Part shown: positions 1-64,000 of the stretch, in pieces
Layout: each line of letters opens with the position of its first letter
Numbering within the stretch: position 1 is the first letter of the stretch
Source: Lactobacillaceae bacterium L1_55_11
Lineage (GTDB): Bacteria; Bacillota; Bacilli; Lactobacillales; Lactobacillaceae
Reading direction: 5' to 3'
DNA length: 64,000 nt
Assembly (NCBI GenBank): GCA_029433155.1
Contig: JAQYTT010000001.1
Span: 310,001 to 374,000 of the forward strand
The notes under the pieces: model-generated
The model's database searches: none
What the model saw: the letters and a program-made list of their open reading frames with translations, nothing else
What the model was told of the DNA's origin: nothing
Program-made: the position numbers and the translations under genes

Positions 1-1128
1 CGGGTGTTAACTGCCTATACGCCCCTAGGCGCAACCGAAACCTTGGCCATGCAACCCCGCTTAAGGCAGTTAGCACGTGCCCAGGCCCAACAAGCCGTTA
101 ATCAGGGTAGTCAGGATCAGTTGGATCACTTTGCCAGCCAACTCGGGCAGTTGTGCCAAGAGTATGGCCTTGGCATCGACATTAGCGACCTCTTGGGCAC
201 CTACCAGTCCCTCGCCCAGGCCATCCAAATTCGCAGCCAGGTGAATCAGCGGATGCGGGCTGAACGGACCGCGGTCTTACAAGAGTCCGTCCAATCTCGG
301 GCAACCTTAACCCAGGAACTCAGTGAGCTTCTGCAGCATTACCAAGTTAGTGACCTAGCCCAGTTACGTAGCCGCATGATTCAAGGTGAAAATCAGGACC
401 GCAACCAGCAACGTTGGCGCGACTTAAAAGGGCAGATTGGTGATCAGAACTGGACGGCCTTAGCGGCCTATTCTGATTTGGACAGTTTGCAAGGTCAGCT
501 ATCAGCAGTGACCGGCCAAACCCAAGATTTGGAACAAAAAATTCAGATTTTAGGCCAGACAATTGCTGAAAAAAAGGCCCAGCAAAACCAGTTAATCGAT
601 GGTGACCAATACGGCCAGGCCCTCCAGCAGCAGGCCGACCGGGCGGCTAGCCTGACCGATGCCTTCCGGCAGTATTTAGGAAATCAGCTGGCTGCTAAGA
701 CCATTTTGACCACCTTAAACCGGCTAACCCAGCAGCGTTGGCCTGCCATGCAGGCCCAGGCCCAGGAGTATTTTCAGGAGCTCACCGATGGTCACTATCA
801 GACCATTGATTTTGCCCCCGAACAAATTCAGGTTATCAGCCAGGAAGGCCAACGTTTTGACATCTTTGAGCTATCAACTGGTACCCGTGACCAGCTTTAT
901 GTAGCGCTAAGATTAGCCCTGGTCATGAATCTAGCCGGCCAGGTTGACCTACCTCTACTCATCGACGATGGGTTTTTGAATTTTGACCAGGACCGATCGG
1001 ACAAAATGATATCATTACTGACAAGGATTGCTGAGCAGCATCAGGTTATTTACCTGACTAAATCACACCCGGTTAACCGCTCGGCTAAAATTTTTGAATT
1101 AAAGAAAGTGAGCCCTAACCATGGCTAA
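1..1128 (+). CDS. yhaN: YhaN/SbcC-like ATPase, C-terminal part (5' end outside window)
   Basis: Truncated by the window start; 375 residues are visible and the reading frame is open at base 1, so an internal GTG at 4 is not the true start. The first ~220 residues are a Gln/Ala/Leu-rich coiled coil. The last ~90 residues carry an SMC/Rad50-type ATPase half: a signature-like ELSTGTRDQLYVALRLAL, a Walker B LPLLIDDGFLNFD and a terminal TKSH. This is the arrangement of YhaN, the SbcC-like AAA protein encoded before yhaM in Bacillota; a role in DNA transactions is inferred from the family. The stop overlaps the yhaM start by 8 bases, so the two are translationally coupled. The Walker A half lies upstream of the window. 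Confidence 0.8.
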   Translation, partial: RVLTAYTPLGATETLAMQPRLRQLARAQAQQAVNQGSQDQLDHFASQLGQLCQEYGLGIDISDLLGTYQSLAQAIQIRSQVNQRMRAERTAVLQESVQSRATLTQELSELLQHYQVSDLAQLRSRMIQGENQDRNQQRWRDLKGQIGDQNWTALAAYSDLDSLQGQLSAVTGQTQDLEQKIQILGQTIAEKKAQQNQLIDGDQYGQALQQQADRAASLTDAFRQYLGNQLAAKTILTTLNRLTQQRWPAMQAQAQEYFQELTDGHYQTIDFAPEQIQVISQEGQRFDIFELSTGTRDQLYVALRLALVMNLAGQVDLPLLIDDGFLNFDQDRSDKMISLLTRIAEQHQVIYLTKSHPVNRSAKIFELKKVSPNHG

Positions 1129-2080
1129 ATTACTGACTCAGTACCACGATAATGATAGTATCGACAACTTTGCCTTAATTACCAGCGCTGATGTGCGTAC
1201 CACCAAGACTGGTAAACCCTATATCAGCCTAGTCTTTAGTGACCGGTCTGGCAACTTGCCTGGTAACCTCTGGGATGCCAGCCAGGAGCAGATGGATAAC
1301 CTGGTGGCTGGTAAGGTCGTCAAATTACACGGGGTGCGGGGTTCATTTAAGGGTCAGCCCCAGGTGCAAATCACTGAGTTACGCCTGAGTGAAAGTGGGG
1401 AACCAACTAATCCGGCTGAGTTTATGGCCCATGCACCATTAAAGACCGACGAGTTGGAAAACCAACTCAACGATTATATTTTGATGATTACCCAGCCAGA
1501 ATGGAACCGGATTGTCCGGCGCTTGTTTACCAAGTACCATGATCAGTTCCTGCAATTCCCAGCGGCAAAGAAAAACCACCATGCTTTCAATGGTGGCCTG
1601 GCCTTTCATTCCTTGTCAATTGCGGCCTTGGCAGACAGTGTTAGTCAGCAGTACCCAACCTTAAATCAAAGTCTCCTGATTGCCGGTGCACTATTGCATG
1701 ATTTGGGTAAGGTGATTGAACTGAGCGGTCCCGTGGCCACTCAGTACACCTTGGCCGGTAACTTGATTGGCCACATTACCCTAGTGGATGAGCAAATTGT
1801 CCTAGTGGCCCAGGAATTGCACCTGGACTTGATGAGCGAGGACCTGGTCATCTTGCGGCACGTGGTCTTAGCCCATCACGGTCTACTTGAATATGGCTCA
1901 CCGGTCCGGCCAATGGTGCCGGAGGCAGAAGCCCTGCACCAGTTAGATGAATTGGATGCCAGCTTGCAGATGATGGACGGGGCCATGACTGCCACGCCTA
2001 GTGGTGAGTTTTCTCAACGAATCTTTGGCCTCGATAACCGACGTTTCTATCGGGCCCAAGAAGAGGGGACAGAGGAATAA
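1121..2080 (+). CDS. yhaM: 3'-5' exoribonuclease YhaM
   Basis: 319 residues, the normal length of YhaM. An N-terminal OB-fold (about residues 12-95, with YISLVFSDRSG and GQPQVQITEL) is followed by an HD hydrolase domain (about 150-300): conserved histidines in KNHHAFNGGLAFHS, the AGALLHDLGK metal motif and a distal VVLAHHG. In B. subtilis and lactobacilli YhaM degrades RNA and single-stranded DNA from the 3' end in the cytoplasm. It overlaps yhaN, and is followed by a terminator shared with convergent prsA. The C-terminus is short and acidic. Confidence 0.92.
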   Translation: MAKLLTQYHDNDSIDNFALITSADVRTTKTGKPYISLVFSDRSGNLPGNLWDASQEQMDNLVAGKVVKLHGVRGSFKGQPQVQITELRLSESGEPTNPAEFMAHAPLKTDELENQLNDYILMITQPEWNRIVRRLFTKYHDQFLQFPAAKKNHHAFNGGLAFHSLSIAALADSVSQQYPTLNQSLLIAGALLHDLGKVIELSGPVATQYTLAGNLIGHITLVDEQIVLVAQELHLDLMSEDLVILRHVVLAHHGLLEYGSPVRPMVPEAEALHQLDELDASLQMMDGAMTATPSGEFSQRIFGLDNRRFYRAQEEGTEE

Positions 2081-2086
2081 AAAAAA

Positions 2087-2111
2087 GCGACTCGATTACG
2101 AGTCGCTTTTT
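2087..2111. terminator. Bidirectional rho-independent terminator between yhaM and prsA
   Basis: Perfect 8-bp stem GCGACTCG/CGAGTCGC with loop ATTA, flanked by A6 and T5 so it can serve both convergent genes. Confidence 0.9.
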
Positions 2112-2120
2112 GATTGCACT

Positions 2121-3038
2121 TTATTTTTTAGAACTAGATGAGGAAACCCCAGAAGTGAGGTAACCACTAAGCGCATTCTTCAAGTCGTTATCCTTGATGC
2201 TGATATCAGCCTTGCGGAGGATACCACCAATAATCTTTTGGATTGCGTCTGAGTTCTTTGAGTTGTTCATGAAGTCACTGGCAATCTTATCCTTCAACCG
2301 TGACTCAACCTTGCTCTCGGATGGCTTGGAAGCTACCTTGTCGAGCTTGATGACATAGTACTTACCGTTGGCACCCTGGACAGGGGAGTCTGAAGTAGCA
2401 CCAACTGACATCTGGGCAGCGGCCTTTTGAACCTGACTGTCAACGCTGGTACTGGTTGAATCAAAGGCTGGTAGCTGACCATCCTTGCCACTATCCTTGT
2501 CAGTACCGGTGTTGTACTTCTTGTACACTGATGACCAGCTTGAGCCAGCGCCCAAGTCATCAATGGCTGACTGGGCCGAATCAGAATCCTTGGCAGTAAT
2601 CAGGGAAATCGTCGTGTCAGGCTGGTAGTCAGCGTAGGCATCATCAACCTGCTTTTGGGTAATCTTGTAGTTATCCTTAATAGCTGCCGACATCACCATC
2701 TTGTTACGCAGTTGCGTCTTGAATTCATCGGCCGTCATGTTGTTTTGGGCCAAAACTTCATTAAACTGTGAACCGTACTGGGCCTTTTGCGTTTCAAAGG
2801 CCTTGTCGGAATCAGCCTTTGAGACCTGGTTGCCATACTTGGCGTTGAGGACCTTGTTGATGGCCATGTTAGCAAATTCTTGCTGACCGGCCGAAGACTT
2901 CTTCACGTCGTCGTAGTATTCTTTCTCGGTAATTTTTCCTGCGTTAGAACTCATCAAGGTCTTTGATGAATTAAAGTACAGGTAGACTAGGCCGGCAACA
3001 AAAACCAAAATCAGGGCCGGCCATGCAATTTTACGCAT
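2121..3038 (-). CDS. prsA: Peptidyl-prolyl isomerase PrsA (foldase), membrane-anchored without lipobox
   Basis: 305 residues from ATG 3038; an in-frame TTG at 3044 is too close to the GGAAGG ribosome site, which sits 9 bases before the ATG. The protein has an N-terminal helix (residues 5-22, WPALILVFVAGLVYLYF), an N-domain typical of PrsA (KITEKEYYDDVKKSSAGQ), and a parvulin-like region (about 145-245, with DSDSAQSAIDDL, DGQLPAFD, YYVIKLDK). PrsA folds secreted proteins on the outer face of the membrane. Unlike the usual PrsA there is no cysteine at the end of the signal region, so this one should be held by an uncleaved helix rather than by lipid. It ends in a Ser/Lys tail. It may be read with hit, 51 bases after the preceding small gene. 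Confidence 0.85.
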   Translation of the reverse strand: MRKIAWPALILVFVAGLVYLYFNSSKTLMSSNAGKITEKEYYDDVKKSSAGQQEFANMAINKVLNAKYGNQVSKADSDKAFETQKAQYGSQFNEVLAQNNMTADEFKTQLRNKMVMSAAIKDNYKITQKQVDDAYADYQPDTTISLITAKDSDSAQSAIDDLGAGSSWSSVYKKYNTGTDKDSGKDGQLPAFDSTSTSVDSQVQKAAAQMSVGATSDSPVQGANGKYYVIKLDKVASKPSESKVESRLKDKIASDFMNNSKNSDAIQKIIGGILRKADISIKDNDLKNALSGYLTSGVSSSSSKK

Positions 3039-3089
3039 AATCAAGTTCCTTCCATTACTTAAGCATTGCTTGTCATTTTAACATAAAGC

Positions 3090-3335
3090 TTACTGGTCCG
3101 CTTGGGACTTTCCCAGAACGGCCCGCATGCTTTCCTGGGCCTGGCTGATTCTTTCCAGGTGAGGGCGGTTTTTGAAGTTGAACTTGTCAATTGAAATTTT
3201 GAGGTCGCTAATGTTGCGATTATCGTCTGGCAATTGTGCTTGCAGTTCATCTAACTGAGCCTTGAACTGGCGGGATAATTCACCTAGTTCCTTGAATTCA
3301 GCGAAGATGCCTTTAATATCGTTAATAATTTTCAC
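3090..3335 (-). CDS. Small hypothetical protein following hit
   Basis: 81 residues. The start codon overlaps the hit stop (ATGA arrangement at 3332-3335), which supports real translation. The sequence is charged and predicted helical, with a heptad-like stretch FKELGELSRQFKAQLDELQ and a second helix near HLERISQAQESMRAV. No membrane segment or signal is present. I do not recognise a named family; small coiled-coil genes in this position are found in lactobacilli between hit and prsA. An overlapping frame at 3059-3250 is a shadow. Confidence 0.65.
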   Translation of the reverse strand: MKIINDIKGIFAEFKELGELSRQFKAQLDELQAQLPDDNRNISDLKISIDKFNFKNRPHLERISQAQESMRAVLGKSQADQ

Positions 3336-3769
3336 TTGCCGGCCTCCATTTCCTTAGCAATTTGGTTGGCAATTTCCTGGTAGCGAGCTGGGGTAAAATC
3401 CGCACTGTGATCAATGGTTGGTGCCAGCTGCGCATTGAGATTGTCGTCGTCATAGCGGGGAATCAGGTGCCAGTGGGAGTGAATCACAGTCTGACCAGCA
3501 GAAGGGCCGTTGTTAGATTGGATATTGATACCCGTGATGGCGGGGTTGCTAGCCTTAATTGCCCGGGCTAAGATAGGCAGCTTCAAGAGCACTTCACGGG
3601 CAGTCTGGTCATCGTAATCAAAAATATCAGCCACGTGTTTTTTAGGGACCAGGAGGGTATGACCCGGCGTTACCTGGGAGATATCCAAGAAGGCCAAAAC
3701 GTCGTCATCTTCATATACCTTGTAGGCGGGGATTTCGCCCGCGATAATCTTGTCAAAAATGTCTGCCAT
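3332..3769 (-). CDS. hit: HIT family nucleotide hydrolase (Hit/HinT)
   Basis: 145 residues, full length for a HinT-like protein. Starts with the family-typical FDKIIAGEIPAYKVYEDD and FLDISQVTPGHTLLVPKKH, and carries the histidine triad VIHSHWHLIPRY near residue 100. These enzymes hydrolyse AMP from adenylated or lysyl-AMP substrates in the cytoplasm. It is divergent from ecsA; its own AAAGGAG site lies 10 bases before ATG, and a TGTTATAAT extended -10 is on this strand at about 3803-3811. Followed in an operon by the overlapping 81-residue gene. Confidence 0.93.
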   Translation of the reverse strand: MADIFDKIIAGEIPAYKVYEDDDVLAFLDISQVTPGHTLLVPKKHVADIFDYDDQTAREVLLKLPILARAIKASNPAITGINIQSNNGPSAGQTVIHSHWHLIPRYDDDNLNAQLAPTIDHSADFTPARYQEIANQIAKEMEAGK

Positions 3770-3828
3770 GCCTACGACTCCTTTGTGGGATTTCTAACGA
3801 TTATTATAACAAAAGGAAAGCAGCCTGG

Positions 3829-3841
3829 TATAATAATAGCC
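3829..3841 (+). promoter_or_regulatory. ecsA promoter -10, predicted leaderless start
   Basis: TATAAT at 3829-3834, with ATAACA 17 bases upstream (3806-3811). The expected transcription start is at 3841-3842, i.e. the A of the ecsA ATG. No Shine-Dalgarno sequence lies in the 15 bases before the ATG. Confidence 0.6.
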
Positions 3842-4585
3842 ATGGGATTAATCGTAAATAATTTATCCGGTGGCTACGCCGGTAACAACGTTTTAAGGGA
3901 TGTTTCCTTTGAAGTGCCAAATGGCAAAATCGTCGCTTTAATTGGCTTAAATGGGGCTGGTAAGTCGACGACAATCAACCATATCATTGGTGAGCAACAA
4001 CCTTACACCGGCAAAATTGAATTAAACGGGACCGACATCGCCGCTGACCCGACCAAGTTCAAGTCACAAATTGCCTACATTCCAGAGCAGCCCATTCTTT
4101 ATGAGGAGCTAACTCTGGCTGAGCATTTGCATTTAATGCTGGCTACTCATGGCAAAGACGACCAGGAGAACTGGGATCAGGTGCAAGACCTCTTAAAGAA
4201 CTTCCGGCTGGATGACAAACTGCACTGGTTACCCATCCACTTCTCAAAGGGGATGCGGCAGAAGGTCATGATTGTAGCGGCCTTCATGTTAAATGCGCCC
4301 CTTTTGGTCATTGATGAGCCTTTCTTGGGACTTGATACTCTGGCCCAAAAGGACGTGATTAGGATGATGCAAGAACAAGCTCAGGCTGACAGAAGCGTCC
4401 TGTTAACCACTCACTTGCTGGCATCCGCCGCTAGTTATGTCGATGACTTTGTCGTCTTGCGGGACGGCCGGATTGAATTCATCGGTACGCCAGCTGAGCT
4501 AGCGGCTAGTCACGGGCTGACCATTGAAACCCTGGATGACTTCTTTAACTTAGCGCAACAGGAAGAGGCGATTTATGAGTCTTGA
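3842..4585 (+). CDS. ecsA: ABC transporter ATP-binding protein EcsA
   Basis: 247 residues from ATG 3842. All ATPase motifs are intact: Walker A GLNGAGKST, Q-loop region YIPEQPILYEEL, signature HFSKGMRQKV, Walker B LLVIDEPFLGLD and an H-loop LLTTHLL. FSKGMRQK is characteristic of EcsA. With EcsB it forms an ABC transporter needed in Bacillota for protein secretion, competence and, in some species, intramembrane proteolysis by RasP. An open frame continues upstream to 3635 over the hit promoter, but the conserved N-terminus starts here. The gene overlaps ecsB by 11 bases. Confidence 0.92.
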   Translation: MGLIVNNLSGGYAGNNVLRDVSFEVPNGKIVALIGLNGAGKSTTINHIIGEQQPYTGKIELNGTDIAADPTKFKSQIAYIPEQPILYEELTLAEHLHLMLATHGKDDQENWDQVQDLLKNFRLDDKLHWLPIHFSKGMRQKVMIVAAFMLNAPLLVIDEPFLGLDTLAQKDVIRMMQEQAQADRSVLLTTHLLASAASYVDDFVVLRDGRIEFIGTPAELAASHGLTIETLDDFFNLAQQEEAIYES

Positions 4586-5867
4586 TCGTTTATTTTGGCG
4601 ACGCTTCTTTAAACACCAGGCCCGCAATGCCCGATACATGCGCCTGCTTTTTAATGACCACTTCATTATATTCCTGGTGATTTTGCTGGGTGCAGCAATT
4701 ATCTGTTATCGGATTTTGCTGGGGATGCCAGCCAGTAATCCTTTCTGGCAGACCGGCTGGTGGCAGTATGGCACCCTGGCCTGGCTGCTGATTGGTTTGC
4801 AGTTCGGCGATTTCGTGACCTACGTTAAGCCGGCTGACCGTCTTTTTTTATTGGGCAATGACCGCTTTATGGTGTCGCGGTATTTTCGCCAGGCCTTAAA
4901 GGTTAGCTATGGCTATGCGATTCTGTGGCAGCTAGCCTTTATCATTAGTATCGCCCCAATTCTAACCCGGATTGGGATTAACAATGTCATTTCAGTCGGT
5001 TCGATGATTATCTTTATCATGACCTATAAATTGTTGATGCTGATGGAAACCCGGGAAAAGTTGTTCTTAAAGCCTCGAACCGAGCCCGACGTGATTATTT
5101 TTGAACGTAACACGGTGCCCGAAGAACTGCTTTACCACTTCTTATATCCCGCAGTTGTCCTGGGGTTGATTTTGTTCTTGCAACCCAACCTCTCAGCAGC
5201 AACCCTGATTTTATGGCTGTTGGTCTTGGCTGGGGTTTGGCTCTTCCACTTCCGCACCAACCACGAAAAGTGGCAGGTGTATGCCATCGACTGGGCACCG
5301 ACCGTTCGGCAGTCCCAGTTACATGAACAAAAGATTTTGCACTTTTACTCACTCTTTGCCGAAGTGCCCCACCTACCTAAATCGATTAAGCGCCGTCCTT
5401 ACCTGGACTGGTTGATTTCCTGGATGTCAGGCGGTCGTAGCGGTCTTTACCGGCTCTATGCCATCCGCTTGGTTCGAAACGATGAAATTCTACCGCTGAT
5501 TATCCGGTTAATTGCTGTTGGCATAGTGATTTTGCTGAGCCTGTCTCAGGCACCGTTCTGGTTGACGGTTGTCGTTGCAGCGGTGGTGATTTACCTGATT
5601 AACTTTCAGATTCTCCCACTCTATGAGGAAACTCAAAAGACACTGTGGACCCGTCTAATGCCACTAACTGCTGCCCAACGCAGCCAGAGTTTTGGACGGC
5701 TACTCCTCCAATGGAGCTTGATTAGTGCAGTGATTATTTCCCTGGCCAACCTGGCCCAACCCTTGCGCGCCTTGGGAATTTTTGTCGGCAGCTTGCTGAT
5801 GACTGCCTTTTTGCAGTGGTATTACGTACCCCATGCCTTGAAGAAAGTAAACAAAGGAGCACGTTGA
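4575..5867 (+). CDS. ecsB: ABC transporter permease EcsB
   Basis: 430 residues. Starts MSLDRLFWRRFFKHQARNARYMRLLFNDHF, typical of EcsB, followed by at least eight hydrophobic segments in two clusters (about residues 22-145 and 195-420) separated by a cytoplasmic region with KRRPYLDWLISWM. It is the membrane partner of EcsA. It overlaps ecsA at its start and trmB at its end (TGATG at 5865-5869), so ecsA-ecsB-trmB is one translationally coupled operon. Confidence 0.9.
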   Translation: MSLDRLFWRRFFKHQARNARYMRLLFNDHFIIFLVILLGAAIICYRILLGMPASNPFWQTGWWQYGTLAWLLIGLQFGDFVTYVKPADRLFLLGNDRFMVSRYFRQALKVSYGYAILWQLAFIISIAPILTRIGINNVISVGSMIIFIMTYKLLMLMETREKLFLKPRTEPDVIIFERNTVPEELLYHFLYPAVVLGLILFLQPNLSAATLILWLLVLAGVWLFHFRTNHEKWQVYAIDWAPTVRQSQLHEQKILHFYSLFAEVPHLPKSIKRRPYLDWLISWMSGGRSGLYRLYAIRLVRNDEILPLIIRLIAVGIVILLSLSQAPFWLTVVVAAVVIYLINFQILPLYEETQKTLWTRLMPLTAAQRSQSFGRLLLQWSLISAVIISLANLAQPLRALGIFVGSLLMTAFLQWYYVPHALKKVNKGAR

Positions 5868-6526
5868 TGCATTTACGGTCAAAGCCCTGGGCCAAAGGTT
5901 GGCTCCAGGACCACCCCGATATCGTTATTAGCCAGGACAAAGCGGAAACCATGGCTGGGCACTGGCAGGATATCTTTGATAAAGAGCAGCCTATCCAGTT
6001 AGAAATTGGTTCAGGTAAGGGCCAGTTCATCATGAACCAGGCTGTAGCCCATCCCGAAATCAATTTTATTGGGATGGAAATCCAAGAAACGGCGGTAGCC
6101 ATTGCTGCCCGGAAAAGTTTTGACCAGTATGGCAAACTACCCAACTTACGTTACATTTACGGTAATGGCAGTGGGGTAGATACCTACTTCAATAAGGGAG
6201 AAGTTAGTAAGATTTACCTTAACTTTTCTGATCCCTGGCCAAAAACTCGCCATGAGCGGCGGCGCCTCACTTACAAGACTTTTTTACAGGCTTACCAGCA
6301 GGTCTTGCCTGATGGTGGCGAGGTCGAGTTTAAAACCGATAACCGGCATCTCTTTGAGTACTCCTTGGTGAGTTTTATGAATTTTGGCATGCGTTGGCAG
6401 CCGGAAGATTACTCTTTGGACTTGCACGCCGACCCTGATAAAGTAGCGGGCAATATCGAGACCGAGTATGAACAAAAATTCCTGGCCAAGGGTCAGCCAA
6501 TTTACAAGGTAAAGGCTCATTTCTAA
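5867..6526 (+). CDS. trmB: tRNA (guanine-46-N7)-methyltransferase TrmB
   Basis: 219 residues from ATG 5867, which follows AAAGGAG at a good distance and overlaps the ecsB stop. Motifs: SAM-binding LEIGSGKGQFI (near residue 45), FIGMEIQETAV, and the TrmB-specific NFSDPWPKTRHERRRLT. Makes m7G46 in tRNA variable loops. An upstream open stretch to 5816 lies inside ecsB. Followed by a strong terminator shared with the minus-strand gene beyond. Confidence 0.95.
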   Translation: MHLRSKPWAKGWLQDHPDIVISQDKAETMAGHWQDIFDKEQPIQLEIGSGKGQFIMNQAVAHPEINFIGMEIQETAVAIAARKSFDQYGKLPNLRYIYGNGSGVDTYFNKGEVSKIYLNFSDPWPKTRHERRRLTYKTFLQAYQQVLPDGGEVEFKTDNRHLFEYSLVSFMNFGMRWQPEDYSLDLHADPDKVAGNIETEYEQKFLAKGQPIYKVKAHF

Positions 6527-6532
6527 AAATAA

Positions 6533-6556
6533 AAAAGCCCCGGATAGGGGCTTTTT
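6533..6556. terminator. Bidirectional terminator after trmB
   Basis: Stem AAAAGCCCC/GGGGCTTTT, loop GGATA, followed by T tract; serves trmB and the convergent 6556-7071 gene. Confidence 0.9.
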
Positions 6557-7071
6557 TATTGGTGTTGAACACCGATTTGATAGAGGGCCTGGTCCAAGTT
6601 AACCTGTTGGGTCAAAGTCTTAGCAATTTCCTCACGCTGCAATGAACTGGCGCTAATGCCGGCCACCAAGCGGTTAATAATCTCGGTAAAGTCATTGTGC
6701 AGGGTGGAAGCTACACTAGGGTCAATGTTGTAGTGGCCGGTCTGGGCCGTTTTGACCGTGGTGACCACGCCGCCGGTACCGTAGATAGCGGCCTTCAGCT
6801 TGTCATAATCGTGGCTGCTTAGGACTGATTCGTTAAGCTTCAAAATCTTCTTTGCATCGGTTTCAACCTGGTCAGCGGTTTTAGGCTTGCTATAATCAAA
6901 ATTTTTAAGGTCAGCCAGGAGGGACTTGATTTCAGTCCGGCTGGTTTGAATATGGCGGTAATCATTTTTAGGGAGGGATACCCCGGCGTACTTGGGTCGC
7001 TGGTTGAAGGCCAAGAGAGCAATCACCAGGGCAATTAGAACCACACCTAGGGCGATAAAGGCTTTACGCAT
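6556..7071 (-). CDS. Membrane-anchored hypothetical protein
   Basis: 171 residues; AGGAG lies 6 bases before the ATG. One N-terminal hydrophobic helix (residues 4-22) is followed by an extracytoplasmic, mainly helical domain without cysteines. No lipobox. Last of three minus-strand genes (7652 to 6556) separated by 8-15 bases, so probably one operon. I do not recognise a family; an envelope role is inferred only from topology. Confidence 0.7.
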   Translation of the reverse strand: MRKAFIALGVVLIALVIALLAFNQRPKYAGVSLPKNDYRHIQTSRTEIKSLLADLKNFDYSKPKTADQVETDAKKILKLNESVLSSHDYDKLKAAIYGTGGVVTTVKTAQTGHYNIDPSVASTLHNDFTEIINRLVAGISASSLQREEIAKTLTQQVNLDQALYQIGVQHQ

Positions 7072-7079
7072 AGAGACTC

Positions 7080-7391
7080 CTAATCTTGGTCGCGGTGACC
7101 ATTATCAGTGCGTTCTTCAGGGTTAATTTCAGTAAACTCACCATCGATGACATTGTCATCATGGGCACTATCAGACTGGTTTGAGCTAACAGTCCGCCGA
7201 TAAAAGACCACGGCGAGAATAATGATTAGTAAAATTAAAATCAGCATCGGATTAAAGATGAAGGTCAACAAAAGCAGGATAAGCAGGGGAACGAGCAACC
7301 AGCGAATTAAGAACCAGCTGCTTTGGATCAGGGCCATTACAGCCGTAATAACGATGGCCACAATCAGGGCCAAAACAAGTAACCAAGCCAT
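7080..7391 (-). CDS. Small integral membrane protein with acidic tail
   Basis: 103 residues; AGGAG 6 bases before ATG. Two or three hydrophobic segments (about residues 3-22, 28-45 and 48-62) are followed by a hydrophilic acidic tail that contains VIDGEFTEI, an ending motif seen on several lactobacillar membrane proteins. The second gene of a three-gene minus-strand operon. Function unknown. Confidence 0.7.
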   Translation of the reverse strand: MAWLLVLALIVAIVITAVMALIQSSWFLIRWLLVPLLILLLLTFIFNPMLILILLIIILAVVFYRRTVSSNQSDSAHDDNVIDGEFTEINPEERTDNGHRDQD

Positions 7392-7406
7392 TTTTTCTCC
7401 TAGTAA

Positions 7407-7652
7407 TTATAGAAAATCGCGGTTATTGCGGAAGCCATCCACGGCTAACTTGGCCGACAGTTGGTCAGCGAAGCGTTGGACGTGGAGGTTGACCACATTG
7501 CTGTCAACAAAGAGTTCAATGCGGTGCACCAGGTAGTGTGGGGAACTAACGTCGGTGCTGACCGAGATGATATCGCCAACCTGAGGGGCCTGGGGTAACT
7601 GGATATTAGTCTCAACCCGGGCACTGCTGATGATTAAATTATATTGAGGCAT
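7407..7652 (-). CDS. Hypothetical protein, first gene of a small operon
   Basis: 81 residues, no membrane segment. The alternating pattern (YNLIISSARVETNIQ, DIISVSTDV, YLVHRIELFV, VVNLHVQRF) suggests a small beta-strand fold. A ribosome site AAAGGAAAAC precedes the ATG. Followed after 15 bases by the 103-residue membrane protein. Family not recognised. Confidence 0.65.
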   Translation of the reverse strand: MPQYNLIISSARVETNIQLPQAPQVGDIISVSTDVSSPHYLVHRIELFVDSNVVNLHVQRFADQLSAKLAVDGFRNNRDFL

Positions 7653-7843
7653 TTTGTTTGTTTTCCTTTCTTAAGATTGGTTAGGAGGTTAACGAAACTA
7701 ACCTTAGACATATTCTATTTTACCATGCTTATCGGGTAAAAAATCATCCTTGTCATTAGCCGCCTTGGATTGGGCAAGGTGGCTAGGCGGAATTTTGAGG
7801 GTGTGCTAGAATTTAGAGCGTAGTCCCAAGCATGGGACACTTA

Positions 7844-7917
7844 GCACTGGTAGCTCAGCTGGATAGAGCAGCCGGTTTCTACCCGGCAGGTCGAGGGTTC
7901 GACTCCCCCCCAGTGCA
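7844..7917 (+). tRNA. tRNA-Arg (anticodon UCU)
   Basis: 74 bases. Acceptor GCACTGG/CCAGTGC pairs perfectly, D-arm GCTC..GAGC, anticodon stem GCCGG/CCGGC with loop TTTCTAC (anticodon TCT at 7878-7880, reading AGA/AGG), T-loop TTCGACT, discriminator A. CCA is not encoded. The T-stem GAGGG/CCCCC has one A-C mismatch (7894 against 7908). A TGC-TAGAAT extended -10 lies 31 bases upstream (7804-7812). Confidence 0.95.
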
Positions 7918-7922
7918 TTTCT

Positions 7923-7956
7923 GACAGTGACGCATTGATAGGCGCACTGTCTTTTT
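7923..7956 (+). terminator. Terminator of tRNA-Arg
   Basis: Stem GACAGTG-CGC against GCG-CACTGTC with one unpaired A, loop ATTGATAG, then T5. Confidence 0.85.
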
Positions 7957-8047
7957 GTTTCCTACGTAGATTGTTTATGCTTGCCGCCAGCACGTTGATT
8001 ATCGTAAAATAATATCAATTTAAACCGTGAAACCCAGGGAGATCAGT

Positions 8048-8203
8048 ATGCTAGAAGGGGCCTTTGCCGTATTTTTCATCATCGCACTCTTTATTTTTGC
8101 CTTCACCATGTGGGAAATCTTTATTTACGTCATCTTTTGGATTGTGACCCTGCCTTTCCGTCTCTTTTTACGGATGTGGCAGGCCATTTTTGGTGGTCGC
8201 TAA
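8048..8203 (+). CDS. 51-residue membrane protein
   Basis: An uninterrupted short gene: ATG at 8048 preceded at 8 bases by GGGAG, stop TAA at 8201. The product is almost wholly hydrophobic with two stretches (AFAVFFIIALFIFAF; IFIYVIFWIVTLPF) and a basic, amphipathic C-terminus (RLFLRMWQAIF.GGR), like a small inner-membrane peptide with a cytoplasmic basic end. It lies alone between the tRNA-Arg terminator and the TetR gene. Codon use and composition match the neighbours. I know no family name for it. Confidence 0.6.
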   Translation: MLEGAFAVFFIIALFIFAFTMWEIFIYVIFWIVTLPFRLFLRMWQAIFGGR

Positions 8204-8330
8204 CTCCGGACTGCCATGAGTAGGGCCTGGTAGCGGTCAATTATGCCAATTTCGGGGTTTGCCCATGAAAATCCCACGTGTTTGTTATACTATGGTCTAT
8301 ATTTGGAGAATTGTGAAATTATATTCAAAA

Positions 8331-8346
8331 AGTGTAAGACAACACT
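8331..8346. promoter_or_regulatory. Possible TetR autoregulatory operator
   Basis: AGTGT-N6-ACACT inverted repeat lies 18 bases upstream of the regulator's start and 40 bases after a TGT-TATACT extended -10 (8283-8291). Position fits autorepression; the site is inferred from symmetry only. Confidence 0.35.
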
Positions 8347-8364
8347 GATCTGAGGGAGTTAAGA

Positions 8365-8943
8365 TTGGTAGAAAATAAGCAGGATGCCCGGATTATTCGT
8401 ACCAGGCAAACAATTCGTCGGATTGGCTTGGATCTGATGACCAGCCAACCAGACTTTTCAATTTCAACCTTACTGGACCGGGTTAAAATCACCCGGGGAA
8501 CCTTTTACCGCCACTACCGTAATAAGGAAGACTTGGTAGCTGACATTAATCGGGTCCTGATTGAACAGCTGAGTCAACATACCCAGGAACAGTTTCGCGT
8601 GGCCCGGGTCATTGCGGTTATCAGTGAGCGGGCCGTGTTTTATAATTCAGTCCTGAACCAGCAGGTGGACCAAATTTTTTACCAGGACCTGATGACCCGT
8701 TTACGAGCCCAGATGCGCCATCAACTGGCTGAGGTGAAAGATGACAGCTTGCGTCAGCATCTGGCCTATCAGTGGGAGGCCATTGTGGCCGGTTTCTTTG
8801 CCTGCGTGGCCAAGTGGTTGGATGATAGTATGAACATGAGCCAGCCCGATTTATTGAATGAGTTTGCCGAGATTTGGCGGTTAAATATTAGCACGACCGG
8901 GCAAACCGGCTTGCAATTATTCGATTTCACCACGCCGGCTTGA
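8365..8943 (+). CDS. TetR/AcrR family transcriptional regulator
   Basis: 192 residues, TTG start at 8365 after GAGGGAG. The N-terminus holds a typical TetR helix-turn-helix: RTRQTIRRIGLDLM, then ISTLLDRVKITRGTFYRHYRNKEDLV. The C-terminal ligand domain resembles the short DhaS/TetR_C type seen in lactobacilli. The target is unknown; the neighbours are the 51-residue membrane gene upstream and rplU downstream, whose promoter begins at this gene's stop codon. Confidence 0.88.
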   Translation: MVENKQDARIIRTRQTIRRIGLDLMTSQPDFSISTLLDRVKITRGTFYRHYRNKEDLVADINRVLIEQLSQHTQEQFRVARVIAVISERAVFYNSVLNQQVDQIFYQDLMTRLRAQMRHQLAEVKDDSLRQHLAYQWEAIVAGFFACVAKWLDDSMNMSQPDLLNEFAEIWRLNISTTGQTGLQLFDFTTPA

Positions 8944-9076
8944 TAAGGGCTGGGAACTTTGCTATAATTTAACGGTTGATAGCGTGGCTACAACCACTCA
9001 GAATAGGTTATTAAGTTTGTCAGCTTTAGCTGGCCGCCTAGGATGGTGAGTCTAAGTAAAAAAGGAGACGTCAGCA
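8940..9076 (+). promoter_or_regulatory. rplU promoter and ribosomal leader
   Basis: TTGATA (8940-8945), 17-base spacer, TGC-TATAAT (8963-8968): near-consensus promoter overlapping the TetR stop. A leader of about 100 bases follows, containing CAGCTTTAGCTGG and other self-complementary pieces. Bacillota have an L21 leader here for autogenous control; I cannot confirm the fold by eye. Confidence 0.6.
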
Positions 9077-9376
9077 ATGGCATACGCAGTGATTGTTACC
9101 GGCGGTAAGCAGTACAAGGTTACCGAAGGCGACACGATTTACGTTGAAAAGTTAGCAGCAGCAGAAGGTGATAAGGTTACCTTTGATAAGGTTGTGCTTA
9201 CTGATTCTAAGATTGGAACACCTTTTGTTGAAGGTGCTAAGGTTGAAGGAACGGTTGAGAAGCAGGGTAAGCAAAAGAAAGTGGTTACCTTCAAGTACCG
9301 TCCAAAGAAGAACTCACACACTAAGCAGGGACACCGTCAGCCATATACGCGGGTTAAGATTGACTCACTTGCTTAA
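9077..9376 (+). CDS. rplU: 50S ribosomal protein L21
   Basis: 99 residues; starts [19 protein letters not shown] and contains the L21 signature region [27 protein letters not shown]. Binds 23S rRNA in the large subunit. RBS AAAGGAG. Only 24 bases separate it from rpmA; the prp (ysxB) protease gene that usually sits between them in Bacillota is absent. Confidence 0.98.
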
Positions 9377-9400
9377 GGTCACTGTAAAGGAGATAGACTT

Positions 9401-9712
9401 ATGTTAATGAACCAAGATAACTTACAGATGTTTGCCCATCACAAGGGTGGTGGATCTTCTGCCAACGGTCGTGACTCAGCTGGTCGCCGTCTGGGTACTA
9501 AGGTTGCCGATGGTCAGGCTTTGACTGCCGGCTCAATCATCTACCGCCAGCGCGGTACGCACATTTACCCAGGTGCTAACGTTAAGAAGGGTGGCGACGA
9601 TACTTTGTTCGCCCTGACTGACGGCGTGGTTAAGTTTGAGCGTAAGGGTCGCGACAAGCGCCAGGTTTCGGTATATTCTCGCGAAGAATACCAAGCCGCT
9701 GTGGCTAAGTAA
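9401..9712 (+). CDS. rpmA: 50S ribosomal protein L27 with N-terminal extension
   Basis: 103 residues. The mature part [21 protein letters not shown] is diagnostic of L27. It is preceded by an 11-residue extension [11 protein letters not shown] that matches the Bacillota pattern cleaved by the cysteine protease Prp between F and A. RBS AAAGGAG at 9387. Ends in a terminator. The missing prp next door makes the processing of this extension a question. Confidence 0.97.
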
Positions 9713-9723
9713 AACCCTTTCAA

Positions 9724-9748
9724 AAACAGCTTCGGCTGTTTTTTTTAT
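9724..9748 (+). terminator. Terminator after rpmA
   Basis: Stem AAACAGC/GCTGTTT with a TTCG tetraloop and T8. Confidence 0.92.
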
Positions 9749-9847
9749 TGCCTAAAATAGATGACGGCGGGCAAATTGGTGGGGCAGTTGCTGTGCTACA
9801 ATAGGTGGGAAGAAAGCCAATCACACTTTTATAACAAAGGAGTTTAC

Positions 9848-10939
9848 ATGGCATATTTAGAAGATCGCATTAAGAAGTTGCAAAAGTTGCTCAAGAAGTT
9901 AGACTTGGATGGCATGCTGGTTTACCAGGGCTTTAATATGGACTATCTGACTGGTTTTACTGGCGGCACCGGCGACGGCATTGTCGTAGTGGGACCAGAA
10001 TCAGCCCAGTTGATTACTGATGCCCGTTACGAAGACGAGTACCGTGAGGCTCTGCCTGAAAATGTCAGTTTCGCAGTCACCCGTGACTACTTTGGTCAGG
10101 CCGTGGATACGGTCCAAAAGATGGGCGTGAAGAAGTTAGGCTTTGAAGCCGACATGCCTTATAACGTCTTTGAGTACTTTGATGAAAACTTGCCTGGGGA
10201 TGTGAGCTTTGACGCCGTCCCAGAGGCCATCGAAGCCCTGCGTGAAGCCAAGGATGACTTGGAAATTAAGGCGTTGAAGGCGGCTACGGCAGCATCAGTT
10301 AAGGCCTTTAATGACCTCCTGAAGTTTATTAAGCCCGGTCAAACTGAACTAGAAGTTGCCAATGAATTAGACCGGTTGCAGAAGCATTATGGTGGCTCTA
10401 AGCCTTCTTTTGACACGATTGTTGCTTCTGGTGCCCGGGCAGCTCTGCCTCATGGCAGTGCCACTGACAAGGTGCTGGAACCTGGTGACTTGGTCACAAT
10501 TGATTTTGGTTACTATCTAGACGGCTATACTTCTGATATCACCCGGACGATTGCCATTGGCGAGATTGATCCCGAACTGAAAAAGATTTATGAAATCGTC
10601 AAGCAGGCTAACATCGATGCCATTGATATCATCAAGCCTGGTATTTCGACTGATGAAATTGACCGGGTGGCCCGGGACTACATTACCGAGCACGGTTATG
10701 GCGAGCAGTACAAGCATTCAACTGGACACGGCGTTGGTCTAAATATCCATGAAGGACCGGTTTTGCGTAGTTCTGCAGGTGATGAGGTTCAAGTCGGCAA
10801 TTTGCTAACGATTGAACCTGGTATTTACCTAGCCGGTAAGGGTGGTGTCCGGATTGAGGATGATATCCTGGTTACCCCTGAAGGACATGAAAACTTAACC
10901 GCTGGCATTACCAAGGATTTGGTGGTTATTCCAGCTTAA
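9848..10939 (+). CDS. pepQ: Xaa-Pro dipeptidase/aminopeptidase (M24 family)
   Basis: 363 residues from ATG 9848, which has AAAGGAG; an earlier in-frame ATG at 9761 lies upstream of the TGC-TACAAT -10 (9797-9802) and is rejected. Creatinase-type N-domain (residues 1-125), then a pita-bread metallopeptidase domain with the metal ligands in VTIDFGYYLDGYTSDITRT, HSTGHGVGLNIHEGP, LTIEPGIYL and GGVRIEDD. Cleaves peptides with proline in the second position in the cytoplasm. Monocistronic with its own terminator. The symbol pepQ rather than pepP/ypdF is a guess. Confidence 0.88.
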   Translation: MAYLEDRIKKLQKLLKKLDLDGMLVYQGFNMDYLTGFTGGTGDGIVVVGPESAQLITDARYEDEYREALPENVSFAVTRDYFGQAVDTVQKMGVKKLGFEADMPYNVFEYFDENLPGDVSFDAVPEAIEALREAKDDLEIKALKAATAASVKAFNDLLKFIKPGQTELEVANELDRLQKHYGGSKPSFDTIVASGARAALPHGSATDKVLEPGDLVTIDFGYYLDGYTSDITRTIAIGEIDPELKKIYEIVKQANIDAIDIIKPGISTDEIDRVARDYITEHGYGEQYKHSTGHGVGLNIHEGPVLRSSAGDEVQVGNLLTIEPGIYLAGKGGVRIEDDILVTPEGHENLTAGITKDLVVIPA

Positions 10940-10946
10940 ATAAAGC

Positions 10947-10978
10947 AGTCTTAGGCGCTTTGTCTAAGGCTCTTTTTT
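10947..10978 (+). terminator. Terminator after pepQ
   Basis: Imperfect stem AGTCTTAG/CTAAGGCT with loop GCGCTTTGT, then T6. Confidence 0.75.
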
Positions 10979-11041
10979 ATGCGGATGGAATTGGTTCGGA
11001 CCAGCTGAAATGGTAAAATATGGTTAGGAAACGAGGTACCC

Positions 11042-12397
11042 ATGGAAAAAATTCGCCTACTGCACACAAATGATTTACATTCCCACTTGGAAAATTGGCC
11101 CCATATTGTCCGATTTTTACACCAGGAACAAGATCAGTTTGCCGGCGAAGTTTTTACCTTTGATATTGGGGATGCCATTGACCGCCTCCACCCGATGACC
11201 GAAGCTAGTTTAGGCCAGGACAACATTCAGCTCATGAATGAGGCCCACTATCAGGCGGTTACGATTGGTAACAATGAGGGACTAGGCCTCAACCACGAAC
11301 AGCTCAATGTTCTTTATGAGCACGCTAACTTTGATGTTTTACTGGCTAATTTATTAGAAAAACCGGAAATGCAGCTACCCAAGTGGGCCAAGCCCTACGC
11401 GGTTTACCAGAGTCAGGTTGGTACAAAGGTTGGGGTAATTGGGATGACGGCTCCTTACGGGCTGACCTACCCCCTGATGGGTTGGCAGCCAGAAGATGTG
11501 GACCAGACCCTGGATAAGTACTTGCCAGAGCTACGGCAGGAAAGTGATGTGGTGGTGCTGCTTTCCCATCTCGGCCTTCCGACTGACCGGCGCTTGGCGC
11601 AAAAATACGACCTGGATGTGATTCTGGGTGCCCATACCCACCATGTTTTGCCTGAGGGGGAAATGGTGGCGGGGACCATTCTGGGCGCAGCCGGCCGATA
11701 CGGGGACCACGTCGGTGTGGTCGACTTAGAGCTAAACGACCAGCACCAGGTCCAGGCCAAGTCAGCCCGGGCGATTCCAGCAGTGAAATTGCCAGTTGAG
11801 TCCCACGATTTAGAAGAAGTCCGTGACTGGTTGACGCTGGGTAAGCGCCAGCTACGGCGCCAGGTGGTAACCCACTTGCCAGCAGCCTTGCAGCCCGACC
11901 AACAGGCCCAGGATGCTCTGGCAGCACTGAGTGAGTTCCTACAGGTGTCAGCGGCCATGGTGTCAACGGGGATGTTTGTCGAAACCTTACCAGCCGGGCC
12001 ACTGAGCCGGTATGAACTGCTGGAGAGTATGCCTCACTCAGTTAACCCCACTACCTTTACTTTAACGGGCGCACAGTTAAAAACCTTACTGGCTGAGATT
12101 AGGGAAAGTCAATCGGAGCTCCTGGATTATCCAATGAAAGGAAGCGGTTTTCGGGGGCGTATTTTTGGTAGGATGGTCTTCAAGGACTTGCACCAGGACC
12201 CGGCTAGCGGTCAGGTTTATTACCAAGGAAAAGCAGTTTCTGACCAGGAAAATTATCAACTGGCAGCCTTAGACCACTACAAGTGGATTAGTTTTTTCCC
12301 GGTTTTAAACGACGTGCCGGTTGAGATTCACCTGGACCTGCAGCTGCGTGAGTTGATGGCTGATTACTACCAGCAGAAGTATGGTCCAGCCGATTAA
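11042..12397 (+). CDS. yunD: YunD-like metallophosphatase (UshA/5'-nucleotidase family)
   Basis: 451 residues. Two-domain layout: calcineurin-like metallophosphoesterase (1-230) with LHTNDLHSH, FDIGDAID, TIGNNEG, LLSHLG and LGAHTHH, then a 5'-nucleotidase C-domain (about 270-430). GNNE instead of GNHE is normal in the YunD branch. No signal peptide, so cytoplasmic. The physiological substrate is not fixed by the sequence; nucleotides or other phosphomonoesters are likely. Followed after 15 bases by yutD-like gene, a pairing seen in Bacillota (yunD, yutD cluster). Confidence 0.85.
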   Translation: MEKIRLLHTNDLHSHLENWPHIVRFLHQEQDQFAGEVFTFDIGDAIDRLHPMTEASLGQDNIQLMNEAHYQAVTIGNNEGLGLNHEQLNVLYEHANFDVLLANLLEKPEMQLPKWAKPYAVYQSQVGTKVGVIGMTAPYGLTYPLMGWQPEDVDQTLDKYLPELRQESDVVVLLSHLGLPTDRRLAQKYDLDVILGAHTHHVLPEGEMVAGTILGAAGRYGDHVGVVDLELNDQHQVQAKSARAIPAVKLPVESHDLEEVRDWLTLGKRQLRRQVVTHLPAALQPDQQAQDALAALSEFLQVSAAMVSTGMFVETLPAGPLSRYELLESMPHSVNPTTFTLTGAQLKTLLAEIRESQSELLDYPMKGSGFRGRIFGRMVFKDLHQDPASGQVYYQGKAVSDQENYQLAALDHYKWISFFPVLNDVPVEIHLDLQLRELMADYYQQKYGPAD

Positions 12398-12412
12398 GAG
12401 GATTAAGAATTT

Positions 12413-12967
12413 ATGGATCATGAAACCCTAAAGGCTCGGACCCTCGAGCAGCAAAAGAAGCGTCAGGCCGACTATGAAGTTGAAACCTTTGGCGATGAAG
12501 TCAGCATTGATGGCTTGCAGTTACGCCTGGTGGCCAATGTCAAGGAGGCCTTTGACGCTGGTAAATTAGCCATGCGTTACACGCCCATTTTGGCCCAGTA
12601 TGACTTGTTGGTCGGGGACATATCCGCTGACCAGTTACGTCTAAAAGGATTTTACCGGGACAACCACAGTGGGGAACGGGAGCAGCGGGCCGAAGCCCTA
12701 CAGGATTACCTCTACGAGTATGTTAATTTTGGGGCCCCTTACTTTATTCTGGAAAATCTCACCCCTAAACCGGTTAAAAAGCCAAGTAAGTCCGGTCGGC
12801 AGCGGCGCCGTCGTACGAATCGGTCCCGCAATAACGGCGGCAAGCGCACTAATGGCAGCAAGGGTGGCGAAGCTAAGGCTCCGAAGAACAATGCCCACAA
12901 AAAGGGCGGTCAGTCGGCCAGTCAAAAAAAGCGGAACCACCAGTTTACCATCAAGAAAAGTGAATAA
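12413..12967 (+). CDS. yutD: YutD family protein with long basic C-terminal tail
   Basis: 184 residues. The first ~115 (ETFGDEVSIDGLQLRLV, FDAGKLAMRYTPILAQYDLLVGD, DYLYEYVNFGAPYFILEN) match YutD (DUF1027), which is about 100 residues in B. subtilis. From residue 120 it carries an extra ~65 residues rich in Lys, Arg, Asn and Gly (GRQRRRRTNRSRNNGGKR...), predicted disordered and suited to RNA or ribosome binding. Downstream of yunD in an operon. Confidence 0.8.
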   Translation: MDHETLKARTLEQQKKRQADYEVETFGDEVSIDGLQLRLVANVKEAFDAGKLAMRYTPILAQYDLLVGDISADQLRLKGFYRDNHSGEREQRAEALQDYLYEYVNFGAPYFILENLTPKPVKKPSKSGRQRRRRTNRSRNNGGKRTNGSKGGEAKAPKNNAHKKGGQSASQKKRNHQFTIKKSE

Positions 12968-12990
12968 TAGATAACCCTAGTGATTTAAAC

Positions 12991-13020
12991 AGTAACCCTT
13001 TAATTGAAAGATGGGTTACT
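12991..13020. promoter_or_regulatory. BirA-type operator upstream of bioY
   Basis: AGTAACCC, 14-base spacer, GGGTTACT: a perfect 8+14+8 inverted repeat, the size of biotin operators bound by BirA in Bacillota. It encloses the -35 element of the bioY promoter. Confidence 0.75.
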
Positions 13021-13032
13021 AATTGCTACAAT
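13004..13032 (+). promoter_or_regulatory. bioY-birA promoter
   Basis: TTGAAA (13004-13009), 17-base spacer, TGC-TACAAT (13027-13032). The -35 lies in the middle of the BirA-type operator. Confidence 0.75.
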
Positions 13033-13059
13033 ACAAGCATCAAATCACAGGGGTTTTTT

Positions 13060-13620
13060 ATGCGAAAAAATAATGTACAGGCCTTGGCCCAGACGGCGGT
13101 TTTACTGGCACTCCTAATTGTGCTGGGCATGGTGCCCGCCGTGCCGACCGGGATTCTGCCGATCCCGATTGTCTTGCAAAACTTGGGGGTAATGCTGATT
13201 GCCCTTTTGTTAGGGCCCCGTTGGGGTAGCGCGGCTATGGTCGCCTTTTTTGCCTTAGTGGCAGCTGGTTTGCCAGTCCTTTCTGGCGGTCGTGGTGGTC
13301 TCGCCGTCCTAAGTGGACCTACCGCCGGCTACCTACTGGCCTGGGCCTTAACGCCCGTCCTAGTCTTTGCCTGCCAGCGATTACTGGCTGGCTGGACCGG
13401 CAAACTTAGCCAGCCCCTGGCCCTGTGGTTAGGAGCAGTAGCAAGCTCTTACCTGTTGGGAACCTTAGTTTTGGTGGGACAGACTCACCTGCCATTTTGG
13501 CCCAGCCTGTGGGCTAACTGGGCCTTCATCCTGGGCGACACGGTTAAGGTCGTGATTGCCCTGATTTTGTACCGGGCCGTGCAGCGTTTTAGCCTGGTTA
13601 AAACCGGAGTGCGCTCATGA
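13060..13620 (+). CDS. bioY: Biotin transporter S component BioY
   Basis: 186 residues with six hydrophobic segments. BioY hallmarks: VPTGILPIPIVLQNLGVMLIA near residue 28, the Gly-rich LPVLSGGRGGLAVLSGPTAGYL (about 75-95) and YLLGTLVLV. It is the biotin-binding membrane subunit of an ECF transporter, using the shared EcfAA'T module encoded elsewhere. AGGGG lies 7 bases before the ATG. It overlaps birA by 4 bases and is under the BirA-type operator, so biotin uptake and its regulator are controlled together. Confidence 0.95.
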   Translation: MRKNNVQALAQTAVLLALLIVLGMVPAVPTGILPIPIVLQNLGVMLIALLLGPRWGSAAMVAFFALVAAGLPVLSGGRGGLAVLSGPTAGYLLAWALTPVLVFACQRLLAGWTGKLSQPLALWLGAVASSYLLGTLVLVGQTHLPFWPSLWANWAFILGDTVKVVIALILYRAVQRFSLVKTGVRS

Positions 13621-14612
13621 CGGTTAAGGATCAGATTTTAGCTGCCTTACTAGCTTGCCAACCGGACTGGCTTTCTGGTGATCAGCTGGCCGACCAGGTC
13701 GGTGTTAGCCGGGAAAGTGTCTGGAAAGCCGTCCGAGCACTGAAGCAGGCAGGCCAAGAAATTGAAAGTCGGAAGGGGCTAGGGTACCGTTTAGTGGGTA
13801 GTCACCAGGTTAGTGCCCAGGCGGTGCGGCACTGGCTGCCAGCCGAAATTCATTTCGCTGTCCAGGTTTTTGATCAACTAGACTCAACCCAGCTTCAGGC
13901 CAAGAAAATTGTGAGCCAGCAGGTCTTGGACCAGCCGGTGGCGGTGGTGGCCCGCCAGCAAACCGCTGGTTATGGTCGCCACCAACGACCATTTTTTGCC
14001 CAGGCTAACCAGGGATTGTATGTTAGCCTGATTTTGCCTAACCAGGTCCTTGGAAAGTTGCATCCTGGTTTGCTAACGACCGCTGCGGCCGTTGCCATTG
14101 TCAATACCTTACAGGCCTACTTCCCCAAAGATCAGTTTCAGGTCAAGTGGGTCAATGACATTCTATTAAATGGTCTAAAGGTCGGCGGTATCATTACTGA
14201 AGCCATTACGGAATTAGAAGACAACCACCTGTCAGCGGTGATTCTGGGCTTTTTCCTTAATCTATGGCCGATTGACTTTCCGGCTGAATTAGCACAGAAG
14301 GCGGGTAGTATCTTGACCGATAGTCAGACCAGCCTCGATGTTAACCACCTGCTGGCTAATTTGCTAACAAACATTACATTGGTTAGTCGGGACTATCAGG
14401 ACGGTCGTTATCTGCCAGTATATCGTCAATTAGCCCAGAAAATGATTGGCCAGATGGTTACAATCCAGGTTGGTCAGGACCAAAAAGTTGGCACGGTAAC
14501 CGGCTTTAATGACCAGGGCGCCCTGATATTAAAGGATGACCATGGTCACGAAGAAGTCATCTATAGTGGGGATGTGACCAAGGTTCACCTCAACAATCAT
14601 CCTAATTTATAG
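13617..14612 (+). CDS. birA: Bifunctional biotin-protein ligase / biotin operon repressor BirA
   Basis: 331 residues. Class II BirA: N-terminal winged helix (WLSGDQLADQVGVSRESVWKAVRAL, residues 18-45), catalytic domain with QQTAGYGRHQRPF (biotinyl-AMP loop), VKWVNDILLNGLKVGGI, and a C-terminal SH3-like domain (IQVGQDQKVGTVTGFNDQGALIL). Attaches biotin to carboxylases and represses bioY-birA when biotin is plentiful. The usual GIGLN segment reads GFFLNL here. Translationally coupled to bioY (ATGA). Confidence 0.95.
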   Translation: MTVKDQILAALLACQPDWLSGDQLADQVGVSRESVWKAVRALKQAGQEIESRKGLGYRLVGSHQVSAQAVRHWLPAEIHFAVQVFDQLDSTQLQAKKIVSQQVLDQPVAVVARQQTAGYGRHQRPFFAQANQGLYVSLILPNQVLGKLHPGLLTTAAAVAIVNTLQAYFPKDQFQVKWVNDILLNGLKVGGIITEAITELEDNHLSAVILGFFLNLWPIDFPAELAQKAGSILTDSQTSLDVNHLLANLLTNITLVSRDYQDGRYLPVYRQLAQKMIGQMVTIQVGQDQKVGTVTGFNDQGALILKDDHGHEEVIYSGDVTKVHLNNHPNL

Positions 14613-14616
14613 AATA

Positions 14617-14642
14617 AAAAAGCAGCCCATGGCTGCTTTTTT
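14617..14642. terminator. Bidirectional terminator between birA and ilvE
   Basis: Stem AGCAGCC/GGCTGCT, loop CAT, flanked by A and T tracts for both convergent genes. Confidence 0.9.
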
Positions 14643-14646
14643 GTGT

Positions 14647-15690
14647 TTATTTTAACGGTACATCAACGACCCAACCTTCAGGTCCAACTTCATCGCCAGT
14701 TTGGATGGCGGTCAGGCGGTCATACAGCTTTTGGGTCCAAGGCCCAACCTCGGTTTCTGAGTAGAAGACGTGCTTTTTACCGTGGTGGGTGATGGAGCCA
14801 ACTGGTGAAATGACAGCGGCAGTACCCATGGCACCCGCCTCGGCAAACTGGTCCAAGTCATTAATTGAAATGGTGGTTTCTTCAGGCCGTAGGCCGATTT
14901 CCTTGGCAATTTCCATCAGGGTGTACTTGGTTACCGAAGGCAAAATGGAAGGGGACTTAGGGGTTAGGAAGCGGCCGTCCTTGGTAATACCAAAGAAGTT
15001 GGCTGAGCCCAGTTCTTCGATATTTTCGTGTAGGCGGGGATCAAGATAAACCACATCGGCGTAGCCGGCTTCGTGGGCTTGGGCACCAGGTAGCATGGAA
15101 GCGGCATAGTTACCACCAGCCTTGGCCTGGCCGGTCCCACCGTGGGCCGCTCGGTCATACTCGTTAGTCACGTAAGCATTGGGCTTGAGGCCGCCCTTGT
15201 AGTAGGCGCCAACTGGTGTCGCAAAGACTGAGAAGACATATTCGTCGGCTGGATGAACGCCGACCACCGGGCCGTTACCAAATTCAAAGGGCCGCAAGTA
15301 GAGACTGGCACCGGTACCATAAGGCGGTACGAAATCCTGGTTAGCCTTGACCACTTGTTTAAGGGCATCTACGAACTGGTCAGCTGGGAAGGGGGCCATC
15401 ATCAGCCGGTCAGCGGACCGCTGCAGGCGGGCGGCATTCATGTCCGGCCGGAAAAGGTTTACCCCACCGTCTTTGCGACGGTAGGCCTTGAGGCCTTCAA
15501 AGATGTCTTGGCCATAGTGCAGACCGGTAGCCGCTTCGTGAACTGGAATTTCAGCTGAAGTTTCTAAGCCACCCTGGTTCCACTGGCCGTCTTTAAAATA
15601 GGCCCGGTAGCGGTAGGGCAGGTCGTGGTAAGCGAAGCCTAAATCACCCCAGTCTTTAAAATCGGTAGGTTTTGCTTTTTGATCAGTCAT
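14647..15690 (-). CDS. ilvE: Branched-chain amino acid aminotransferase
   Basis: 347 residues from ATG 15690; AGAGG is 8 bases upstream, and an in-frame GTG at 15699 lies too close to it. PLP fold type IV: HEAATGLHYGQDIFEGLKAYRRKDG, RPDMNAARLQRSADR, and the Schiff-base lysine in TGQAKAGGNYAASM. Interconverts Leu/Ile/Val and their 2-oxo acids. It stands alone with no other branched-chain genes, so a catabolic or flavour-forming role (or final step from imported keto acids) is as likely as biosynthesis. Confidence 0.93.
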   Translation of the reverse strand: MTDQKAKPTDFKDWGDLGFAYHDLPYRYRAYFKDGQWNQGGLETSAEIPVHEAATGLHYGQDIFEGLKAYRRKDGGVNLFRPDMNAARLQRSADRLMMAPFPADQFVDALKQVVKANQDFVPPYGTGASLYLRPFEFGNGPVVGVHPADEYVFSVFATPVGAYYKGGLKPNAYVTNEYDRAAHGGTGQAKAGGNYAASMLPGAQAHEAGYADVVYLDPRLHENIEELGSANFFGITKDGRFLTPKSPSILPSVTKYTLMEIAKEIGLRPEETTISINDLDQFAEAGAMGTAAVISPVGSITHHGKKHVFYSETEVGPWTQKLYDRLTAIQTGDEVGPEGWVVDVPLK

Positions 15691-15854
15691 GGTTAGCACC
15701 TCTTTTATTAGAAAATTCTTATTGAAACTATAAGCACAACGATACCAGGTTGCCGGAGAATAGCAAGAGTAAGCCTGCGAATTGATAAAAATTATTTGTC
15801 CTAGAAATTTGCTAAGATGGCATTAGCATTTAAGACAGCAAATGGAGGAAGTTT

Positions 15855-16442
15855 ATGCGCCTGGTCCTAGCATCGAATAACGCCGGTAAAACTAAGGAAA
15901 TCACTACCCTTGCCCAGGAAATGGGGTACCAGGTGGTGGGCTACCAGGAGCTGTTGGGGCGGCGCCTGGATTTCCCGGACGAAACCACTGATTCCCAGCC
16001 CCAAAACGCCATGGCTAAGGCTGAATACATCCACCAGTTTCTGCCAGATGAGTATATTTTAGCGGACGATTCCGGTCTCTACTTGGCGGCTTTTCCTGAA
16101 CGGTTTGGGGTGGTGACTTCCCGTGAATTTGCCAAACTGGGAATTTACGAGGCTGCCGATGAACAGTCTTACCTGATTGATCTTTACCAAGGTGTAAAAG
16201 ACCGTTCCGCTTACTTGCTGGCTGACATGGCTCTGGTTACTCCTGACGGCCATCAGCGCCTAGCCCAGGCCAAGGGTGGGGTAGCGATTGCCAATCACAT
16301 TGGCCACGGTCCTTACCTGGGTGGTCTGGACAATGTCTTAGTAGCCGAGAATCAGAAAATCCTAGCCGAGATGGATTTAGATGAGGTCGTGACCTATCAC
16401 CAGCGGGCCCGGGCCCTGAAAGAACTGGTGGCGACTTTGTAA
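15855..16442 (+). CDS. Non-canonical purine NTP pyrophosphatase (RdgB/HAM1)
   Basis: 195 residues; GGAGGAAG precedes the ATG. Shows the HAM1 pattern RLVLASNNAGKTKEI, AMAKAEYIHQFLPDEYILADDSGLYL, a mid-protein REF substrate region and a C-terminal HQRARALKEL. Hydrolyses ITP, dITP and XTP to monophosphates, keeping them out of nucleic acids. It is somewhat divergent from RdgB (LDFPDETTDS instead of the usual PEIEETG-like segment). Confidence 0.85.
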   Translation: MRLVLASNNAGKTKEITTLAQEMGYQVVGYQELLGRRLDFPDETTDSQPQNAMAKAEYIHQFLPDEYILADDSGLYLAAFPERFGVVTSREFAKLGIYEAADEQSYLIDLYQGVKDRSAYLLADMALVTPDGHQRLAQAKGGVAIANHIGHGPYLGGLDNVLVAENQKILAEMDLDEVVTYHQRARALKELVATL

Positions 16443-16499
16443 TTTCTGGATTTCGTGCTAGAATTGTTCGAGTAATTATTGCCGTTAAAGGGGACTGTC

Positions 16500-17513
16500 A
16501 TGACTATCCAAGCAAATACATACTGGCAAACCATCGCTAATCGGGCGCGGATGCAAGGGCGTCCCTTTTTTAGCATGGCACCAATGGAAGCGGTCACCGA
16601 TACCATCTTTCGCCGAGTAGTCGCACAAGCTGGCCAGCCCGACGTCTACTATACCGAGTTTACCAATGCTAGTTCGATGGTCCACCCCAAGGCTAAGTTT
16701 TCGGTGCAGGGCCGTCTGGCAGTGGCACCTGGTGAACAGCAACCGGTTGCCCAAATCTGGGGTTCTCGGCCGGTTGATATTGCCGCAGCCAGTCGCCTCC
16801 TGCCAGCCATGGGTTATGAAGCCGTTGATATTAACATGGGCTGCCCGGATGGGACCGTCATTAAAAATAGTGCCGGTTCGGATTTGATTCGCCATCCTTA
16901 CCTGGCCCAGGACATCATTGCCGCAGCCAAGCAAAGTGGCCTGCCAGTTTCAGTCAAGACCCGGCTGGGCTTTTACAAGCCGGCTGAATTTCGGACTTGG
17001 TTGCCTTACATTTTGCAGCAGGACGTTGCCGTCTTGACGGTTCACCTGCGGACCCGTAAGGAAATGTCCAAGGTACCGGCCCACTACGAGCTAATTGATG
17101 AAATCTTGGCCATGCGTGATCGTCTAGCACCTAATACTCTGATTCAAGTTAATGGTGACATTAAGGATCGTCAGGCTGGCTTGGACTTAGCCGCAAAGCA
17201 CCCTGGTATTGACGGCATTATGATTGGCCGGGGGGTCTTAGAAAACCCTTATGCCTTTAATCCGCAGACCGATGGCCACAGCTTGGCCGAGTCCGTAGCC
17301 CTGCTGCGCTTGCAGCTGGACCTCTTTGATGAAGTGAATGCCACGGTAACGCCTAAGAACTTTGAAGCCTTAAAGCGCTACTTTAAGATTTACCTGCGGG
17401 GCTTTGCCCATGCTTCCAACCTGCGTCAGGCCTTGATGGAAACGCACAGTACCCAGGAAGTCCGTGAGCAACTTTGGCAGTCTGGTCTAATTAAGAATCA
17501 GCGGTCAGCTTAA
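16500..17513 (+). CDS. dus: tRNA-dihydrouridine synthase
   Basis: 337 residues from ATG 16500 (AAAGGGG 8 bases before); an earlier ATG at 16479 has no ribosome site. FMN TIM-barrel with MAPMEAVTDTIFRR, YTEFTNASSM, VDINMGCP (catalytic Cys), VSVKTRLGF, LTVHLRTRKEM, QVNGDI and MIGRGVLENPYAF. Reduces uridine to dihydrouridine in tRNA D-loops. It follows the ITPase gene by 57 bases and ends before a long hairpin terminator. Confidence 0.93.
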   Translation: MTIQANTYWQTIANRARMQGRPFFSMAPMEAVTDTIFRRVVAQAGQPDVYYTEFTNASSMVHPKAKFSVQGRLAVAPGEQQPVAQIWGSRPVDIAAASRLLPAMGYEAVDINMGCPDGTVIKNSAGSDLIRHPYLAQDIIAAAKQSGLPVSVKTRLGFYKPAEFRTWLPYILQQDVAVLTVHLRTRKEMSKVPAHYELIDEILAMRDRLAPNTLIQVNGDIKDRQAGLDLAAKHPGIDGIMIGRGVLENPYAFNPQTDGHSLAESVALLRLQLDLFDEVNATVTPKNFEALKRYFKIYLRGFAHASNLRQALMETHSTQEVREQLWQSGLIKNQRSA

Positions 17514-17543
17514 AATAAACATTTGGAATTAACTGGTTGAGGT

Positions 17544-17602
17544 AGACTCAAGGACTGAACCAACGTGGGGGAGCGTTGGTCGGTCTTGGAGTCTATTTTT
17601 TT
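17544..17602 (+). terminator. Long hairpin terminator or attenuator before the antiporter gene
   Basis: AGACTC...CCAACG pairs with CGTTGG...GAGTCT around a TGGGGGAG loop, about 51 bases in total, followed by T7 (17596-17602). It can terminate dus, but also sits directly 5' of the antiporter ribosome site, so it could act as that gene's leader. Confidence 0.75.
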
Positions 17603-17628
17603 GTGGTTTGGGAGGGTTTGATGAACCT

Positions 17629-18762
17629 ATGATGTCTTTAATTTTAATCCTAGGAGCCGGCTTGATTTTTGCCGGCCTGGCCGAATTAATTAAGATGCCA
17701 GCCGTGGTCGGTTTGATTGTAGCTGGCTTAGTGCTGGGCCCAGCTGGTCTGGACTGGGTCCAGGTCAATAGTGCTATTAATGGTTTGGCCCAGCTGGGTG
17801 TGATTTTAATCATGTTTCTAGCCGGCCTGGAAAGTGACTTAGAACTTTTGAAGCGCTACGCTAAACCGGCGGTCTGGGCCGCTTTGGGTGGCATGCTTTT
17901 ACCAATTGCGGTCTTTGCCAGCCTGGGACTTAGCCTGGGTTGGTCAGCAGAAATTGCCCTCTTTTGGGGCGTCTTGTTTTCAGCGACGTCCGTGGCGATT
18001 TCGGCCCAGGTGCTGGCCCAATACCAACAGCTAGATTCCCGTCCGGGTGTGGTGATTATGGGAGCGGCCGTGGTTGATGATCTCTTGGCCGTTCTGGCCT
18101 GGGGTGTCTTTGCCAGTAGTTTTGGCCTGGGAAATGCCAGTGGGAACTTGGCTATTAGCTTAGTTGTCCAGTTGGTCTTCCTAGTTGTCCTAGTGATGGT
18201 GGCCTGGTTGATCTTACCCCGCCTGGTCGCATTCATCAGAAAGTATTGGTCTTTAAATTTGGCTTACTTATTTATCCTGGTTAGTGTCTTTGGCCTGGCA
18301 GAACTAGCTGAGCACCTAGGTTCTTCAGCGGTAATTGCAGCCTTCTTGCTTGGTTTAGGTCTTTCATCTTCGAAATTTGAGGGAGAAAGTATCCAGAAAA
18401 TTGCGCCGGTCAGTGATCTCTTTTTTGCCCCGGTATTTTTTGTCAGCATTGGTTTAAAAATGAGTCTTGCGGGCCTAGGTCACAGCTGGGCCTGGATTGG
18501 GCTCTTAACTGTCCTGGCAATCGCTACTAAGCTAATTGGTGCCGGTGGTCTGGCTTACTGGCATGGACTCAACCAAAGGGAGAGCCTGACGGTTGGAATT
18601 GGCATGGTCAGCCGGGGTGAAATGGCCCTGATTATTGCCGACCTTGGTCTGGGCTTTAACCTAATTAATGGCACCACCTACACCATTTTGGCGGTGGTTA
18701 TCCTGCTAACAACGGTCTTTACGCCCTTGGCCCTGCGAACCTTACTTGCTCCTCGGCGCTAA
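17629..18762 (+). CDS. CPA2-family cation/proton antiporter (KefB/NapA type)
   Basis: 377 residues from ATG 17629. About 12 hydrophobic segments with the Na+/H+ exchanger pattern: LAELIKMPAVVGLIVAGLVLGP, GVILIMFLAGLESDLELL, FSATSVAISAQVL, GAAVVDDLLAVLAWGVF (the ion-binding acidic pair), AFLLGLGLS and a late SRGEMALIIADLGL. No C-terminal TrkA-N domain. Exchanges Na+ or K+ for H+ across the membrane. GGGAGGG lies 12 bases upstream, which is rather far; a 3-codon minicistron ATG-AAC-CTA-TGA (17621-17632) lies in the gap and its stop overlaps the start. Confidence 0.88.
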   Translation: MMSLILILGAGLIFAGLAELIKMPAVVGLIVAGLVLGPAGLDWVQVNSAINGLAQLGVILIMFLAGLESDLELLKRYAKPAVWAALGGMLLPIAVFASLGLSLGWSAEIALFWGVLFSATSVAISAQVLAQYQQLDSRPGVVIMGAAVVDDLLAVLAWGVFASSFGLGNASGNLAISLVVQLVFLVVLVMVAWLILPRLVAFIRKYWSLNLAYLFILVSVFGLAELAEHLGSSAVIAAFLLGLGLSSSKFEGESIQKIAPVSDLFFAPVFFVSIGLKMSLAGLGHSWAWIGLLTVLAIATKLIGAGGLAYWHGLNQRESLTVGIGMVSRGEMALIIADLGLGFNLINGTTYTILAVVILLTTVFTPLALRTLLAPRR

Positions 18763-18779
18763 TTTAGCCCCTAATTTGC

Positions 18780-18792
18780 TATAATGAAATCA
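18780..18792 (+). promoter_or_regulatory. murE promoter, predicted leaderless start
   Basis: Extended -10 TTTGC-TATAAT with TATAAT at 18780-18785. The expected start at 18792 is the A of the murE ATG. No ribosome site upstream. Confidence 0.65.
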
Positions 18793-20321
18793 TGAAACTC
18801 ACCAGTACCTTAATTACTAAATTACTAGACCAGCACCACCTGTTAAAGGCCGCTCCAGCGGGAGACCTGGTTTTTGACTTTATGCACTACGATACCCGCC
18901 AATTGCAGGACAATACGCTCTTTGTGGTGAAGGGGGCTTTCAAGCCCGAGTACCTGGAGGGACAGGATCAAATTACTGGCCTGGTAACCGCCAATCCCAT
19001 GCCAGTTGACCTGCCCCAGTGGGTCGTGACTGATAGTCAAAAGGCCCTTTCGGTCCTCTCGATGGCTTTCTTTGATAACCCGCAGGAACAGCTGTGGATT
19101 GCTGGTATTACTGGTACCAAGGGGAAGACGACCGCGGCCTACTTCGCCCACGCCATCTTACAGGTGACCACCAAGGGGAAGACGGCCCTCTTTTCAACGG
19201 TGGACCGGATTACTGGTCCCAGTGCCGCTGACCGCAAAAAATCCGATTTAACCACCCCAGAGTCTTACGAGCTTTTTAAAGACATGCGTAAGGCGGTTGA
19301 CCACGGCATGACCCACCTGGTCATGGAAGTCAGTTCCCAGGCCTACCTGCGGGAGCGGGTTTACGGGTTGAATTACCAGGTTGGTGCTTTCTTAAACATT
19401 TCCCGTGACCATATCGGGCCTAACGAACATCCTAATTTTGAAGACTATCTGGCCCATAAGTTGATGCTCTTTGACCACACGGACCGGGTGGTGATTAACG
19501 CGGAAAGTGACCACTTAGACACCATTTTAGGCCATGCCCGAGCTGACCATGACAAGGTTTACACCTATGGTAAAGGTGGGGAATACACCTACCAATCCCT
19601 TGATTCTGGCCTGCACGAAAGCCGCTTTACCGTGGCGCCCAGTGACTTGCCGGAAATGACTGGGGACTACCGCTTGAATGTACCTGGTGATTTTAATGAA
19701 TCCAATGCCATGGCGTCCCTGATTATTGCGGCCCTGGCCGGTGCTAAGCACGCTGATATGGTCGCTGGTTTGGACGCCGTGACCATCCCTGGTCGGATGA
19801 TTAGCCTGCCTATTCGGGGACACGGCTTTGTTTTCGTAGATTACGCCCACAACTATGCTTCCATGAAGGCCCTGTTGAGCTTTGCCCAGGACCAGTATCC
19901 GCAGGGCAAGGTGATTGTGGTCGTTGGTTCGCCAGGAAATAAAGGGGTTTCCCGCCGGGCTGACTTCGGTAAGGTAGTCAGTCAGTTTGCCGACAGTGTC
20001 TACTTAACCGCTGATGACCCCCAGTATGAGGATCCTAAAGACATTGCGGCTGTGATTGCTAAACATATCACCAATCCCAAGGTGCAGGTCCACTTTGAAA
20101 TGGATCGCATCAAGGCGATTCACGAAGCCATTGATGCAGCGGGTCCCGAAGACATTGTCGTCGTGGCCGGTAAGGGAGAGGACCCTTATCAAAAAATTCA
20201 GGGGAAAGATGTCCCTTATTTGGGCGACTATGGCGTGGTCAAGGCTTACCGCAAAGAACTAAGTGCTTCAGTGCAACCAAAACAGGTGTCTGAGCAGTCA
20301 ACTGAGGAAGGTCATGACTAA
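18792..20321 (+). CDS. murE: UDP-N-acetylmuramyl-tripeptide synthetase MurE (probably L-lysine adding)
   Basis: 509 residues. Mur ligase with an N-terminal UDP-binding part (FDFMHYDTRQLQDNTLFVVKG), ATP loop GITGTKGKTTAAYF, carbamylated-lysine region, FLNISRDHIGPNEHPNFEDY, HNYASMKALL and the substrate motif DDPQYEDP. Diaminopimelate enzymes have DNPR here; DDPQ points to L-Lys (or another residue) as in lactobacillar A4/A3 peptidoglycan. Adds the third amino acid of the stem peptide in the cytoplasm. Overlaps coaBC by 8 bases. Predicted leaderless. Confidence 0.92.
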   Translation: MKLTSTLITKLLDQHHLLKAAPAGDLVFDFMHYDTRQLQDNTLFVVKGAFKPEYLEGQDQITGLVTANPMPVDLPQWVVTDSQKALSVLSMAFFDNPQEQLWIAGITGTKGKTTAAYFAHAILQVTTKGKTALFSTVDRITGPSAADRKKSDLTTPESYELFKDMRKAVDHGMTHLVMEVSSQAYLRERVYGLNYQVGAFLNISRDHIGPNEHPNFEDYLAHKLMLFDHTDRVVINAESDHLDTILGHARADHDKVYTYGKGGEYTYQSLDSGLHESRFTVAPSDLPEMTGDYRLNVPGDFNESNAMASLIIAALAGAKHADMVAGLDAVTIPGRMISLPIRGHGFVFVDYAHNYASMKALLSFAQDQYPQGKVIVVVGSPGNKGVSRRADFGKVVSQFADSVYLTADDPQYEDPKDIAAVIAKHITNPKVQVHFEMDRIKAIHEAIDAAGPEDIVVVAGKGEDPYQKIQGKDVPYLGDYGVVKAYRKELSASVQPKQVSEQSTEEGHD

Positions 20322-21525
20322 TTTTTACACAGATAAAAAGGTACTGGTGGCGGTAACGGGCGGGATTGCGGCCTACAAAGCTACTACTTTGGTTCGTTCC
20401 CTGGTTAAGGCTGGAGCCCAGGTCCGGGTGATGATGACCCGGACCGCCCAGGAGTTTATTACGGCTAAAACCCTGGCCGTGCTGTCAGGTAACGAAGTGC
20501 TGACTGACCAGGTCTGGGGAAACTCGAGTCAGGCTGTGACCCACGTAGATTGGGCCCGTTGGGCTGATTTAATCCTGGTGGTGCCGGCGACAGCTAATGT
20601 TTTGACCAAGCTAGCGCATGGCTTAGCTGATGACGTAGTGACCACTACGCTTTTGGCTAGTCGGGCGCCTAAGGTAGTTGCCCCGGCCATGAACGATGGC
20701 ATGTGGGAAAATCCGGCTACCCAGCGTAATATTAATCAGTTGATTGCTGACGGCGTCTTGGTCATTCAGCCGGATCAGGGATTTTTGGCTGAGGGCTATG
20801 CGGCCGTCGGCCGGCTACCCGAACCTGATGAGATTCTTAACCAGGCGGCGGTGCGCTTAATGGCTCGGCAAAATCCGCGTTTGCAAGGTAAAAAGGTTCT
20901 AATCACCGCTGGGCCAACCCGGGAAACCATTGACCCCGTCCGGTACCTGACCAACCGCTCTTCGGGTAAAATGGGTTATGCCCTGGCCCAGGCGGCGGCT
21001 GAACTTGGTGCCGATGTGACCTTAATTACGACGGTTGACCGGCCGCTTAGCTACGGGATTAACCGCATGATGGTGGCTGATGCTAGGCAAATGTTGGCAG
21101 CTGTCGAGGAACATTTCCCCCAGGCCGATTACTTTATCAGTGCCGCCGCGGTGGCGGATTTCCGAGTGGCCAGCGCGAGCGACCACAAAATCAAGAAACA
21201 AGACCTGGGCGGTGATGACTGGCAGCTATCCCTGGTAACCAATCCAGATATTTTGTCCTGGGCGGGCCACCATAAGCGACCTAATCAGGTTGTGGTGGGC
21301 TTTGCCGCTGAGACCGACGACTTACTAGCCAATGCCCAGAATAAGCTCCAACAAAAAGGAGCCGACCTCATAGTCGCTAATGACGTTGGCAATGCTAAGA
21401 TTGGCTTTGATAGTGACGAGAATGCGGTGACGCTGTTAGCACCTAACCGTGAACCTCAGGTGATTAAAAGTCAGTCTAAGCTAGCCGTGGCCCGCTTAAT
21501 CCTGGCCCGGTTGCCGGTCGACTAG
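20314..21525 (+). CDS. coaBC: Bifunctional phosphopantothenoylcysteine decarboxylase / synthase CoaBC
   Basis: 403 residues from ATG 20314 (GAGGAAGG 5 bases before, inside murE). Flavoprotein decarboxylase domain (1-180): VAVTGGIAAYKATTLVRSL, active-site His in TQ..VTHVDWARWAD, VVPATANVLTK, and PAMNDGMWENPATQRN. CoaB domain (185-400): VLITAGPTRETIDPVRYLTN, SSGKMGYALAQAA, AAVADFRV, and a late VANDVG. Catalyses two steps of coenzyme A synthesis from phosphopantothenate. An upstream in-frame stretch from 20263 is part of murE. Confidence 0.95.
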   Translation: MTNFYTDKKVLVAVTGGIAAYKATTLVRSLVKAGAQVRVMMTRTAQEFITAKTLAVLSGNEVLTDQVWGNSSQAVTHVDWARWADLILVVPATANVLTKLAHGLADDVVTTTLLASRAPKVVAPAMNDGMWENPATQRNINQLIADGVLVIQPDQGFLAEGYAAVGRLPEPDEILNQAAVRLMARQNPRLQGKKVLITAGPTRETIDPVRYLTNRSSGKMGYALAQAAAELGADVTLITTVDRPLSYGINRMMVADARQMLAAVEEHFPQADYFISAAAVADFRVASASDHKIKKQDLGGDDWQLSLVTNPDILSWAGHHKRPNQVVVGFAAETDDLLANAQNKLQQKGADLIVANDVGNAKIGFDSDENAVTLLAPNREPQVIKSQSKLAVARLILARLPVD

Positions 21526-21583
21526 TTTAAACTTAGTTTTTATGCTAAAATAGAACGACTATTAAGAGTTAATGGAGGCAGCA

Positions 21584-21844
21584 ATGGCTAAAGCAGATGA
21601 AGAAAATGCTTCAGGTTTTCATGTAGGAGATGTGCTCTTAGCACCCGCATACGGCAACCTCGACCAGCCCTTTACCGGAAAGGTGGAGAAGGTTTACGAC
21701 AATGCGCTCCTGGTTGAAATCATTGAAAATGCACCCGCTGATCAGGCCGCGGTTAACGAAATGAACCACCGGGCTGTAGTGCGGATGTCTGAAGTTGAAG
21801 TCATCCAGGCAGCTCCTCAGCCTAAGGAAGAGGACGGCGAGTAA
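21584..21844 (+). CDS. DUF2187 family small protein
   Basis: 86 residues from ATG 21584, 6 bases after GGAGG; an ATG at 21572 overlaps the ribosome site and is rejected. The core FHVGDVLLAPAYGNLDQPFTGKVEKVYDNALLVEI resembles DUF2187/KOW-like small beta-barrels. The tail is acidic (PKEEDGE). Own promoter: TAAAAT at about 21545. It ends 5 bases before the argS T-box leader, so the T-box is read through from this gene or starts within it. Confidence 0.7.
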   Translation: MAKADEENASGFHVGDVLLAPAYGNLDQPFTGKVEKVYDNALLVEIIENAPADQAAVNEMNHRAVVRMSEVEVIQAAPQPKEEDGE

Positions 21845-21848
21845 AGAT

Positions 21849-22020
21849 GCTTAAACACTGTGGCCTAGCAAGTCCGTGTTGATGAGAGGCGGACCCTCAG
21901 TGTTAAGCGGCGCGTACTGGTCATGAACAAGTGATTAATTTTGAGTGGTTTCATCGAAACTATGAGAGTGGTACCGCGGGCAGGGCTCGTCTCTTGAGAT
22001 AATCATGGGGCGGCCCTTTT
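21849..22020 (+). ncRNA. T-box leader (Arg) of argS
   Basis: T-box sequence GAGAGTGGTACCGCGGG at 21964-21980; the TGGT bulge would pair with a tRNA 3' end ACCA, i.e. discriminator A, as in the tRNA-Arg of this window. Stem I is short: GCTTAA(A)CACTG (21849-21860) with CAGTGTTAAGC (21898-21908). A CGG triplet at 21890-21892 on its 3' side is a possible Arg specifier. Terminator AGGGC (21982-21986) with GCCCT (22013-22017) and T run. Confidence 0.88.
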
Positions 22021-22075
22021 TATTTTAAATTACAGTATAATGACCTTGTTTTAGGTGTTGAAAGGAAAGACAGGA

Positions 22076-23767
22076 ATGGTTGAAAATCCAGCAGTTGTTG
22101 CAGCCTTGGCTGCCGTTATCCCGGACTTGAGCCCGGCTGAAATCCAAGATAAGTTAGAAGAGCCCAAGAGCAGTAACCTGGGGGATGTTGCCTTTCCAGC
22201 CTTTAGCCTGGCTAAGATTATGCACCAATCACCGGTCCAAATTGCCGCTAAATTAGCTGATGACATTGATCAGACTGGTTTTGAAAAGGTGGTTGCGACT
22301 GGCCCTTACCTGAATTTCTTTTTGGATAAGGTGGCTACTTCGGCCTCAGTGTTGACCACCATCTTAGGTCAACAGGAACACTATGGTGACCAAACTGGCC
22401 CCAAGCGGGGCAATGTCACCATCGACATGTCCTCACCTAACATTGCTAAGCCAATGTCCATGGGCCACCTGCGCTCAACCGTGATTGGTAATTCGTTGGC
22501 TAATATTGCCGCTAAAAATGACTACCAGCCTATTAAAATCAACCACCTTGGTGACTGGGGAACCCAGTTTGGTAAGTTGATTTATGCCTACAAGACCTGG
22601 GGTAGTGAGGACGAAGTCAAGGCTAATCCAATTGACACCCTGCTGAAGTACTACGTCGAGTTCCACGAACGGGCCGAAAAGGACGATAGCCTCAATGATG
22701 AGGGTCGGAAGTGGTTCAAGAAGCTTGAAGACGGTGATGAAGAGGCCCTGCGGCTGTGGCGCTGGTTCCGTGAAGCTTCTCTGCAGGAGTTTACCGAAAT
22801 TTATGACCGCCTGGGCATTACCTTTGATTCATATAATGGTGAGGCCTTCTATAATGACAAGATGGATGGCGTGGTTGACCAGCTGGCTGATAAGGGCCTG
22901 CTCGTTAAGTCCCAGGGGGCCGAGATTGTTGACCTGTCATCGGTTAACGAAAACCTGACCCCAGCCATGATTAAGCGTTCTGACGGGGCGACCCTATACA
23001 TGACTCGGGACTTGGCCGCTGCCATTTACCGTAAGGAAACTTACAACTTTGTGAAGTCCTTGTACGTCGTTGGTGGCGAACAGCGGGAGCACTTTGTCCA
23101 GCTCAAGGCAGTTTTGTCCCTGATGGGTTATGACTGGGCCGATGATATTGAACACATCGCCTTTGGTCTGATTACCTTCAACGGCAAGAAGATGTCAACC
23201 CGTAAGGGGGATGTGGTCCTCCTAAAAGACGTCTTAGACGACGCCCACCAATTGGCCCTGGCTCAGATTCAAGAAAAGAATCCAACCCTGACCAACCAGG
23301 ACTTGGTCGCCGAACAGGTTGGGGCGGGCGCGGTTGTCTTCCATGATTTGATGAACGACCGGACTAACAACTTCGACTTTAACTTGGAAGAAGTGGTCCG
23401 TTTTGAAGGGGACACCGGCCCTTACGTGCAATACACTAACGCCCGGGCCCAGTCAATCCTGCGCAAGGCCGAACGAGCCGTTCAGCCTGATGACACCCAG
23501 CTCGATGATCCGGCTACCTGGGAAATTGTTAGTGCCTTAAGCCAGTTCCCAGCCACGGTTAGCCGGGCTTGGGAACGGCGGGAACCCAGTGTGATTGCTA
23601 AGTATGCCCTATCCCTGGCGCGGTCCTTTAACAAGTACTATGCTAATTCCAAGATTTTAGTTGACGATGACCAGTTAAACGCGCGCTTGGCACTTGTGGC
23701 GGCCGTTTCCCAGGTTTTGACCGAAGCCCTACGTTTGCTTGGCGTGGAAGCACCGAAGGAAATGTAA
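22076..23767 (+). CDS. argS: Arginyl-tRNA synthetase
   Basis: 563 residues from ATG 22076 (AAAGGAAAG upstream). Class I synthetase: N-terminal Add-1 domain, the HIGH-like SMGHLRSTVIGNSLA near residue 130, KINHLGDWGTQFG, YMTRDLAAAIYR, and the KMSKS equivalent GKKMSTRKGD; C-terminal anticodon-binding DALR domain. Charges tRNA-Arg. Controlled by the T-box; a TATAAT at 22036-22041 after the terminator could give weak T-box-independent expression, but lacks a -35. Confidence 0.97.
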   Translation: MVENPAVVAALAAVIPDLSPAEIQDKLEEPKSSNLGDVAFPAFSLAKIMHQSPVQIAAKLADDIDQTGFEKVVATGPYLNFFLDKVATSASVLTTILGQQEHYGDQTGPKRGNVTIDMSSPNIAKPMSMGHLRSTVIGNSLANIAAKNDYQPIKINHLGDWGTQFGKLIYAYKTWGSEDEVKANPIDTLLKYYVEFHERAEKDDSLNDEGRKWFKKLEDGDEEALRLWRWFREASLQEFTEIYDRLGITFDSYNGEAFYNDKMDGVVDQLADKGLLVKSQGAEIVDLSSVNENLTPAMIKRSDGATLYMTRDLAAAIYRKETYNFVKSLYVVGGEQREHFVQLKAVLSLMGYDWADDIEHIAFGLITFNGKKMSTRKGDVVLLKDVLDDAHQLALAQIQEKNPTLTNQDLVAEQVGAGAVVFHDLMNDRTNNFDFNLEEVVRFEGDTGPYVQYTNARAQSILRKAERAVQPDDTQLDDPATWEIVSALSQFPATVSRAWERREPSVIAKYALSLARSFNKYYANSKILVDDDQLNARLALVAAVSQVLTEALRLLGVEAPKEM

Positions 23768-23800
23768 GTACTAATGGGCAGTTAATTGTAGGGAGACCCT

Positions 23801-25882
23801 ATGAATTTTTTTAAGCAAGTAAGGGCGTCTAAGACCTGGCAGTCGATGGCTGCCGTCTGGAATCGCTGGCAGCTTGGCCGCCTGTTAATTGTTAGTTTTT
23901 TGGCCCTCTTTTTCTTAAGTAGTGCCTATCTGGTCGGGGTGGCGAAGACCGCCCACGTCCGCAATTTACAGGCCTCCTTATCCCAAACGACTAACATCTA
24001 CGATAACAATAACCAACAGGCTGGTCAGCTCTACTCTCAAAAGGGGACTTACGTTAAGTACGACCAGATTTCACCCAACATGCGCGACGCCGTCCTATCG
24101 ATTGAGGACCGTAATTTCTACCACGAACATGGTTTCTCAGTGAAAGGGCTGGCCCGTGCGGCCTATCTTTTGGTTAAAAACCGCCTGACTGGGTCCAAGG
24201 TGATTTCTGGGGGTGGCTCGACCATTACCCAGCAGCTGGTTAAAAATGCCTACCTCAACCAGGAACAAACCTTTAGCCGAAAAGCCAAGGAAATCTTTTT
24301 GGCCATGCAGGTTGAGCAGGTTTACAGCAAAAATCAGATTCTAACCATGTACCTAAACAATGCCTGGTTTGGTAACGGGGTCTGGGGGGTTGAAGATGCT
24401 TCCCAAAAGTACTTTGGTGTCCATGCCAGTGACCTGACTACGGCCCAGGCAGCGACCTTGGCTGGGATGTTGACCAACCCGAGTGGCTTTAACCCGATTG
24501 ATCATCCCGACCGGTCGAAATTACGGCGCGACTTGGTCTTGCAGACCATGGTTGCTAATAAGAAATTGAGTCAGTCGGATGCCCAAGCGGCCATTAACAG
24601 TCCGATTGTTCTCAACGATACCTATTCCGGTAGCGAGGGTTACCGCTACCCTTGGTTCTTTGATGCGGTGATTAACGAAGCTGTCAATAAGTATGGCCTG
24701 GATGAAAAGGCCATCATGAACGGTGGTTACAAGATTTACACCACCCTGAATCAAAAGGATCAGGATAACCTGCAAAAGGACTATCTCAATAACAGCCTCT
24801 TTGGTAATCAAAATAGCGCCCAGGCGGCCACGGTCGTCTTGAATGCCCAAGATGGTGGCGTCCGCGCCGTGATTGGTGGCCGGGAAACCCAGCACACCTT
24901 CCGAGGCTTTAACCGGGCGACTCAGGCCAGTTTGCAGCCCGGATCGATTATCAAACCAATCGTGGTTTATGCGCCGGCCTTATCCAGTGGTTACACGATT
25001 AATTCCAAGTTGCCTAACCACCGCCTGACCTTTGGGACGAATGGCTATTCCCCAAGCAATGCCTTAAACATTGAAACTGGGGATGTGACCATGTACCAGG
25101 CCCTGGAGCACTCCTATAATATTCCGGCCGTTTACCTGCTAAATAAGATGGGCATTAACACCGGTTACCAGAGTGCTTTGAAGTTCGGCCTGCCCGTTAC
25201 TGACCAGGATAAGACCTTATCCTTGGCCCTGGGTGGTTTGACCAAGGGCGTTTCGCCCCAGCAAATGGCCCAGGCCTACACGGCCTTTGCCAACAACGGG
25301 ACGATGAGTCAGGCCCACTATATCAATAAGATTGTTGATGCCAGCGGGAACGTGGTCGTTAGCAAGCCGGATTACCAGCAAAAGCAGGTGATTTCTAGCA
25401 AGGTGGCCGATAATATGACCCGGATGATGCTGGGTACTTATACGAACGGTACCGGTGCCGGGGCAGCGCCGTCTGGCTTTACCATTGCTGGTAAGACCGG
25501 AACCACTGAAAACCCTAATGATCCCAATAACGCCAACTCGTCCAAGGATTCCTGGGCAGTTGCTTATACCAAGGATGTGGTCCAGGTTTCCTGGATGGGT
25601 CTGGAAGGTAACGATACCGGTTCCTTGCCACTGGGCTTGATGGGTACCATTGGACCGCTGGTGAAGACCTCAATGGGTCAGATTTTACCTAACACTAGTG
25701 AGCAGAACTTCACCGTTACCAATCCCAACCAGCCGACCGATAACCAGACGACTGGCAATGGTAACAACAATGGCTCTAACTGGTTAGATAATGCTGGTAA
25801 AACCATTAACGACGGGATTGATAAAACGGTTGATGGGGCTGGTAAAGTATGGGATACTATCAGGAGTTGGTTCAATAATTAG
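23801..25882 (+). CDS. pbp1A: Penicillin-binding protein 1A (bifunctional transglycosylase/transpeptidase)
   Basis: 693 residues; AGGGAG before the ATG. One membrane helix (about residues 29-47), GT51 domain with SIEDRNFYHEHGFS (catalytic Glu), GGSTITQQLVKNAYL and YLNNAWFGNGVWGVEDASQ; transpeptidase with SxxK in LQPGSIIKPIV, SxN in EHSYNIPAV and KTGTTE. The C-terminal ~60 residues are rich in Asn, Thr and Gly (GNGNNNGSNWLDN...), a common PBP1A linker-tail. Polymerises and cross-links peptidoglycan outside the membrane. Downstream of argS by 33 bases. Confidence 0.95.
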   Translation: MNFFKQVRASKTWQSMAAVWNRWQLGRLLIVSFLALFFLSSAYLVGVAKTAHVRNLQASLSQTTNIYDNNNQQAGQLYSQKGTYVKYDQISPNMRDAVLSIEDRNFYHEHGFSVKGLARAAYLLVKNRLTGSKVISGGGSTITQQLVKNAYLNQEQTFSRKAKEIFLAMQVEQVYSKNQILTMYLNNAWFGNGVWGVEDASQKYFGVHASDLTTAQAATLAGMLTNPSGFNPIDHPDRSKLRRDLVLQTMVANKKLSQSDAQAAINSPIVLNDTYSGSEGYRYPWFFDAVINEAVNKYGLDEKAIMNGGYKIYTTLNQKDQDNLQKDYLNNSLFGNQNSAQAATVVLNAQDGGVRAVIGGRETQHTFRGFNRATQASLQPGSIIKPIVVYAPALSSGYTINSKLPNHRLTFGTNGYSPSNALNIETGDVTMYQALEHSYNIPAVYLLNKMGINTGYQSALKFGLPVTDQDKTLSLALGGLTKGVSPQQMAQAYTAFANNGTMSQAHYINKIVDASGNVVVSKPDYQQKQVISSKVADNMTRMMLGTYTNGTGAGAAPSGFTIAGKTGTTENPNDPNNANSSKDSWAVAYTKDVVQVSWMGLEGNDTGSLPLGLMGTIGPLVKTSMGQILPNTSEQNFTVTNPNQPTDNQTTGNGNNNGSNWLDNAGKTINDGIDKTVDGAGKVWDTIRSWFNN

Positions 25883-25933
25883 AACCTGATTAGTAACCGT
25901 GTAACCCTAGAATGAATGCAAAAAGGAAGTACC

Positions 25934-26284
25934 ATGACCGTTAATATTTACGATAATGCTAATGAAATGGCTAACGTTTTGACTGAAACTGACCAGTATA
26001 TTGCCTGGCAGAATGCCTTTGGTGCCGTCCAAGACGACCAGGAAGCCAAGGACCTCTTTGCCCAGTTTCAAAAGATTCAGGCCACGGTTCAGCAGTTGAT
26101 GCAGGCCCAGCAAACTCCTAAGCCTGAACAGGAAAAGGAGTGGGATGCTGTCGCTAAGGACGTGCAGTCTAACGAATTAATTAAGAACCTAATGACGGCT
26201 GAGCAGAACTTAAACGGTCTCTTGGGTGAACTCAATGAAATCGTAACTAAGCCTATTTCTCAGGCTTACGCTGACGCTCAGTAA
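25934..26284 (+). CDS. yheA: YlbF/YmcA/YheA family protein (DUF964)
   Basis: 116 residues from ATG 25934 (AAAAGGAAG). All-helical: NIYDNANEMANVLTETDQY, AVQDDQEAKDLFAQFQKIQ, then KPEQEKEWDAVAKDVQSNELIKNLMTAEQNLN, the family signature region. B. subtilis relatives YlbF/YmcA act with RNase Y; YheA itself has no settled role. Followed by its own terminator. Confidence 0.87.
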   Translation: MTVNIYDNANEMANVLTETDQYIAWQNAFGAVQDDQEAKDLFAQFQKIQATVQQLMQAQQTPKPEQEKEWDAVAKDVQSNELIKNLMTAEQNLNGLLGELNEIVTKPISQAYADAQ

Positions 26285-26294
26285 GGTTAGTGAT

Positions 26295-26324
26295 AAAAAG
26301 CAATTCTTTGGAATTGCTTTTTTG
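26295..26324 (+). terminator. Terminator after the YheA-like gene
   Basis: Stem AAGCAATTC/GAATTGCTT, loop TTTG, T6. Confidence 0.9.
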
Positions 26325-26341
26325 CTTTGTAGGAGGCCCTG

Positions 26342-26986
26342 GTGTCACGATTCAGTGAGCTAAAAATCAAAGATTCTTTTTGGCTGGGACGGGTGTTGCC
26401 CACTGTTTTGGTGGCCCTGATTTTGGGTCTTTTAGTGCACTTTTTCTTGTTTAGTGGCGGCGTTGTAAAAGGTTCGGCTATGCAGCCGAATTTAAAAGCT
26501 GGTCAGTACGTCTGGATTAACCGGGTCAGTAAGGTGGAGCGGGGTGACGTGATTGCCTTTAAGGGCTCAGTCGCCGACCCCCGGCATGCCCACGCCGGTC
26601 AGTATGTCCAGCGGGTAATTGCAGTTGGTGGTGATACGGTTAGGTTCCAGGATGGCCAACTTTACGTTAATGGCCGTCGGGTTAAACAGGGGGCAATTGC
26701 TACCGACCAAAAGGGGCCTGGTACGGCTCTAAGCTTTGGTGACAGCTGGGATTTGCAGTCCTTATCGGCTAGCAAGCTCTGGAAAAAAGGAGACCGCAGC
26801 CAAAAACGGGTTCCCAAGGGTGCCTACTTTGTCCTTGGGGATGACCGCAGCCAGGCCAATGACAGCCGCTACTTTGGCTTTGTCAGTCAAAAAGCGGTCT
26901 TAGGTCGGGTGACGCTGCCTGCCTGGGCTGGTACCGGTCAACAGCGGCAGGCCGTTAATGACGGCCGTCAGCAGTATTGGGCTTAA
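26342..26986 (+). CDS. Signal peptidase I homologue lacking the catalytic Ser/Lys dyad
   Basis: 214 residues from GTG 26342 (TAGGAGG 7 bases before). One N-terminal membrane helix (residues 18-37), then an S26 domain in the usual order: box B VVKGSAMQPNLKAGQYV, VERGDVIAFKG, box C QYVQRVIAVGGDTVRF, GQLYVNGRRV and box E VLGDDRSQANDSRYFGF. In active enzymes box B is GxSMxP and box C YxKR; here the serine position is Ala46 (GCT, 26477-26479) and the lysine position is Gln90 (CAG, 26609-26611). The frame is intact. So it is probably a non-catalytic member, comparable in kind to SpsA of S. aureus. It may bind preproteins or be a regulator; an active enzyme must be encoded elsewhere. Confidence 0.88.
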   Translation: MSRFSELKIKDSFWLGRVLPTVLVALILGLLVHFFLFSGGVVKGSAMQPNLKAGQYVWINRVSKVERGDVIAFKGSVADPRHAHAGQYVQRVIAVGGDTVRFQDGQLYVNGRRVKQGAIATDQKGPGTALSFGDSWDLQSLSASKLWKKGDRSQKRVPKGAYFVLGDDRSQANDSRYFGFVSQKAVLGRVTLPAWAGTGQQRQAVNDGRQQYWA

Positions 26987-26989
26987 CGG

Positions 26990-27018
26990 TTGTGCAAAGG
27001 GACCTTTAATGATATATT
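26990..27018 (+). promoter_or_regulatory. pyr operon promoter
   Basis: TTGTGC (26990-26995), 17-base spacer, TATATT (27013-27018). Confidence 0.7.
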
Positions 27019-27024
27019 GTAAGC

Positions 27025-27168
27025 AATCAATTGAACACCTTTAATCAGGTCCTGTGAGGCCTGCAAGGTTTCATAAACTTTTTCCAAGTAGGGGTGGGGA
27101 CTACCCACTTTCTCGGGCTAATTTTTTATGAAAGCCAGGCAGGTCGGTCGTGATTTGCCTGGCTTTTT
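27025..27168 (+). promoter_or_regulatory. PyrR-responsive attenuator leader of the pyr operon
   Basis: A PyrR binding-loop match CAGGTCCTGTGAGGCCTGCA lies at 27046-27065, followed by AAGG; the consensus is AGUCCAGAGAGGCU. The terminator is AGCCAGGCA (27133-27141) with TGCCTGGCT (27156-27164) and T5. Known mechanism: PyrR with UMP binds the leader and favours termination. No pyrR is encoded here. Confidence 0.82.
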
Positions 27169-27182
27169 GTTTGGAGAAGATG

Positions 27183-28085
27183 ATGCCCGATTTTCTAAAT
27201 ATCAATGAATTGGACCTCCCACTAATTGAGCGCTTGATTAACCGCAGTCTCGCGCTAAAACAGGGGGCTAAATCAAATAGTCGCCATCTGGCTGCCGCTA
27301 ATCTGTTCTTTGAAAATTCAACCCGGACCCACTCTAGCTTCCAAATGGCAGAGAACAAGTTAGGCTGGTCCCAAATTTTAATCGACCCCCAGGCCAGTTC
27401 GATGGCCAAGGGTGAGAGCCTACTGGATACCTTAAAGACCTTAAAAGCCATTGGCGTGGACGTCGCGGTGGTTCGCCACCAGCAAGCCGACTGGTACCAG
27501 GACATGGTTCAAAATAAGGGCTACCCAGTGCCCCACCTGGTCAATGCCGGCGATGGCAACGGTCAGCATCCTTCCCAAAGTCTCTTAGACCTGGTCACGA
27601 TTTACCAGGAATTTGGGCACTTTGCCGGATTAAACATTCGCATTACTGGTGATCTCAGACATTCGCGGGTAGCCCGTTCCAATGCTGAAATTCTAAACCG
27701 CTTAGGCGCCCGCCTAACCTTTGTGGCACCGCCACAGTGGCGGGCACCTTGGTTTGACCAGTACGGCCACTATGCTGAATTAGATGATGATTTGGATCAG
27801 CAGGACGTAGTTATGTTTTTGCGGGTCCAGCATGAGCGCATTACCCAGCGGGAAAATCAGAATTTTTCAGTCCTGGACTATCACCAACATTATGGGCTGA
27901 CGCCCGCACGCTACCAGCAACTTAAACCCAGTGCGATTATCATGCATCCAGCGCCGGTTAACCGGGATGTTGAAATTGCTAGCGACTTGGTGGAAGCACC
28001 TAAGTCCCGGATTTTTCGACAGATGGAAAACGGGGTTTATGCCCGGATGGCAATCTTAGAATATGTGACGGCCGAGAGCCGGTAA
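27183..28085 (+). CDS. pyrB: Aspartate carbamoyltransferase catalytic subunit
   Basis: 300 residues from ATG 27183; the preceding ATG at 27180 abuts the GGAGAAG site. Motifs: FENSTRTHSSFQMAENKLGW (carbamoyl-phosphate loop), GDLRHSRVARSN, MHPAPVNRDVEI. Condenses carbamoyl phosphate with aspartate, the first committed pyrimidine step. First gene of pyrB-pyrC-carA-carB-pyrF-pyrE, behind the PyrR attenuator. Confidence 0.97.
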   Translation: MPDFLNINELDLPLIERLINRSLALKQGAKSNSRHLAAANLFFENSTRTHSSFQMAENKLGWSQILIDPQASSMAKGESLLDTLKTLKAIGVDVAVVRHQQADWYQDMVQNKGYPVPHLVNAGDGNGQHPSQSLLDLVTIYQEFGHFAGLNIRITGDLRHSRVARSNAEILNRLGARLTFVAPPQWRAPWFDQYGHYAELDDDLDQQDVVMFLRVQHERITQRENQNFSVLDYHQHYGLTPARYQQLKPSAIIMHPAPVNRDVEIASDLVEAPKSRIFRQMENGVYARMAILEYVTAESR

Positions 28086-28095
28086 GGAGATGATG

Positions 28096-29382
28096 ATGGC
28101 GGAGTTGATTCAAAATGCTCAGATTTTAGACACGGCCGGCCAACTGGTCGACAGTGATGTCTTAATCGAAGACGGTCACATCCAAGCAGTGGGGCCCCAT
28201 CTTCAACCAGTCGAAGGGGTATCGGTCACTGACGCCCATGGGGCCTTTTTAACCCCGGGCTTAGTCGATGTCCATGTTCACTTCCGTGATCCTGGCTTTA
28301 CTGACAAGGAAACGATTCGAACTGGTTCCCAGGCGGCTGCCCATGGCGGCTTTACGACCGTTTTGGCCATGCCCAACTTAAACCCAGTGCCAGATACACC
28401 TGAGAAATTAGCCGCTCAAATCCGCTTAAACCAGACCGAAGGTGTGGTCAACGTGCTTCAGTACGGTGCGATTTCTGCTAACCTAATCGATAAAAACGTC
28501 AGTGATCTTGCAGCCATGAGTGCTGAAGGGGCGGTTGCCTTTAGTAATGATGGCAAGGGGGTCCAGGATGCGGGGACCATGTACCAGGCCATGCTGGGTG
28601 CTGCGGCCGTTGATAAGCCCCTGGCTGCCCATTTGGAAGATAACTCCCTGATTAACCACGGTGTCATTAATGAGGGCGTAGCTTCAAAGCGCCTGGGCTT
28701 GGCTGGCATTACCGGTCTAGCCGAAAGTTCCCAACTGGCCCGTGACCTGGTCTTGGCTCAGGCTACCGGGGTCCACTACCACGTGGCTCATATTTCGACA
28801 AAGGAGTCGGTTACCCTGGTCCGTCTAGCTAAAGAGCAGGGGATTAAGGTGACGGCTGAAGTTTCGCCCCATCACTTACTTTTATCAGATGAGGACATTG
28901 TGGGGGATAACGCGCTCTTTAAGATGAACCCACCCCTGCGGTCGGAGGCTGACCGGGAGGCCCTGGTCGCTGGCTTGCTGGATGGCACCATTGACATGGT
29001 GGCAACTGACCATGCCCCCCATACCGCCAGTGAAAAGGCCCAGAGCATGCAAACTGCACCCTTTGGCATTACTGGCATTGAAACCAGTTTCCAGCTCCTT
29101 TATACCCACCTCGTTAAAAGCGGGGTGATGACCTTGGCAACCTTAATTGATCGGATGTTAGTCCGACCTATCCAGGCCTTTGGCCTGGCAGCCCCTAAAC
29201 AGATTCAGGTTGGGCAAGTGGCTGATTTAGCCCTCTTTGACCTAACCGATACCACCACCATTAACTTTGATGACTTCGCCTCTAAGGGCAAGAATTCTCC
29301 CTTTGTTGGCTGGCAGGTTAATGGCAGCACCCTGGCTACCTGGGTGGCTGGCAAGCGTGTCTATGAAAGGACGGCAAAATGA
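28096..29382 (+). CDS. pyrC: Dihydroorotase
   Basis: 428 residues. Three tandem ATG codons (28090, 28093, 28096) follow AAGGAG; the third has the best 6-base spacing. Amidohydrolase motifs: DVHVHFRDPGFTDKETIRTG (metal HxH), HLEDNSLINHG, YHVAHIST, EVSPHHLLL, DMVATDHAPH. Closes carbamoyl-aspartate to dihydroorotate. Overlaps carA by 4 bases. Confidence 0.97.
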   Translation: MAELIQNAQILDTAGQLVDSDVLIEDGHIQAVGPHLQPVEGVSVTDAHGAFLTPGLVDVHVHFRDPGFTDKETIRTGSQAAAHGGFTTVLAMPNLNPVPDTPEKLAAQIRLNQTEGVVNVLQYGAISANLIDKNVSDLAAMSAEGAVAFSNDGKGVQDAGTMYQAMLGAAAVDKPLAAHLEDNSLINHGVINEGVASKRLGLAGITGLAESSQLARDLVLAQATGVHYHVAHISTKESVTLVRLAKEQGIKVTAEVSPHHLLLSDEDIVGDNALFKMNPPLRSEADREALVAGLLDGTIDMVATDHAPHTASEKAQSMQTAPFGITGIETSFQLLYTHLVKSGVMTLATLIDRMLVRPIQAFGLAAPKQIQVGQVADLALFDLTDTTTINFDDFASKGKNSPFVGWQVNGSTLATWVAGKRVYERTAK

Positions 29383-30467
29383 AAACCAAGTATTTAATGT
29401 TAGCAAACGGTTCAGTCTACAAGGGTCAGGGCTTTGGTGCTGACCACGACGTGATGGCCGAACTGGTTTTTAATACGGGTATGTCTGGTTACCAAGAATC
29501 AATTACTGACCTCTCATACCGAGGTGAAATGATTGTTTTCACCTACCCCTTGATTGGTAACTACGGTATTAACCGAGATGATTTTGAAAGTTTACACCCA
29601 GCCGCAGCTGCCATTGTGGTCCATGAGATTGCCCGCCGTCCTAGTAACTGGCGTAAGATGATGAGCCTGCCCGAGTGGGCCGAGAAAAATGACCTGCCAG
29701 GTATTAGCGGGGTTGATACCCGGGCTTTGACCAAGGAACTGCGGGAAGAGGGTGCCATGAAGGCCGCCCTGGTTGACGAAGTAACTGATGAGGCCTGGGA
29801 ACGTTTGGCGGCCTTTAACAAGGACACCAACATGGTGGCGGATGCGACCACCAAGACCCAGTACCAAAGTCCTAACGACGGTCCTTCGGTGGCCCTGATT
29901 GACTTTGGCTTAAAAAATTCGATTCTGCGTTCTTTAGCTAAGCGGGGCGTGAACGTGATGGTTTTCCCATCCACGGTGGATGCTAAGACGGTCGTGGCCG
30001 CTAATCCCGATGGGGTTCTGCTTTCTAATGGACCTGGTGACCCGGCTGACGTGGATTACGCCATTCCCATGATTCAAGAACTCCAGGAAGCCGTACCCTT
30101 GATGGCAATCTGCATGGGCCACCAGCTCTTTGCCATTGCAAACGGGGCTACGACTTACAAGATGAAGTATGGGCACCGTGGCTTTAACCACGCCATTCGG
30201 CGTGAAGGGCAGGATCGCCTAGATTTTACCTCCCAAAACCACGGTTACGCCGTGGACCGGGATAGCCTGGCCGGCACTAACTTAGAAATTACCCACGAAG
30301 AAATTAATGATGGTACAGTCGAGGGATTGCACTTGAAGGATCACGATGCCTTCTCCGTTCAATTCCATCCCGATGCCGCACCTGGTCCTCACGATGCTGA
30401 GTACCTGTTTGATGAGTTTTTGAAGTCGATTGAGGAAAACCAGAAAAAAGGGGTGACCCATGCCTAA
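29379..30467 (+). CDS. carA: Carbamoyl-phosphate synthase small (glutaminase) subunit
   Basis: 362 residues. N-terminal CPSase domain ([23 protein letters not shown]) and class I glutamine amidotransferase domain with [12 protein letters not shown], nucleophile Cys245 in MAICMGHQL and His330 in [13 protein letters not shown]. The third triad residue, normally Glu in HPE, is Asp332 (GAT). Supplies ammonia to CarB. Because it lies in the pyr operon it is the pyrimidine-specific pair (pyrAA). Confidence 0.95.
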
Positions 30468-33400
30468 ACGCCAAGATATCCACAAAATTTTAGTGATTGG
30501 TTCTGGTCCAATTGTGATTGGGCAGGCTGCTGAGTTTGATTATTCGGGTACCCAGGCGGCTCTGTCTTTGAAGGAAGAAGGCTATTCGGTGGTGCTGGTT
30601 AACTCCAACCCCGCTACCATCATGACTGATTCAGAAATTGCCGATAAGGTTTACATTGAGCCCTTGTCATTAGATTTCTTAGAGCAGATTTTACGTAAGG
30701 AACGGCCTGATGCCATCTTGCCAACGCTGGGTGGTCAAACGGGTTTGAACCTGGCTAAGGACTTGTCTGAAGCCGGGATTCTGGACGAACTCCACATTGA
30801 ACTGCTGGGCACCAAGTTATCAGCCATTGAAGAGGCCGAAGACCGCGAAGAGTTCAAGGAGCTGATGGAACGTCTCCACGAACCCATCCCTGAGTCGGTG
30901 ATTGCTACTCATTTGGACGAGGCCTTGGAATTCGCTGACCAGTACGGTTACCCCGTGATTGTTCGGCCCGCCTATACCCTCGGTGGTACTGGTGGTGGGA
31001 TTGCCCACAATCACCAGGAATTGGCTGAAATTGCCAGCAATGGGCTGGAGTTATCACCAGTTACCCAGGTTTTGATTGAGCGTTCGATTGCCGGCTTCAA
31101 AGAGATTGAGTTTGAAGTTATGCGCGACGCCCACGATAATGCCCTGGTCGTGGCCTCGATGGAAAACTTTGATCCGGTTGGGATTCACACCGGTGATTCA
31201 ATCGTAACCGCCCCGGTCCAGACCCTGTCAGACCGGGAAGTTCAGATGATGCGGGATGCCGCCTTAAAGATTATCCGCGCCCTTAAAATTGAGGGTGGGG
31301 TTAACATTCAGATGGCCCTCGATCCCAAGTCTTATAACTACTACATCATTGAAGTGAACCCCCGGGTTTCCCGGTCTTCAGCCCTGGCTTCCAAGGCCAC
31401 AGGTTACCCAATTGCTAAGGTTTCGGCCAAAATTGCCGTTGGCCTGACTTTAGATGAAATTATTAACCCCGTGACGGGAACAACAAAGGCTGAGTTTGAG
31501 CCGGCCCTGGACTACGTTGTGGTTAAGATTCCACGTTGGCCCTTTGATAAGTTTGTCACCGCTGACCGACATCTGGGTACTCAGATGAAGGCCACCGGTG
31601 AAGTCATGGCCATTGGTCGCAACTTCGAAGAAGGTTTGTTAAAGGCGGTCCGCTCCCTGGAAATTGGGGTGATTGGCTTAGATGACATGACCTTCCCAGA
31701 CTGGTCAACCGAGGACCTGCTGGATAGTTTGATGCCAGCCCGGGATGACCGGCTCTTCATGCTGGCCGAACTCTTGCGGCGGGGTGAAAGCATTGAGACC
31801 CTGCATAAAATTACCAAGATTGACGAGTTCTTCTTGGACAAGGTGGCCCACCTGGTTGAAATCGAGCAGGACTTAAAGGACCACGTTGGTGACGCGGACT
31901 ATCTAGACTATGCTAAGAAAAACGGCTTTGCGGACCAGACCATTGCTAAGCTTTGGGGTTGGCAGAGTGCCCAGGATGTCCGTGAATTCCGTAAGGGGCA
32001 GGGGATTACGCCCGTTTATAAGATGGTGGATACGGTGGCGGCCGAATTTGAGTCGCAGACCCCTTATTATTACAGTACCTATGAGCAGGAGAATGAATCG
32101 ATTGTTTCTGACCGCCCTAGCGTCTTAGTTCTGGGTTCTGGTCCAATCCGGATTGGGCAGGGGGTCGAGTTTGACTACGCCACTGTCCATGCCGTGGAAG
32201 CCATTCAAGCGGCGGGCTATGAAGCCATTATCATGAACTCGAATCCAGAAACGGTTTCCACTGACTTTTCGATTTCAGACAAGCTCTACTTTGAGCCACT
32301 GACCTTAGAAGATGTTTTAAACGTGACTGACCTAGAAAAACCAATGGGTGTCGTGGTTCAATTTGGCGGTCAAACGGCGATTAACTTGGCAGAGCCTTTG
32401 GCTGAAAACGGGATTAAGATTCTCGGTACCTCAGTTGAGAATCTCAACCGGGCTGAAGACCGTGAGGCCTTTGACCAGGTAATTAAGGAATTGAACCTAC
32501 CCCAGCCAAAGGGCATGACCGCCACGACCGTTGACGGTGCCCTGGAGGCTGCTCAAAAGATTGGTTATCCGGTCCTGATTCGCCCTTCCTATGTTTTGGG
32601 CGGTCGGGCCATGGAAATCGTGGTCGATGACCATGAGTTGAAGGATTACATGCAGCGGGCCGTCAAAGTTTCCCATGATCACCCAGTTTTGATTGACTCC
32701 TACCTGATTGGTCAAGAAGCCGAAGTCGATGTTTTGTCAGACGGTCAAACGGCGGTTATTCCAGGTATCATGGAACATATCGAACGGGCCGGGATTCACT
32801 CCGGTGATTCAATGTCAGTTTATCCACCCCAGTACCTGTCTGAAAAGGTGCGCAAGGAAATCGTGGATGCCTCCATCAACCTGGCTAAGGCCTTGGGTAC
32901 GGTGGGGTTGATGAACGTCCAGTTTGTTATTCATGAAGACAAAGCCTACGTGATTGAAGTTAATCCCCGGGCTTCCCGGACGGTACCCTTTATTTCCAAG
33001 GTGACCCACATTCCTTTGGCCCAGCTGGCAACCCGGGTAATGCTGGGTGAAAAGTTGGCCGATCTAGGTTACAAGACCGGTCTGGCACCCGAAGATGACA
33101 AGGTCCACGTTAAGGCCCCAATCTTCTCCTTCACTAAGTTGCCAGCTGTCGATTCCCTCTTAGGACCAGAAATGAAGTCCACCGGGGAAGTCATGGGCTC
33201 CGATACCACTCTGCCTAAGGCGCTTTATAAGGCCTTTATCGCTTCCAATATCCAGGTGCCACAGTATGGTAACGTGCTCTTTACGGTGGCTGATGGTGAC
33301 AAGGAAGAGGCCCTACAGCTAGCCCAACGCTTCAACGATCTTGGCTTTTCACTCTATGCTACCGCTGGCACTGGTCAGTATTTGATTGACCACGGTCTGC

Positions 33401-33639
33401 CAGTCGAAATCTTAGACAAGATTGATGAGTCGGATAATAATCCACTCCAGGCCCTCCGTGATCAGAAGCTGCAAGTAGTCGTTAATACTACCCAGGTTGA
33501 TGACCGGGCCGAAGAGGATGGTCAGCGGATTCGTGCTGCGGCCATCGAAAATGGTGTGCCACTCTTTACCGCCTTGGATACGGTCAAGGCCTTCTTAGAT
33601 GTCTTAGAGAGTCGCAGTTTTACGGTTAACGAACTTTAA
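30460..33639 (+). CDS. carB: Carbamoyl-phosphate synthase large subunit
   Basis: 1059 residues, full length. Two homologous synthetase halves: [30 protein letters not shown] and [16 protein letters not shown] in the first; [19 protein letters not shown] and [17 protein letters not shown] in the second; ATP-grasp ends [19 protein letters not shown]-like and [15 protein letters not shown]. The C-terminal ~150 residues are the MGS-like regulatory domain ([11 protein letters not shown]). Makes carbamoyl phosphate from bicarbonate, ammonia and 2 ATP. Overlaps carA by 8 bases. Confidence 0.98.
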
Positions 33640-33662
33640 TTGTTCTGAATAAAGGAGAACTC

Positions 33663-34361
33663 ATGTCCGGCCCCATTTTTATTGCCTTAGACTTTGACAG
33701 CGCTGCTAAAGCCCAGCAATTCTTAACGCCCTTTGAGCAATTAGCCCAAAAGCCGGCAGTGAAGGTGGGGATGGAATTGTTTTACGCGGCTGGCCCCAGT
33801 TTGGTTCAGGCACTGCGACAGGCAGGTTTTACCGTCTTCTTAGACCTGAAATTGTATGATATTCCCCACACCGTTGGGCAAGCCGTTGTGGTCCTTCGAA
33901 AATTGGATGTCCAGTACCTGACGGTGCATGCGGCTGGCGGCGCAGCGATGTTGGCCCAGGCCCAGGCGGCGGCCGGGGAACAATTGAAGCTGCTAGCGGT
34001 TACCCAGTTAACTTCCTTTAGCGAAGCTGAAGTCCAAGATATTCATCTTTCAACAGCCAGCCTAGATGACACCGTGGTGCACCTAGCTCAGTTGGCTGAT
34101 CAGGCTGGTTTAGCCGGTACGATTAGCTCACCCCACGAAGCACGGTTGATTGGCGACAACACCCGGCCCGGTTTTCTAAAAATTACGCCTGGTATCCGCC
34201 TGGCTGGTGATGCGGTTGGGGACCAAAAGCGGGTGACAACCCCAGCTGATGCCCGTCGGCTGGGCTCAGACGGTATCGTGGTTGGCCGTTCGATTACCCA
34301 GGCAGCCAATCCAGTGGCCGCCTATCAAGAAGTAGAAGGAGCATGGCAAGCAAATGACTGA
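33663..34361 (+). CDS. pyrF: Orotidine-5'-phosphate decarboxylase
   Basis: 232 residues; AAAGGAG before ATG. IALDF start, VKVGMELFYAAGP, the catalytic FLDLKLYDIPHTV (K-x4-D arrangement), LTVHAAGG, KITPGIRLAGD and IVVGRSITQA. Decarboxylates OMP to UMP. Follows carB directly; the pyrD gene that usually separates them in lactobacilli is not here. Confidence 0.97.
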   Translation: MSGPIFIALDFDSAAKAQQFLTPFEQLAQKPAVKVGMELFYAAGPSLVQALRQAGFTVFLDLKLYDIPHTVGQAVVVLRKLDVQYLTVHAAGGAAMLAQAQAAAGEQLKLLAVTQLTSFSEAEVQDIHLSTASLDDTVVHLAQLADQAGLAGTISSPHEARLIGDNTRPGFLKITPGIRLAGDAVGDQKRVTTPADARRLGSDGIVVGRSITQAANPVAAYQEVEGAWQAND

Positions 34362-34992
34362 TTATGCCAAAGAAGTGGCCCAGGACCTGTTAGAGGTTGG
34401 GGCGGTTAAATTTTCACCGGAACAACCCTTTACCTGGGCATCTGGAATTAAAAGTCCGATTTACACGGATAACCGGATTACGATTGCTTATCCGACCATC
34501 CGGTCTCGTATCGCCCAGGGACTGGCGTCTTTGATTACTGAGCAGTACGGCGATGTCGATGTGATTGGCGGCGTGGCTACCGCGGGAATTCCGCACGCTG
34601 CCTGGGTTGCTGAACGACTGGATAAGCCAATGGCCTATCTCCGTTCCAAGCCTAAGGATCACGGTGCCGGCAAGCAAATCGAAGGGGCCGAAGTTAGCGG
34701 CCAGAAGGTGGTTTTGATTGACGACCTGATTTCTACCGGCGGTTCGGTCCTGGGCGCAGTTGATGCGGCTCGCCGGTCTGGCGCTGACGTAGTCGGGGTG
34801 GCGGCTATTTTCTCTTACGAGTTGCCTGCTGCCGATGATAACTTTGCTCAGGCTCAGGTCGGTTTGGCAGCTTTGACGAACTACTCTCAGTTGATGGCCC
34901 AAGCAGTGGAAAATGGTGATCTCGACCAGGAACAGGTGCAGGCCTTGCATGACTGGCGGGTAAATCCTAGCCAGTGGCAACCAGGCCAATAA
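34354..34992 (+). CDS. pyrE: Orotate phosphoribosyltransferase
   Basis: 212 residues. FTWASGIKSPIYTDNR, GGVATAGIPHAAWVA, KPKDHGAGKQIEG (mobile loop) and the PRPP motif VVLIDDLISTGGSVL. Converts orotate and PRPP to OMP. Overlaps pyrF by 8 bases and ends the operon at a terminator. Confidence 0.97.
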   Translation: MTDYAKEVAQDLLEVGAVKFSPEQPFTWASGIKSPIYTDNRITIAYPTIRSRIAQGLASLITEQYGDVDVIGGVATAGIPHAAWVAERLDKPMAYLRSKPKDHGAGKQIEGAEVSGQKVVLIDDLISTGGSVLGAVDAARRSGADVVGVAAIFSYELPAADDNFAQAQVGLAALTNYSQLMAQAVENGDLDQEQVQALHDWRVNPSQWQPGQ

Positions 34993-35016
34993 AAAAGACC
35001 CCAGATGGGGTCTTTT
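34993..35016. terminator. Bidirectional terminator between pyrE and lexA
   Basis: Stem AAAGACCCC/GGGGTCTTT with short AGAT loop, A and T tracts on both sides. Confidence 0.9.
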
Positions 35017-35019
35017 ATT

Positions 35020-35658
35020 TTAGTAAATTGCGTCACGGTATAGGCCAACGACCTTACCAAGGATGGAAACGTTGTCTAAGATGATTGGTTCCATGTAGTC
35101 GTTTTCGGGTTGGAGGCGGAAGTGGTTAGCTTCGCGGAAGAAGCGCTTAACTGTCGCTTCATTGTCCTCGTTCATGGCTACCACGATATCGCCATTGTCG
35201 GCGTTGCTCTGGCGTCGGACGATTACCTTGTCGCCATCAAGGATACCAATGTTAATCATTGACTCGCCTCGGACGTTAAGCATAAAGAGGTCGCCGTCAT
35301 ATTGAATGAGGTTGTCAGGGATTGGGAAAAATTCAGTGGCTTCATCTTCAACGGCTAAGATTGGTTGGCCGGCCGTAACCAACCCAAGGACTGGAATCCG
35401 ACCAGCATTAGTTGAAATGCCCAAGATATCTAAGCCAGCCGGCGTGACTTCGATGGCACGGGCACGGGGCTTGCTGACATCCTTAGAGAGGTAACCCTTC
35501 TTAACCAGTCGCTCGATGTGACCATGGATGGTAGAAGAGGAAGACAGGCCCACTGCCTCACCAATTTCACGGACAGTAGGGGGGAAACCGTTCTTACTCT
35601 GCGCATCATGGATGAAACGGAGGACTTGAATTTGTTTGCTATCAGAACTGTTGGCCAT
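35020..35658 (-). CDS. lexA: LexA repressor
   Basis: 212 residues. N-terminal winged helix ([29 protein letters not shown]), the Ala-Gly self-cleavage site in LVTAGQP, and the S24 protease dyad Ser in [10 protein letters not shown] and Lys in NEATVKRFF. Represses SOS genes and cleaves itself with RecA. AGGAAAAG precedes the ATG. A LexA-box-like palindrome lies upstream at 35730-35743, so autoregulation is likely. Confidence 0.96.
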
Positions 35659-35729
35659 CGACTTTTCCTATACAATCTCTACTAAACTTATAATCATTGT
35701 CTGATTTTACCCAAGATTTTCGGACAAAT

Positions 35730-35743
35730 CAAACATTTGTTCG
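35730..35743. promoter_or_regulatory. Probable LexA (SOS) box
   Basis: CAAACATTTGTTCG matches the Bacillota consensus CGAACATATGTTCG at 12 of 14 positions. It lies 16 bp upstream of the lexA -35 (ACCCAA on this strand, 35709-35714) and about 75 bp upstream of the next gene's -10. Confidence 0.6.
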
Positions 35744-35856
35744 CAATTTTAAAGATATTTAAGTTTTGTAAGATTGGCACGATGATTATCTTTCCAGTTT
35801 TTCTACTATCTTTGTGCTATACTAGAGGTCAAATTTAGACTATTAGGAGCGTAACC

Positions 35857-36078
35857 GTGACGATTTTATATGTAGTACTAGCCTTGATCGTTGGTCTGGT
35901 GGGTGGTTTCTTCCTGGCCCGGATGACGATGAAAAATTACCTGGCTAAGAACCCACCTATCTCAGAAGAAATGATGAAGTCGATGATGATGTCGATGGGT
36001 CAAAAGCCCTCCCAAAAGAAGTTAAACCAGGTCATGGCTCAGATGAAGAACCAGACCTTGAAGAGTCAAAAAAAATAA
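35857..36078 (+). CDS. yneF: UPF0154 membrane protein (YneF)
   Basis: 73 residues, GTG start at 35857 after AGGAG. One N-terminal helix ([19 protein letters not shown]), then the UPF0154 signature [36 protein letters not shown]. Function unknown; adjacent to lexA in many Bacillota. Promoter TGC-TATACT at 35815-35823. Confidence 0.92.
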
Positions 36079-36098
36079 GCCAGACGGCTTATTTTTTT
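36074..36098. terminator. Bidirectional terminator between yneF and plsC
   Basis: Stem AATAAGCC/GGCTTATT, loop AGAC, A7 and T7 flanks. Confidence 0.9.
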
Positions 36099-36727
36099 TG
36101 CCCTGCTTTAGGATCGTGGTAGACCCAGTCGGGGTTAATTTCTTGGTCCAAGGCGGCGAAGGCGGCCTGGATTTCATGGTTGTAGTGCTCAATGGTTTCA
36201 TCATTGAGACGGGCCTTACGGTCGATGACAATTGGTTCGCCAAAATTGATTGTGGTATTATTACGCTTGAAAAGGTGGCTGAACTTGACCGGGCCTTGAT
36301 AAACGGCCGGCACAATCGGCTGCCCAGACATCTTAGCAATAATAATTGAACCAGCCTTTAAATCCTGGCTGTGCCGAGACCCGGTTGGAAACATAATGAG
36401 GGAACGGTTACCATGCTTGAGCTCGTTAACCGGGTATTTGATAACGCTGGGACCTACGTTGTTGCGATCAACTGGAAAAGCGCCCAGGGCGGTAATTAAC
36501 CAACGTAGGGGCGCAAACCGGAAGAGTTCCCGCTTGGCCATGAAGATGAACTTTTTAGGATAGGCGGCCATGGCGTACCAGACTGGATCCCACCAAGTCC
36601 GGTGTGGCCCGACTAGGACATAGTTGCCTTGTTGTGGGAGGCGGTCCTTATTTAAGTAGGTTACTCGACCGTTAATAATGCTAACCAGGGTGACGGTGAA
36701 GACCCGGATAAAGGCATAAAATTTCAT
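36089..36727 (-). CDS. plsC: 1-acyl-sn-glycerol-3-phosphate acyltransferase
   Basis: 212 residues. PlsC blocks: VGPHRTWWDPVWYA (HX4D), FMAKRELFRFAPLRWLITALGAFPVDR, MFPTGSRHSQDLKAG and a late QPIVPAVYQGP. FPTGSRHS replaces FPEGTRS as in other lactobacillar PlsC. Makes phosphatidic acid at the inner face of the membrane. Stands alone between yneF and the divergent TrmN6-like gene. Confidence 0.93.
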   Translation of the reverse strand: MKFYAFIRVFTVTLVSIINGRVTYLNKDRLPQQGNYVLVGPHRTWWDPVWYAMAAYPKKFIFMAKRELFRFAPLRWLITALGAFPVDRNNVGPSVIKYPVNELKHGNRSLIMFPTGSRHSQDLKAGSIIIAKMSGQPIVPAVYQGPVKFSHLFKRNNTTINFGEPIVIDRKARLNDETIEHYNHEIQAAFAALDQEINPDWVYHDPKAGQKK

Positions 36728-36801
36728 GATTATTCCTCATTACTTGCTAAGTTTGTTATCACAATCTTGTTAATTTTACTGATATTTAAGTTGGAAAGCA
36801 A

Positions 36802-37578
36802 ATGACCACTGCCAAACTGCGCCCTGGTGAGCGCCTGGACGGGTTGCCCGCCCAAAATATTCAAATCATTCAAAACCCAGACATGTTTGCCTATTCCCTA
36901 GATGCTATTTTACTGGCCTACTTTGCCCAGCCTAAGAAAAAGGGGCGGGGACTAAGTGTAGACTTGGGTGCCGGAACAGGGGCCATCGGGCTATTTTATG
37001 CGCCCAAGGTTTTGGGACCGGTTAAATTGGTTGAGATTCAGCCTGAATTAGCTGACATGGCGGCCCGTTCGGTGGCCTTGAACGATTTAAGTGACCGGGT
37101 TTCGGTCTTAAATACGGACATGAAGCAGGTTTTTGACGAGGTAAAGCCCGGGTCGGTTGACACGGTTTTGGCCAACCCACCCTATTTTTCTACTAATGAA
37201 AAGACCAAGCAAAATGTAGACCGACATTACCAATTGGCCCGCCATGAGGTCGCGATTGACCTGCCGGGTTTGGTCCAAGTGGCTAATAAGCTCCTCAAAA
37301 ATCATGGTAAGTTCTACCTGGTCCATCGACCAGAACGGCTGACCGAGATTATGGCAGCCCTGGCCACCAAGAACTTTGCTATCAGTCGCCTCCAGTTCAT
37401 CTACGGTAAGGCTGACCGCCCGGCCAACATGGTCTTATTGGAGGCCATTAAGGATGGCGGCAGTGGGGGAACCAGGGTGTTACCACCCCTGGTGGCCTAT
37501 ACCAACCAAAATGATTACACGCCCCAGTTAAGGGAAATTTTGTACGGCTCGGCCTGGACCTTGCCGGACAAACGGTAG
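36802..37578 (+). CDS. tRNA1(Val) (adenine-37-N6)-methyltransferase-like protein
   Basis: 258 residues. LRPGERLDGLPAQNIQIIQNPDMFAYSLDAILLAYF, SAM motif LSVDLGAGTGAIGLF, and VLANPPYFS (NPPY of N6-adenine methylases). Matches the YabB/TrmN6 family of Bacillota. Followed at 9 bases by the GIY-YIG gene, as yabB-yazA are in B. subtilis. Ribosome site GGAAAG is weak. Confidence 0.9.
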   Translation: MTTAKLRPGERLDGLPAQNIQIIQNPDMFAYSLDAILLAYFAQPKKKGRGLSVDLGAGTGAIGLFYAPKVLGPVKLVEIQPELADMAARSVALNDLSDRVSVLNTDMKQVFDEVKPGSVDTVLANPPYFSTNEKTKQNVDRHYQLARHEVAIDLPGLVQVANKLLKNHGKFYLVHRPERLTEIMAALATKNFAISRLQFIYGKADRPANMVLLEAIKDGGSGGTRVLPPLVAYTNQNDYTPQLREILYGSAWTLPDKR

Positions 37579-37587
37579 GCAATCATC

Positions 37588-37884
37588 ATGACAAAAACCT
37601 ATGATTTTTACGTATTATATACTGCCGATGGTTATTTTTACGGCGGCTTTTCCGATGATGCTAAGCGCCGCTTTAAAACGCACCAAGCCGGTCTGGGCGC
37701 GAAATTTACCCGGGTTAAGTCGCGCCATCCGTTGCAGTTAATTTACCAGGAAACCTTCGATAATAAGCATGATGCCCTCTCAGCCGAGGCCAAGTTCAAG
37801 CGTTTAACCCGCAAGCAAAAAGAGACGTTTTTAACGCAACACGGCGTTGCCGCGGCGATTTGGCAACGGCCTAAACCCAGGTAG
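37588..37884 (+). CDS. GIY-YIG nuclease superfamily protein (YazA/UPF0213)
   Basis: 98 residues. The GIY-YIG core reads FYVLYTADGYFYGGFSDDAKRRFKTHQAG, with conserved Arg and a downstream E in HDALSAEAKFKRLTRKQKE. The first tripeptide GIY is replaced by YVL, as in UPF0213, and YIG by YGG. A nuclease role is inferred from the fold; partner of the upstream methyltransferase. Confidence 0.9.
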   Translation: MTKTYDFYVLYTADGYFYGGFSDDAKRRFKTHQAGLGAKFTRVKSRHPLQLIYQETFDNKHDALSAEAKFKRLTRKQKETFLTQHGVAAAIWQRPKPR

Positions 37885-37928
37885 CTGTGATAAACTAAAC
37901 TTAATGTAGATTAAGGAGGGTACCCGCC

Positions 37929-38132
37929 ATGACTTTTGAAGCGAATAACATCATTGGCCGTCGGGTAAGGTATGATGATTTGAATCTAAAAGAAGGCCTC
38001 GTCCAGGTGATTGGTGACTACTACCGTTACCAACTAGTCGATGGCTCTAATCCCCAGCCAGGACACACCTACGTGATTGTCCAAGCGCATGGGAATGTTT
38101 TAGAATTAGCACCACAAGGAGAGGAAGGTTAG
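37929..38132 (+). CDS. Small NfeD-like OB-fold protein
   Basis: 67 residues; AAGGAGGG before ATG. The pattern NIIGRRVRYDDLNLKEGLVQVIGDYYRYQLVDG ... GHTYVIVQAHGNVLELAP follows the soluble OB domain of NfeD proteins (G..G.V......G.......G..V.V....G..L.V.P). It lacks membrane segments. It is 1 base before a SPFH protein gene, the usual NfeD partner. The assignment is inference from pattern and context. Confidence 0.6.
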   Translation: MTFEANNIIGRRVRYDDLNLKEGLVQVIGDYYRYQLVDGSNPQPGHTYVIVQAHGNVLELAPQGEEG

Positions 38133-38133
38133 T

Positions 38134-39006
38134 ATGGCTTTTGGAATTATTGGCGTGATTATCGTCATTTTGGTTGTCATTGGGTTACTTTGTTTTAAAA
38201 TCGTACCCCAAAATTGCGTGGGTCTCTTAGAGACCCTGGGGAAGTACTCAACTACCCGGCAAACGGGACTGAATTTCCGCCTGCCCCTGATTCAAAGAAT
38301 CCGGGTCGTTTCACTGGCCTTACAGCCATTGAAGTTGGCTGGTTATTCCGTGATTACTAAGGATAACGCCGATATCGGCGCAACGGTTACCCTGAACTTT
38401 CACGTTACTGATCCAGTCAAGTACTGCTATGGCAACACGAACTCAATCGAATCAATGCAGCAGTTGGTCCGTGGTCACCTGCGGGATATCATCGGCCGGA
38501 TGGAGTTGAACCAGGCTTTGGGTTCAACCAGCAAGATTAACCAGGATTTGGCTGAAGCCATTGGTGATTTAACCAATACTTACGGTATTAATGTCGACCG
38601 GATTAACATTGATGAGCTTAAGCCTAGCGCTGCCATCCAAGCTTCGATGGATACGCAGCTGAAGGCCGACCGGGAACGAGTTGCTGCGATTTCCCAGGCT
38701 CAAGGTGAGGCCAAGTCAATTGAGCTGCGGGCCCAGGCCAACAATGAGGCCCTGGTTGCCACTGCCAAGGCCAATGCCGAAGCGACTAAGACCAAGGCTG
38801 ATGCCGAGAGTTACCGGATTGACCGGGTCCAGGCGGCTTTGAAAAATGCCGACCAAAACTACTTCAATAACCAGTCAATCAATGCCTTTGAAACCCTGGC
38901 TAAGTCCCAGGCCAACCTGGTGGTAACTGATGGTACCAAGTTGGATCAAACTGGACAAAGTGCTGTCTTGGCTAAGTTATTGGGTCAGGAGCAACACACT
39001 AATTAA
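38134..39006 (+). CDS. SPFH/band 7 (stomatin-like) membrane protein
   Basis: 290 residues. N-terminal helix (FGIIGVIIVILVVIGLLCF), then the SPFH domain: VGLLETLGKYSTTRQTGLNFRLPLIQRIRVVSL, SVITKDNADIGATVTLNFHVTDPVKYCYG, LRDIIGRMELNQALGSTSKINQDL, and an Ala/Glu/Lys-rich coiled coil (AQGEAKSIELRAQANNEALVATAKANAEA). Organises membrane microdomains in other bacteria. No clear terminator follows before the AT-rich island that starts about 25 bases downstream. Confidence 0.92.
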   Translation: MAFGIIGVIIVILVVIGLLCFKIVPQNCVGLLETLGKYSTTRQTGLNFRLPLIQRIRVVSLALQPLKLAGYSVITKDNADIGATVTLNFHVTDPVKYCYGNTNSIESMQQLVRGHLRDIIGRMELNQALGSTSKINQDLAEAIGDLTNTYGINVDRINIDELKPSAAIQASMDTQLKADRERVAAISQAQGEAKSIELRAQANNEALVATAKANAEATKTKADAESYRIDRVQAALKNADQNYFNNQSINAFETLAKSQANLVVTDGTKLDQTGQSAVLAKLLGQEQHTN

Positions 39007-39082
39007 GTTTGGCGGTGCCTTTTCGCTTTTATGGTTAGTCAATCGCATATTTCAATTTAAATTTGTGATAAATTTTGGGGTT

Positions 39083-39109
39083 TTGTTTTTAATTGCTACT
39101 TGATATACT
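39083..39109 (+). promoter_or_regulatory. Probable promoter of the AT-rich cassette
   Basis: TTGTTT (39083-39088) and TGA-TATACT (-10 at 39104-39109), spacer 15, rather short. The start would be at about 39116, giving a 76-base leader with AGGGGAA (39181-39187) before the first ATG. The region 39030-39191 is AT-rich and otherwise without a gene. Confidence 0.45.
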
Positions 39110-39191
39110 TGCGCTGTATTTATTGTCAATGCTTAATCCTCTTCTGCTTCTGTATCCGAAGGTTTTGCTTAAAAAAAAATAGGGGAATATT

Positions 39192-39653
39192 ATGGAAACA
39201 GGGAAAGTTTTTTTGGAAAATAATAAGATTGGGATACTTCCAATAACACATGGAGATTATCTTTCTGCCTTAAAAAAATATAGAGAAGATGGCTATGAGC
39301 AGCTAATTTTAACTTCTTTATTTTTTATAAATTTTTTGAAAATAGTCTTTCTTGATGAAGAAAATATTAGCGTACTCAGTATAAATCTAGTTGATGAATG
39401 TGATGACTATCAACAAGATATTAATGAAATTGTGGAGGAAATTAAATTTAACAGGGCAAAAGTGTTGTTTTTATTTGAAGAGCTCGAAGATTTAAATCAA
39501 AATAATAGTATCGATATTTATTCAGTACACTTGTCCAAGGGTGATAACTACATTGCAGTTCAGAACAATGGATTCATTGAGGGTGAATATACAGACAGAT
39601 TTAAAAAACATATTGAAAGCATGTTATCCACCGCAGCAGAGAAAAGTTTATGA
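39192..39653 (+). CDS. Cassette gene 1: hypothetical acidic protein
   Basis: 153 residues, no membrane segment or signal. Acidic, especially 55-110 (DEENISVLSINLVDECDDYQQDINEIVEEI, split by short strands), with an alternating alpha/beta look. No motif I can name. Ribosome site AGGGGAA 5 bases before ATG. The DNA is far more AT-rich than the neighbours (one sampled 60-base line has 11 G/C) and all three arginines are AGA or AGG, while flanking genes use CGN; this indicates transfer. Its stop overlaps gene 2 (ATGA at 39650-39653). Function unknown. Confidence 0.75.
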   Translation: METGKVFLENNKIGILPITHGDYLSALKKYREDGYEQLILTSLFFINFLKIVFLDEENISVLSINLVDECDDYQQDINEIVEEIKFNRAKVLFLFEELEDLNQNNSIDIYSVHLSKGDNYIAVQNNGFIEGEYTDRFKKHIESMLSTAAEKSL

Positions 39654-40273
39654 TTAAGTTTTTTACTTTCTTGAGGGCGAATGGTGGTGCTTTTTCTGCT
39701 CCAATTGGTCCGGTTCTTTACTTTTTGGTGAATAAAAATGTTTTGCCTTTTTCTTTTTCTAATCATGAGAGCGTTAAAACAACTGCTAATTGTGCTTTTT
39801 GGGCGCTAATAGTGCAACTGTTAATTGTGTTTGCCGACTGGTCTGTTCATAAAGTTTTTAACAGTGTCACCATCCAAGTGAGCAATGACCTAAGAAACTT
39901 GAACGAGAAGACAACTGTTTCGATTAATTGTTCGAATCCCGTAAATATGGTTATAGTGCTTAGTTTTTCGGGTTCGAAGAAGTCTTTGGAAAAAAAGAAA
40001 TTAGAGGTTATTTTTCCAAATCAGGTTTTTCTCCAACCTGATCGAGAAGTTAAGGAAAATGGTTATTATAGAATCGAGGGTGGCCAAAGGGTAATCATAA
40101 ATATCGCGAAAATTATTGAGGGCCAAGCAAAATATCTTGAATCCTATAATCAAAATTTATACGTCGGCGTAGATGGAAGTGGAGAAATCTTTACAAACAA
40201 AGTTCAAATTGAATCTCAAGGGTGTTTTTTCGAAGCAAAAAGTATGACTGAAACGGAGCTATACGGTAAATGA
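39650..40273 (+). CDS. Cassette gene 2: two-helix membrane protein with beta-rich domain
   Basis: 207 residues. Two hydrophobic segments: a weaker one at about 12-33 (GGAFSAPIGPVLYFLVNKN) and a strong one at about 46-66 (ANCAFWALIVQLLIVFADW). The remaining ~140 residues alternate polar and hydrophobic residues (VTIQVSND, TTVSINCS, NMVIVLSFSG, LEVIFPNQVFLQP, QRVIINIAK, NLYVGVDGSG, KVQIESQGCFF), a predicted beta sandwich or barrel on one side of the membrane. Four of five arginines are AGA/AGG. Coupled by ATGA overlaps at both ends. No family recognised; a 2-helix plus beta-domain layout is also that of some membrane effectors of defence systems, which is only an analogy. Confidence 0.75.
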   Translation: MIKFFTFLRANGGAFSAPIGPVLYFLVNKNVLPFSFSNHESVKTTANCAFWALIVQLLIVFADWSVHKVFNSVTIQVSNDLRNLNEKTTVSINCSNPVNMVIVLSFSGSKKSLEKKKLEVIFPNQVFLQPDREVKENGYYRIEGGQRVIINIAKIIEGQAKYLESYNQNLYVGVDGSGEIFTNKVQIESQGCFFEAKSMTETELYGK

Positions 40274-41202
40274 ATTTTTTGAATACAACTCGTTGGAAGA
40301 ATGATGACGAGAATATCACCAATGTTGATGAAGCGATTGCTAAGTTTTTAGATAAAGACGGAACAGAAATAAGCTCAAAACAGGGTTCAAAGAAGTACAG
40401 TGATATAGTGGTTGGGAAAGTATTTGATGATGCTGAAAATATTACTATCCTTGGGAAAGACGTAAATTATAATGCTGTTTCTGGTCATTATTTAAGTACA
40501 AGTCCTGTTACTATGAATCAACACGATGTTAATTTTTTTGTAATAGTCTACGAAGTTGACGGTCGCGTTTATTTCATCATCAATCGAAATACCGATGCAC
40601 TACCCATTTTACGTTCATTTTTATCAATAGAGCGTCGAAATAAGATAGTGAAATACAATGTTGCTTTAGATAGCAATATGTTGTTGTATTTTGTTTATAG
40701 AGTATTTGAAAATGACTCGACGTTTACATATATTGAGTCCAATCAGGAGGAAATAGAACTCGTTGTAAAAAATTTAACCGGATTGAAAGGTTCAACTGAG
40801 ACTTCCAATCTCAGTGTTGATGGTTCTTCTATTTCAAAGTTGATAAGCACACTGTCGTTGTTGCTTGAGATTAAGCAACTAAGTGAACTGAAAATGAATA
40901 TTGCTATGGATAAACACCCAAAGATTAATATTCTGCTTAAAAAGGACGGATTAATCGGTGTAAGTGTGAATGACTATGCTGGTAATTTCGATAACCGTGA
41001 ATCTCCGGATCAAAAGCGAACTGACTTGTTTTTGCATGTATATCTTTTTGTTTTGCCAATTATTTTGTCAGAGTATGGTGAAGCAATTGATTCCCAATCA
41101 GACGGAAATGAAGAAAAGGCGTGGGGCCGAACGCAAATAAATAAATTTTTGTCAGAAATTAAGACTCAGTTAGAATCAAAAATCGATGAATTTGAAATTT
41201 AA
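40270..41202 (+). CDS. Cassette gene 3: hypothetical 310-residue protein
   Basis: 310 residues, soluble. Begins NFLNTTRWKNDDENITNVDEAIAKFL; a central beta-rich part (HDVNFFVIVYEVDGRVYFIINRN) is followed by helices and a second strand-rich part (KINILLKKDGLIGVSVNDYAG), then FLHVYLFVLPIILSEYGEAI, which is hydrophobic but likely a buried helix. Ends in a charged helix (KFLSEIKTQLESKIDEFEI). No nuclease, ATPase or nucleotidyltransferase motif is visible. Arginine codons are mostly CGN (9 of 10), unlike genes 1 and 2, but the gene is still AT-rich. Coupled to gene 2 (ATGA at 40270-40273). Confidence 0.75.
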   Translation: MNFLNTTRWKNDDENITNVDEAIAKFLDKDGTEISSKQGSKKYSDIVVGKVFDDAENITILGKDVNYNAVSGHYLSTSPVTMNQHDVNFFVIVYEVDGRVYFIINRNTDALPILRSFLSIERRNKIVKYNVALDSNMLLYFVYRVFENDSTFTYIESNQEEIELVVKNLTGLKGSTETSNLSVDGSSISKLISTLSLLLEIKQLSELKMNIAMDKHPKINILLKKDGLIGVSVNDYAGNFDNRESPDQKRTDLFLHVYLFVLPIILSEYGEAIDSQSDGNEEKAWGRTQINKFLSEIKTQLESKIDEFEI

Positions 41203-41242
41203 TCACTCAACTGGAGCTGATAATGTTAGAGGTTGATTAGAT

Positions 41243-41302
41243 TTAACAAGTTTTGTTAGAAAGTTGAGAACGATATGAAAACAGTCCGCGAGGCTGTTTT
41301 TT
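41243..41302 (+). terminator. Terminator region closing the AT-rich cassette
   Basis: A short palindrome TAACAA-GTT-TTGTTA at about 41244-41258 is followed by AAAACAG-T-CC (41278-41287), loop GCGA, GG-CTG (41292-41296) and T6. The second hairpin is a plausible terminator of cassette transcription before the rpsB promoter. Confidence 0.6.
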
Positions 41303-41344
41303 ATTTTCCAGGGTTTTTAGGCTTAAAAATGGCAAAAAGCTTGC

Positions 41345-41481
41345 CTTTGGGCCATTATTCGAGTAAAATATCTTCTGTTGTGTACGCACAGCAAAATACA
41401 CACGGTAAACGAGAACGCATGGGTGCAGCAATGTCGATGCGAACCAGGAATTTACCGGAGGATAAACCTAGGAGGCCTATT
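41345..41481 (+). promoter_or_regulatory. rpsB promoter and leader
   Basis: TTGCCT, 17-base spacer and TAAAAT (-10 at about 41364-41369). A ~105-base leader follows, with TGTGTACGCACA and AATACACACGGT self-complementary pieces and a strong AGGAGG (41470-41475). A ribosomal-protein autoregulatory leader is possible but not shown. Confidence 0.55.
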
Positions 41482-42264
41482 ATGGCAGTTATTTCAATGA
41501 AGGAACTACTGGAAGCCGGAGTTCACTTCGGTCACCAAACTCGGCGCTGGAACCCAAAGATGGCGCCTTACATCTTTACGGAACGTAATGGTATCCACAT
41601 TATTGACCTGCAAAAGACGGTCAAAATGGTCGATGAAGCTTATAACTTCATGCGCAACGCATCTGCTGATGGTGCTAACATTCTCTTTGTTGGTACGAAG
41701 AAGCAGGCTGCTGATGCCATTGCTGAAGAGGCTACTCGGGCCGGTCAGTTCTATATCAACCACCGTTGGTTGGGTGGAACTTTGACCAACTGGAACACGA
41801 TTAAGACCCGTGTTCAGCGTTTGAAGGACATCAAGGCCATGGCTGAAGATGGTACCTTTGACCGCCTGCCTAAGAAGGAAGTCGTTTTGCTCAAGAAGCA
41901 GCAGGAAAAGCTGGAAAAGTTCTTGGGTGGTATCGAAGACATGCACGACCTGCCTGATGTTTTGTTCGTGGTTGACCCTAAGAAGGAAGAAATTGCCGTC
42001 AAGGAAGCCAACATGCTCAACATCCCAGTTGTTGCTATGATTGATACCAACGCTGACCCAGACGTGGTTGACGTTAAGATTCCAGCCAACGATGACGCAA
42101 TCCGTGCCATCCGCCTGATCACTTCTAAGATGGCTGACGCTATCATTGAAGGTCGTCAGGGCCAGGACAACGTTGATGAAGAGGTCTTTGTTGAAGAAGA
42201 CGCCAACGGTAATCCTGAATCAATCGAAGAAATCACTTCAATTGTCGAAGAAGGCAACAAGTAA
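41482..42264 (+). CDS. rpsB: 30S ribosomal protein S2
   Basis: 260 residues from ATG 41482 (AGGAGG 6 bases before). An open frame reaches back to 41275, through the promoter, and is rejected. Starts [27 protein letters not shown], with [17 protein letters not shown] and [14 protein letters not shown]. Acidic C-terminal tail ([12 protein letters not shown]...). Followed by a partial terminator and tsf. Confidence 0.98.
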
Positions 42265-42273
42265 TTTTAATAA

Positions 42274-42338
42274 TGACGCTTTCAAGCGTCACATGACGCC
42301 GTTTGCTTACTCAACTTGGGTTAGGGAACGGCGTTTTT
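42274..42338 (+). terminator. Hairpins between rpsB and tsf
   Basis: First hairpin TGACGCTT-TC-AAGCGTCA (42274-42291); second ACGCCGTT (42296-42303) with AACGGCGT (42327-42334), 23-base loop, then T5. The second can terminate rpsB. Confidence 0.75.
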
Positions 42339-42341
42339 CTA

Positions 42342-42350
42342 TGGTATACT
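42342..42350 (+). promoter_or_regulatory. tsf promoter (extended -10)
   Basis: TGG-TATACT directly after the rpsB terminator; gives tsf its own start, with a ~30-base leader and AAGGAG. Confidence 0.6.
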
Positions 42351-42387
42351 ATTAGAAGATAAATTTAAGAATTCAAGGAGTGCAATA

Positions 42388-43266
42388 ATGGCAGTTACTG
42401 CAAAGTTAGTTAAAGAGTTACGTGATAAGACCTCAGTGGGTATGATGGATGCCAAGAAGGCTTTAGTTGAGGCCGATGGTGACATCGAAAAGGCCATTGA
42501 CTTACTACGTGAAAAGGGTATGGCCAAGGCTGCTAAGAAGGGTGACCGGGTTGCCGCTGAAGGGATGACCTTTGTGACTACTGATGGTAACCGGGCCGCT
42601 ATCGTTGAGTTGAACTCAGAAACTGATTTCGTGGCTGGTAACGCTGAATTTAACGATTTGTTGCGGACGGTAACCGACACGATTTTGTTGGAAGAACCAG
42701 CTGACATCGAAGCTGCCTTGGCTTTGAAGGTACCTGGTACTGACCAGACGATTAACGACCAAATTGTGAACACGACCCAGATTACCGGTGAAAAGATTAC
42801 CCTCCGTCGCTTTGCCGTTGTTAACAAGGACGACAGTGAAAACTTCGGTGCCTACACTCACATGGCTGGTTCAATTTCAGCCTTGGTTGTGCTGGAAGGC
42901 GGCGACCCTGAGACTGCTAAGGAAGTTGCCATGCACGTGGCCGCCATTGCGCCTCAGTATGTTTCAGATGACGAAGTGCCAGCCGATGTCGTTGCCAAGG
43001 AAAAGGAAGTCCAGTTGGCTTCTGAAGATTTGGCCGGCAAGCCTGACAACATTAAGGAAAAGATGGTTCAAGGACGGATTAAGAAGTTCTTGGCTGAGAT
43101 TACGCTGTTGGACCAGCCTTTCATCAAGAACGGTGACCAGACGGTGGCTCAGTACGTGGCTTCTAAGAACGCTAAGGTTAAGTTGTTCATCCGCCACCAG
43201 GTTGGTGAAGGTCTGGAGAAGCAGGTTTCAGACTTGGCCGACGAAGTTGCTAAGCAATTAGGTTAA
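42388..43266 (+). CDS. tsf: Elongation factor Ts
   Basis: 292 residues. UBA-like start [32 protein letters not shown], then the TDFV motif in [26 protein letters not shown], and a C-terminal [23 protein letters not shown]. Exchanges GDP for GTP on EF-Tu. Own promoter and terminator. Confidence 0.98.
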
Positions 43267-43277
43267 TTTAAGATTAA

Positions 43278-43305
43278 GAGTGCACTGATGAAGTGCACTC
43301 TTTTT
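43278..43305 (+). terminator. Terminator after tsf
   Basis: Stem GAGTGCACT/AGTGCACTC, loop GATGA, T5. Confidence 0.92.
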
Positions 43306-43325
43306 ACGAAAATAAGGGTCTACTT

Positions 43326-43334
43326 TGCTATAAT
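43326..43334 (+). promoter_or_regulatory. pyrH-frr promoter (extended -10)
   Basis: TGC-TATAAT; the 13 bases ACTTTGCTATAAT are identical to the rplU promoter at 8956-8968. Confidence 0.7.
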
Positions 43335-43360
43335 GAAAGACAGCAACGAAAGAGGTTATG

Positions 43361-44086
43361 ATGACGGATACAAAGTACAAGCGGGTCTTAATTAAGTTGT
43401 CCGGTGAGGCCTTGGCTGGTAAAAAGGGTCAGGGAATTGACCTGGACACAGTTAACGAAATTGCCCAAGAAATCGCAGATGTTCACGCCCTAGGGACTGA
43501 AATTGCCATCGTCGTTGGTGGTGGCAACTTATGGCGGGGAGAACCAGCTGCCAAGGTTGGTATGGAACGTTCTCGGGCCGACTATACTGGTATGTTGGGG
43601 ACAACGATGAACGCCTTGGTTCTCCAGGATGCTTTGCAGCGGCAGGGCATTGACACCCGTGTGCAGACGGCTATTACCATGCAACAAATCGCCGAACCCT
43701 ACATTCGGGGTCGGGCCATCCGTCACTTGGAAAAGGGCCGGATTGTGATTTTTGCTGCTGGGACTGGTTCCCCATACTTCTCAACCGATACCACGGCCGC
43801 TTTGCGGGCTAACGAAATTGGTGCTGATGCCATCTTGATGGCTAAGAATGGGGTTGATGGGGTTTACGATGATGATCCTCGTCAGAATCCAGCTGCCCAC
43901 AAGTTTACGACCCTGACCCACTTAGATATCTTAAAGAAGGGGCTCAAGGTCATGGATTCTACGGCTAGCTCTCTGTCGATGGAAAACGACATGCCCCTTG
44001 TGGTCTTTAATTTGAATCAGCCAGGTAACATTAAGCGGGTCATCGAAGGTGAGCCGATTGGAACGACAGTGACAGGAGAGAAATAA
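43361..44086 (+). CDS. pyrH: UMP kinase
   Basis: 241 residues from ATG 43361; another ATG at 43358 is only 2 bases from AGAGG. Amino-acid-kinase fold: [63 protein letters not shown] and [14 protein letters not shown]. Phosphorylates UMP to UDP. Overlaps frr (TAATG). Confidence 0.97.
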
Positions 44087-44631
44087 TGGCCTTTGATTTT
44101 AGTCAAACAAAAGAACGAATGCATGGTGCCCAAGAAGCTTTGAAGCGCGAATTAGCTGATATTCGGACCGGCCGGGCCAACCCCAACATCTTGAACCGGG
44201 TTGAAGTTGAATACTACGGTGCCATGGTGCCCTTAAACCAGGTGGCTTCGATTTCAGTACCGGAAGCCCGTCTCTTGCTGATTACGCCCTTTGATAAGAC
44301 GGCTTTGGAAGCGATTGTCCAAGGTATTAACATGGCTGATTTGGGTCTAAACCCAGCAAGCGATGGGAATATTGTCCGGCTGGCCATCCCACAGATGACT
44401 GAGGAACGGCGTAAGGAATTGGTTAAGGACGTGAAGGCCGAAGCTGAAAAGGCTAAGGTTGCTGTTCGTAACGTCCGCCGGGATGTCATGGATGCCATTA
44501 AGAAGAATGACGAAATGACCGAAGATGAAATTCATGATGCTGAGGATCAGGCCCAGAAATTGACTGATCAAAACACCAAGGCTATTGACGATATTGCCAG
44601 TGACAAGGAAGCCGAACTGCTTAAGATTTAA
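44086..44631 (+). CDS. frr: Ribosome recycling factor
   Basis: 181 residues, standard length. LKRELADIRTGRANPNIL, VEYYGAMVPLNQVASISVPEARLL, IRLAIPQMTEERRKELVK-like region and VRNVRRDVMDAIKK. Splits post-termination ribosomes with EF-G. Second gene of pyrH-frr. Confidence 0.98.
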   Translation: MAFDFSQTKERMHGAQEALKRELADIRTGRANPNILNRVEVEYYGAMVPLNQVASISVPEARLLLITPFDKTALEAIVQGINMADLGLNPASDGNIVRLAIPQMTEERRKELVKDVKAEAEKAKVAVRNVRRDVMDAIKKNDEMTEDEIHDAEDQAQKLTDQNTKAIDDIASDKEAELLKI

Positions 44632-44664
44632 GCCGTCTGACTTGACCTTTTTAACCGGGTTGTT

Positions 44665-44823
44665 CATAATAATAAACGAGTTAACCAGGCAGTGAGGTGG
44701 GTTGGCAACCACTGAGCCTGGCCTTGATAAAGTGTCGGACTCCGGTCCGGAAATCAGGTGGAACCGCGCGTGAGCGTCCTGATGTCAGTAACTGACATTG
44801 AGACTGCCCAGGCGCGGTTTTTG
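44665..44823 (+). ncRNA. T-box leader (Gly) upstream of DUF2130-glyQ-glyS
   Basis: T-box sequence TCAGGTGGAACCGCGCG (44755-44770). The TGGA bulge pairs with tRNA 3' end UCCA, i.e. discriminator U73, which is the glycine tRNA state. Upstream is a stem CCAGGC (44686-44691) with GCCTGG (44716-44721) that may be part of stem I. The terminator is CCGCGC (44764-44769) with GCGCGG (44812-44817) and T5, exclusive with the antiterminator. Inner hairpin TGTCAGT-A-ACTGACA. Confidence 0.88.
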
Positions 44824-44841
44824 TGTCGGCGGGGAGGAATT

Positions 44842-46188
44842 ATGGCAAAACTAAATTATCACCTTGCTTCTCAAACGGTCCTGGTCTTAGACGAGGACGG
44901 TAAGGCTGGCGACACCCTTGATTTAAAAGATGAGCAGTCGGTTGATACCAGCCAACTAAGTGAGGCCGTTCAGGCAGCTTTTAACCAGCGGATTGACCAG
45001 GAGAAGGCTCAGTGGGAAAAAGACCAGGCGGCCCTGGCAGCGGCCCAACTGGCCCAGGCCAAACAGGAGGGTGACCTCGCCGTCACTAAGGCTAAGCAGG
45101 CCGAGCGTGATCAGGCTGCTGAAGAAAGAGCAGCCTTGCAAGCACAACTGGCTAACCTGAAGGCCGAGATGACGGCTTTAAAGGAGCAGCAGGGGACCCA
45201 AACCGAGCTGGCCTTAGCCCAGCAAAAAGAAAGCCTGCAAAGCAACTACCAGAGTCAAAAGGATCAGGCCAGTCAGCAGCAACAAGCCCTTGAAAAGCAG
45301 TTAAACGACCTCCAAAACCAACTCCAAAACCAGGATCAAAACCAGGAACTGGCCCTGGTGAAGGTCAAGGCTGACTACGAAGCCCAGTTAAAGGCGGCCC
45401 AGGACCAGGTTCAGTTCTACAAGGACTTTAAGGCCCGCCAATCGACCAAGGAAATTGGTGAGAGTTTAGAAATATACGCCCACCAGGAATTCAATAAAAT
45501 TCGGCCCTATGCCTTTCCCAATGCCTACTTTGAAAAGGACAATGAGGTATCACGGGAGACTGGTTCCAAAGGTGACTTTATTTTTCGGGACTATGATGAT
45601 GGGGTTGAGTTTATCTCGATCATGTTTGACATGAAAAACGAGGCCGATGCGACTGAGAAGAAACATAAGAATGCCGATTTCTTCAAGGAATTGGATAAGG
45701 ACCGTCGTGAAAAGGGGACTGAATATGCCGTGCTGGTCTCGCTGTTAGAGGCCGACAATGACTACTACAACACTGGCATTGTCCAGGTGCCCGACTATGA
45801 AAAAATGTATGTGATTCGGCCCCAGTTCTTTGTCCAGTTCATTGGCATTTTACGAAATGCGGCCCTAAATTCGGTAAAGTACCGTAAAGAATTAAGGGCG
45901 GTCCAGGAGCAAAACGTTGATATCACTAATTTTGAAGGTAGTATCAACGACTTCAAGCAGAAATTTGGCAAGAATTATGAGTCCTATGCCAAGAATTACC
46001 ACAACGCCATTGAGCAAATTGACCGGGCCATTTCTCAGATGGAGAAGGTCAAGGCCAGTCTAAAGACCTCAGAAAACCAGTTCCGGCTTGCGAATAACAA
46101 GCTGGAAGATTTAACGGTTAAAAAGCTCACCCGTGGTAACCCCACGATGAAGGCTAAGTTTGATGAACTAAGAGATCAGCAGGATTAA
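44842..46188 (+). CDS. DUF2130 domain protein with coiled coil, in the Gly T-box operon
   Basis: 448 residues from ATG 44842 (GGGGAGGAAT); open frame upstream runs through the T-box terminator and is rejected. Residues ~1-40 form a small domain, ~45-225 a Gln/Ala-rich coiled coil, ~226-400 the DUF2130 core: [80 protein letters not shown] and [10 protein letters not shown]; then a C-terminal helical part ending [18 protein letters not shown]. The GDFIF...FDMKNE pattern resembles a D-ExK restriction-like nuclease site. No Cys-rich N-terminal motif. It sits between the glycine T-box and glyQ with 15 bases to glyQ, so its expression should follow uncharged tRNA-Gly. Confidence 0.88.
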
Positions 46189-46203
46189 AGAAAAGGAAAT
46201 ACG

Positions 46204-47148
46204 ATGACAACTACTAAGTTAACCGTGCAAGATATTATCCTCCAGTTGCAGGCTTTCTGGGCTAACCAGGGGGCGAACCTGATGCAGGCCTACGATACTG
46301 AAGTTGGCGCTGGGACCCAAAGCCCTTACACCTTCTTACGGGCTAATGGTCCAGAACCTTGGAATGCGGCCTACGTTCAACCATCACGCCGTCCGGCCGA
46401 TGGTCGTTATGGGGATAACCCCAACCGCTTGTTCCAACACCACCAGTTCCAAGTGGTCATGAAGCCTTCACCTGATAACATTCAAGAGCTGTACCTCGCT
46501 TCCTTGGAAGCGCTGGGGATTAAGCCCTTAGAACACGACATCCGCTTCGTTGAAGATAACTGGGAAAACCCTTCAATGGGGGCGGCCGGTATTGGCTGGG
46601 AAGTTTGGTTAGACGGGATGGAAGTCACCCAGTTTACCTACTTCCAACAGGTCGGTGGGATTGAAGTCGATTCGGTTACTGCCGAAATCACCTATGGGCT
46701 GGAGCGCTTGGCCTCTTATATTCAAGACGTACCAACGGTTTATGACCTGGAATGGGGTAATGGGGTCATGTACGGTGACATTTTCAAGGAACCGGAGTAT
46801 GAGCACTCTAAGTACGCCTTTGAAGAGTCGGACGAGGACATGCTCCTACGCCACTTTGAAGACTACGAGAAGGAGGCTAACCGTCTCTTAGACCTTGGTT
46901 TAGTCCACCCAGCCTATGACTACATTTTGAAGTCTTCGCACACCTTTAACCTGTTGGATGCCCGTGGTACGGTCTCGGTTACTGAACGAGCCGGTTACTT
47001 GCACCGCATCCGGAGCATGGCCCGTAAGGTTTCGCGGGTCTTTATTCAGGAACGGGCTAAGTTGGGCTTCCCGCTTTTAAAGGATCCCGACCTCAGGGAA
47101 AAGTATCTTGGTGCCCATGGTAAGTACACCCCTAAGGAGGAAAAGTAA
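46204..47148 (+). CDS. glyQ: Glycyl-tRNA synthetase alpha subunit
   Basis: 314 residues. [82 protein letters not shown]. With GlyS forms the alpha2beta2 enzyme charging tRNA-Gly. AAAGGAAAT site; overlaps glyS (TAATG). Confidence 0.98.
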
Positions 47149-49205
47149 TGGCAAACTTTGCACTTGAAATTGGCCTCGAGGAAATGCCAGCCCACTTGGT
47201 CACTAGCTCTGAAAAGCAGCTGGTCGACCGGGTCCATGATTTTTTGGATGAGCACCGCCTTTCAGTGGCTGCCATTAAACCCTTCTCGACGCCCCGTCGT
47301 CTGGCAGTAACCCTGGTGGACGTCGCGGAAAAATCAGAATCCATCAGTGAAGAACGGCGTGGACCAGCTTTGGACCGGGCAAAAGACGATGATGGTAACT
47401 GGTCTAAGGCGGCCCAGGGCTTTGCCCGCGGTCAAAAAACTACCCCAGACGAATTAACTAGTCGGGATGGCTATCTCTGGTATACCCAAGAAATCGCCGG
47501 AGAACCGGCGGCTGACATTCTCAGTCGCCTGGGGGATGAAGTCGTTAGTGAAATGAAGTTCTCCACTTACATGAAGTGGGGGAACCATGACTTCTTGTAT
47601 GTGCGCCCAATCCGCTGGCTGGTAGCCCTCTTGGACGACCAGGTCGTTGATTTCACGGTTCTGGATGTCCACACTGACCGGGTTACTCGGGGACACCGAT
47701 TCCTATCAAATGAGCACGTCGTGATTGATGATGCCACTGACTACGTTGATACCTTAAAAGATGCCTACGTCTTGGCTGACGCCAAGGAACGCAAGGACGT
47801 GATTGCCCAGCAGTTAACTGACATCGCTAAGCAGGCTGGTTGGCAGTTAGATTTGACCTCAGAGCCGGCCCAGGACCTGTTAGAAGAAGTTAACAACATT
47901 GTGGAATGGCCAACGGCCTTTGCCGGTAACTTTGATGAAAAGTACCTGGACCTGCCTGATGAGGTATTGATTACCTCGATGCGGGAACACCAGCGCTTCT
48001 TCTTTGTCCGTGACCAAGCTGGCAAGCTCCTGCCACACTTCCTCTCTGTCCGGAACGGGGATGCCGAGTACTTAGATAACGTGGTAGCCGGTAACGAAAA
48101 GGTCTTAGTGGCCCGGTTGGAAGATGCAGAATTCTTCTACCGTGAAGACCAGCAAAAGACGATTAGCGACTACATGGAGCGGGTTAAGAAGCTCGTCTTC
48201 CACGAAAAAATCGGTACGGTTTACGAGCACATGCAAAGGGTCCAAGGCCTTGCCGCTAACCTAGCACAGACCCTAGGCCTGGATGCCCAGGAAAAGACCG
48301 ACCTGCAGCGGGCCGCTGAGATTTACAAGTTCGACCTGATGACTGGCATGGTTGGCGAGTTTGATGAACTGCAGGGTATTATGGGTGCGCACTATGCCAA
48401 GCTGTTTGGTGAAAATGATCAGGTAGCAACTGCCATTCAGGAGCACTACCAGCCCACCTCTGCCACTGGACCAACTGCTAAGACAGCTGTCGGTGCGGTC
48501 CTGGCCATTGCTGATAAGCTAGACAGCATCATGACCTTCTTTGCCGCCGACATGGCCCCAACTGGTTCTAATGACCCTTACGGTTTGCGCCGGGCCGCTA
48601 GTGGGGTGGTTCGGACCCTGATTGACCATAACTGGCACCTGGACCTCACCACGGTTCTGACCAACTTTAAGCAGGCCAATGGTGATGTTGCTGATACCAA
48701 TGTGGCTGATGTCGTTGCCTTTATGGTTGACCGGGTCCGGAAGTTGGCTCAGGATGCTGGTATCCGCCCCGATATCGTGGCGGCTGGCACGGCCTTGGTT
48801 GAGCGCGGTGACGTGACCTTTGTCATGGACCGGACCCAGGTGCTGTCCAAGCACAGCACCGTTGCTAATTTCCGGTCAGTGATGGAGGCCCTAACTCGAG
48901 TTTCACGCCTGGCGGCCAAGGATGAGGGGGCCAAGCAGGTTAACCCTGACCTCTTCACCAACGATGCTGAAAGTAAGCTCTATCAGCTGACTAAGGACTT
49001 GAACGTTGCCCAACTGGCTGACCAAGGTGCTGAGACCCTATACCAGGCCCTAGCCCAGCTAACTGAACCAATTGACCAGTACTTTGACCAGACCATGGTT
49101 AATGATGACGTTCAGGCAATCCGGGCTAATCGCTATGCTCAGCTCCACCTCATCCAGGCTGGCGTATATGAGCTCGGAGACTTGGAACAGGTTGTGGTTA
49201 AGTAA
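47148..49205 (+). CDS. glyS: Glycyl-tRNA synthetase beta subunit
   Basis: 685 residues. FALEIGLEEMPAHLV start, FSTPRRLAV, RPIRWLVALLD, MREHQRFFFV, EFFYREDQQKTISDYM and a central HD-like region (VGEFDELQGIMGAHYA). C-terminal DALR-type anticodon domain. Last gene of the T-box operon, with a terminator. Confidence 0.98.
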   Translation: MANFALEIGLEEMPAHLVTSSEKQLVDRVHDFLDEHRLSVAAIKPFSTPRRLAVTLVDVAEKSESISEERRGPALDRAKDDDGNWSKAAQGFARGQKTTPDELTSRDGYLWYTQEIAGEPAADILSRLGDEVVSEMKFSTYMKWGNHDFLYVRPIRWLVALLDDQVVDFTVLDVHTDRVTRGHRFLSNEHVVIDDATDYVDTLKDAYVLADAKERKDVIAQQLTDIAKQAGWQLDLTSEPAQDLLEEVNNIVEWPTAFAGNFDEKYLDLPDEVLITSMREHQRFFFVRDQAGKLLPHFLSVRNGDAEYLDNVVAGNEKVLVARLEDAEFFYREDQQKTISDYMERVKKLVFHEKIGTVYEHMQRVQGLAANLAQTLGLDAQEKTDLQRAAEIYKFDLMTGMVGEFDELQGIMGAHYAKLFGENDQVATAIQEHYQPTSATGPTAKTAVGAVLAIADKLDSIMTFFAADMAPTGSNDPYGLRRAASGVVRTLIDHNWHLDLTTVLTNFKQANGDVADTNVADVVAFMVDRVRKLAQDAGIRPDIVAAGTALVERGDVTFVMDRTQVLSKHSTVANFRSVMEALTRVSRLAAKDEGAKQVNPDLFTNDAESKLYQLTKDLNVAQLADQGAETLYQALAQLTEPIDQYFDQTMVNDDVQAIRANRYAQLHLIQAGVYELGDLEQVVVK

Positions 49206-49227
49206 TCCTTATAATTCTGTGAAAACC

Positions 49228-49256
49228 AAAGCCTGAGTACAAACTCAGGCTTTTTT
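49228..49256 (+). terminator. Terminator after glyS
   Basis: Stem AAGCCTGAG/CTCAGGCTT, loop TACAAA, T6. Confidence 0.93.
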
Positions 49257-49304
49257 CATGTAAAATGGTACGAAGATTAGCAAGTACTGAGAAATGGCAT
49301 ATTG

Positions 49305-51158
49305 ATGACAGAAATTAACCTCCAAGAACTAAAAGAACGGCAGAAACATATTCGTAATTTTTCGATTGTGGCCCACATTGACCATGGTAAGTCGACCATT
49401 GCTGACCGGATTTTGGAGCAGACCCACACGGTGGCTGAGCGGGACATGCAAAACCAGCTCTTAGACACGATGGACCTTGAGCGTGAGCGGGGGATTACCA
49501 TTAAGCTCAATGCTGTTGAAGTGCACTACGATGCTAAGGATGGCCAGACCTACATTTTCCACCTGATTGATACGCCGGGACACGTGGATTTTTCCTATGA
49601 GGTTTCCCGCTCTCTGGCTGCCGCAGAAGGGGCTATTTTGGTGGTTGATGCTGCCCAGGGCGTTGAGGCTCAGACTCTGGCTAACGTTTACCTGGCCCTG
49701 GAAAACGACCTGGAAATCCTACCAGTTATTAATAAAATCGACCTACCGGCCGCCGACCCTGATAAGGTCAAGCAGGAAATCGAGGACGTGATTGGCCTCG
49801 ATGCTTCCGATGCCGTCCTGGTATCAGCCAAGCAGGGGATTGGGATTGATGAACTGCTGGAGCGGATTGTTTCTGACTTTCCCGCCCCCAGCGGCGACAT
49901 TGAGGCGCCCCTGCAAGCTTTGATTTTTGATTCTCAGTACGATCCTTACCGGGGCGTGGTGGTCAACATCCGGGTCCGCCAGGGACTGGTTAAGCCCGGC
50001 GATAAGATTCGGATGATGAACACCGGTGCCGAGTACGAAGTGACTGAGGTTGGGGTGATGTCACCCGATGCCCAGAAGCGCGACTACCTGATGGCCGGCG
50101 ACGTTGGCTACTTGACGGCTGCCATTAAAGACATTCAAACCACTCACTCCGGTGATACGGTGACCCTGGTCGATAATCCAGCGGATGAACCCTTGCCTGG
50201 TTATCAGCCCATGACGCCGATGGTCTATTCTGGTCTTTATCCCTCTGATAACGCCCGGTATGGCGACCTACGCGAGGCCTTAGAAAAGCTCCAGCTAAAC
50301 GATGCGGCCCTGACCTTTGAACCGGAAACTTCGCAGGCCTTGGGCTTTGGTTACCGAGTTGGTTTCCTGGGTCTTTTGCACATGGATGTGATTCAGGAAC
50401 GGCTTGAACGTGAATTTGGCCTGGACCTGGTGACGACGGCGCCTTCGGTTACTTACCGGGTTACGACTAAGGACGGGGAAGTTCTCAGCATCGATAACCC
50501 TTCCGAACTGCCGGATACCCAGCAAATTGACACGATTGAAGAACCCTACATCCATGCCCAAATCATGGTCCCTAACGACTATGTTGGGGCGGTGATGGAG
50601 TTGGCCCAGCGTAAGCGGGGCGAGTTTGATACCTTGGAGTACCTAGATGAGAACCGGGTTAACGTCAAGTACTACATGCCCCTGTCCGAAATTATCTTCA
50701 ACTTTTTTGATAAGTTGAAGTCTAGCACCCGGGGCTATGCCTCCCTGGATTACGAACTGGCTGGTTACCGGCCTTCTGACCTGGTTAAGATTGATATTCT
50801 GTTGAACGGCGAGAAGGTCGATGCCCTGAGCTTTATCGTTCACCGTGAATTCGCGGCGGAACGGGGGCGGATTATCACGGCTAAGCTCAAGGAAATCATT
50901 CCCCGGCAAAACTTTGAAATTCCAGTCCAGGCCGCCATCGGCAACAAGATTTTGGCCCGGACCAATATTAAGGCTTACCGTAAGGATGTGACCTCTAAGA
51001 TTCACACCGGTGATCCCGACCGGCGGGCTAAGCTCTTAGATAAGCAGAAGCGGGGGAAGGCTCGGATGAAGGCCGTTGGTACGGTAACCGTCCCTCAAGA
51101 AGCCTTTATGGCCGTTTTGAAAACTGATGATGATGAGAAATTTGCCCGCGGAAATTAG
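49305..51158 (+). CDS. lepA: Elongation factor 4 (LepA)
   Basis: 617 residues from ATG 49305 (in-frame TTG at 49302 adjacent). G-domain: [48 protein letters not shown]; then LepA-specific domains ([40 protein letters not shown]-like and the C-terminal [18 protein letters not shown]-like tail). Acts on stalled or mis-translocated ribosomes. The ribosome site is weak (TGAGAAATGG). Confidence 0.97.
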
Positions 51159-51179
51159 GGCCTAGCAAGGAGAAATGAC

Positions 51180-52244
51180 ATGTCTTTCATTAAGAACTTA
51201 ATCGATAAGGTCCATCCGACAATGACCGCTATTGGGATTAACCGGGGGGCCAAGACTGAGGAAAAGGATGCCTTTATCCGTCGGCGCGTGGCCAAGCCTA
51301 AGCCCGGTGATGATGATTTGTTAGTTAAGGTCCTGGCAACCTCAGTAAACCCAGTTGATACCAAGATGCGTAGCAAGTACCACTTGGATGGTATTTTCCG
51401 AATCCTGGGTTTGGATGGTGTTGGTCAAATCGAGGAAATGGGTAAGAACGTGACCGGCTTTGAGCTTGGTCAGAAAGTTTACTACGTCAGTGGTCAGCAA
51501 GATGCCGGTAACAATGCGGAGTACCAGACCTTTAACGCTGGTTTGGCAGCCCCTATGCCCATGACGCTCAGTGTCGATGAGGCGGCCGCAGTACCACTGA
51601 CTTCGGTAACGGCCTATGACATTGTCCACCGCGGCTTTGGCCTGCCAGTAATTAAGGACGCTGCCCACGGCCAGTCGCTCTTTATCATTAACGGGGCCGG
51701 CGGAGTTGGTTCAATTTTGATTCAGTTGGCTAAGCACCTGGGCATGACGGTCGTGACGACCGCCGGGACCCACCGTTCAAAGAAATGGGTAGAAGAGCTC
51801 GGCGCTGATTACGTGGTTGATTACCATGAGGACTTGACCCAGCAGTTGCGTACGATTGACCAGACCCAGTTTGAATACATCGCCAACTTGCAAGACACTA
51901 ATGCTTACTGGGACCTGATGTCAGTGGCTGTTGCCCCTTACGGTAAGATTGCCTCAATTGTCGAAACCACTGCCCCAGTCGACCTGGGCGCCTTAAAGGA
52001 TATGGCGGTTCAGTTTACCTGGATCTTCATGTTGGCCCGGGCCAACTACGGCAAGAACCTGGCTGAGCAGGGTGAAATTCTAGAAAAGATGGGCCGGCTC
52101 TTTGACCAGGGGGTTCTAAAGTCGACTTTGACCAAGGTTTATCACGGTCTGACTACTGAAGCCCTCCGTGAAGCCCACCACGAAGTTGAAAGCCAGCACA
52201 CGGTCGGTAAGGTCGTGATTGACTTTCGGGAAGACCAGCAATGA
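51180..52244 (+). CDS. Medium-chain reductase (zinc-type alcohol dehydrogenase-like / quinone oxidoreductase)
   Basis: 354 residues. GroES-like N-domain (LLVKVLATSVNPVDTKMRSKYH, ILGLDGVGQIEEMGKNVTGFELGQKVYYV) and Rossmann domain with INGAGGVGSILIQLAKHLGMTVVTTAG. It lacks the structural zinc cysteines; NADPH-dependent reductase of quinones or enals is likely (LL.. zinc-binding-like ADH family). RBS AAGGAG. Overlaps prmA by 4 bases. Confidence 0.88.
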   Translation: MSFIKNLIDKVHPTMTAIGINRGAKTEEKDAFIRRRVAKPKPGDDDLLVKVLATSVNPVDTKMRSKYHLDGIFRILGLDGVGQIEEMGKNVTGFELGQKVYYVSGQQDAGNNAEYQTFNAGLAAPMPMTLSVDEAAAVPLTSVTAYDIVHRGFGLPVIKDAAHGQSLFIINGAGGVGSILIQLAKHLGMTVVTTAGTHRSKKWVEELGADYVVDYHEDLTQQLRTIDQTQFEYIANLQDTNAYWDLMSVAVAPYGKIASIVETTAPVDLGALKDMAVQFTWIFMLARANYGKNLAEQGEILEKMGRLFDQGVLKSTLTKVYHGLTTEALREAHHEVESQHTVGKVVIDFREDQQ

Positions 52245-53119
52245 CCTGGTTAGCCCTAACTTACACCGTCCCCAGTGCCCAGGTTAACCTGGTTAACGCT
52301 GAGTTAACCGACCTGGGTTTGACCGGGGCCTGGATTCAGGATGCGGGGAACCAGCTGAGTAAAATCACCGTCTACTTGGACCGTGACGCTCAAACGAACG
52401 TGACGCCAGAACAGATTCAGGACCGCCTGGACCAGCTGCAGGCTAATGGGGTTGATTTATCACCACTGGAACTAGATGAGCAAGAGGTCGACGACAGCGC
52501 CTGGGCCGATAGCTGGAAGCCCTACTACCATGCCCAACGGATTACCCAGCAGCTGACCGTGGTGCCCCAGTGGGAAGATTATCAGCGCGAGCAAGCAGGT
52601 GAAAAGCTAATTGTCTTAGATCCCCAGCTATCCTTTGGTACTGGCACCCATGAAACTACTCGCTTGAGTATGCAGGCCTTAGAGGCCGTTGTTCGTGGCG
52701 GGGAAAGCATGATCGATGTTGGCACTGGTTCAGGGGTCTTGGCGGTTGCTGCCAAGCTCTTGGGGGTCGGCAAGGTAATTGCCACTGATTTGGATGAAGA
52801 AGCCGTGGCCGTTGCTAAGCAGAACCTGGCGTTAAACCCGGTTGCCAAGGACGTAGAAGTCCTGGTCAGCGATCGTTTAAACCAGGTTCAGACCGACCCA
52901 GTTGATTTAATCGTGGCTAATATCCTAGCTGACGTGATTGAACCTCTAGTACCACAGGCCGAGCAAAACTTAAAACCAGGTGGTTATTTCCTGGTTTCTG
53001 GAATCTACACTGACCAGGCGGCCAAAATTGAACGGGCCTTAAGGGCCCACGATTTTGACCTGGAGCAGGTCAGTCAACGGGGTCCCTGGTATGGTTACAT
53101 TGCCCGCAAGAAAGGATAG
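52241..53119 (+). CDS. prmA: Ribosomal protein L11 methyltransferase
   Basis: 292 residues. Domain 1 binds L11 (residues 1-95); catalytic part has LDPQLSFGTGTHETTRL, IDVGTGSGVLAVAAKLLG, LIVANILADVIEPL. Trimethylates L11. Coupled to the reductase before it (ATGA) and 2 bases from rsmE. Confidence 0.95.
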   Translation: MTWLALTYTVPSAQVNLVNAELTDLGLTGAWIQDAGNQLSKITVYLDRDAQTNVTPEQIQDRLDQLQANGVDLSPLELDEQEVDDSAWADSWKPYYHAQRITQQLTVVPQWEDYQREQAGEKLIVLDPQLSFGTGTHETTRLSMQALEAVVRGGESMIDVGTGSGVLAVAAKLLGVGKVIATDLDEEAVAVAKQNLALNPVAKDVEVLVSDRLNQVQTDPVDLIVANILADVIEPLVPQAEQNLKPGGYFLVSGIYTDQAAKIERALRAHDFDLEQVSQRGPWYGYIARKKG

Positions 53120-53121
53120 GG

Positions 53122-53862
53122 ATGCAACGGTACTTTTTAGATCAAATGCTTGCTGATGAGGTTTCATTGCCAGCTGACGGTGACACTTACCAGCACCTGG
53201 CCCGGGTTCTGCGGGCCAAGGTTGGCCAGCAGGTTGAGTTAGTCAGTGCCGACCAAAAGCTCTACCTTGCCCAGGTTAAGGAAGTCGATGCTAACGGTTT
53301 GACGCTATCGGTATTAGAAGAAATACCCGCCCAGGTGGAACTGCCCATTCGGGTTACCCTGGTCGTTTCCCCGGTTAAAAATGACCGCAATGACTGGCTG
53401 GTGCAAAAGGCCACTGAGATGGGGGCTGACCGGATTGTCTTTACCGACATGGCAAGGACGGTTGCAGCTTGGAAACCCAGTGTACAAGCTAAGAAATTAG
53501 CCCGAATGGGCAAGATTGCCAAGGCGGCTGCCGAGCAGTCCCATCGGCTGAAGGTACCAGCGATTGATTACCTGAAAACTGATGAAGCTATCAACCTGAA
53601 CAAGGATTTGGGCTTGGTTGCCTGGGAAGAGGTCGCCAAGGCTGGCGAAGATGGCCAATTGTACCAGCGTCTGAATCAGTGTCAGGCCGGGCAGGAGCTG
53701 GTAGCCTGGTTTGGACCAGAAGGGGGCTTAACTGAGAAGGAGATTAACGCCTTGACCGCGCATGGCTTTGCTAAGGTCGGACTGGGTCCTCGGATTTTGC
53801 GGGCGGAAACGGCGCCGCTCTACTTCTTAGCAGCTGTCAGCCTCTTGTCGGAACTTCACTAA
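53122..53862 (+). CDS. rsmE: 16S rRNA (uracil-1498-N3)-methyltransferase
   Basis: 246 residues. PUA-like N-domain (TYQHLARVLRAKVGQQVELV) and SPOUT domain with LQKATEMGADRI-type VQKATEMG, KAAAEQSHR, GPEGGLTEKEI and LGPRILRAETAPLYFLA. Methylates U1498 of 16S rRNA. In an operon with prmA. Confidence 0.96.
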   Translation: MQRYFLDQMLADEVSLPADGDTYQHLARVLRAKVGQQVELVSADQKLYLAQVKEVDANGLTLSVLEEIPAQVELPIRVTLVVSPVKNDRNDWLVQKATEMGADRIVFTDMARTVAAWKPSVQAKKLARMGKIAKAAAEQSHRLKVPAIDYLKTDEAINLNKDLGLVAWEEVAKAGEDGQLYQRLNQCQAGQELVAWFGPEGGLTEKEINALTAHGFAKVGLGPRILRAETAPLYFLAAVSLLSELH

Positions 53863-53919
53863 TTGCCTATAATATTCCTAAGGGAATGACAGAACGGATT
53901 TAAAGAAGTAGGAAACGCC

Positions 53920-54321
53920 ATGATGCAAAAGATAAAGGTTTTTTTTCAAACTTACATCGTCCAACAGGTGCTGGTGATTTTTTTGCTGGCCTATTTCCTA
54001 CCTCAGTTGGGCAGCTGGTTGGACTGGCGTGACTTGAACCTGATTATTTGGATTTACTTCCTACTTAATGGCGGTTATGCCCTCTACTTTGGTTGGCAGG
54101 TGCGCCAGCGAGGCTTGATGCCAGCTTGGCTCTTGCTACAGCCATTGGTTTTCGCTGGCCTGACCACCTTTTTGCTGGACCTGGTTTCGGTTCAGTACGG
54201 CTACTATTTCTCAGCCATGTACCTGATTTTAAGCCTCTTTACCTTTTTCAGTGACACCCGGGATGACCCGGATGAAAACATGATTCCGGTTGAGAATGGC
54301 TTTCAAGACCTTAAAGATTAA
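53920..54321 (+). CDS. Small integral membrane protein, unknown function
   Basis: 133 residues; TAGGAAACG before tandem ATGs (53920, 53923). Four hydrophobic segments (about 10-30, 38-60, 68-86, 92-112) with short loops, and an acidic cytoplasmic C-terminus (DTRDDPDENMIPVENGFQDLKD). No motif recognised. Follows rsmE by 57 bases and has its own terminator. Confidence 0.75.
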   Translation: MMQKIKVFFQTYIVQQVLVIFLLAYFLPQLGSWLDWRDLNLIIWIYFLLNGGYALYFGWQVRQRGLMPAWLLLQPLVFAGLTTFLLDLVSVQYGYYFSAMYLILSLFTFFSDTRDDPDENMIPVENGFQDLKD

Positions 54322-54328
54322 CCTGACG

Positions 54329-54354
54329 AGCGCGCGAATTTAGGCGCTTTTTTT
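54329..54354 (+). terminator. Terminator after the 133-residue membrane protein
   Basis: Short stem AGCGC/GCGCT, loop of 10, followed by T7. Confidence 0.7.
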
Positions 54355-54413
54355 GTTAGAATAAGGTTATCTGTGTAACGATTAAATCGCGTTAGGAAAG
54401 AGAGGAGCTGTCC

Positions 54414-56039
54414 TTGATTACGGTAGCTGACATGAGTTTTAGTTTTTCTGGTCCCAAGTTATACCAGGATGTAAACCTAAAGCTAACGCCCGGCAACACT
54501 TATGGCATTATTGGTGCCAACGGTGCCGGGAAATCAACTTTTTTGAAATTATTACAGGGCCAATTAGAGCCCACCGAGGGGCATATTACCATCGGGGAAG
54601 GGGAGCGGATGTCTTCCCTCCAACAGGACCACTTTGCCTTTGATGACTACACGGTCCTTGATACGGTTTTGCAGGGGCACGAGCGCCTACACCAGGTTAA
54701 AAGTGAGATGGACGCCATTTATGCTAAGCCAGACTTTAATGATGAGGACGGCGTGAAGGCTGCCGAGCTCAGTGCGGAGTTCGAGGAACTGGATGGCTGG
54801 AATGCGGAAGCCGAAGCGGCTCAAATGTTGACCAAGCTGGGCATTGATGAAAACCAGCAGGGTCAGCTCATGTCGGAGTTGACCGAAAACGATAAGGTTA
54901 AGGTGCTCTTGGCCCAGGCATTGTTTGGTAACCCCGACATCTTGATCTTAGATGAGCCCACCAACGGTCTAGATGTAAAGACGATTAACTGGTTGGAAGA
55001 CTTCTTGGCCGACTTTCCTAATCTGGTCATCGTAGTTTCTCACGACCGGCACTTCCTCAATGCGGTTTCAACCAACATCCTGGACGTGGACTTTGGTAAA
55101 ATCACTTCCTTCGTTGGTAACTATGATTTCTGGCGGGAATCTTCTGAACTGGCGCAGCGACTGGCTTCCCAGCAAAATGCTAAGAAGGAAGAGCAAATTA
55201 AGCAGCTCCAGGAATTCGTGGCCCGTTTCTCAGCCAACGCCTCCAAGTCTAAGCAGGCCACGGCCCGCAAGAAGCAGTTGGACAAGATTACCCTGGATGA
55301 CATTAAGCCTTCATCTCGGAAATATCCTTACATCAGTTTCCCCATGAACCGGGAGCTCGGTAACGATTTAATTCGGGTGGAGGGAATTTCTAAAACCATT
55401 GATGGCGAGAAAATCCTAGACAACATTTCCTTTATTGGCCGGCCTGGTGATAAGATTGCCATCCTGTCCCAGTCAGACCTGGCTGCCACGACCTTGATGA
55501 AAATCATTGCCGGCCAGATGGAACCAGATAGTGGTTCGATTACCTGGGGAGTAACCACTTCTCGGTCTTATATTGCAAAGGACTTGAACGATAACTTTGA
55601 TAACCAGGATGAGACTGTCTTGGACTGGTTACGGGACTTTGCCGAAGAGGACCAGAAGGATAACACCAGCCTGCGTGGCATGCTCGGCCAGATGCTCTTT
55701 AAGGGTGATGACGCCCTCAAGCAGATTAAGGTTCTATCTGGTGGTGAAAAGGTCCGGATTGTTTTGGCCAAGATGATGTTGCTCAAGGCCAACGTTTTGA
55801 TTATGGATGACCCCACTAACCACTTGGACTTGGAGTCCATTCAATCCCTAAACGATGCCGTGGAGAGTTTCAAAGGATCAGTCATCATGACTTCCCACGA
55901 CCACGAGTTCTTGGAAACTACAGCTAACCATATTGTGGAGGTTTCTGCTAAGGGCTGTGTCGACCGGGTTGATACAACCTACGATGAATTTATTAACAGT
56001 CCAGCCATTCAAGAAAAGGTGCAGGCACTGTACGCATAA
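54414..56039 (+). CDS. ABC-F ATPase, YbiT-like, with degenerate second site
   Basis: 541 residues, TTG start after GAGGAG. Soluble twin-ATPase ABC-F protein. First cassette: GANGAGKST, LTENDKVKVLLAQALF (YbiT-type signature), ILILDEPTNGLD, VSHDRHFL. Linker rich in Lys/Gln (residues ~240-300, RFSANASKSKQATARKKQLDKI). Second cassette: Walker A is ILSQSDLAATTL, with Ala358 in the lysine position and no glycines; signature VLSGGEKVRIVLAK is intact; Walker B LIMDDPTNHLD has Asp466 instead of Glu. Acts presumably on ribosomes (translation factor or antibiotic protection). Second site is predicted unable to hydrolyse ATP. Confidence 0.9.
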   Translation: MITVADMSFSFSGPKLYQDVNLKLTPGNTYGIIGANGAGKSTFLKLLQGQLEPTEGHITIGEGERMSSLQQDHFAFDDYTVLDTVLQGHERLHQVKSEMDAIYAKPDFNDEDGVKAAELSAEFEELDGWNAEAEAAQMLTKLGIDENQQGQLMSELTENDKVKVLLAQALFGNPDILILDEPTNGLDVKTINWLEDFLADFPNLVIVVSHDRHFLNAVSTNILDVDFGKITSFVGNYDFWRESSELAQRLASQQNAKKEEQIKQLQEFVARFSANASKSKQATARKKQLDKITLDDIKPSSRKYPYISFPMNRELGNDLIRVEGISKTIDGEKILDNISFIGRPGDKIAILSQSDLAATTLMKIIAGQMEPDSGSITWGVTTSRSYIAKDLNDNFDNQDETVLDWLRDFAEEDQKDNTSLRGMLGQMLFKGDDALKQIKVLSGGEKVRIVLAKMMLLKANVLIMDDPTNHLDLESIQSLNDAVESFKGSVIMTSHDHEFLETTANHIVEVSAKGCVDRVDTTYDEFINSPAIQEKVQALYA

Positions 56040-56051
56040 AAAGGAGGCCCA

Positions 56052-57236
56052 GTGACGGTGGCAGTTGGTATTGATAAGATTGGTTTTGATACGCCGGGTT
56101 TGGTCCTAGACCTAGTTTCTCTGGCCAAACAGCGCGGTGATGAACCGGACAAGTACACGATTGGGATTGGTCAAGACCAACAGGCGGTTGTCCCCAACTA
56201 CGAAGACGTGGTCACGATGGGGGTTAACGCCGCCCAGTCCATCCTGACCGACGCTGACCGGCAGGACCTAGACATGCTAATTTTTGCGACCGAGTCTGGC
56301 GTGGATAATTCGAAGTCGGCGGCCGTCTTTGCCCAGCAACTACTCGACCTACCGGTTAATATTCGGACAATTGAACTCAAGCAGGCCTGCTACGCTGGTA
56401 CCTATGGCTTGATGCAGGCCCGTGATTACGTTACCCTGCATCCTGACCGCAAGGTCCTGGTGATTGCGGCTGACATTGCCCGTTATGGCCTGGCAACGCC
56501 AGGAGAGGTAACACAGGGTGCTGGCGCGGTAGCAATGCTGGTTGCCGCTAATCCTCGCTTAGCGGTGATTCACGATGATTCGGTCTTCATGTCCCAGGAC
56601 ACACCTGATTTTTGGCGGCCAATCGATCGTAGCCAGGCCCTGGTAGACGGCCACTTGTCTACAGATGTTTATAAGGCCATGTTTGCCAAACTTTGGCAGC
56701 GTTACCAGGATCAGACTGGCTTAGACCTTAACCAAATCGATGGTTGGGCCTTCCACCTCCCTTATACCAAGATGGCTAAGAAGGCCTTAGACCAGGTGAT
56801 TGACCAGGCTGATGACCGTCATCAGGACCTCTTAAAGCAGCGTTTAGCGGCCAGTCAGGCTTATAGTCGGCGGGTAGGGAATACCTACACAGCCTCAGTT
56901 TACATGAGTCTGCTATCCTTGCTAGCTAACGATGATAGCTTGCAGGCTGGCGACCGGCTGGGTATTTTCAGTTATGGTTCGGGGGCTGAGGCGGAACTCT
57001 TTAGCCTGAGCCTGGTACCAGGTTTTGAGGACCAGGGACCTAAGACTGCAGTTAATCGGATCTTAGACCGGCGCCAGTTGGTTTCTGTCCCAGAGTACGA
57101 ACGCATTTTTAGTAGCCAGCTACTAGATTCAACCGTTAACAGTCGTTCGGCAGCAAGTCCACGGTCGCTACGGGCCCAGTTTTGGGGTTGGCAGGATGGC
57201 CAGCGCCTTTACCAGGTGCCTAAAGACGAACTATAA
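56052..57236 (+). CDS. mvaS: Hydroxymethylglutaryl-CoA synthase
   Basis: 394 residues, GTG start after AAGGAGG. VAVGIDKIGFDTPG, FATESGVDNSKSAAV, catalytic Cys in ELKQACYAGTYGLMQA, DIARYGLATPGEVTQGAGAVAML, WAFHLPYTKMAKKAL and SYGSGAEAELFSL. Condenses acetyl-CoA with acetoacetyl-CoA in the mevalonate pathway to isoprenoids. Immediately follows the ABC-F gene. Confidence 0.96.
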   Translation: MTVAVGIDKIGFDTPGLVLDLVSLAKQRGDEPDKYTIGIGQDQQAVVPNYEDVVTMGVNAAQSILTDADRQDLDMLIFATESGVDNSKSAAVFAQQLLDLPVNIRTIELKQACYAGTYGLMQARDYVTLHPDRKVLVIAADIARYGLATPGEVTQGAGAVAMLVAANPRLAVIHDDSVFMSQDTPDFWRPIDRSQALVDGHLSTDVYKAMFAKLWQRYQDQTGLDLNQIDGWAFHLPYTKMAKKALDQVIDQADDRHQDLLKQRLAASQAYSRRVGNTYTASVYMSLLSLLANDDSLQAGDRLGIFSYGSGAEAELFSLSLVPGFEDQGPKTAVNRILDRRQLVSVPEYERIFSSQLLDSTVNSRSAASPRSLRAQFWGWQDGQRLYQVPKDEL

Positions 57237-57258
57237 AAGCCCATTTACGGGCTTTTTT
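57235..57258 (+). terminator. Terminator after mvaS
   Basis: Stem AAAAGCCC/GGGCTTTT, loop ATTTAC, T7. Confidence 0.88.
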
Positions 57259-57337
57259 TGATAATTTATGAATGTTAACCGGGCCAATCTGTTAGAATAA
57301 GAGTCAAAATAGGATAAAGGACGAAGGAGTTTTTGGC

Positions 57338-57781
57338 ATGGCTAAAAAAGTTTACTTGGCAGGTCCCTTTTTTAACGAAGATCAGATTGACCGGGTCAGC
57401 CGGGTCGAACAGGCCCTTGGGAAAAACGACACGGTGGCGGCTGTATTTTCACCACGGCAGCACAACCGTGACGAATTTGAAATGTACAGCGATGAATGGC
57501 GGGTAGCCACTTTTAATGATGACGTGGATGCCCTGAATGATGCCGAGGTCGTTGTGGCCATCGTTGATTATGTCGGCGAAGAGGTTGATCCAGGAACGGC
57601 CTGGGAGTTTGGTTATGCCATTGCTAAGCGTAAGCCGGTTGTTGTGCTAAAGGAGACGCCTGGTCCCTTGAATTTGATGTTAGCCATGCCGCTAACGGCC
57701 TGCTTAGCTAGCAGCCAAGATTTGGTTGACTATGACTTTGACCTGTTGCCGGTCCAAGCCTACGTTGGTGATACTTTTTAA
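57338..57781 (+). CDS. ndt: Nucleoside 2-deoxyribosyltransferase
   Basis: 147 residues. KKVYLAGPFFNEDQIDRVSRVE, SPRQHNRDEFEMYSDEWR, VVAIVDYVGEEVDPGTAWEFGYA (catalytic Glu in DPGTAWEFG). Transfers deoxyribose between bases, a salvage activity common in lactobacilli. GAAGGAG before ATG; TAGAAT -10 at about 57293. Confidence 0.93.
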   Translation: MAKKVYLAGPFFNEDQIDRVSRVEQALGKNDTVAAVFSPRQHNRDEFEMYSDEWRVATFNDDVDALNDAEVVVAIVDYVGEEVDPGTAWEFGYAIAKRKPVVVLKETPGPLNLMLAMPLTACLASSQDLVDYDFDLLPVQAYVGDTF

Positions 57782-57796
57782 TATTAGGAGATAAAG

Positions 57797-58066
57797 ATGA
57801 TTCAAGCAGTTGTAACCGTTGTTGGGCGAGATAAGAATGGCATCGTGGCTGCGGTAGCCAAGACACTTTCAGCCCATAACGTTAACATTATCGACATGTC
57901 CCAAACTATTATGACCGACCTGTTTACCATGAACATGTTGGTTGAGTGGGAAGATCCTGAGCGCTTCAACCAAATTCAGGCTGATTTGACTAAGACCGGT
58001 GAGCAGCTGGGTGTGACTATTCATATTCAGCGTGAAGAGATTTTTGATGCCATGTCACGGGTCTAA
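57797..58066 (+). CDS. ACT domain protein (UPF0237)
   Basis: 89 residues. A single ACT domain: QAVVTVVGRDKNGIVAAVAKTLSAHNVNIIDMSQTIM...FTMNMLVEW. Matches UPF0237 (GcvR-like small ACT). Always paired with a DUF711 gene in Bacillota, as here (22 bases apart). An amino-acid sensing role is inferred. Confidence 0.93.
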   Translation: MIQAVVTVVGRDKNGIVAAVAKTLSAHNVNIIDMSQTIMTDLFTMNMLVEWEDPERFNQIQADLTKTGEQLGVTIHIQREEIFDAMSRV

Positions 58067-58088
58067 CCAGGAAGTGGGCCAAAGATAA

Positions 58089-59432
58089 ATGGAAACAAAG
58101 CAAATATTAGAAACCATCCAGATGGTATCTGAAGATCACTTGGATATCCGGACGGTGACCATGGGAATTTCCCTCCTGGATACGGTTGGTGATACCCCGG
58201 CGCAGACTGCTAAAAATGTCTACCAGAAGGTGGTTAGCTATGCCAAGAACCTGGTGCCCGTTGCCGAGCAAATTGAGCGCGAATACGGGATTCCAATCAC
58301 GAACAAGCGGATTAGTGTCACGCCGGTTGCCCTGATTGCCGGGCACAGTGATGAGGAAGGGCTCCTGCAAATTGCCCACGCCTTGGATGATGCTGCCAAA
58401 GAGGTTGGTGTTGACTTTATTGGTGGTTATTCAGCCCTGGTCCAAAAAGGGTTTAGCCATGGCGATCTGGCCCTGATTAAGTCACTGCCCCGGGTTTTGA
58501 CTGAGACTGACCTGGTCATGTCCAGTGTTAACATTGGTTCTTCTAAGGCCGGAATTAACTTAGATGCTGTTAAATTGATGGGCGAGACAATTAAGGCCAT
58601 TACTGATAAGTCTGACACTGCTAATTCTAAGATGGTCGTCTTTGCTAACGCTGTTGAGGATAACCCCTTTATGGCGGGGGCCTTCCACGGGGTTAGTGAG
58701 CCCGACGTGGTCATTAACGTCGGTGTTTCTGGACCAGGTGTGGTTAAGCGGGCGATTGAGAAAGTTTCGGGCAAGTCGATTAACGACGTTTCGGAAACGA
58801 TTAAGAAAACCGCCTTTAAGATTACCCGGGTTGGTCAGTTCATTGGGGACTTGGCCGCTAAACGGCTGGACGTACCCTTTGGCATCGTTGATTTGAGTTT
58901 GGCACCTACGCCAGCCCGCGGCGACTCAGTGGCTGAAGTCTTAGAAGAAATCGGCCTGGAACAGGTTGGAACCCATGGCACCACAGCAGCTTTGATGCTC
59001 TTAAACGATGCTGTTAAAAAGGGTGGCGTGATGGCGGCCCAGCAGGTTGGTGGCCTCTCTGGTGCCTTTATCCCGGTTTCAGAGGATGCCGGGATGATTG
59101 ATGCGGCTAAGGATGGTACTTTGACCCTGTCCAAGCTAGAGGCGATGACCTCAGTTTGCTCGGTCGGGCTTGACATGATTGCCATTCCTGGCGATACACC
59201 CGCAACGACCATTAGTGGCATGATTGCTGATGAAGCGGCCATTGGGGTCCAAAACAATAAGACCACTGCCGTCCGCATCCTGCCAACCAATGGCACTAAG
59301 GTAGGGGACATGGTTGACTATGGTGGCCTGCTGGGAACGGCGCCGGTCATGCCGGTTAACAGTAAGTCCAGTGCGGCCTTCATTGACCGTGGTGGTCATA
59401 TTCCAGCCCCAATTCATTCCTTTAAAAATTAG
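58089..59432 (+). CDS. UPF0210/DUF711 family protein
   Basis: 447 residues. [130 protein letters not shown] pyruvate-formate-lyase-like barrel without a known reaction. Forms an operon with the ACT protein. Confidence 0.93.
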
Positions 59433-59440
59433 TACAAGAA

Positions 59441-59470
59441 AAAGCGTTAACCAATCGGTTAACGCTTTTA
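59441..59470. terminator. Bidirectional terminator
   Basis: Perfect 12-bp stem AAAGCGTTAACC/GGTTAACGCTTT, loop AATC, flanked by A and T tracts. Confidence 0.93.
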
Positions 59471-59483
59471 GTTTTAAAATAAA

Positions 59484-59753
59484 TTATTCGGCGTGACTTT
59501 CAGTCATGGCAGCCGCGAGGGCGTAAGCGTAACGGTCGTTACGTGCATGTGCCTGCTTAACGGCCCGGCGCTTAGCGACCCGGCTATAACGGGGACGGGC
59601 AGGACGGCCTTCAGTAGCTGCAACTCGCTGATCACGGTTGTTTAGAATATTTTCTCGGTACTGCACCAAGAACTGGTTGAACTTGTTACGGGCTTCAGCC
59701 GCATAGTTTTGGAAGTAGGCTGAAGTTGGGGTAGGGTTAACTGGTACGTTCAT
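59484..59753 (-). CDS. Small basic hypothetical protein
   Basis: 89 residues. A perfect AAGGAGG lies 10 bases before ATG, suggesting high expression. N-terminal half is polar and probably helical (YFQNYAAEARNKFNQFLVQYREN); the middle is strongly basic (RPARPRYSRVAKRRAVKQAHARN), the end has an Ala-rich helix. Possibly nucleic-acid or ribosome associated. Single gene with own terminator. Family not recognised. Confidence 0.7.
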   Translation of the reverse strand: MNVPVNPTPTSAYFQNYAAEARNKFNQFLVQYRENILNNRDQRVAATEGRPARPRYSRVAKRRAVKQAHARNDRYAYALAAAMTESHAE

Positions 59754-59896
59754 AATCTAGGTACCTCCTTTTTTGTTTACAACCCTAACTATAGGGCAAA
59801 AGGACGGCTACTGGTCGCCCTTTGGATAAATTGTAAGTAAATTTAGAAGTTCTTAACCTTTGCTTAGCAAAGCCTGCTTTGGACCGGCGAAGCGGC

Positions 59897-59909
59897 TATA
59901 ATGGACCTA
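59897..59909 (+). promoter_or_regulatory. xer promoter, predicted leaderless start
   Basis: TATAAT at 59897-59902; +1 expected at 59909, the A of ATG. No ribosome site in front. Confidence 0.55.
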
Positions 59910-60817
59910 TGTTAAATGCCCAGGAACAATTATACCGGGACTATCTCCAGTCCCAGCGGCAGTACTCGCCCCAGACGACTAAGGCCTACCTAACTGATAT
60001 CACGGCCTTTCGGACTTATTTGGCCGGTAATGGCGGTTTTGAGCGCTATGACAAGGTTGAAAACCTGGATGTTCGAGTCTATTTAGGGCAACTTTATGAA
60101 CGCCAGTTGTCCCGGACGACGATTGCCCGTAAGGTCAGCAGCTTGCGCATGTTTTACCAGTTCCTGATTAATCAGGGGCTGGCCCAGGATAATCCTTTCG
60201 ATGGGGTCGCCCTGCGTAAGCACCAGGAGCACCTGCCTGAATTTTTCTACGAGAACGAGCTGGACCAGCTCTTTGAAGTTGCCTACCAAAAAGAAGACCA
60301 CCCCAACTGGCAGCGAGATGCCGCCTTGCTGGAATTTCTCTACGCAACCGGGGCCCGGGTGACCGAGGTGACCCAGCTCCACCTGGACCAACTAGACTTC
60401 CAGCAACGGCTGGTCCTGATTCATGGTAAGGGGAATAAGGACCGTTATGTGCCCTTTGGTCACTTTGCCCAGGAAAGCTTGCAGACTTACATTGCCGACC
60501 GTCGGCCCCAGCTCCTGGCTGGTAAACCGGACCCTCAAATTGTCTTTTTAAATCAGCGGGGCGAAGGTCTTACTTCAGCCGGAATCCGTTATATCTTAGA
60601 CCAGTTGATGGCTAAGACTGCCTTAACCGGGAAAATTCACCCCCACATGCTCCGTCACAGTTTCGCCACCCAGCTCCTAGATCGTGGGGCAGACCTGCGA
60701 ACCGTTCAGGAGTTGCTGGGCCATGTGAACCTGTCTACAACCCAGATTTATACCCACGTTTCCAAGGAAGCCTTACAGAAAAATTATCAGAATTTTTTCC
60801 CGCGGGCGAAACGCTAA
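59909..60817 (+). CDS. Tyrosine recombinase XerC/XerD type
   Basis: 302 residues from ATG 59909; an upstream TTG at 59879 precedes the -10 and is rejected. SAM-like N-domain (YSPQTTKAYLTDITAFRTYL), catalytic domain with Arg in ATGARVTEV, Lys in HGKGNKDRYVPF, HMLRHSFATQLL (H-x-x-R), LGHVNLSTTQIYTHV (His and Tyr nucleophile). Length and motifs are those of chromosome dimer resolvases; whether XerC or XerD is not decided. Not next to an integrated element. Confidence 0.9.
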   Translation: MLNAQEQLYRDYLQSQRQYSPQTTKAYLTDITAFRTYLAGNGGFERYDKVENLDVRVYLGQLYERQLSRTTIARKVSSLRMFYQFLINQGLAQDNPFDGVALRKHQEHLPEFFYENELDQLFEVAYQKEDHPNWQRDAALLEFLYATGARVTEVTQLHLDQLDFQQRLVLIHGKGNKDRYVPFGHFAQESLQTYIADRRPQLLAGKPDPQIVFLNQRGEGLTSAGIRYILDQLMAKTALTGKIHPHMLRHSFATQLLDRGADLRTVQELLGHVNLSTTQIYTHVSKEALQKNYQNFFPRAKR

Positions 60818-60833
60818 AAAGGGCACTGGGCAA

Positions 60834-60869
60834 TTGTTTTAGCCCCTAAAAGATAGTAAACTAAAATTA
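60834..60869 (+). promoter_or_regulatory. lacX promoter, predicted leaderless start
   Basis: TTGTTT (60834-60839), 17-base spacer, TAAACT (60857-60862); +1 falls on the A of ATG 60869. No ribosome site. Confidence 0.6.
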
Positions 60870-61747
60870 TGGTTACATTAGAAAATGAGCAATTGAAGGT
60901 TCAAATTAGCGAGCAAGGCGCCGAACTAAACAGTGTTTGGAATAAGGCGGCTGAGCTGGAGTATATTTGGGTCGGGGACCCGAAATATTGGGGCCGTCAT
61001 GCGCCCAATCTCTTTCCAATTGTCGGCCGGTTGCGCGGTGACCAGTTCACGGTTGATGGTGAAACTTATTACATGAACCAGCATGGTTTTGCCCGTAACA
61101 TGACCTTTGAGGTTGTCGAACAAGACGACCGGGGGGCAACTTTCCGCTTAAAGGACAGCGAAGCTACTCATCGAATCTTTCCCTTTAAGTTTGTCTTTGA
61201 TGTTCGTTACGACCTCGATGATCAAAACTGCTTATCTATTAAATACATTGTCCACAATCCGGATGAAGAAGAGACCCTCTTCTTTAGCGTTGGTGGCCAT
61301 CCGGCCTTTAACCTTCCTTTGGATGGCGGTAAGTTCTCCGACTACTATTTGTCGATTGAACCCGAAATTACCTATGACCGGATTCGGTTAGTAGGGCCAT
61401 ATTCTAATCCCTATGCACCGACGCCTTTTACCGCTAACATTCCCTTGCGCTTGCGCCAGGAAGACTACCATGATGATGCCATCATTTTAAAGTTAGAGCG
61501 GCAAAAGACTTCCTTCCTCTTGGCCCGCCTGGCTAATCAGCATGGTTTGAAGATGGTGGTCGATAACGCCCAGTACTTTGGTATTTGGACCCCGGCTGGT
61601 AAGGAGGCGCCCTTCATCGCCTTAGAACCTTGGTGGGGGATTGCGGATACGGTTGATGCCAGTGGCAACTTCAAGGAGAAGTTTGGCGTCAATGTCTTGG
61701 CCGCCGGTGACACCTTTACCGGTAGTTACAGCATGACTTTCTTTTAA
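60869..61747 (+). CDS. Aldose 1-epimerase family protein (LacX type)
   Basis: 292 residues. LKVQISEQGAELNSVWNKAAELEYIWVGDPKYWGRHAPNLFPIVGRL, MNQHGFARNMTFEV, FFSVGGHPAFNLPL and a terminal FIALEPWWGIAD. Galactose-mutarotase fold; LacX substrate specificity is unsettled. Predicted leaderless; shares a terminator with convergent catalase. Confidence 0.92.
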   Translation: MVTLENEQLKVQISEQGAELNSVWNKAAELEYIWVGDPKYWGRHAPNLFPIVGRLRGDQFTVDGETYYMNQHGFARNMTFEVVEQDDRGATFRLKDSEATHRIFPFKFVFDVRYDLDDQNCLSIKYIVHNPDEEETLFFSVGGHPAFNLPLDGGKFSDYYLSIEPEITYDRIRLVGPYSNPYAPTPFTANIPLRLRQEDYHDDAIILKLERQKTSFLLARLANQHGLKMVVDNAQYFGIWTPAGKEAPFIALEPWWGIADTVDASGNFKEKFGVNVLAAGDTFTGSYSMTFF

Positions 61748-61762
61748 AATAACAAAACAAAA

Positions 61763-61793
61763 AAACCAGGTAACGAAAGTTACCTGGTTTTTA
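61763..61793. terminator. Bidirectional terminator between lacX-like gene and catalase
   Basis: 12-bp stem AAACCAGGTAAC/GTTACCTGGTTT with GAAA tetraloop, A and T tracts both sides. Confidence 0.95.
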
Positions 61794-61814
61794 TTTGGCT
61801 AGCTTAGGTAGGTT

Positions 61815-63275
61815 TTACTTCTTTTCAGCGTCCTTGATGGCCTGAATCTTGTCAGCTACGCGCTTACCGTAGTCAGGGTCAGCCTTAGTGAAGAGGGCAA
61901 TCTGACGTTCCTGGGTAGCTTCATCGTTGATGTGTCCCAGCGAATCAGCAATACCGTTAGTCAAGATTTCCTTTTGTTCTTCGCTCATCAGGTTGTAAAG
62001 GGCACCTGGCTGAGAGAAGTAGTCTGGGTCGTAGGCAGGGTAGTTACCCGTACGACCTTCAACTGGGTCACCAGCGATATCAGCGCGGTGATCTTCAGTT
62101 GGGCCACCCTTAGAGTTAGGCTCGTAAACCACCCGGTCGCCACCGTTGTCGTTAGTGGTCATGTAGCCGTCACGCTCGTAAGTGTGGACTGGTACACCGT
62201 CCTTAGGACGGTTAACTGGGATGTCTTGGTAGTTAGCACCAAGACGGTAGCGCTGCGTGTCGTTGTATGAGAAGAGACGACCTTGCAGGAGCTTATCCAA
62301 TGAAGGCTCGATACCAGGTACCAAGTTGGCAGGGGACAGGGCGGCCTGCTCAACGTCACGGAAGAAGTTGTCTGGGTTGTGGTCCAAGACGAACTGACCA
62401 ACCTCAATCAATGGGTAGTCCTTTTGTGAAACCGTCTTGGTAACATCAAAGATGTCGTACTTGTAGTTCAAACCTTCTTCGTAAGGGATAATCTGAACCT
62501 TCAAAGTCCATGAAGGGTAGTCACCGTTTTCAATGGCGTCAAACATCTGGTGGCGGTGCCAGTCAGTGTCCTTGGCCATCATTGCCGTAGCATCTTCAGG
62601 TGAAAGGTTCTTAATACCATGGTTAGTCTTGAAGTGATACTTAACCCAGAACTGCTCACCCTTGGCATTGACCCACTTGTAGGTGTGAGAACCAAAGCCG
62701 TGCATGTAGCCGTAACCATAAGGGAAACCACGGTCTGAGAAGAGAATGGTTACCTGGTGGAGGCTTTCAGGTGAGTTAGACCAGAAATCCCACTGCATGT
62801 CATCACTACGCAAACCAGTTTGGGGCTCACGCTTTTGTGAGTGGATGAAGTCAGGGAACTTCAAAGGATCATTGATGAAGAACACAGGGGTGTTGTTACC
62901 AACGATGTCGTAGTTTCCGTCATTCGTGTAGAAACGAGTGGCAAAACCGTGCACATCGCGGGCCGTATCAGGGTAACCCTTCTCACCGGCAACTGATGAG
63001 AAGCGGGCGAAGACATCGGTAACCTTACCCTTGCCGTTCAAGAAGTCGGCCTTAGTATAGGCTGACATGTCGTTGGTCAAGGTAAAGTGACCCATGGCAC
63101 CAGAACCCTTGGCGTGAACAACACGCTCAGGAATCCGCTCTCGGTCGAAGTGGGCCAACTTTTCAACTAATTGGTAGTCTTGTAAAAGTAGGGGTCCCCG
63201 TTCTCCGGCAGAAAGAGAATGCTGGTTGTCAGCGAATGGCTGGCCACTACGCGTGGTGATTTTTTCATCAGACAT
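61815..63275 (-). CDS. katA: Haem catalase
   Basis: 486 residues from ATG 63275 (AAAAGGAG 8 bases before); open frame to 63344 crosses the promoter. Starts TRSGQPFADNQHSLSAGERGPLLLQD. Active-site His in RVVHAKGSGAMGHF, RFSSVAGEKGYPDTARDVHGFATRFYT, distal Asn in IVGNNTPVFFI, and haem-ligand Tyr in RLFSYNDTQRYRLG. A small-subunit (clade 3) monofunctional catalase degrading hydrogen peroxide in the cytoplasm. Lactic acid bacteria do not make haem, so activity depends on imported haem. Confidence 0.97.
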   Translation of the reverse strand: MSDEKITTRSGQPFADNQHSLSAGERGPLLLQDYQLVEKLAHFDRERIPERVVHAKGSGAMGHFTLTNDMSAYTKADFLNGKGKVTDVFARFSSVAGEKGYPDTARDVHGFATRFYTNDGNYDIVGNNTPVFFINDPLKFPDFIHSQKREPQTGLRSDDMQWDFWSNSPESLHQVTILFSDRGFPYGYGYMHGFGSHTYKWVNAKGEQFWVKYHFKTNHGIKNLSPEDATAMMAKDTDWHRHQMFDAIENGDYPSWTLKVQIIPYEEGLNYKYDIFDVTKTVSQKDYPLIEVGQFVLDHNPDNFFRDVEQAALSPANLVPGIEPSLDKLLQGRLFSYNDTQRYRLGANYQDIPVNRPKDGVPVHTYERDGYMTTNDNGGDRVVYEPNSKGGPTEDHRADIAGDPVEGRTGNYPAYDPDYFSQPGALYNLMSEEQKEILTNGIADSLGHINDEATQERQIALFTKADPDYGKRVADKIQAIKDAEKK

Positions 63276-63301
63276 AAATGATCTCCTTTTCAGTGGGCTG
63301 C

Positions 63302-63363
63302 GTGATAATTGCTTATCACTTGATAACAAGGGTAAGTTTATCACCTGATAAATGGAATTGCAA
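63302..63363 (-). promoter_or_regulatory. Catalase promoter with two GATAA palindromes
   Basis: On the minus strand TTGCAA (63358-63363), 17-base spacer, TAAACT (63335-63340). Palindrome 1: TTTATCA-CC-TGATAAA (63337-63352), over the spacer and -10. Palindrome 2: GTGATAA-TTGC-TTATCAC (63302-63319), just downstream of +1. A single TTGATAA (63320-63326) lies between. Centres are 34 bp apart. A repressor operator pair is likely; the regulator is unknown. Confidence 0.6.
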
Positions 63364-63514
63364 TGCTTTTTTAATAAATTGGTCAGGTTCAGATATTTTG
63401 GCGGGTATTAGTGGGGGTGAGGCGAAGATGAGGACTTTCAAATTTGGGTTAGGGCCTGGCTGGTGACCATGTTAAAATAGAGGAAGAATAATTTTCTGAT
63501 TGAAGGAGGCTTTC

Positions 63515-64000
63515 ATGCTGTATGGTTTGCTAGCCCATCCGGCTGGCCACTCCCGTTCGCCCCAGATGCAAAATGCCATGATGGCGGCCGCGGGCATGAC
63601 CACCAATAATTACCAGGCCTTTGATGTGAATCCAGAGCAGTTAGAAACGGCGGTGCTGGGTTTGCGAGCCTTAGGGGTCGGGGGTTTTAACGTTTCGACA
63701 CCCTTTAAGGCTGCCATTATTCCCTTATTAGATGAACTAAGCCCCCTCAGTCAAAGGCTGGGTGCGGTTAACACGGTCAAACGCGAAGGGGACCGACTGG
63801 TAGGGACCAGTACCGATGGTCCTGGTTTTTGGCATAGTTTACCTGCCAAGCAGGCTCGGCAGCGGGTGGTCCTATTTGGGACCGGTGGTGCGGCCCGGGC
63901 GGTGATTGCCAGCGCCCCGGAATTTGGGGTTGAGGAGCTAACGGTCTTTAACCGGCGCCACGATGACTGGCATCAAAGGGTTGAACAGATTGAGGCCTTG
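63515..64000 (+). CDS. aroE: Shikimate dehydrogenase, N-terminal part (3' end outside window)
   Basis: 162 residues visible, frame open at the window end. ATG 63515 has GAAGGAGG 6 bases upstream. LYGLLAHPAGHSRSPQMQNAM (shikimate-binding Ser pair), GFNVSTPFKAAI (catalytic Lys; usual form NVTIPHK), LGAVNTVKR, TSTDGPGF (usual form NTDG with Asp) and the NADP loop VVLFGTGGAARAV. Reduces 3-dehydroshikimate. The substrate motifs are slightly divergent, so a quinate/shikimate relative such as YdiB is an alternative. Confidence 0.88.
   Translation, partial: MLYGLLAHPAGHSRSPQMQNAMMAAAGMTTNNYQAFDVNPEQLETAVLGLRALGVGGFNVSTPFKAAIIPLLDELSPLSQRLGAVNTVKREGDRLVGTSTDGPGFWHSLPAKQARQRVVLFGTGGAARAVIASAPEFGVEELTVFNRRHDDWHQRVEQIEAL

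What the first reader, a model, noticed from the sequence alone, without database searches (positions are those of the whole stretch)
26342..26986. Signal peptidase I homologue with both catalytic residues replaced
All S26 boxes are recognisable but the nucleophile serine is Ala46 and the general-base lysine is Gln90; the frame and box E are intact. Loss of both members with the rest kept points to a conserved pseudoenzyme rather than decay. S. aureus SpsA is a known case of an inactive SPase I.
Basis: partly seen in the sequence, partly recalled or inferred. Interest (0 to 1): 0.62.

Follow-up and report, generated by a model that had tools for sequence, protein, structure and literature searches.

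The report
Retained, catalytically dead signal peptidase I
A small lactic acid bacterium keeps, alongside two intact signal peptidases, a third copy whose two catalytic amino acids are replaced; four genomes in two genera carry the same replacements and selection preserves the protein, so it very probably has a non-enzymatic job in protein export.

Summary
Window 26342-26986 (+) encodes a 214-aa type I signal peptidase (PF10502 E 2.5e-39) with Ala46 for the nucleophile Ser and Gln90 for the base Lys. It is not strain-specific or a sequencing error. All four genomes held of two genera (the window's genus; Convivina) have Ala and Gln in the syntenic gene argS-pbp1A-ylbF-SIP-pyrB-pyrC, with three different Ala codons and both Gln codons. 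dN/dS is 0.12 and 0.09 in two separate species pairs (neutrality rejected, P 8e-9 and 2e-16), so the gene is kept, not decaying. Two other genes in the genome encode SPases with intact Ser/Lys. A related genus (g17) holds a Ser/Lys SPase in the same slot, so the slot probably lost catalysis once while duplicates elsewhere took over cleavage; the tree does not prove this. Fold, membrane anchor and the S1 half of the peptide cleft are kept; the S3 half and a box-E serine are changed. The most likely role is a non-catalytic preprotein-binding accessory of secretion (inferred). Each of the four genomes has one sortase only, which argues against the pilus role of S. pyogenes SipA, the best-studied dead SPase. 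New member of a known kind.

The parts
26342..26986 (+). Catalytically dead type I signal peptidase homologue (psSip), 214 aa
   Evidence: PF10502 E 2.5e-39, TIGR02227 E 9.6e-38; AlphaFold model (pLDDT 65, pTM 0.62) matches SPase I structures, VIA Z 13.5 to SipA and 11.7 to SpsB
26363..26449 (+). N-terminal membrane anchor (residues 8-36, one helix)
   Evidence: helix in model; same place as in the active paralogues
26477..26479 (+). Ala46 codon GCT at the position of the nucleophile Ser (box B)
   Evidence: Ser in 46 of 46 active relatives
26609..26611 (+). Gln90 codon CAG at the position of the general-base Lys (box D)
   Evidence: Lys in 46 of 46 active relatives
26855..26857 (+). Ala172 codon GCC at the box E serine (LepB Ser278); Ser in Convivina
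26331..26336 (+). Shine-Dalgarno AGGAGG before the GTG start
   Evidence: sequence itself
26295..26322 (+). Terminator-like hairpin between ylbF and psSip, also present in Convivina
25916..26284 (+). ylbF/ymcA-family gene, upstream neighbour (synteny marker)
   Evidence: PF06133 E 9e-24; order kept in Convivina and g17
27150..28085 (+). pyrB, downstream neighbour (synteny marker), behind a PyrR-type leader; longest ORF from a GTG, the true start may lie downstream
   Evidence: order kept in Convivina and g17; leader RF00515 at 27034-27172

Best explanation
psSip is a membrane-anchored type I signal peptidase that has lost catalysis and is kept for a non-catalytic function. Shown: Ser->Ala and Lys->Gln in all four orthologues of two genera, strong purifying selection, conserved fold and S1 peptide pocket, and two Ser/Lys paralogues in the same genome. 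Likely, not proved: the SPase gene of the ylbF-pyrB slot was inactivated once in the common ancestor of Convivina and the window's genus, after duplicates at other loci could carry cleavage. Inferred: psSip sits in the membrane near the translocon and binds signal-peptide C-regions or other extracellular peptides in its cleft without cutting them, as a holdase, accessory subunit or competitive regulator for the active SPases or a subset of secreted proteins. The remodelled S3 side would change which peptides it prefers.
For: Same Ala/Gln in four assemblies; codons GCT/GCC/GCG and CAG/CAA differ, so the residues are held at protein level. dN/dS 0.123 and 0.094, P(neutral) 8e-9 and 2e-16; active paralogues 0.00-0.055. 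The four form one clade, 100/99. 38 of the 50 positions invariant in 46 active enzymes are unchanged in all four; the only ones substituted in all four are S46, K90, H168 and V171. S1 residues kept (V42, M47, V89 = SpsB Ile32, Met37, Val76), S3 side changed (40 V/A->G/S, 72 V/I->A/N, 87 D->Q/N) (pocket definition PMC4704075). An SpsB Ser->Ala mutant still folds (PDB 4wvg, PMC4704075). SPase I fold: Foldseek E 1.6e-9, VIA Z 11-13. Active paralogues sipB and sipC.
Against: No direct evidence of peptide binding, expression or interaction. psSip changes faster than its neighbours (dN/dS 0.12 against 0.00-0.05) and the branches to the clade are long, so constraint is weaker than on active SPases. 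Convivina copies lack the last 20 residues. The S3 pocket change could mean that the old peptide site is no longer used. A terminator-like hairpin precedes the gene and no sigma-70-like promoter was found, so expression may be low.
Confidence: 0.6

Rival explanations
1. A scaffold or partner whose function does not use the old peptide cleft: psSip pairs with an active SPase, the translocon or another envelope protein and regulates or localises it.
For: The cleft is only half conserved: S3-side residues 40, 72 and 87 are changed in all four, while fold and membrane anchor are kept. Genomes with psSip carry three SPase genes.
Against: S1 residues and the YVxRVI strand that pairs with substrate are invariant, more than a pure scaffold needs. 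No interaction data.
Confidence: 0.25
2. A slowly decaying relic of the old SPase gene with no function.
For: Faster evolution than neighbours; C-terminal truncation in Convivina; the whole slot, with the pyr genes, is gone in g2 genomes.
Against: dN/dS far below 1 in two separate pairs; intact frame in four genomes; Ala/Gln fixed with synonymous codon change; 38 of 50 family-invariant positions kept.
Confidence: 0.07
3. A SipA-type factor for assembling sortase-linked pili.
For: Same kind of double loss with a conserved fold; best structural match is SipA, VIA Z 13.5, 2.6 A over 129 residues.
Against: Exactly one sortase in each of the four genomes; the window genome's matches no pilus-class model above cut-off; SipA pili need their own class B sortase (PMC4049620). 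psSip is not in a pilus operon. By sequence it is far closer to ordinary Gram-positive SPases (E 7.5e-22 against 2.2e-5 for SipA).
Confidence: 0.04
4. An active protease with an unusual catalytic group.
For: The fold and much of the cleft are kept.
Against: No conserved alternative: Ser45 is Asn in Convivina, the box E serine is Ala in the window's genus, no new Lys near position 90.
Confidence: 0.04

Closest known systems
Streptococcus pyogenes SipA/LepA (PDB 4n31, 4k8w; PMC4049620)
   Same: SPase I fold and cleft, both catalytic residues replaced (Asp48, Gly85), no peptidase activity detected, retained and functional.
   Different: Encoded in a pilus operon with a class B sortase and essential for pilus polymerisation; psSip lies in a housekeeping slot, its genomes have one sortase, the replacements are Ala and Gln, and its sequence is closer to ordinary SPases.
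Staphylococcus aureus SpsA (PMC12445088)
   Same: Chromosomal SPase I homologue lacking two conserved catalytic residues, dispensable, in a cell with an active enzyme (SpsB).
   Different: SpsA sequence not compared here; psSip is not next to its active paralogues, which lie on other contigs.
Active Gram-positive SPase I: S. aureus SpsB (4wvg-4wvj), B. anthracis (4nv4), E. faecalis (4me8)
   Same: Fold, single N-terminal anchor, boxes B-E recognisable, S1 pocket.
   Different: Ser/Lys dyad present; psSip has Ala/Gln and changed S3-side residues.

Membership tests
Type I signal peptidase (S26A, PF10502/TIGR02227), by descent | Match above curated cut-offs over the domain | tested here: met
   135.4 bits (cut-off 22.9) and 129.6 bits (cut-off 47)
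Type I signal peptidase (S26A, PF10502/TIGR02227), by descent | SPase I fold | tested here: met
   Medium-confidence model (pLDDT 65, pTM 0.62); Foldseek E 1.6e-9 to SpsB, VIA Z 11-13
Active signal peptidase I (enzyme) | Ser nucleophile in box B | tested here: not met
   Ala46 in all four orthologues
Active signal peptidase I (enzyme) | Lys general base in box D | tested here: not met
   Gln90 in all four orthologues
Active signal peptidase I (enzyme) | Cleavage of preproteins | not testable with these tools
   Needs an assay
SipA pilus-assembly factor | SPase I fold without the Ser/Lys dyad | tested here: met
SipA pilus-assembly factor | Pilus operon with a dedicated sortase | tested here: not met
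   Neighbours are pbp1A, ylbF and pyr genes; one sortase per genome, no pilus-class model above cut-off for the window genome's
SpsA-type dead SPase in a cell with an active enzyme | Dyad lost while another gene in the genome encodes an intact SPase | tested here: met
   sipB and sipC have Ser/Lys; Convivina has two intact copies
SpsA-type dead SPase in a cell with an active enzyme | Homology to SpsA closer than to other SPases | not tested
   No SpsA sequence was compared

The most novel reading that the evidence does not exclude
In the ancestor of Convivina and the window's genus the housekeeping signal peptidase gene was turned in place into a dedicated non-catalytic preprotein-binding factor with altered peptide preference, while duplicates took over cleavage: a two-component division between binding and cutting that I know of for no bacterial SPase I.
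Probability: 0.25. Interest if true: 0.65.

Novelty: new member of a known kind. Interest (0 to 1): 0.45.

Why it matters
The dead SPase I homologues I could find in the literature come from two pathogens: SpsA (function unknown) and SipA (pili). This one has a traceable origin, lies in what looks like the ancestral housekeeping slot, is under measured selection and occurs where no pilus can explain it. It suggests a more general non-catalytic use of the SPase fold, testable in harmless lactic acid bacteria.

Tried and rejected
Strain-specific inactivation or sequencing error: rejected by four assemblies. Decay: rejected by dN/dS. SipA pilus role: made unlikely by sortase counts. Alternative nucleophile: none conserved. 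Whether psSip descends from the g17 slot gene by tree: unresolved. Grouping psSip with the g17 slot genes costs 0.93 lnL, p-AU 0.449; grouping it with the active copies of its own genomes costs 3.8, p-AU 0.305; long branches and odd composition limit this. First AlphaFold model from three sequences was useless (pLDDT 38); the second, with five viral-contig SPases added, is usable for fold only. The genome-contig scan returned only the two Convivina loci. No paper on dead SPases in this clade was found. One script stopped before comparing the second Convivina active pair.

Full report
What is there. The ORF at 26342-26986 (+) starts with GTG behind a good Shine-Dalgarno sequence and encodes 214 aa. 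It is a type I signal peptidase by Pfam and NCBIfam, well above curated cut-offs. The nearest solved relatives are Gram-positive SPase I enzymes (E. faecalis 4me8 E 7.5e-22; B. anthracis 4nv4; S. aureus SpsB). Box E is recognisable but altered: His168 is Asp and the box E serine is Ala172.

The genome. The window lies in a 1.39 Mb genome (G000) with two further SPase I genes on other contigs, sipB and sipC, both with Ser and Lys. The genus nearest to it by this gene is g7, which contig lengths identify as Convivina (C. praedatoris, C. intestini).

Orthologues. The other held species of the genus (96% identical) and both Convivina species (53-54% over the aligned part) have the same gene in the same order, argS-pbp1A-ylbF-SIP-pyrB-pyrC-carA-carB. 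All four have Ala46 and Gln90. The Ala codon is GCT, GCC or GCG and the Gln codon CAG or CAA, so the residues are fixed while the DNA under them changed. In a sample of 397 genomes of the family, only these four stood out with the psSip profile (372-386 bits; next best 215 bits), and every further top hit that could be read had Ser and Lys. Lower-ranking SPases of other genera were not read, so independent losses elsewhere are not excluded.

Selection. Nei-Gojobori dN/dS for psSip is 0.123 between the two species of the window's genus (25 synonymous, 11 non-synonymous changes) and 0.094 between the two Convivina species (46 and 20). Neutrality is rejected with P 8e-9 and 2e-16. Active SPases gave 0.052 (sipB), 0.00 (sipC) and 0.055 (one Convivina pair); neighbours gave 0.00-0.05. 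The gene is kept, under somewhat weaker constraint than its active relatives.

Origin. In g17 genomes the same slot, pbp1A-ylbF-SIP-pyrB-pyrC, holds a Ser/Lys SPase. It is often the only one; some g17 genomes have a second, also Ser/Lys. In g2 genomes the slot gene is gone together with the adjacent pyr genes and the only SPase found lies beside rbsK, in the neighbourhood of the window genome's sipB. The four psSip form one clade (100/99), and the active copies of Convivina and the window's genus group, with moderate support, with those of g2. The simplest history is one inactivation in the slot in the ancestor of the two genera, with duplicates doing the cutting. The tree neither proves nor rejects that psSip descends from the g17-type slot gene (p-AU 0.449).

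What was kept and lost. Of 50 positions invariant in 46 active enzymes, 38 are unchanged in all four psSip. Using the pocket residues published for SpsB (PMC4704075), the S1 side is kept (V42, M47, V89) and the S3 side is changed (40, 72, 87). The AlphaFold model (pLDDT 65, pTM 0.62) has one N-terminal helix and the SPase core; it matches SipA (VIA Z 13.5) and SpsB (Z 11.7), with E. coli SPase at Z 10-11. Model confidence is too low to read side chains.

Mechanism. Cleavage by the known mechanism is excluded by the missing nucleophile and base, and no conserved substitute is visible. The best-supported reading is a membrane-anchored protein that still binds peptides near the exit of the translocon and acts as an accessory or regulator of secretion; that step is inferred. 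S. pyogenes SipA shows that a dead SPase can be essential for an envelope process with its cleft conserved (PMC4049620), but its pilus role needs a dedicated sortase, and the four genomes have one sortase each.

Verdict. It is a new member of a known kind, dead SPase I pseudoenzymes, with an unusually clear evolutionary setting and an unknown target.

Noticed in passing
window 27034-27172 (+): PyrR binding-site leader (RF00515, 51.8 bits, just under the gathering score of 54) between psSip and pyrB.
   Followed up: no
window 22055-33639 against L043: dS between the two species of the genus tends to rise along the locus, from argS 0.056 through psSip 0.185 to carB 0.451, which looks like a recombination mosaic.
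   Followed up: no
window 26295-26322; same place in L044 and L045: Terminator-like hairpin directly before the psSip ribosome site, conserved in Convivina; several g17 slot genes also show a hairpin-like repeat there.
   Followed up: partly
L091, L093 (g2 genomes): ylbF is followed directly by a lexA-like gene in the opposite direction, the gene order expected if SIP and the whole pyr block were deleted; other g2 genomes have an aspartokinase-like gene there.
   Followed up: partly
L048:661-14001: Active sipC sits in a region with hsdM, a KAP-family NTPase (PF07693), a PsiE-family protein and the start of a very large surface-like protein.
   Followed up: partly
L046:7611-8945 (Convivina praedatoris): The two active SPase genes of Convivina are a tandem pair; in the window's genus their relatives are on separate contigs.
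   Followed up: partly
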